Below are positions 1 to 16,249 of a stretch of 16,249 nt of DNA, one piece after another. The stretch's first letter is position 1. Every line of letters starts with the position of its first letter. This DNA comes from Bacteroidales bacterium UBA4318 (lineage in GTDB: Bacteria > Bacteroidota > Bacteroidia > Bacteroidales > UBA932). The notes beneath the pieces were generated by a model. That model was given only the letters and a program-made list of their open reading frames with translations. It made no database searches and had not been told where the DNA came from. The stretch spans positions 1 to 16,249 of the forward strand of contig DGUE01000017.1 of assembly GCA_002393895.1 (NCBI GenBank), written 5' to 3'. The position numbers and the translations under genes were made by a program.

Positions 1-56
1 AAGGCTCCGACGCAGATGCCAAGATTGAGGCTCTGACTAAGCAGTTCGTGAAGTAA
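1..56 (+). CDS. 3' end of an unidentified gene
   Basis: The third forward frame is open from the window edge and ends at a TAA at 54-56. It encodes a charged C-terminal tail, GSDADAKIEALTKQFVK. The tail is too short to assign a family. Its last 20 bases overlap the 3' end of nth on the other strand, so the two genes converge tail to tail. It could be chance coding, but the good fit of codon use and the clean stop make a real gene end more likely than not. Confidence 0.55.
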   Translation, partial: GSDADAKIEALTKQFVK

Positions 57-675
57 AATCCCTGCACCACTCCTTCAGAGGGCAGGTTTCGCATTTCGGG
101 CGCTGTGCCGTGCAGGTATAGCGCCCGTGAAGTAATATCCAGTGGTGCGCTATCGGACGTATGTCCAGGGGGATATGCCTTTCAAGGTCGAGCTCTACAG
201 CCCTCGGAGTTGTGCCGCGGCTGAGGCCGAGGCGTCTCGCGACGCGGAAAACATGTGTGTCCACGGCTACCACGGGTTCGTTGTAAAGGATTGATGCAAC
301 GACGTTTGCTGTCTTGCGGCCGGCTCCCGGAAGCTTCATGAGATTGTCTACGTCCGAGGGAATCTTCCCGTCGAAATCTGACATAACCTTGCGGGCCATC
401 GCGGCCAGGTTGCGGGCCTTGTTGTTGGGGTAGGAGACTGATTTGATGAAAGGGTAGATATCCTCCTCAGTGGCTTTCGACAGCGCTTCCACAGTAGGGA
501 AGGCATCGAAAAGCGCGGGGGTTACGAGATTCACCCTTTTATCTGTGCACTGCGCGGAAAGAATAACTGAAACGAGCAGTTCATAGTCGCTGTTGAAATG
601 CAGTTCAGACTCTGCGACTGGCACGTTGTTCCGGAAGTAGTCCAGTACGGCTCCGTATCTTTCTTTGAGGGTCAT
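37..675 (-). CDS. nth: Endonuclease III (DNA glycosylase/AP lyase)
   Basis: Base-excision repair enzyme that removes oxidised pyrimidines and cleaves the abasic site by beta-elimination. The 212-residue length is usual for Nth. The helix-hairpin-helix LPGAGRKTANVV lies at about residues 115-126 and contains the catalytic lysine K121. The general-base aspartate is D139 in VAVDTHVFRV. The 4Fe-4S cluster ligands C188, C195, C198 and C204 have the canonical C-x6-C-x2-C-x5-C spacing. The N-terminal half carries the family segment SAQCTDKRVN (residues 40-49). The ATG overlaps the stop codon of the upstream ftsE as ATGA, which indicates translational coupling and one transcript. Its stop lies inside the end of the convergent gene at the window edge. 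Confidence 0.97.
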   Translation of the reverse strand: MTLKERYGAVLDYFRNNVPVAESELHFNSDYELLVSVILSAQCTDKRVNLVTPALFDAFPTVEALSKATEEDIYPFIKSVSYPNNKARNLAAMARKVMSDFDGKIPSDVDNLMKLPGAGRKTANVVASILYNEPVVAVDTHVFRVARRLGLSRGTTPRAVELDLERHIPLDIRPIAHHWILLHGRYTCTAQRPKCETCPLKEWCRDFTSRTA

Positions 676-1337
676 TGCTCAGTGCAGCTTTCGTCCTGGC
701 AGACGAAAACCCTGCCGGGATAGCGTTCCACTATGCTCTTGTCGTGAGTGACCATTATCAGCGTGGTTCCGTTTTCCTTGTTGAGTTTGTTTAGAAGCTG
801 GAGTATCTCTTCCGTGGTTTCCTCGTCGAGGTTGCCTGTGGGCTCATCTGCCAGAATCACCTCGGGTTCGTTGAGCAGGGCCCTGGCGATGGCTATGCGC
901 TGCTGCTCGCCACCGGAAAGCTGGTGGGGCATCTTGTGGGCCTTGGTAGTCATTCCAACGGCCTCCAGTACCTCGTCGATACGTGCGTCTGCCTTGCTGC
1001 GGTCTTTCCACCCGGTTGCCTTGAGGATGAAGTCCAGGTTCTCCCACACGCTGCGGTCCATCAGCAGGCGGAAATCCTGGAAGACCACTCCCAGCTTACG
1101 GCGGAGTCTGGGGATATCCCTCTGCTTGATTCCTTTCAGTTTGAAACCACATACTTCCGCTTCTCCGGAGCCGATGGGATGCTCTGCGGTTATGGTGCGG
1201 ATGATGGATGTTTTGCCGCTTCCGACCTTGCCAAGAATGTATGCCAGATCGCCTTTTTCGACCTCCATGTCGAGGCCATGTACGACGACGTTGCCGCCTG
1301 CGATTATGTCTGCGTTGTGAAAGGAAATTAGAGTCAT
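672..1337 (-). CDS. ftsE: FtsE-like ABC transporter ATPase
   Basis: Cytoplasmic ABC ATPase that, in the FtsE family, works with the membrane protein FtsX to control cell-wall hydrolases at the division site. In the 221-residue product the Walker A is GKVGSGKT (36-43), the Q-loop glutamine is Q87 in VVFQDF, the signature is LSGGEQQR (140-147), Walker B ends in the catalytic E165 (ILADEPTG), and the switch histidine is H198 (VTHD). The GKVGSGKT form of Walker A and the C-terminal PGRVFVC are typical of the Bacteroidota FtsE clade as I recall it; LolD is the main alternative. The start is placed at the ATG at 1337; an in-frame TTG two codons upstream is less likely. No ftsX is adjacent, which is common in this phylum. 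It overlaps nth by 4 bases. Confidence 0.85.
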
Positions 1338-1340
1338 ACG

Positions 1341-1348
1341 CAAATATA
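1341..1348 (-). promoter_or_regulatory. Possible -7 box for ftsE-nth
   Basis: Read on the minus strand this is TATATTTG, a match to the Bacteroidota -7 consensus TAnnTTTG. It lies only 3 bases before the ftsE ATG, so transcription would begin at or next to the start codon (leaderless or nearly so). No convincing -33 TTTG is visible, so it may be chance in AT-rich DNA. Confidence 0.35.
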
Positions 1349-1391
1349 CATTTTATTTGGTTCAGATGCTTAAAAATTGAGAAAAAATGAC

Positions 1392-1399
1392 TATATTTG
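1392..1399 (+). promoter_or_regulatory. Probable -7 box for the nine-gene run
   Basis: TATATTTG matches the Bacteroidota sigma -7 consensus TAnnTTTG and lies 22 bases before the ATG of the TPR gene, which would leave a short untranslated leader. A clear -33 TTTG is not found at the usual distance. The leader is AT-rich with no Shine-Dalgarno sequence, as usual in this phylum. Confidence 0.5.
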
Positions 1400-1421
1400 A
1401 AGATTAGAAATTAACGATTCT

Positions 1422-4373
1422 ATGAAACATACTTTTTTGCTGACCGTTACGGCAGTGTCGTTGCTTTTTTCTTTTTCTGTGCGCGCGGGCGCGCAGGAGA
1501 ATGAAAAGTCCTTTCAGGATGCTGTAAACCTCTATCAGAATGGGGCTTACGAGAGAGCGCGTGCTATTTTTGAGGAGCTTGGGGACCCTATGTCCAGCGC
1601 CTATGCCGTTCTCTGTGCCATCAAAGGGGAAGACGATGACTACGCCCGTGTCTTCTGGGAGTATAACGACAAGTATCCCGAAACCGTCCTCGGCAACAGG
1701 ATACGTTACGAATATGCCGGGAAACTTTTCGCAAAGGAAGATTACGCCGGAGCGGCCAATATGCTCCAGCAGGTCAGTGAGACCAGGCTGGATCCTGCCG
1801 ACCTGCTGAACTATAATTTCCGCCGTGGCTACTGTGCCTACGCGAACGGCAGGTATGACGAAGCCATAACCTATCTCTACAAGGTTGAAGCTGCTCCAAA
1901 GAGCAGTCTCACCAACCCTGCCCGCTATCACCTTGGATACATTGCCTACAACGGCGGGCAGTTCGATGTTGCAGAAAAATGGTTCAGGCTCATAGAGCAG
2001 GACGAAAGATTCCAGGCCATAGCGAGCTACTACATTCTCGAGTGCCGCTTCATGAAGAAGGACTACGACTACATTGTGGAGAATGGCCCGGCGATGCTGG
2101 AGCAGGCCCCCGAGGAGCGCAAGGTCCGTCTTGCGAGGATAATCTCCGAGTCTTTCCTGGTTAAGGGAGACAAGAATAAGGCGCTTGCGTACTACATGAT
2201 GGAGGGCGAGAAGGACATTCAGTCCCGTTCAGACCTTTACCATGCCGGTTCCGTGCTCTACGCAGTGCAGGACTACAAGGGTGCCATCGAGAAGTTTTCG
2301 AAGATGGAGAACAGGATAGATTCCCTCGGGCAGGTTGCAAACTATCAGCTTGCATACTCCTACATCCGCACCGGCAACAAGGTGGCTGCTTCGGATTCTT
2401 TCCGGGATGCTTCCCAGGCGGGGTATGACCCCCGTATCCAGGAAGATGCCTGGTTCAATTATGCCAAGCTCGCCTTCGACCTGAACAACGACATGTCCGT
2501 GTTCGGGGGATACCTGCAGCAGTACCCGCAGACCACCCGCAGGGAACAGATCTATAATTACCTGGCTATTGCCGCCCTGAACGCCAAGGATTACTCCGCT
2601 GCCATCGAGGCCTATTCCAACATCGAAGAGCTTACTGAGGAGCAGCTCGGCAACTACCTGAAAGCCAATTATCTGCGTGCAAGCCAGCTGGCTTCATCAG
2701 GGGCATGGACAGATGCCGTGGCCTATTTCCGTTCGGCTGCTTTCAACCTTCCCAAGAACGACAGGTACGCCCAGCTTTCCCGCTACTGGCTGGCGGAATC
2801 CCTTTTCAACAGCGGGGATTATGCCTCGGCAGCAGAAGTTTACGAAGACCTTTACAACATCTCGGCGCTCTACAACCGGAGTGAGGGCAAGATGCTCACC
2901 TACAACATCGGTTACGCCAATTATAACCAGGGGAAATACGAAACTGCTGCCCGCTGGCTGGACCAGTATATCAATTCCGCAGATCCCGTCGGCCGCAAGG
3001 ATGCCCTTGTCCGCCGTGCGGATTGCGACTTCGCCCGGCACAACTACAAGGCAGCCATCACCTCTTACAAGAGGGTGCTGGACACCTACTACGATGTAAA
3101 CGACATCTATCCTTACTACCAGCAGGCCCTTGCATATGGCCTTTCCGGAAACAAGAAAGAGAAAGTGAACGTGCTTTCGCGGGTGGCCACTGCATCTGCA
3201 GATGCCCCCATGTATTCGGAAGCCATGTACGAACTGGGGCGTGCCTATATGGAAACGGATAACAACCAGATGGCGGTGAGCACTTTCGGGAAGCTCCAGA
3301 CTACCACATCGGATAACACCTATGCCGCCCGCGCCCTGATCGGCCGGGGCATGGCCCACCGCAATATGAAAGAGTATGCGAAGGCTGTGGAGGATTACAA
3401 GCAGGTGGTAGACCTTCTGCCCCAGAGTGAATTTGCCGAGGAGGCACTCATGGCCATCAACTCCATCTACCAGACCACAAACGAGCCCGAGAAGTTCCTG
3501 GAATACATGCAGTCCCGCAACATAACCGTGGGCAAGACTCCCAAGGAGCGCGAGACCATCTACTTCAATACTGCTGAGCAGATTTACCTTTCCGGTGGAT
3601 TCGACCGTGCCGTGACTTCTTTCCAGAAATACCTTCAGGACTATCCTGACGGAGAAAAGAGGGGAGATGCGTGGTTCTATCTTGCCGATTCCTATCGTGC
3701 CCTTTCCGAGAAGGAAAAGGCCTGTTCGGCATACAAACTTGCTTTCGATGAGCTCAAGGAAGGGTCTTTCGCGGAAACGGCGGCCTACAACTATGCCAAG
3801 CTTTCCTTCGAGATGCAACACTATTCCGATGCATACGAAGGCTTCTGTGCCTTGCTGGATATGGCCAAGATGGAAGAGAACCGTGCTGCTGCCAGACTGG
3901 GAAAGATGCGCTCCGCATATCAGGGGCACAGTTATGAAGATGCCATTGCCGCAGCACGCGACATCATCTCCAACAGCCCCACGGCCGCAGAGCAGCGGGA
4001 GGGCTGGTTTGTGGAGGCCAAGTCGCTGCTTGCCACGAGCCATCGCGACGAGGCATATATGTTCTTCCGCAAGCTGGCAGAGCAGCCTTCCACTCCCGAG
4101 GGGGCCGAGTCTTATTACATGATAGTACGCGACCTTTGTGATTCCGGCGAATTCATCAAGCTGGAAGACAAGGTGTACGAGTTCGCATCTAAGTGCGGGG
4201 ACCAGACCTACTGGCTCGCTAAGTGCTACATCGTCCTGGGAGACGGCTTCCGTGAGCAGGGAAAGCTCGCCCAGGCACGTGCCACCTGGGAGAGCATCAG
4301 GGATGGATACACCGCTTATGGCGAAGGCGATGATGTTTTGGAATCTGTTAACCAGAGAATTGCCGCATTATGA
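1422..4373 (+). CDS. Secreted TPR-repeat protein (983 aa)
   Basis: An exported protein made almost wholly of tetratricopeptide-type helical repeats, probably a periplasmic or outer-membrane-associated scaffold. Residues 1-24 form a signal peptide (basic start, hydrophobic LLTVTAVSLLFSFSV, likely cut after AGA). From there to the C-terminus repeats recur roughly every 34-40 residues, for example NLYQNGAYERARAIFEELG near the start, and AWFYLADSYRALSEKEKACS in the last third. No enzymatic motif was seen. Its stop overlaps the start of the next gene as ATGA, so it is translationally coupled to an outer-membrane beta-barrel protein; the two may act together at the outer membrane. Similar TPR proteins are often annotated in Bacteroidales without a known function. 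The family is clear; the function is not known. Confidence 0.88.
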   Translation: MKHTFLLTVTAVSLLFSFSVRAGAQENEKSFQDAVNLYQNGAYERARAIFEELGDPMSSAYAVLCAIKGEDDDYARVFWEYNDKYPETVLGNRIRYEYAGKLFAKEDYAGAANMLQQVSETRLDPADLLNYNFRRGYCAYANGRYDEAITYLYKVEAAPKSSLTNPARYHLGYIAYNGGQFDVAEKWFRLIEQDERFQAIASYYILECRFMKKDYDYIVENGPAMLEQAPEERKVRLARIISESFLVKGDKNKALAYYMMEGEKDIQSRSDLYHAGSVLYAVQDYKGAIEKFSKMENRIDSLGQVANYQLAYSYIRTGNKVAASDSFRDASQAGYDPRIQEDAWFNYAKLAFDLNNDMSVFGGYLQQYPQTTRREQIYNYLAIAALNAKDYSAAIEAYSNIEELTEEQLGNYLKANYLRASQLASSGAWTDAVAYFRSAAFNLPKNDRYAQLSRYWLAESLFNSGDYASAAEVYEDLYNISALYNRSEGKMLTYNIGYANYNQGKYETAARWLDQYINSADPVGRKDALVRRADCDFARHNYKAAITSYKRVLDTYYDVNDIYPYYQQALAYGLSGNKKEKVNVLSRVATASADAPMYSEAMYELGRAYMETDNNQMAVSTFGKLQTTTSDNTYAARALIGRGMAHRNMKEYAKAVEDYKQVVDLLPQSEFAEEALMAINSIYQTTNEPEKFLEYMQSRNITVGKTPKERETIYFNTAEQIYLSGGFDRAVTSFQKYLQDYPDGEKRGDAWFYLADSYRALSEKEKACSAYKLAFDELKEGSFAETAAYNYAKLSFEMQHYSDAYEGFCALLDMAKMEENRAAARLGKMRSAYQGHSYEDAIAAARDIISNSPTAAEQREGWFVEAKSLLATSHRDEAYMFFRKLAEQPSTPEGAESYYMIVRDLCDSGEFIKLEDKVYEFASKCGDQTYWLAKCYIVLGDGFREQGKLAQARATWESIRDGYTAYGEGDDVLESVNQRIAAL

Positions 4374-5959
4374 GAAAATCGATATATACGCTGATTGCTG
4401 CTGCGTTCGTTTACGCAGTGCCTGCTTTCTCACAGAACCTGAACCCTCAGGTGCAGGTTACCAACGATTATAAGGCCGAGATGGGAACGTCTGCCAAGCA
4501 GTCTGTTCCTCTGGAGATCCCGGATTCCCTTACGAGTTTCCGCACATCGGTAAGCTACGACGTGTTCTCCACGCCCTATAAGGGATCTTATGAATTCGTG
4601 CCCTACGAGATAAGTGTCACACCCCAGAAACCCGCTTCGGATTACAGCAGGTTTTATCTGAAGGCCGGGGCCGGTTACACGCTCCGTCCTGAGCTTCAGT
4701 TTGTATGGACTCCCATACGCCAGCTGTCCGGGAATACCCTGTCGGTTTTTAACAACTTTAGCGGGTATGCCGGAAACTACAGCACGCTGGATCCCCGTCA
4801 GGATTACTCCGGATATGATTTCGGCGAGAACTTTGGCGTGGAAGGGCGTTATTTTGCCCGTAGTTTTGCACTTAGCTATGGCTTGAACTATAATGGTATC
4901 TTTACTTCCGACTTCGCCCTCAACGGCATTTTCAACGATTTTGCCTTGAATGGAAGGATACGCTCTGACGCAGATGCCAAGCTCGTTTATGATTTTGCCC
5001 TTGAAGCAGGGCAGTCTTTCGATGCCCAGGTATCCCAGACTTCGGTCAAGGCTCAGGGAGGTTTTTTCCCAAACTGGATGCTCCCGTTCGACCTGAGGGT
5101 GGATTTCAATATTGAAGCCGATATCTATGAAAACGGTGGATTTGACAACGTCTTCGTTGCACAGATATCCCCCAAGGCCCTTTTCGACTGGGATCCCGTC
5201 CGCCTCAGCGCCGGGGTTACCCTCAGTCCCGCCAGTGACATCCAGTGGTTGTATCCGGATGTGATGATTACAGCCGATCTGCTGGATAATACCCTTCAGG
5301 CCTATGCCTTTGCAAAGGGAGGACAGTTCTCCAGGAGCTACGCAGACCTCAAGAAGGAAGATCATTGGTTTGGCCCCTCCTATACAAATGTGCTGCGTCC
5401 AACACTTGAGCGTTTGAATGCGGCGCTTGGCGCAAGGGGAAGCGTATTCAAGTATCTGCAGTTCGATGTCCGCGGCGGTTGGGCTTCATACTCGGACGCT
5501 CCCATGCGCAGTTTCGCAGTGAGTGCCCCTGGTGCTGCCTTGATGGATTGCGGAATCAGGTATGCAGATTACAACACATGGTATGCAGATGCGGACATAC
5601 ATTGGAAATCTCCCCGTTTCGCCATGGACCTCGGCGTCCGTTATAAGTATACCAATATAGTGGCGAATATCAACTATCTGGATCTTCCTGCTTTGACCGG
5701 TTCTGCCCGGGCAGTTTACAACTGGAATTCCAGAATCTTTGCAGGAATCAGCTGCAACGCCCGCACTGAGCAGAAATCCTTGTCCCTTCCGGTTCCCGGA
5801 TTTGTGGATCTGGGCCTCGTGGGTGAGTACCGTTTCAACAGCCGCTTGGGCGCCTGGGCCAATGTGGGCAATCTCCTTAATGGGGATATAATCCTTTCGC
5901 CCCTGCATGTGCAGAGGGGCATCTACTGCACTGCAGGAATCAGTTTGAATATGAGATAA
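4370..5959 (+). CDS. Outer-membrane beta-barrel protein
   Basis: A 529-residue exported protein. Residues 1-21 are a signal peptide (LIAAAFVYAVPAFS, likely cut before QNLNP). After a soluble-looking segment to about residue 95, the rest shows many alternating polar/hydrophobic strands rich in Y, F, G and N, such as FYLKAGAGYTLRPELQFVWT and FALSYGLNYNGIF, ending in GISLNMR. This pattern is that of a transmembrane beta-barrel resembling the barrel part of TonB-dependent receptors, but with no plug domain or TonB box that I can see. It shares an ATGA overlap with the TPR gene and lies 34 bases before gyrB. Substrate and role are not recognisable; it could be a transport or assembly pore working with the TPR protein. 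Confidence 0.8.
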   Translation: MRKSIYTLIAAAFVYAVPAFSQNLNPQVQVTNDYKAEMGTSAKQSVPLEIPDSLTSFRTSVSYDVFSTPYKGSYEFVPYEISVTPQKPASDYSRFYLKAGAGYTLRPELQFVWTPIRQLSGNTLSVFNNFSGYAGNYSTLDPRQDYSGYDFGENFGVEGRYFARSFALSYGLNYNGIFTSDFALNGIFNDFALNGRIRSDADAKLVYDFALEAGQSFDAQVSQTSVKAQGGFFPNWMLPFDLRVDFNIEADIYENGGFDNVFVAQISPKALFDWDPVRLSAGVTLSPASDIQWLYPDVMITADLLDNTLQAYAFAKGGQFSRSYADLKKEDHWFGPSYTNVLRPTLERLNAALGARGSVFKYLQFDVRGGWASYSDAPMRSFAVSAPGAALMDCGIRYADYNTWYADADIHWKSPRFAMDLGVRYKYTNIVANINYLDLPALTGSARAVYNWNSRIFAGISCNARTEQKSLSLPVPGFVDLGLVGEYRFNSRLGAWANVGNLLNGDIILSPLHVQRGIYCTAGISLNMR

Positions 5960-5963
5960 TTAG

Positions 5964-8009
<2,046 letters not shown>

Positions 8010-8022
8010 ACCAAAAAACACT

Positions 8023-9285
8023 ATGTTAGACATTTTCGATCGCATTGCACGTGATTCCGGAGGCCCTATCGGCCAGTATTTCGAACAGGGCTTCGGCTAC
8101 TATATGTATCCCCGCCTCGAGGGTGAACTCGGCCCTCACATGATCTTCAACGGCATTCCGGTGCTGAACTGGAGTCTCAACAACTACCTCGGGCTCGCAA
8201 ACCATCCCGAGGTGCGCAAGGCTGATGCACAAGGTGCCGCCGACTGGGGTCTGGCTTATCCAATGGGCGCCCGCATGATGTCGGGGCATACCCGCTATCA
8301 TGAGAAACTTGAGAAGGTTCTCGCCGATTTCGAAAAGAAGGAGGATGCCTTCCTCTTCAACTTCGGTTACCAGGGAATAGTATCTACTATCGATGCCCTG
8401 CTTGCACGCCACGACGTGGTTGTGTACGACGCAGAGTGCCATGCATGCCTTCTGGACGGCATACGCCTCCACATTGGCAGCAAGTATAAATATCGTCACA
8501 ACAACATGGCCGATTGCGACAAGGTGCTCACACGTGCATGCGCAGAGGCCGAAGAAAATGGCGGCGGCGTGCTGCTCATTACCGAAGGCGTTTATGGAAT
8601 GACCGGCGCTCTTGGCAAACTGGATGAGATTGTCGCCCTCAAGAAGAAACACAATTTCCGCATTCTCATCGACGACGCCCACGGCTTCGGCCTCCTTGGC
8701 GAACACGGACGCGGAACCTCCGAGCATTTCGGTGTGATGGACGGGATCGACCTTTACATCGGCGCATTCGCAAAGAGCATGGCAAGTATAGGCGGATTCG
8801 TGGCCGGGCCTCACTACATCATCAACTACCTCCGCGCAAATATGCGCAGCCAGATGTATGCAAAGAGTCTCCCCATGCCTCTCGTGATAGGCAACCTGAA
8901 GCGTATGGAGATCATCGATTCCCCTGAGGGAGACGAACTCCGCAAGAAGTGCTGGGCCATCACCCATGCCATCCAGGACGGCTTCAAGAAGGAAGGATTC
9001 GATATCGGCGAAGCCGAAGCATGCGTTACTCCCGTTCATATCAAGGGCGGCATCGCCCAGGCAACCAAGATGGCGAAGGACCTGCGCGAGAACTATAAGA
9101 TCTTCTGCTCTATGGTCATCTATCCTGTTATCCCCAAGGGCATGATCATCTTCCGTATTGTCTGCACCGCAGCCCATACCATGGAAGATGTGGAATACAC
9201 TCTCAACGCCTTCAAGGAAATCAAGGCAAAGCTCGACGCCGGTCTTTACGACGGCGACGACATTGCCGCAATGACCGTTAAATAA
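8023..9285 (+). CDS. PLP-dependent alpha-oxoamine synthase, probable long-chain-base synthase
   Basis: A 420-residue enzyme of the alpha-oxoamine synthase family (AONS, Kbl, ALAS, serine palmitoyltransferase), which condenses an amino acid with an acyl thioester and releases CO2. Visible PLP residues are the ring-stacking H140 (AECHACLLDG), D217 and H220 (DDAHGFG), and the Schiff-base lysine K251 (FAKSMASIGGF), the last segment being closest to serine palmitoyltransferases. The usual G/S-rich substrate loop is replaced by YPMGARMMSGHTRYHEKLE, which distinguishes it from AONS and Kbl. I recall a clade with this loop in Bacteroidota and suspect it is the cysteate fatty-acyl transferase that starts capnine/sulfonolipid synthesis, but serine palmitoyltransferase remains possible. 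The ATG at 8023 is chosen; an in-frame extension to 7942 would lie inside gyrB. The next gene is an SDR, fitting the reductase step. Confidence 0.75.
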   Translation: MLDIFDRIARDSGGPIGQYFEQGFGYYMYPRLEGELGPHMIFNGIPVLNWSLNNYLGLANHPEVRKADAQGAADWGLAYPMGARMMSGHTRYHEKLEKVLADFEKKEDAFLFNFGYQGIVSTIDALLARHDVVVYDAECHACLLDGIRLHIGSKYKYRHNNMADCDKVLTRACAEAEENGGGVLLITEGVYGMTGALGKLDEIVALKKKHNFRILIDDAHGFGLLGEHGRGTSEHFGVMDGIDLYIGAFAKSMASIGGFVAGPHYIINYLRANMRSQMYAKSLPMPLVIGNLKRMEIIDSPEGDELRKKCWAITHAIQDGFKKEGFDIGEAEACVTPVHIKGGIAQATKMAKDLRENYKIFCSMVIYPVIPKGMIIFRIVCTAAHTMEDVEYTLNAFKEIKAKLDAGLYDGDDIAAMTVK

Positions 9286-9299
9286 TCATCATTCGTTAA

Positions 9300-9330
9300 A
9301 CTGTCATTCCGAACGAAGTGAAGGAATCTG
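9300..9330. repeat. Possible dispersed REP-like repeat at the SDR start
   Basis: The bases from 9302 to 9329 closely resemble a dispersed motif that I recall from many bacterial genomes (core CATTCCGAGCGAAGCGAGG), which produces spurious HSERSEE-type translations. Here ATTCC (9306-9310) can pair with GGAAT (9323-9327), and AC (9313-9314) with GT (9318-9319) around a GAA loop, where the usual form has GC/GC. It fills the AOS-SDR gap and covers the presumed GTG start. Only one copy lies in this window, so repeat status rests on resemblance. Confidence 0.45.
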
Positions 9331-10139
9331 TATATTTCAAAGACAAAGTGATAGTCGTCACCGGAGCCAGCTCGGGCATAGGGCTGGCTTCGGCACGGCT
9401 TTTCGGCAGCCTGGGCGCAAAGGTCGTGATGGCCGCCCGCAGGCTGGATAAACTGGAAGAACTGGCTTCTTCTGTGGCTCCCTCCGAGCGTGTCCTGTGC
9501 GTTAAGTGCGACGTGTCTTCAGAAGAGGACTGCAAGGCCATGGTCGATGCTGCGGTGGAGCGCTTCGGCGGGATAGACATCCTTGTGAATAATGCAGGCC
9601 TGTCCATGCGTGCCATGTTCAAAGACCTGGACCTCAAGGTGATACATTCCCTTATGGATGTGAACTTCTGGGGCACGGTGAACTGCACCAAGTACGCATT
9701 GCCGTATCTCCTGGAGCGCAAGGGGCAGGTGGTGGGAGTCATCAGCATTGCCGGCTATTCGGCATTGCCGGCCCGCACCGGGTACTCATCCTCAAAGTAT
9801 GCAATCCGCGGATTCCTGGATACTCTTCGCATCGAGCATCTGAAGGACGGCCTAGGAGTTCTGGTGTTCGCGCCTGGATATACTTCGTCCAATGTCCGCA
9901 ATGCCGCCCTCACCGCAGATGGCTCTGCGCAGGGGGAAACACCCTTGGATGAAGGAAAGTTGATGAGTGCCGAGGAGTGCGCAAAGCATCTTGCAAGGGC
10001 TCTTGCAAAGCGCAGGTCGCAGTGCATACTCACCGGCCTCGGCAAAGCTACGGTTTGGGCACACAGGCTCTTCCCTCGCCTTACCGACAAACTCACATAT
10101 AAGTACATAGCTAGAGAAGCCAACAGCCCCTTCAAATGA
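9318..10139 (+). CDS. Short-chain dehydrogenase, probable 3-ketosphinganine/3-ketocapnine reductase
   Basis: A 273-residue classical SDR. The cofactor loop TGASSGIG is at 15-22, NNAG at 91-94, and the catalytic triad is S143, Y156 and K160 (YSSSK). The double arginine R41-R42 after the second beta-strand suggests NADPH rather than NADH. The extended C-terminus (LGKATVWAHRLFPRL) resembles membrane-associated DHRS7/KDSR-like reductases more than FabG. Its position directly after an alpha-oxoamine synthase suggests that it reduces the 3-keto product of that enzyme. The start is a GTG at 9318, since an in-frame stop at 9297 and the absence of ATG rule out a longer form; this GTG lies within a repeat-like hairpin, so a start at the GTG at 9348 is conceivable but would cut into the first beta-strand. 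The stop overlaps the next gene as ATGA. Confidence 0.8.
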   Translation: MKESVYFKDKVIVVTGASSGIGLASARLFGSLGAKVVMAARRLDKLEELASSVAPSERVLCVKCDVSSEEDCKAMVDAAVERFGGIDILVNNAGLSMRAMFKDLDLKVIHSLMDVNFWGTVNCTKYALPYLLERKGQVVGVISIAGYSALPARTGYSSSKYAIRGFLDTLRIEHLKDGLGVLVFAPGYTSSNVRNAALTADGSAQGETPLDEGKLMSAEECAKHLARALAKRRSQCILTGLGKATVWAHRLFPRLTDKLTYKYIAREANSPFK

Positions 10140-12160
10140 AAAAGTTCATTCCACTTTTCCTGGTGTTCGTCGTAATCCTGCTTGTGCTGCCTCGCAGCGC
10201 AAAGCTCAGTTACGATTACCGCAAAGGTGCTCCATGGAAATATGAAACCCTGATTGCACGCTTCGATTTTCCCATTCTGAAGTCGGAAGACGAAATGATG
10301 GAAGAGCGCAGGCTTGCCGCGGGGCAGCAGGTGCCTTATTATAAGTATCTGGACGATGTTGTGACCCGCAGTATCCGTGCGGTGGAAACCGCTGATATGG
10401 GGGATTACTCCTTTCTCCGCCCTTCCATGGTGGAATCGCTCAAGGAGATTTATGAAAGGGGAGTGGTGGGTGACGACGGTATCTCCAGCCCTTCCGACAT
10501 TATCTATGTCCAGAAGGATAAGCGCGCATCGGCCAGGCCTGTTTCGGAGGTGGCCCGCATGGCTGAGGCCAGGGCTTACTTCCGCTCGTCGCTTGCATCT
10601 CAATGGCCGGATGTGAATGTGGATTCTGTATTCAACAGCATTTCTGCGGCCGAGATGGTTGTGCCGGACCTCGTGTACGACCGCCAGGTAAGCGAACAGA
10701 TGAATTCCGACGCGAGCATGTCGGTGTCTCCGACATCCGGATATGTCAGTGCCGGACAGCTGATAGTGTCTGAAGGAGAGATAGTTACTGCTGAAATTGC
10801 TCAGATGATCGCTTCCTATGAGAAAGAATTCGATGCCAATATGGGATCGAGTTCCGGGGGCGTCCTGTTCTGGCTTGGAAATGCAATAGTTGCTCTGATG
10901 CTGGTGGTATTCCTCTATTTCGCCATCCGTCTTGTCAACCCTACCATCTTCTCCGACTATGGCAAGTACTTCTACCTGGCACTCGTGTTTACGGTGTTTG
11001 CAGTCCTGTCCATTGTCATCCCCCGCACCCATCCGGACTATCTCTGTGCCATTCCTTTCGTGCTGTGCGCGCTGCTGCTGGAGGCATTCTTCGACGACCG
11101 GCTCGTGGTCATGACATATATGCTGGCCCTGCTGCCTCTGCTATTTTATGCTGAGGGGGGAAGGGCCATATTCCCCATGTTCCTTGCTGGAGGGGTTGTT
11201 TCCATGCTCACATTCAAGTATTTCAACCGTGGCTGGAGGCAGTTCCTGAATGCTTTCATCACATTCGCTGTGATGTTCGTCGTATTCTTGGGATTCCGAT
11301 TGACCGACCTTGCCAGCGGAAACATCCTCAGAATGGCCTGGATGCTGCTTATCTCTGCGTTCCTTTGCGTTGCTGGATATCCCCTGAGTTATCTCTTCGA
11401 AAAGATATTCAACCTCGTGTCGGTTTACAGGCTGCGTGAGCTTTGCGATACGTCCGGCCCCATCCTGCGCGAGCTTGAGCAAAAGGCTCCCGGAACCTTC
11501 CAGCATTCCCTGCAGGTCATGAACATGGTAGATGCTGTTGCCGGAGCGATTGGCGCAGATGTGCAGCTTGTGCGTGCCGGTGCCCTCTATCACGACATAG
11601 GCAAGATGCTCAACCCCATGTGTTTTGTGGAGAACGAATCCATGCTACTTGCAGATGGCGTCAGGCGCTATCATGATGGCCTTTCTCCCCAGCAGAGTGC
11701 AAGAGACATAATAAAACACATCACCGACGGTGACGAGATCGCCCAGAGGCATCGCCTGCCCATGCAGATACGCACATTCATCCTCTCACATCACGGCACA
11801 TCGGTAGTGAGTTACTTCTACGACCGCTTCCTCAAAGGCGGCGGTTCCCCTGCCGAAATTGGGGAGTTTACATACCCGGGCATCAAGCCAGTATCGCGGG
11901 AGCAGTGCATACTCATGCTGTGCGACAGTGTGGAGGCTGCATCCCGTTCGCTGAAGGAGTATACCCCGGAAGCATTTGACACCTTCGTTGAGAACATAGT
12001 TGCCGGAAAGATGGAAGAGGGGCAGTTCTCGGAGGCGGAGATCAGTGTCAAGGACCTTGGCATAGTCAAGGCATCACTTAAGAATTATCTCGCCCAGATG
12101 TATCATGGGCGCATAGAATATCCGAAACATAAGAATAAATTAATAGGTTTACTGAAATGA
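10136..12160 (+). CDS. 7TM-HD (PgpH-type) cyclic-dinucleotide phosphodiesterase
   Basis: A 674-residue membrane protein of the 7TMR-HD family, whose best-known member, PgpH, hydrolyses c-di-AMP to pApA. Residues 4-20 form a membrane anchor. Residues of about 21-240 are the extracytoplasmic 7TMR-HDED region. Seven hydrophobic segments lie between about 243 and 412 (LFWLGNAIVALMLVVFLYF is the first). The cytoplasmic HD domain follows with metal ligands H457, H486-D487 (YHDIGK), H528, H552-H553 (SHHGT) and D597 (MLCDSVEAA), all intact, so it should be active. It overlaps the SDR and tig genes by ATGA on both sides. A diadenylate cyclase is not in the window. Specificity for c-di-AMP is inferred from the architecture; I do not assign a gene symbol. 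Confidence 0.9.
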   Translation: MKKFIPLFLVFVVILLVLPRSAKLSYDYRKGAPWKYETLIARFDFPILKSEDEMMEERRLAAGQQVPYYKYLDDVVTRSIRAVETADMGDYSFLRPSMVESLKEIYERGVVGDDGISSPSDIIYVQKDKRASARPVSEVARMAEARAYFRSSLASQWPDVNVDSVFNSISAAEMVVPDLVYDRQVSEQMNSDASMSVSPTSGYVSAGQLIVSEGEIVTAEIAQMIASYEKEFDANMGSSSGGVLFWLGNAIVALMLVVFLYFAIRLVNPTIFSDYGKYFYLALVFTVFAVLSIVIPRTHPDYLCAIPFVLCALLLEAFFDDRLVVMTYMLALLPLLFYAEGGRAIFPMFLAGGVVSMLTFKYFNRGWRQFLNAFITFAVMFVVFLGFRLTDLASGNILRMAWMLLISAFLCVAGYPLSYLFEKIFNLVSVYRLRELCDTSGPILRELEQKAPGTFQHSLQVMNMVDAVAGAIGADVQLVRAGALYHDIGKMLNPMCFVENESMLLADGVRRYHDGLSPQQSARDIIKHITDGDEIAQRHRLPMQIRTFILSHHGTSVVSYFYDRFLKGGGSPAEIGEFTYPGIKPVSREQCILMLCDSVEAASRSLKEYTPEAFDTFVENIVAGKMEEGQFSEAEISVKDLGIVKASLKNYLAQMYHGRIEYPKHKNKLIGLLK

Positions 12161-13149
12161 AATTAGAAAAAAAGCAGATCGATGCTTTGAACATCGAACT
12201 TACCCTGAACATCGAGCAGGGGGACTATGCAGAGATTGAACGCAAGAAACTCGCCCAGCGCCGCAAGACCGCAGACTTCAAGGGATTCCGTAAGGGAATG
12301 GTGCCCGAAAGCCTGGTGCGCCGCGTGTATGGCGACCAGATTCTTGCCGAGTCCGTGAACGAAGTGATTTCGAAAGGGCTTCAGGATTTTATCGATGAGA
12401 ATAAGCTGAATGTGCTCGGAGAGCCTCTCGGAAGCGAGAATCAGCCCGAGGTTGAGTGGAAGGACGGAAACGACTTCACTTTCGTGTTCGACATCGCCAC
12501 ATATCCTGAATTCGAAGTTTCTGCCGGCAAGGAGGATACCGTTAACAAGTATACCATCAGCGCCACCGCGAAGGAAAAGGCAGACATGCTGAAGAACCTC
12601 AAGAAGTACTATGAGGACAAGAAGGAAGAGAAGACTGATGAGGATATAGAGAAGGAACTCGAGGAGCGTCTGACCAGCGAGTATGCCCAGCAGGCAGAAT
12701 GGAGGCTTACCAAAGATATCCGTGACTATTTCGTAGAGAAGACCAAATTCGATCTTCCCGAAGCCTTTATGAAGCGCTGGCTCTTCGAGGCCAATGGCGG
12801 TAAGGTTAGCAAGGAAGATATCGAGAAAGATTTCGAAGGATTCCTCGCCGACTTCCGCTGGCAGCTTGTACGCGGCGCCTTCATGCGTAAGTATGAGTTC
12901 AAGGTCGAACAGAAGGACATCCAGGATGCAGCCGTGGGTTATGTACACTATCAGTATGCAATGTATGGTATGCCCAATGTTCCCGAGGAAATCGTAAAGG
13001 AAGCCGTTCAGAACATGATGGGCGACCGCAAGCAGATCGACCGCCTCGTGGAGCAGGTGGAAGACAACAAGGTCCTCGGTAAACTCAAGGAAGAGATCAC
13101 CATCAAGGCCAAGAAGATCACTTCCGAGAAATTCCGCGAACTCAAATAG
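12157..13149 (+). CDS. tig: Trigger factor lacking the PPIase domain
   Basis: Ribosome-associated chaperone that shields nascent chains at the exit tunnel. The ribosome-docking signature GFRKGMVP is at 43-50, exactly where it lies in E. coli Tig, within an N-terminal domain reaching about residue 115. The following strand (VFDIATYPEFEV) and linker run directly into the helical C-terminal arm (EDIEKELEERLTSEYAQQ onward). At 330 residues it is about 100 shorter than E. coli Tig (432), and the missing part matches the FKBP-type peptidyl-prolyl isomerase insert, which would sit near residues 150-165. The sequence at that junction is a lysine/glutamate-rich helix. It overlaps the HD gene by ATGA and is 2 bases upstream of clpP, the conserved tig-clpP-clpX order. 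Confidence 0.93.
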   Translation: MKLEKKQIDALNIELTLNIEQGDYAEIERKKLAQRRKTADFKGFRKGMVPESLVRRVYGDQILAESVNEVISKGLQDFIDENKLNVLGEPLGSENQPEVEWKDGNDFTFVFDIATYPEFEVSAGKEDTVNKYTISATAKEKADMLKNLKKYYEDKKEEKTDEDIEKELEERLTSEYAQQAEWRLTKDIRDYFVEKTKFDLPEAFMKRWLFEANGGKVSKEDIEKDFEGFLADFRWQLVRGAFMRKYEFKVEQKDIQDAAVGYVHYQYAMYGMPNVPEEIVKEAVQNMMGDRKQIDRLVEQVEDNKVLGKLKEEITIKAKKITSEKFRELK

Positions 13150-13151
13150 TC

Positions 13152-13823
13152 ATGTCCGATTTCGAGAAATTCGCAAAGTCCGAACTGGGTGTGGGGTCCA
13201 TGACCCTGCACCGCTATGGTTCGGCCATGGATTCTTACATCAACCCTACCATCATCGAAGAGCGTAAGCTGAACGTGGCATCGATGGATGTGTTCAGCCG
13301 CCTGATGATGGACCGTATCATCTTCCTGGGTGTTCCCATCGACGATGATGTGGCCAATATCGTGCAGGCGCAGCTGCTCTTCCTGGCTTCATCTACTGAC
13401 AGCAATGCCGATATCACCCTCTACCTGAATACTCCCGGCGGAAGCGTTTCTGCGGGGCTTGGAATCTATGATACCATGCAGTTGGTTGAGCCCGATATCG
13501 CTACTGTGTGCACCGGGATGGCCGCCTCTATGGGCAGCGTGCTGCTCTGTGCAGGCACAAAGGGCAAGCGTTCCGCGCTTCCGCACAGCCGTGTGCTGAT
13601 CCATCAGCCTCTCGGCGGTGCCCGGGGGCAGGCATCCGACATCCTAATTGCCGCCAAGGAGATAGAGAAGATGCGGGATGAGCTTTGCAAGATTATCGCC
13701 GAGCACTCCGGCCAGCCTTTCAAGAAGGTGTTCGCAGATGCCGACAGGGACTATTGGATGAATGCAGAGGAGGCCCTTGCCTATGGAATGGTAGACAAGA
13801 TTCTCCGTAAAAAGAAGAAGTGA
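13152..13823 (+). CDS. clpP: ATP-dependent Clp protease proteolytic subunit
   Basis: Serine peptidase that forms the tetradecameric chamber fed by ClpX. The catalytic triad is S126 (GMAASMGS), H151 (IHQPLGG) and D200 (RDYWM), with the spacing of 25 and 49 residues seen in E. coli ClpP. The 223-residue length includes an N-terminal extension of about 30 residues ending in [20 protein letters not shown], which is characteristic of Bacteroidales ClpP. Mature processing is possible but not shown. The start ATG is 2 bases after the tig stop, and the TGA stop overlaps the clpX ATG by one base, so chaperone, protease and unfoldase are made from one message. Confidence 0.97.
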
Positions 13824-14878
13824 TGGCGGAAAAAGAAGCAAGAATCCCTAAACCTAAGGAGATCAAGGCCTTCCTGGACCAGTATGTGATTGGTCAGGAC
13901 AGGGCCAAGAAACTACTGTCGGTAGCGGTTTATAATCACTATAAACGCATCATTCACAATGTGGTGGAGAGGCCGGACGATGGAGTGGAGCTGGAGAAAT
14001 CCAACATCCTCCTGATAGGACCTACCGGCACCGGCAAGACCCTGCTTGCCCGGACCATTGCCAAGATGCTGATGGTGCCCTTTGCCATAGTGGATGCGAC
14101 CGTGCTGACCGAGGCCGGCTATGTGGGTGAAGATGTAGAGAGCCTGCTGGTGCGTCTGCTCCAGGACGCCGATTACGACCAGGCGCAGGCCGAGATGGGT
14201 ATAGTGTTTATCGACGAGATAGACAAGATCTCCCGCAAGAGCGACAATCCTTCCATTACCCGCGACGTGTCCGGGGAGGGCGTGCAGCAGGGGCTGCTGA
14301 AACTGCTGGAGGGGAGTGTGGTTAACGTTCCTCCGGCCGGCGGACGCAAGCATCCCGAGCAGGAATTCATACATTTCAACACCCAGAACGTGCTCTTCAT
14401 CTGCGGCGGCGCATTCGAAGGCATAGACCGTGTTATCGCCCAGCGCCTGAATACCCGTGTGATAGGTTTCGGCTCCGATGAGAAACAGAAAGTCGACAAG
14501 GACAACCTTCTCAGCTATGTGGAGGCACAAGACATCCGTAAATACGGCCTGATTCCCGAAATCGTTGGGCGTCTCCCTGTGTTGATGAGCCTGGATAATC
14601 TGGACCGCAAGGCCCTCAAACGCATCCTGACCGAACCGAAGAATGCAATTCTGCGCCAGTACGAAAAGCTGTTCGAGATAGACGGTATCAAACTCGAAAT
14701 CGAGCCAGAAGTCCTGGATATAATCGTGGATACGGCTATCAAAGATAAACTGGGCGCCCGCGGCCTTCGCGCTATCTGCGAACGTATAATGAACGACGCA
14801 ATGTACGAAGCGCCGTCCTCGCGGAAGAAGACATTCAAATTGACTGCTGAATATGCAAAAGAAAAGCTCGGGGCCTAG
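13823..14878 (+). CDS. clpX: ClpX AAA+ unfoldase without the zinc-binding domain
   Basis: Hexameric unfoldase that delivers substrates to ClpP. The AAA+ core is complete: Walker A GPTGTGKT (66-73), pore loop GYVG (99-102), Walker B IVFIDE (127-132), RKH loop (175-177), ClpP-docking IGF (214-216) and sensor-2 GARGLR (311-316). The protein starts at [18 protein letters not shown] almost immediately, where usual ClpX first has about 60 residues with a four-cysteine zinc-binding domain; no CxxC is present here. Total length is 351 against about 410-425 normally. The ATG at 13823 overlaps the clpP stop (TGATG); a GTG one codon upstream is also in frame. Upstream DNA is clpP coding, so the domain is not hidden by a wrong start. 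The last codons lie in the terminator hairpin. Confidence 0.96.
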
Positions 14879-14896
14879 GCTCCGAGCTTTATTTTT
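14863..14896. terminator. Bidirectional intrinsic terminator within both gene ends
   Basis: AAAGCTCGG (14863-14871) pairs with CCGAGCTTT (14882-14890). One G-U type pair (14872/14881) and GC/GC continue the stem, leaving CTAG as a four-base loop: 12 pairs in all. On the plus strand it is followed by ATTTTTA (14891-14897). On the minus strand the stem is followed by a T-rich tract (complement of 14855-14865). The CTAG loop (14875-14878) supplies the TAG stops of both clpX and tdh. Confidence 0.85.
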
Positions 14897-15831
14897 AGAT
14901 GGTCAATCATGTCCTTCGACATGGAGTCGAGGTCGAAATGAGGCATCCAGCCCCATTCGGCGCGGGCGCAGGAATCGTCCATATTATCCGGCCAGGAATC
15001 TGCGATAGCCTGGCGTACAGGATCCACCTCGTAACGCATCTTAGCATCTGGAATGATCTTCTTGATGGCCGCGAACACATCTTCCGGAGCAAAGCTCATG
15101 GATGCAATGTTGAATGAGTTGCGGTGGATGAGCTTGGAAGGATCCGCTTCCATAATGTCTACGGCCGCCTTCAAGGCATCCGGCATATACATCATATCCA
15201 TCAGTGTTCCGGCAGCGATAGGGCAAACGAATTCCTCGCCTTTGACAGCCGCATAGTAAATCTCTACAGCATAGTCAGTGGTGCCGCCGCCAGGCAGGGT
15301 GGTGTAGGAGATCAGCCCCGGGAAACGCACCGAACGGGTGTCTACTCCGTATTTGTGGAAGTAATAGTCGCTTAGAAGCTCGGTTGCAACCTTTGTAACG
15401 CCATACATCGAAGTGGGGCGCTGAATAGTGTCCTGGGGTGTATCTTTATGAGGAGTACTCGGCCCGAAGGATCCTATCGAGCTGGGAGTGAATACGGCGC
15501 ATTCGTGCTCGCGGGCAACTTCCAGGATGTTGATGAGTCCGTTCATCTGGATGTCCCAGGCCTTGAGAGGGAACTTTTCTGCCGTTGCCGAAAGCAGGGC
15601 AGCCAGGTTATAGATAGTATCGATCTTGTATCTACCCACCGCTTCGGCAATCTGGACGGCATCGACAACGTTTACAACCGCGGAAGGGCCGCTTTCCAGG
15701 AGCTCTCCCTTGGGTTCGAATCCGGGGATATACCCTGCCACAATATTGCCTTCTGGATGCAAGTGCCTGAGTTTCATGGTCAACTCAGAACCAATCTGGC
15801 CGGTGGAGCCGATTATAAGAACATTTTTCAT
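14875..15831 (-). CDS. tdh: L-threonine 3-dehydrogenase, short-chain (epimerase-like) type
   Basis: Oxidises L-threonine to 2-amino-3-ketobutyrate using NAD. The 318-residue protein is of the extended SDR, UDP-galactose-epimerase-like type described in Flavobacterium, trypanosomes and animals, not the zinc-dependent MDR type of E. coli. The Rossmann motif is GSTGQIG (8-14), the catalytic pair is Y143 and K147 (SMYGVTK), the serine is S118 or S117 ([10 protein letters not shown]), and the family segment [22 protein letters not shown] spans 167-188. The start is ATG at 15831; the in-frame extension to 15852 adds nothing conserved. It is divergent from kbl, whose enzyme consumes its unstable product, and convergent with clpX, sharing four bases (CTAG) with it. 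Confidence 0.94.
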
Positions 15832-15853
15832 TCGAGTGTTACAAATTACCATA

Positions 15854-15861
15854 CAAATTTA
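15854..15861 (-). promoter_or_regulatory. Probable -7 box for tdh
   Basis: On the minus strand this reads TAAATTTG, a match to TAnnTTTG, 22 bases before the tdh ATG. It lies one base away from the oppositely oriented -7 box for kbl. No -33 element is obvious. Confidence 0.45.
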
Positions 15862-15862
15862 C

Positions 15863-15870
15863 TATTTTTG
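15863..15870 (+). promoter_or_regulatory. Probable -7 box for kbl
   Basis: TATTTTTG matches TAnnTTTG and lies 33 bases upstream of the kbl ATG, leaving an AT-rich leader without a Shine-Dalgarno. It adjoins the tdh -7 box on the other strand, so the two promoters probably share polymerase space. Confidence 0.45.
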
Positions 15871-15903
15871 TTGTAATAATGAACCTAAAACGATAATCAT
15901 ATT

Positions 15904-16249
15904 ATGTACGGAAAGTTTCAAAAGTATCTTCAAGATGAATTGAAAGCCATCGAAGAGGCCGGCCTTTACAAACACGAACGCAATATCTGCTCCCCACAGG
16001 GCGCCGAAATCACCCTTGAAGGCGGCAAGAAGGCACTTAACTTCTGCGCCAACAATTACCTTGGCCTTTCAGACAATCCCCGCCTCATTGCCGCTGCCAA
16101 GAAGGCTATGGACGAGCGTGGCTACGGAATGTCTTCTGTGCGTTTCATCTGCGGTGCCCAGGACATCCACAGGCAGTTGGAGAAGGCCATCGCCAAGTAT
16201 TTCCATACCGACGATACCATCCTTTATGCAGCCTGCTTCGATGCCAACG
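15904..16249 (+). CDS. kbl: Glycine C-acetyltransferase (2-amino-3-ketobutyrate CoA ligase), 5' part
   Basis: PLP enzyme that cleaves 2-amino-3-ketobutyrate with CoA to glycine and acetyl-CoA, the step after Tdh. Only the first 115 codons are in the window. They include FCANNYLGLSDNP (about 48-60) and the Kbl-type substrate loop GMSSVRFICGAQDIHRQLE (about 78-96), then ILYAACFDAN at the edge. This loop separates Kbl from AONS and serine palmitoyltransferase, and from the other alpha-oxoamine synthase at 8023. The PLP lysine lies beyond the window. Divergence from tdh supports a threonine-degradation unit. Confidence 0.94.
   Translation, partial: MYGKFQKYLQDELKAIEEAGLYKHERNICSPQGAEITLEGGKKALNFCANNYLGLSDNPRLIAAAKKAMDERGYGMSSVRFICGAQDIHRQLEKAIAKYFHTDDTILYAACFDAN

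Follow-up and report, generated by a model that had tools for sequence, protein, structure and literature searches.

A linked cysteate fatty-acyltransferase-like synthase and candidate 3-ketocapnine reductase in an uncultured gut Bacteroidales

Which lipid base would be made by an alpha-oxoamine synthase (AOS) and the SDR encoded directly downstream of it: that of sulfonolipids or that of sphingolipids? The two genes lie in a stretch of 16,249 nucleotides ("the window") from an uncultured Bacteroidales of the gut that is related to Candidatus Cryptobacteroides. The earlier note on this DNA had proposed a condensing enzyme and a reductase for either kind of base. Our analysis supports that proposal on the sulfonolipid side: the pair very probably encodes a cysteate fatty-acyltransferase (CFAT) and its 3-ketocapnine reductase ("SDR-A"), which would act one after the other in making the sulfonolipid base. 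The basis for this is family membership, residues, gene order and genome co-occurrence; from these we infer the substrates, the reaction order, the acyl carrier, the cofactor and the co-transcription of the pair.

A gene pair in a conserved neighbourhood

The layout is as first described (Table 1): AOS, which carries the motifs FAKSMASIGGF and YPMGARMMSG, is separated by 32 bases (9286-9317) from the SDR, and the pair sits between gyrB and a gene for a 7TM-HD protein. The latter contains 7TM-7TMR_HD and 7TMR-HDED domains and, from this domain content, is presumably a PgpH-type c-di-AMP phosphodiesterase. The SDR stop overlaps the start of the HD gene (10136) by 4 bases.

Table 1. Features of the AOS/SDR-A locus (positions in the window; residues in SulA numbering)
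Feature	Position	Strand	Details
gyrB, upstream neighbour of AOS	5994..8009	+	TIGR01059 923.1 bits, cut-off 882.4
AOS, alpha-oxoamine synthase, CFAT/SulA/CapB clade by sequence	8023..9285	+	ATG 8023, stop 9285; 420 aa
Ala248 codon (in SulA Thr248, a PLP-phosphate ligand)	8764..8766	+	alignment
Lys251 codon, PLP Schiff-base lysine	8773..8775	+	aligned to SulA Lys251; role from PMC9304779
Lys281 codon, residue separating SulA from SPT (Ala)	8863..8865	+	role from PMC9304779
25-base repeat-like element	9304..9328	+	AOS-SDR spacer; contains the SDR GTG start
SDR-A, classical SDR (PRK06181), proposed 3-ketocapnine reductase	9318..10139	+	GTG start 9318, stop 10139
7TM-HD phosphohydrolase, downstream neighbour of SDR-A	10136..12160	+	PF01966, PF07698, PF07697

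Neighbourhoods were counted in the best 80 of 423 related AOS loci. Directly 5' of AOS, gyrB is found in 79 of the 80 (the remaining locus has no room), and the adjacency of AOS and SDR is kept as well, with an SDR directly 3' in 74 of the 79 loci with room. In 32 of these 74, an ATG follows the AOS stop after 0-3 bases. The gyrB-AOS-SDR arrangement across related loci is more than chance. The tie of lipid synthesis to core-gene expression that had been suggested for this setting would be read only from that conserved gene order. Around 29 SDR-A loci from across the order, no further family is shared by more than 8 loci, leaving aside SDR-A or frames overlying it and frames crossing AOS.

A promoter/terminator scan of the locus found promoter-like matches that reach into both spacers (7999-8027 and 9257-9286) and no terminator-like site on the + strand between 5900 and 11156, which does not by itself prove co-transcription. 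The repeat-like element that spans the SDR start has one copy within the window; with one R position allowed, it occurs in three of 144 loci (L001, L002 and L081), L081 being from the same genome as L001. A scan with AOS found no relatives among viral contigs.

The synthase and its substrate

On its sequence, AOS (8023-9285) belongs to the CFAT clade (CFAT/SulA/CapB). Its best two matches among 54 PDB sequences are SulA (7u7h, 586 bits) and a second CFAT (28eh, 534 bits), compared with 207 bits for serine palmitoyltransferase (SPT; 3a2b); identities over the aligned parts are 62%, 57% and 31%, respectively. In the tree, AOS lies within a 41-row clade with 7u7h and 28eh (100/100), and SPT (96/89), Kbl (100/99) and BioF all stand apart; the grouping with AONS, Kbl or SPT that would have told against the proposal did not occur. 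AOS reaches the cut-off of none of the NCBIfam models listed. The substrate loop, previously called unusual, is CFAT-like: PMGARMMSG is common to both CFAT structures, and the YPMG.RM..G loop, with the pattern PMG[AS]RM[ML], is by alignment a CFAT signature.

AOS retains the PLP-site residues Lys251, Asn53, His140, Asp217, His220 and Arg376 (position 378 of AOS itself), with Thr248 replaced by Ala. According to PMC9304779, Lys251 of SulA is the PLP Schiff-base lysine, and Lys281, which is Ala in SPT, distinguishes the two enzymes. Position 251 is K in all 201 aligned sequences, and position 281 is K in all 199 of these that have a letter there. Ala248 is equally constant (201/201); it is present in 14/14 nearest relatives and is also seen in some other members of the CFAT clade (3 of 15 farther CFATs).

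There are other readings of the synthase to be weighed. AOS might be an SPT and SDR-A its 3-ketosphinganine reductase, the pair then making sphingoid bases; AOS is of the same superfamily, and FAKSMASIGGF has Ser255 as SPT does, where SulA and 28eh have Gly. We regard this as very improbable, because AOS reaches 276.8 bits against the SPT model NF047600 (cut-off 640), falls outside the SPT clade and has Lys281, not Ala; SPT identity of AOS was rejected on model score, residue 281 and tree position. Moreover, among 24 related genomes, which were used for precursor and SPT counts, 16 encode a separate SPT-type protein (605-670 bits to the SPT model, versus 266-285 bits for the window-type AOS in all 24), and at 11 of these 16 SPT loci another SDR lies directly downstream. 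That AOS acts in biotin synthesis (BioF) or threonine degradation (Kbl) is extremely improbable: glycine C-acetyltransferase and BioF models do appear among the NCBIfam matches of AOS, but far under their cut-offs (287.5 of 460 and 267.3 of 426.45), and both identities were rejected on these scores and on the position of AOS inside the CFAT clade. The closest relative (G001) also has a separate Kbl (669 bits, cut-off 493).

A further alternative keeps AOS in the CFAT clade but has its sublineage work on a different amino acid, in view of Thr248Ala and Gly255Ser. The constancy of Ala248 fits this reading, as does the lack of cysteate synthase (TIGR03844) in 7 of the 14 nearest relatives; all 7 of these have Ser83, and 6 have Ala282. 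We nevertheless find it improbable, since in the window's own group TIGR03844 is above its curated cut-off in 24/24 genomes tested, Lys281 is retained and Ala248 is found in the farther CFATs noted above. CFAT clade membership, Lys281, cysteate synthase in 24/24 genomes and the distinct SPT that many relatives encode together with an SDR of its own favour the sulfonolipid side. Weighing against this main reading are the lack of Thr248 in the lineage and, across the order, the absence of TIGR03844 from 132 of 213 CFAT genomes.

The reductase and the company it keeps

SDR-A matches NF004825 (PRK06181) with 297 bits (cut-off 215). Its tail had been described as KDSR-like, but the KDSR model NF049977 (cut-off 400) is not among its best 25 of 226 models, the 25th of which reaches 118.5 bits; KDSR identity of SDR-A was rejected, the protein being of the PRK06181 family. 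The 60 listed of 633 PDB matches to SDR-A are various SDRs, none of them a ketocapnine or ketosphinganine reductase by name, and no named Alistipes relative is among the 120 listed of 8000 profile-search matches. Two SPT-linked SDRs that were scanned fit NF049977 best (289 and 301 bits, cut-off 400), and in 20 of 26 genomes NF049977 matches follow the SPT gene. Such KDSR-like matches are present in CFAT genomes too (23 of 26); therefore, the exclusivity of the reductase pairing rests on gene order.

Co-occurrence was scored in 294 genomes of the order, with SDR-A called at E 1e-50. SDR-A tracks CFAT, not SPT, across these genomes (ancestry uncorrected): CFAT is present in 141 of 149 SDR-A carriers (p 4e-19, Fisher, ignoring ancestry), 8 being without it, and of the 84 genomes that encode a cysteate synthase, 75 carry SDR-A (p 3e-18, same test and same limit). 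An ancestry-aware pair test, run on 37 rows, was left with 6 and 3 usable pairs, too few to reach significance. By adjacency and by co-occurrence uncorrected for ancestry, SDR-A is thus genetically associated with both CFAT and cysteate synthase, a criterion for the reductase that is not a published definition.

Could the SDR be a reductase of general or unrelated function that just happens to adjoin a true CFAT within a housekeeping run? This reading, which is also compatible with the SPT and other-amino-acid alternatives for AOS, we hold to be unlikely, though less so than either of those. It would account for the lack of SDR-A, at the above threshold, in 72 of the order's 213 CFAT genomes, for the five close relatives that keep CFAT without an SDR-A neighbour and have no SDR-A genome-wide, and for published 3-ketocapnine reductases (KCRs) not linked to CFAT (PMC11211663). 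Against it, the order-wide association of SDR-A with CFAT and cysteate synthase extends to genomes in which the genes lie apart, and SDR-A is almost absent from genomes that have SPT but no CFAT (2 of 56). In addition, 4 of the 5 relatives lacking SDR-A carry a weaker PRK06181 match, versus 3 of 22 genomes that have it (p 0.009).

A proposed pathway and its known counterparts

In the pathway that we propose, AOS, a PLP enzyme, would join L-cysteate to a long-chain acyl thioester, probably acyl-ACP, giving 3-ketocapnine with loss of CO2, and SDR-A (NADPH-type) would reduce the ketone to yield capnine. Cysteate would be supplied by an archaeal-type cysteate synthase and capnine turned into sulfonolipid by an N-acyltransferase, both encoded elsewhere. 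AOS and SDR-A would thus be the first lipid-specific steps toward sulfonolipids, and sphingolipid bases, if made, would come from the separate SPT, which is often paired with a KDSR-like reductase.

A broader proposal seems to us slightly favoured over its negation: that SDR-A is the dedicated 3-ketocapnine reductase in much of the order, that in many Cryptobacteroides-type cells two condensation-reduction modules work side by side, each with its own coupling (CFAT/SDR-A for sulfonolipids, SPT/KDSR-like SDR for sphingolipids), and that the group is an unrecognised sulfonolipid source. The locus predicts sulfonolipid production in a large uncultured lineage of gut and rumen. In one open library, we found no papers joining Cryptobacteroides with sulfonolipids, and two listed for the RC9 gut group together with sulfonolipids. 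The enzyme kinds are known; what is new, within the searches made, is that the two genes are linked, that a candidate for the reductase emerges and that the host group is an uncultured one.

More is known of the reductase step than the earlier note assumed, since there are published 3-ketocapnine reductase activities, although unlinked to CFAT genes. In PMC11211663, the candidates (AF_KCR1-3, CG_KCR1/7/9 and CapC) come from activity screens, are related to 3-KDSR, i.e., of SDR type, and would catalyse the reaction proposed here for SDR-A; A. finegoldii and C. gleum each have several ketocapnine reductases per genome, none linked to CFAT. SDR-A, unlike candidates not beside cfat, is both linked to CFAT and found in the same genomes, and it contrasts with the reductase next to SPT; the search for the physiological 3-ketocapnine reductase among many SDRs may thus narrow to one testable gene. 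The 3-ketodihydrosphingosine reductase (NF049977; BT_0972 by function) is of the SDR superfamily and performs an analogous ketone reduction, but SDR-A falls in another family, and the SDRs that fit NF049977 best adjoin SPT.

The closest known counterpart of AOS is SulA (alfi_1224, the Alistipes finegoldii cysteate acyl-ACP transferase; 7u7h; PMC9304779), with 62% identity over 408 aligned residues. The two have in common the Lys251/Lys281 numbering, the PMGARMMSG loop, Asn53, His140, Asp217 and His220; they differ in that SulA has Thr248 and Gly255 where AOS has Ala248 and Ser255, and in that AOS precedes an SDR, whereas in A. finegoldii the kcr genes reportedly do not cluster with cfat (PMC11211663). 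The second-best match, 28eh, shares the clade and the signature residues with AOS and has Thr248 and Gly255 as SulA does. SPT (3a2b; NF047600) shares with AOS the superfamily, the PLP-site residues and Ser255, but it has Ala281, lacks the PM insertion in the loop and forms a separate clade.

The AOS and its relatives

The adjoining alpha-oxoamine synthase (AOS) and SDR genes most likely encode a pair that makes capnine. The AOS would join cysteate and acyl-ACP to give 3-ketocapnine, which the SDR would then reduce to capnine. Both enzymes belong to known kinds. They lie on the + strand in a run of genes for a TPR protein, a protein without model match, gyrB, AOS, SDR, a 7TM-HD protein, a trigger-factor-like protein, clpP and clpX. 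The motifs and the AOS-SDR spacing (32 bases) given in the earlier note are correct.

Features of the window discussed in the text
Feature	Position	Strand	Remark
TPR protein	1422-4373	+	
Protein without any model match	4370-5959	+	
AOS	8023-9285	+	
25-base element	9304-9328		in AOS-SDR spacer
SDR	9318-10139	+	stop overlaps next start by 4 bases
Trigger-factor-like protein	12157-13149	+	330 aa
ClpX-type protein	13820-14878	+	352 aa

The trigger-factor-like protein is short, scores 125.8 bits to the tig model (cut-off 180.2) and has a Pfam match to the N-terminal domain only. The usual N-terminal part of the ClpX-type protein seems to be absent, because model matches begin only at position 54 or 62.

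When the AOS was searched against the PDB (54 sequences matched), the best match was 7u7h (586 bits, 62% identity over the aligned parts), the structure of Alistipes finegoldii SulA (PMC9304779). It was followed by 28eh (534 bits, 57%), which carries the name cysteate-C-fatty acyltransferase (CFAT), and by the serine palmitoyltransferase (SPT) 3a2b (207 bits, 31%). An NCBIfam scan of the AOS returned zero models above cut-off. In the tree that the earlier note had proposed, built from 57 proteins and with some long branches (BioF above all), the AOS fell among the 41 rows of a clade that also holds the two CFAT structures (support 100/100), apart from SPT (96/89) and Kbl (100/99). The substrate loop, previously taken as unusual, turned out to be common to the type: PMG[AS]RM[ML] is present in 31/31 CFAT-type rows and 0/11 SPT rows.

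An AOS relative is encoded in 423 stretches, of which the best 80 were analyzed as loci. The best genome_contigs matches are Bacteroidales MAGs, the top one (L001) being from goat omasum, with 98% identity in the AOS. Among the 80, one locus bears the name Candidatus Cryptobacteroides caccocaballi, and rumen, omasum or faeces are the source of many of the rest. From the genomes of these loci 24 related genomes were picked, and genome-level statements concern such relatives, not the window's own genome. We considered whether the window-type AOS could be the SPT or Kbl of these genomes and rejected this because most of them encode separate, better-scoring proteins. With the SPT model NF047600, the window-type AOS scores 266-285 bits in 24/24 genomes, while a separate protein scores 605-670 bits in 16/24 (2 of the 16 above the cut-off of 640). 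A second type scores 317-331 bits in 22/24, and its representative in the closest relative, G001, reaches 669 bits to the Kbl model TIGR01822 (cut-off 493).

An alignment of the query with the 80 loci and 120 database proteins (201 sequences) has Lys281 (SulA numbering) in all 199 with a letter at the site, and Arg378 of the query is the equivalent of SulA Arg376. Thr248, a PLP-phosphate ligand in SulA, is replaced by Ala in 201/201 sequences; Ala is also found in 14/14 nearest relatives (66-73% identity) and 3/15 farther ones. Gly255 is replaced by Ser in 199/201. Since the window AOS has Ala248 and Ser255 where SulA has Thr248 and Gly255, it is, judged by these residues, no plain copy of SulA.

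The adjoining reductase

The best model of the SDR is NF004825 (PRK06181; 297 bits, cut-off 215), and TGASSGIG, NNAG and YSSSK motifs are present. Arg residues read after its second strand, which we take to be a sign of NADPH use in SDRs, suggest NADPH as cofactor. This reductase type (SDR-A) lies 3' of the AOS in 74 of the 79 loci with room for it (L005 has none); in the other five (L037, L044, L052, L063, L068) the HD gene follows the AOS directly. An ATG stands 0-3 bases past the AOS stop in 32 of the 74, which reads as the pattern of coupled translation. In the window, the 25-base element, presumably an interspersed repeat, provides the GTG start and first codons of the SDR; it is also in the spacer of L001 and L002, and the L032 spacer resembles a variant of it in another frame.

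A close SDR-A is absent genome-wide from the five genomes without the SDR neighbor, where the best-scoring matches have 31-35% identity. In four of them (G006, G309, G319, G320) there is a full-length match to PRK06181 of lower score (184-221 bits), compared with 3/22 genomes with SDR-A (Fisher p 0.009, ancestry ignored); in G318 a PRK06181 match at E 1e-40 was not found. In G309, a FabG-like SDR lies directly 3' of cysteate synthase (L176, 4827-6898), a type also seen without cysteate synthase in fetched stretches of G319, G002, G001 and G006.

Cysteate supply and co-occurrence

Cysteate synthase (TIGR03844, cut-off 324.9) is above cut-off in 24/24 related genomes (412-442 bits) and in 1/14 control genomes, Methanosarcina acetivorans. 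A homologue of the archaeal enzyme is present in Alistipes and Odoribacter according to a review (PMC10191378). In loci L111-L122, cysteate synthase has a Na/Ca-exchanger gene as neighbor in 11/12, L117 being the exception; in 9/12, a gene for a TRAM-domain RNA methyltransferase adjoins the exchanger gene (neighborhood: L138, 6913-10557). Also near cysteate synthase is a 376-379 aa protein with, by eye, a GNAT-type acyltransferase likeness; some genomes have a protein with weak PlsB likeness there as well (jointly L138 4538-5677, L139 8830-9960, L140 3291-4418, L144 376-1503 and 6659-7810). The former had zero matches in Pfam (1 member scanned) and NCBIfam (2 members); either may be considered as a candidate capnine N-acyltransferase.

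In one draw of 294 genomes from the order of G001, with statistics that ignore ancestry, CFAT (E 1e-90) was found in 213, SDR-A (1e-50, one match apiece) in 149, SPT (1e-150) in 104 (93 above cut-off), TIGR03844 (1e-60) in 84 (83 above) and the 3-ketodihydrosphingosine reductase (KDSR) model NF049977 (1e-75) in 26 (1 above). CFAT occurs in 141/149 SDR-A carriers, and SDR-A is missing from 72/213 CFAT genomes at this threshold. Among the 84 genomes with cysteate synthase, 75 have SDR-A and 81 CFAT; among CFAT genomes, SDR-A is in 73/81 with cysteate synthase versus 68/132 without. SPT is negatively associated with SDR-A (odds ratio 0.41, p 0.0004) and CFAT (0.13), again ignoring ancestry. By class, SDR-A is in 2/56 genomes with SPT without CFAT, 105/165 with CFAT without SPT, 36/48 with both and 6/25 with neither. 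An ancestry-respecting test on 37 rows had too few pairs.

Of the 30 genomes with a fetched SDR-A stretch (flank up to 1.5 kb, some ended by contig ends), six have SDR-A adjoining CFAT, namely G001 and five near relatives; beyond these, the evidence is co-occurrence, not adjacency. TIGR03844 is in 5/5 near relatives with adjacency versus 2/9 without (p 0.02). Seven CFAT relatives (L084, L086, L089-L092, L094; 67-72% identity) lack both TIGR03844 and SDR-A. Their AOS has Ser83 in 7/7 and Ala282 in 6/7, compared with 2/7 and 0/7 in seven near relatives with TIGR03844. This may be a sign of an altered substrate or of cysteate supplied from outside.

Comparison with known systems

We found no published account of a linked CFAT-SDR pair, of a specific reductase family contrasted with the SPT-linked one, or of this host group as carrier in the one open library searched, mostly at the level of listings. 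Besides the CFAT genomes without SDR-A counted above and statistics that ignore ancestry, further points count against the capnine reading of the pair: TIGR03844 is missing from 132/213 CFAT genomes, and the 3-ketocapnine reductases published for A. finegoldii and C. gleum do not lie next to cfat (PMC11211663).

An SDR also lies directly 3' of SPT in 11/16 SPT loci (L125-L131, L165, L166, L167, L169; not L123, L124, L132, L168, L170). The two of these scanned have NF049977 as best model (301 and 289 bits, cut-off 400), unlike the window SDR with PRK06181. A tree of 35 SDRs, in which long branches meet, separates SDR-A and its orthologues (97/97) from the SPT-linked group (100/99). In the order, the NF049977 match lies within 400 bases 3' of SPT in 20/26 genomes; SPT is in 24 of the 26 and CFAT in 23, and G220 combines a CFAT and SDR-A pair with a second pair of SPT and KDSR-like SDR. 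According to PMC11211663, A. finegoldii and C. gleum have three 3-ketocapnine reductases each, none adjoining cfat, whereas the window SDR adjoins the CFAT-type AOS.
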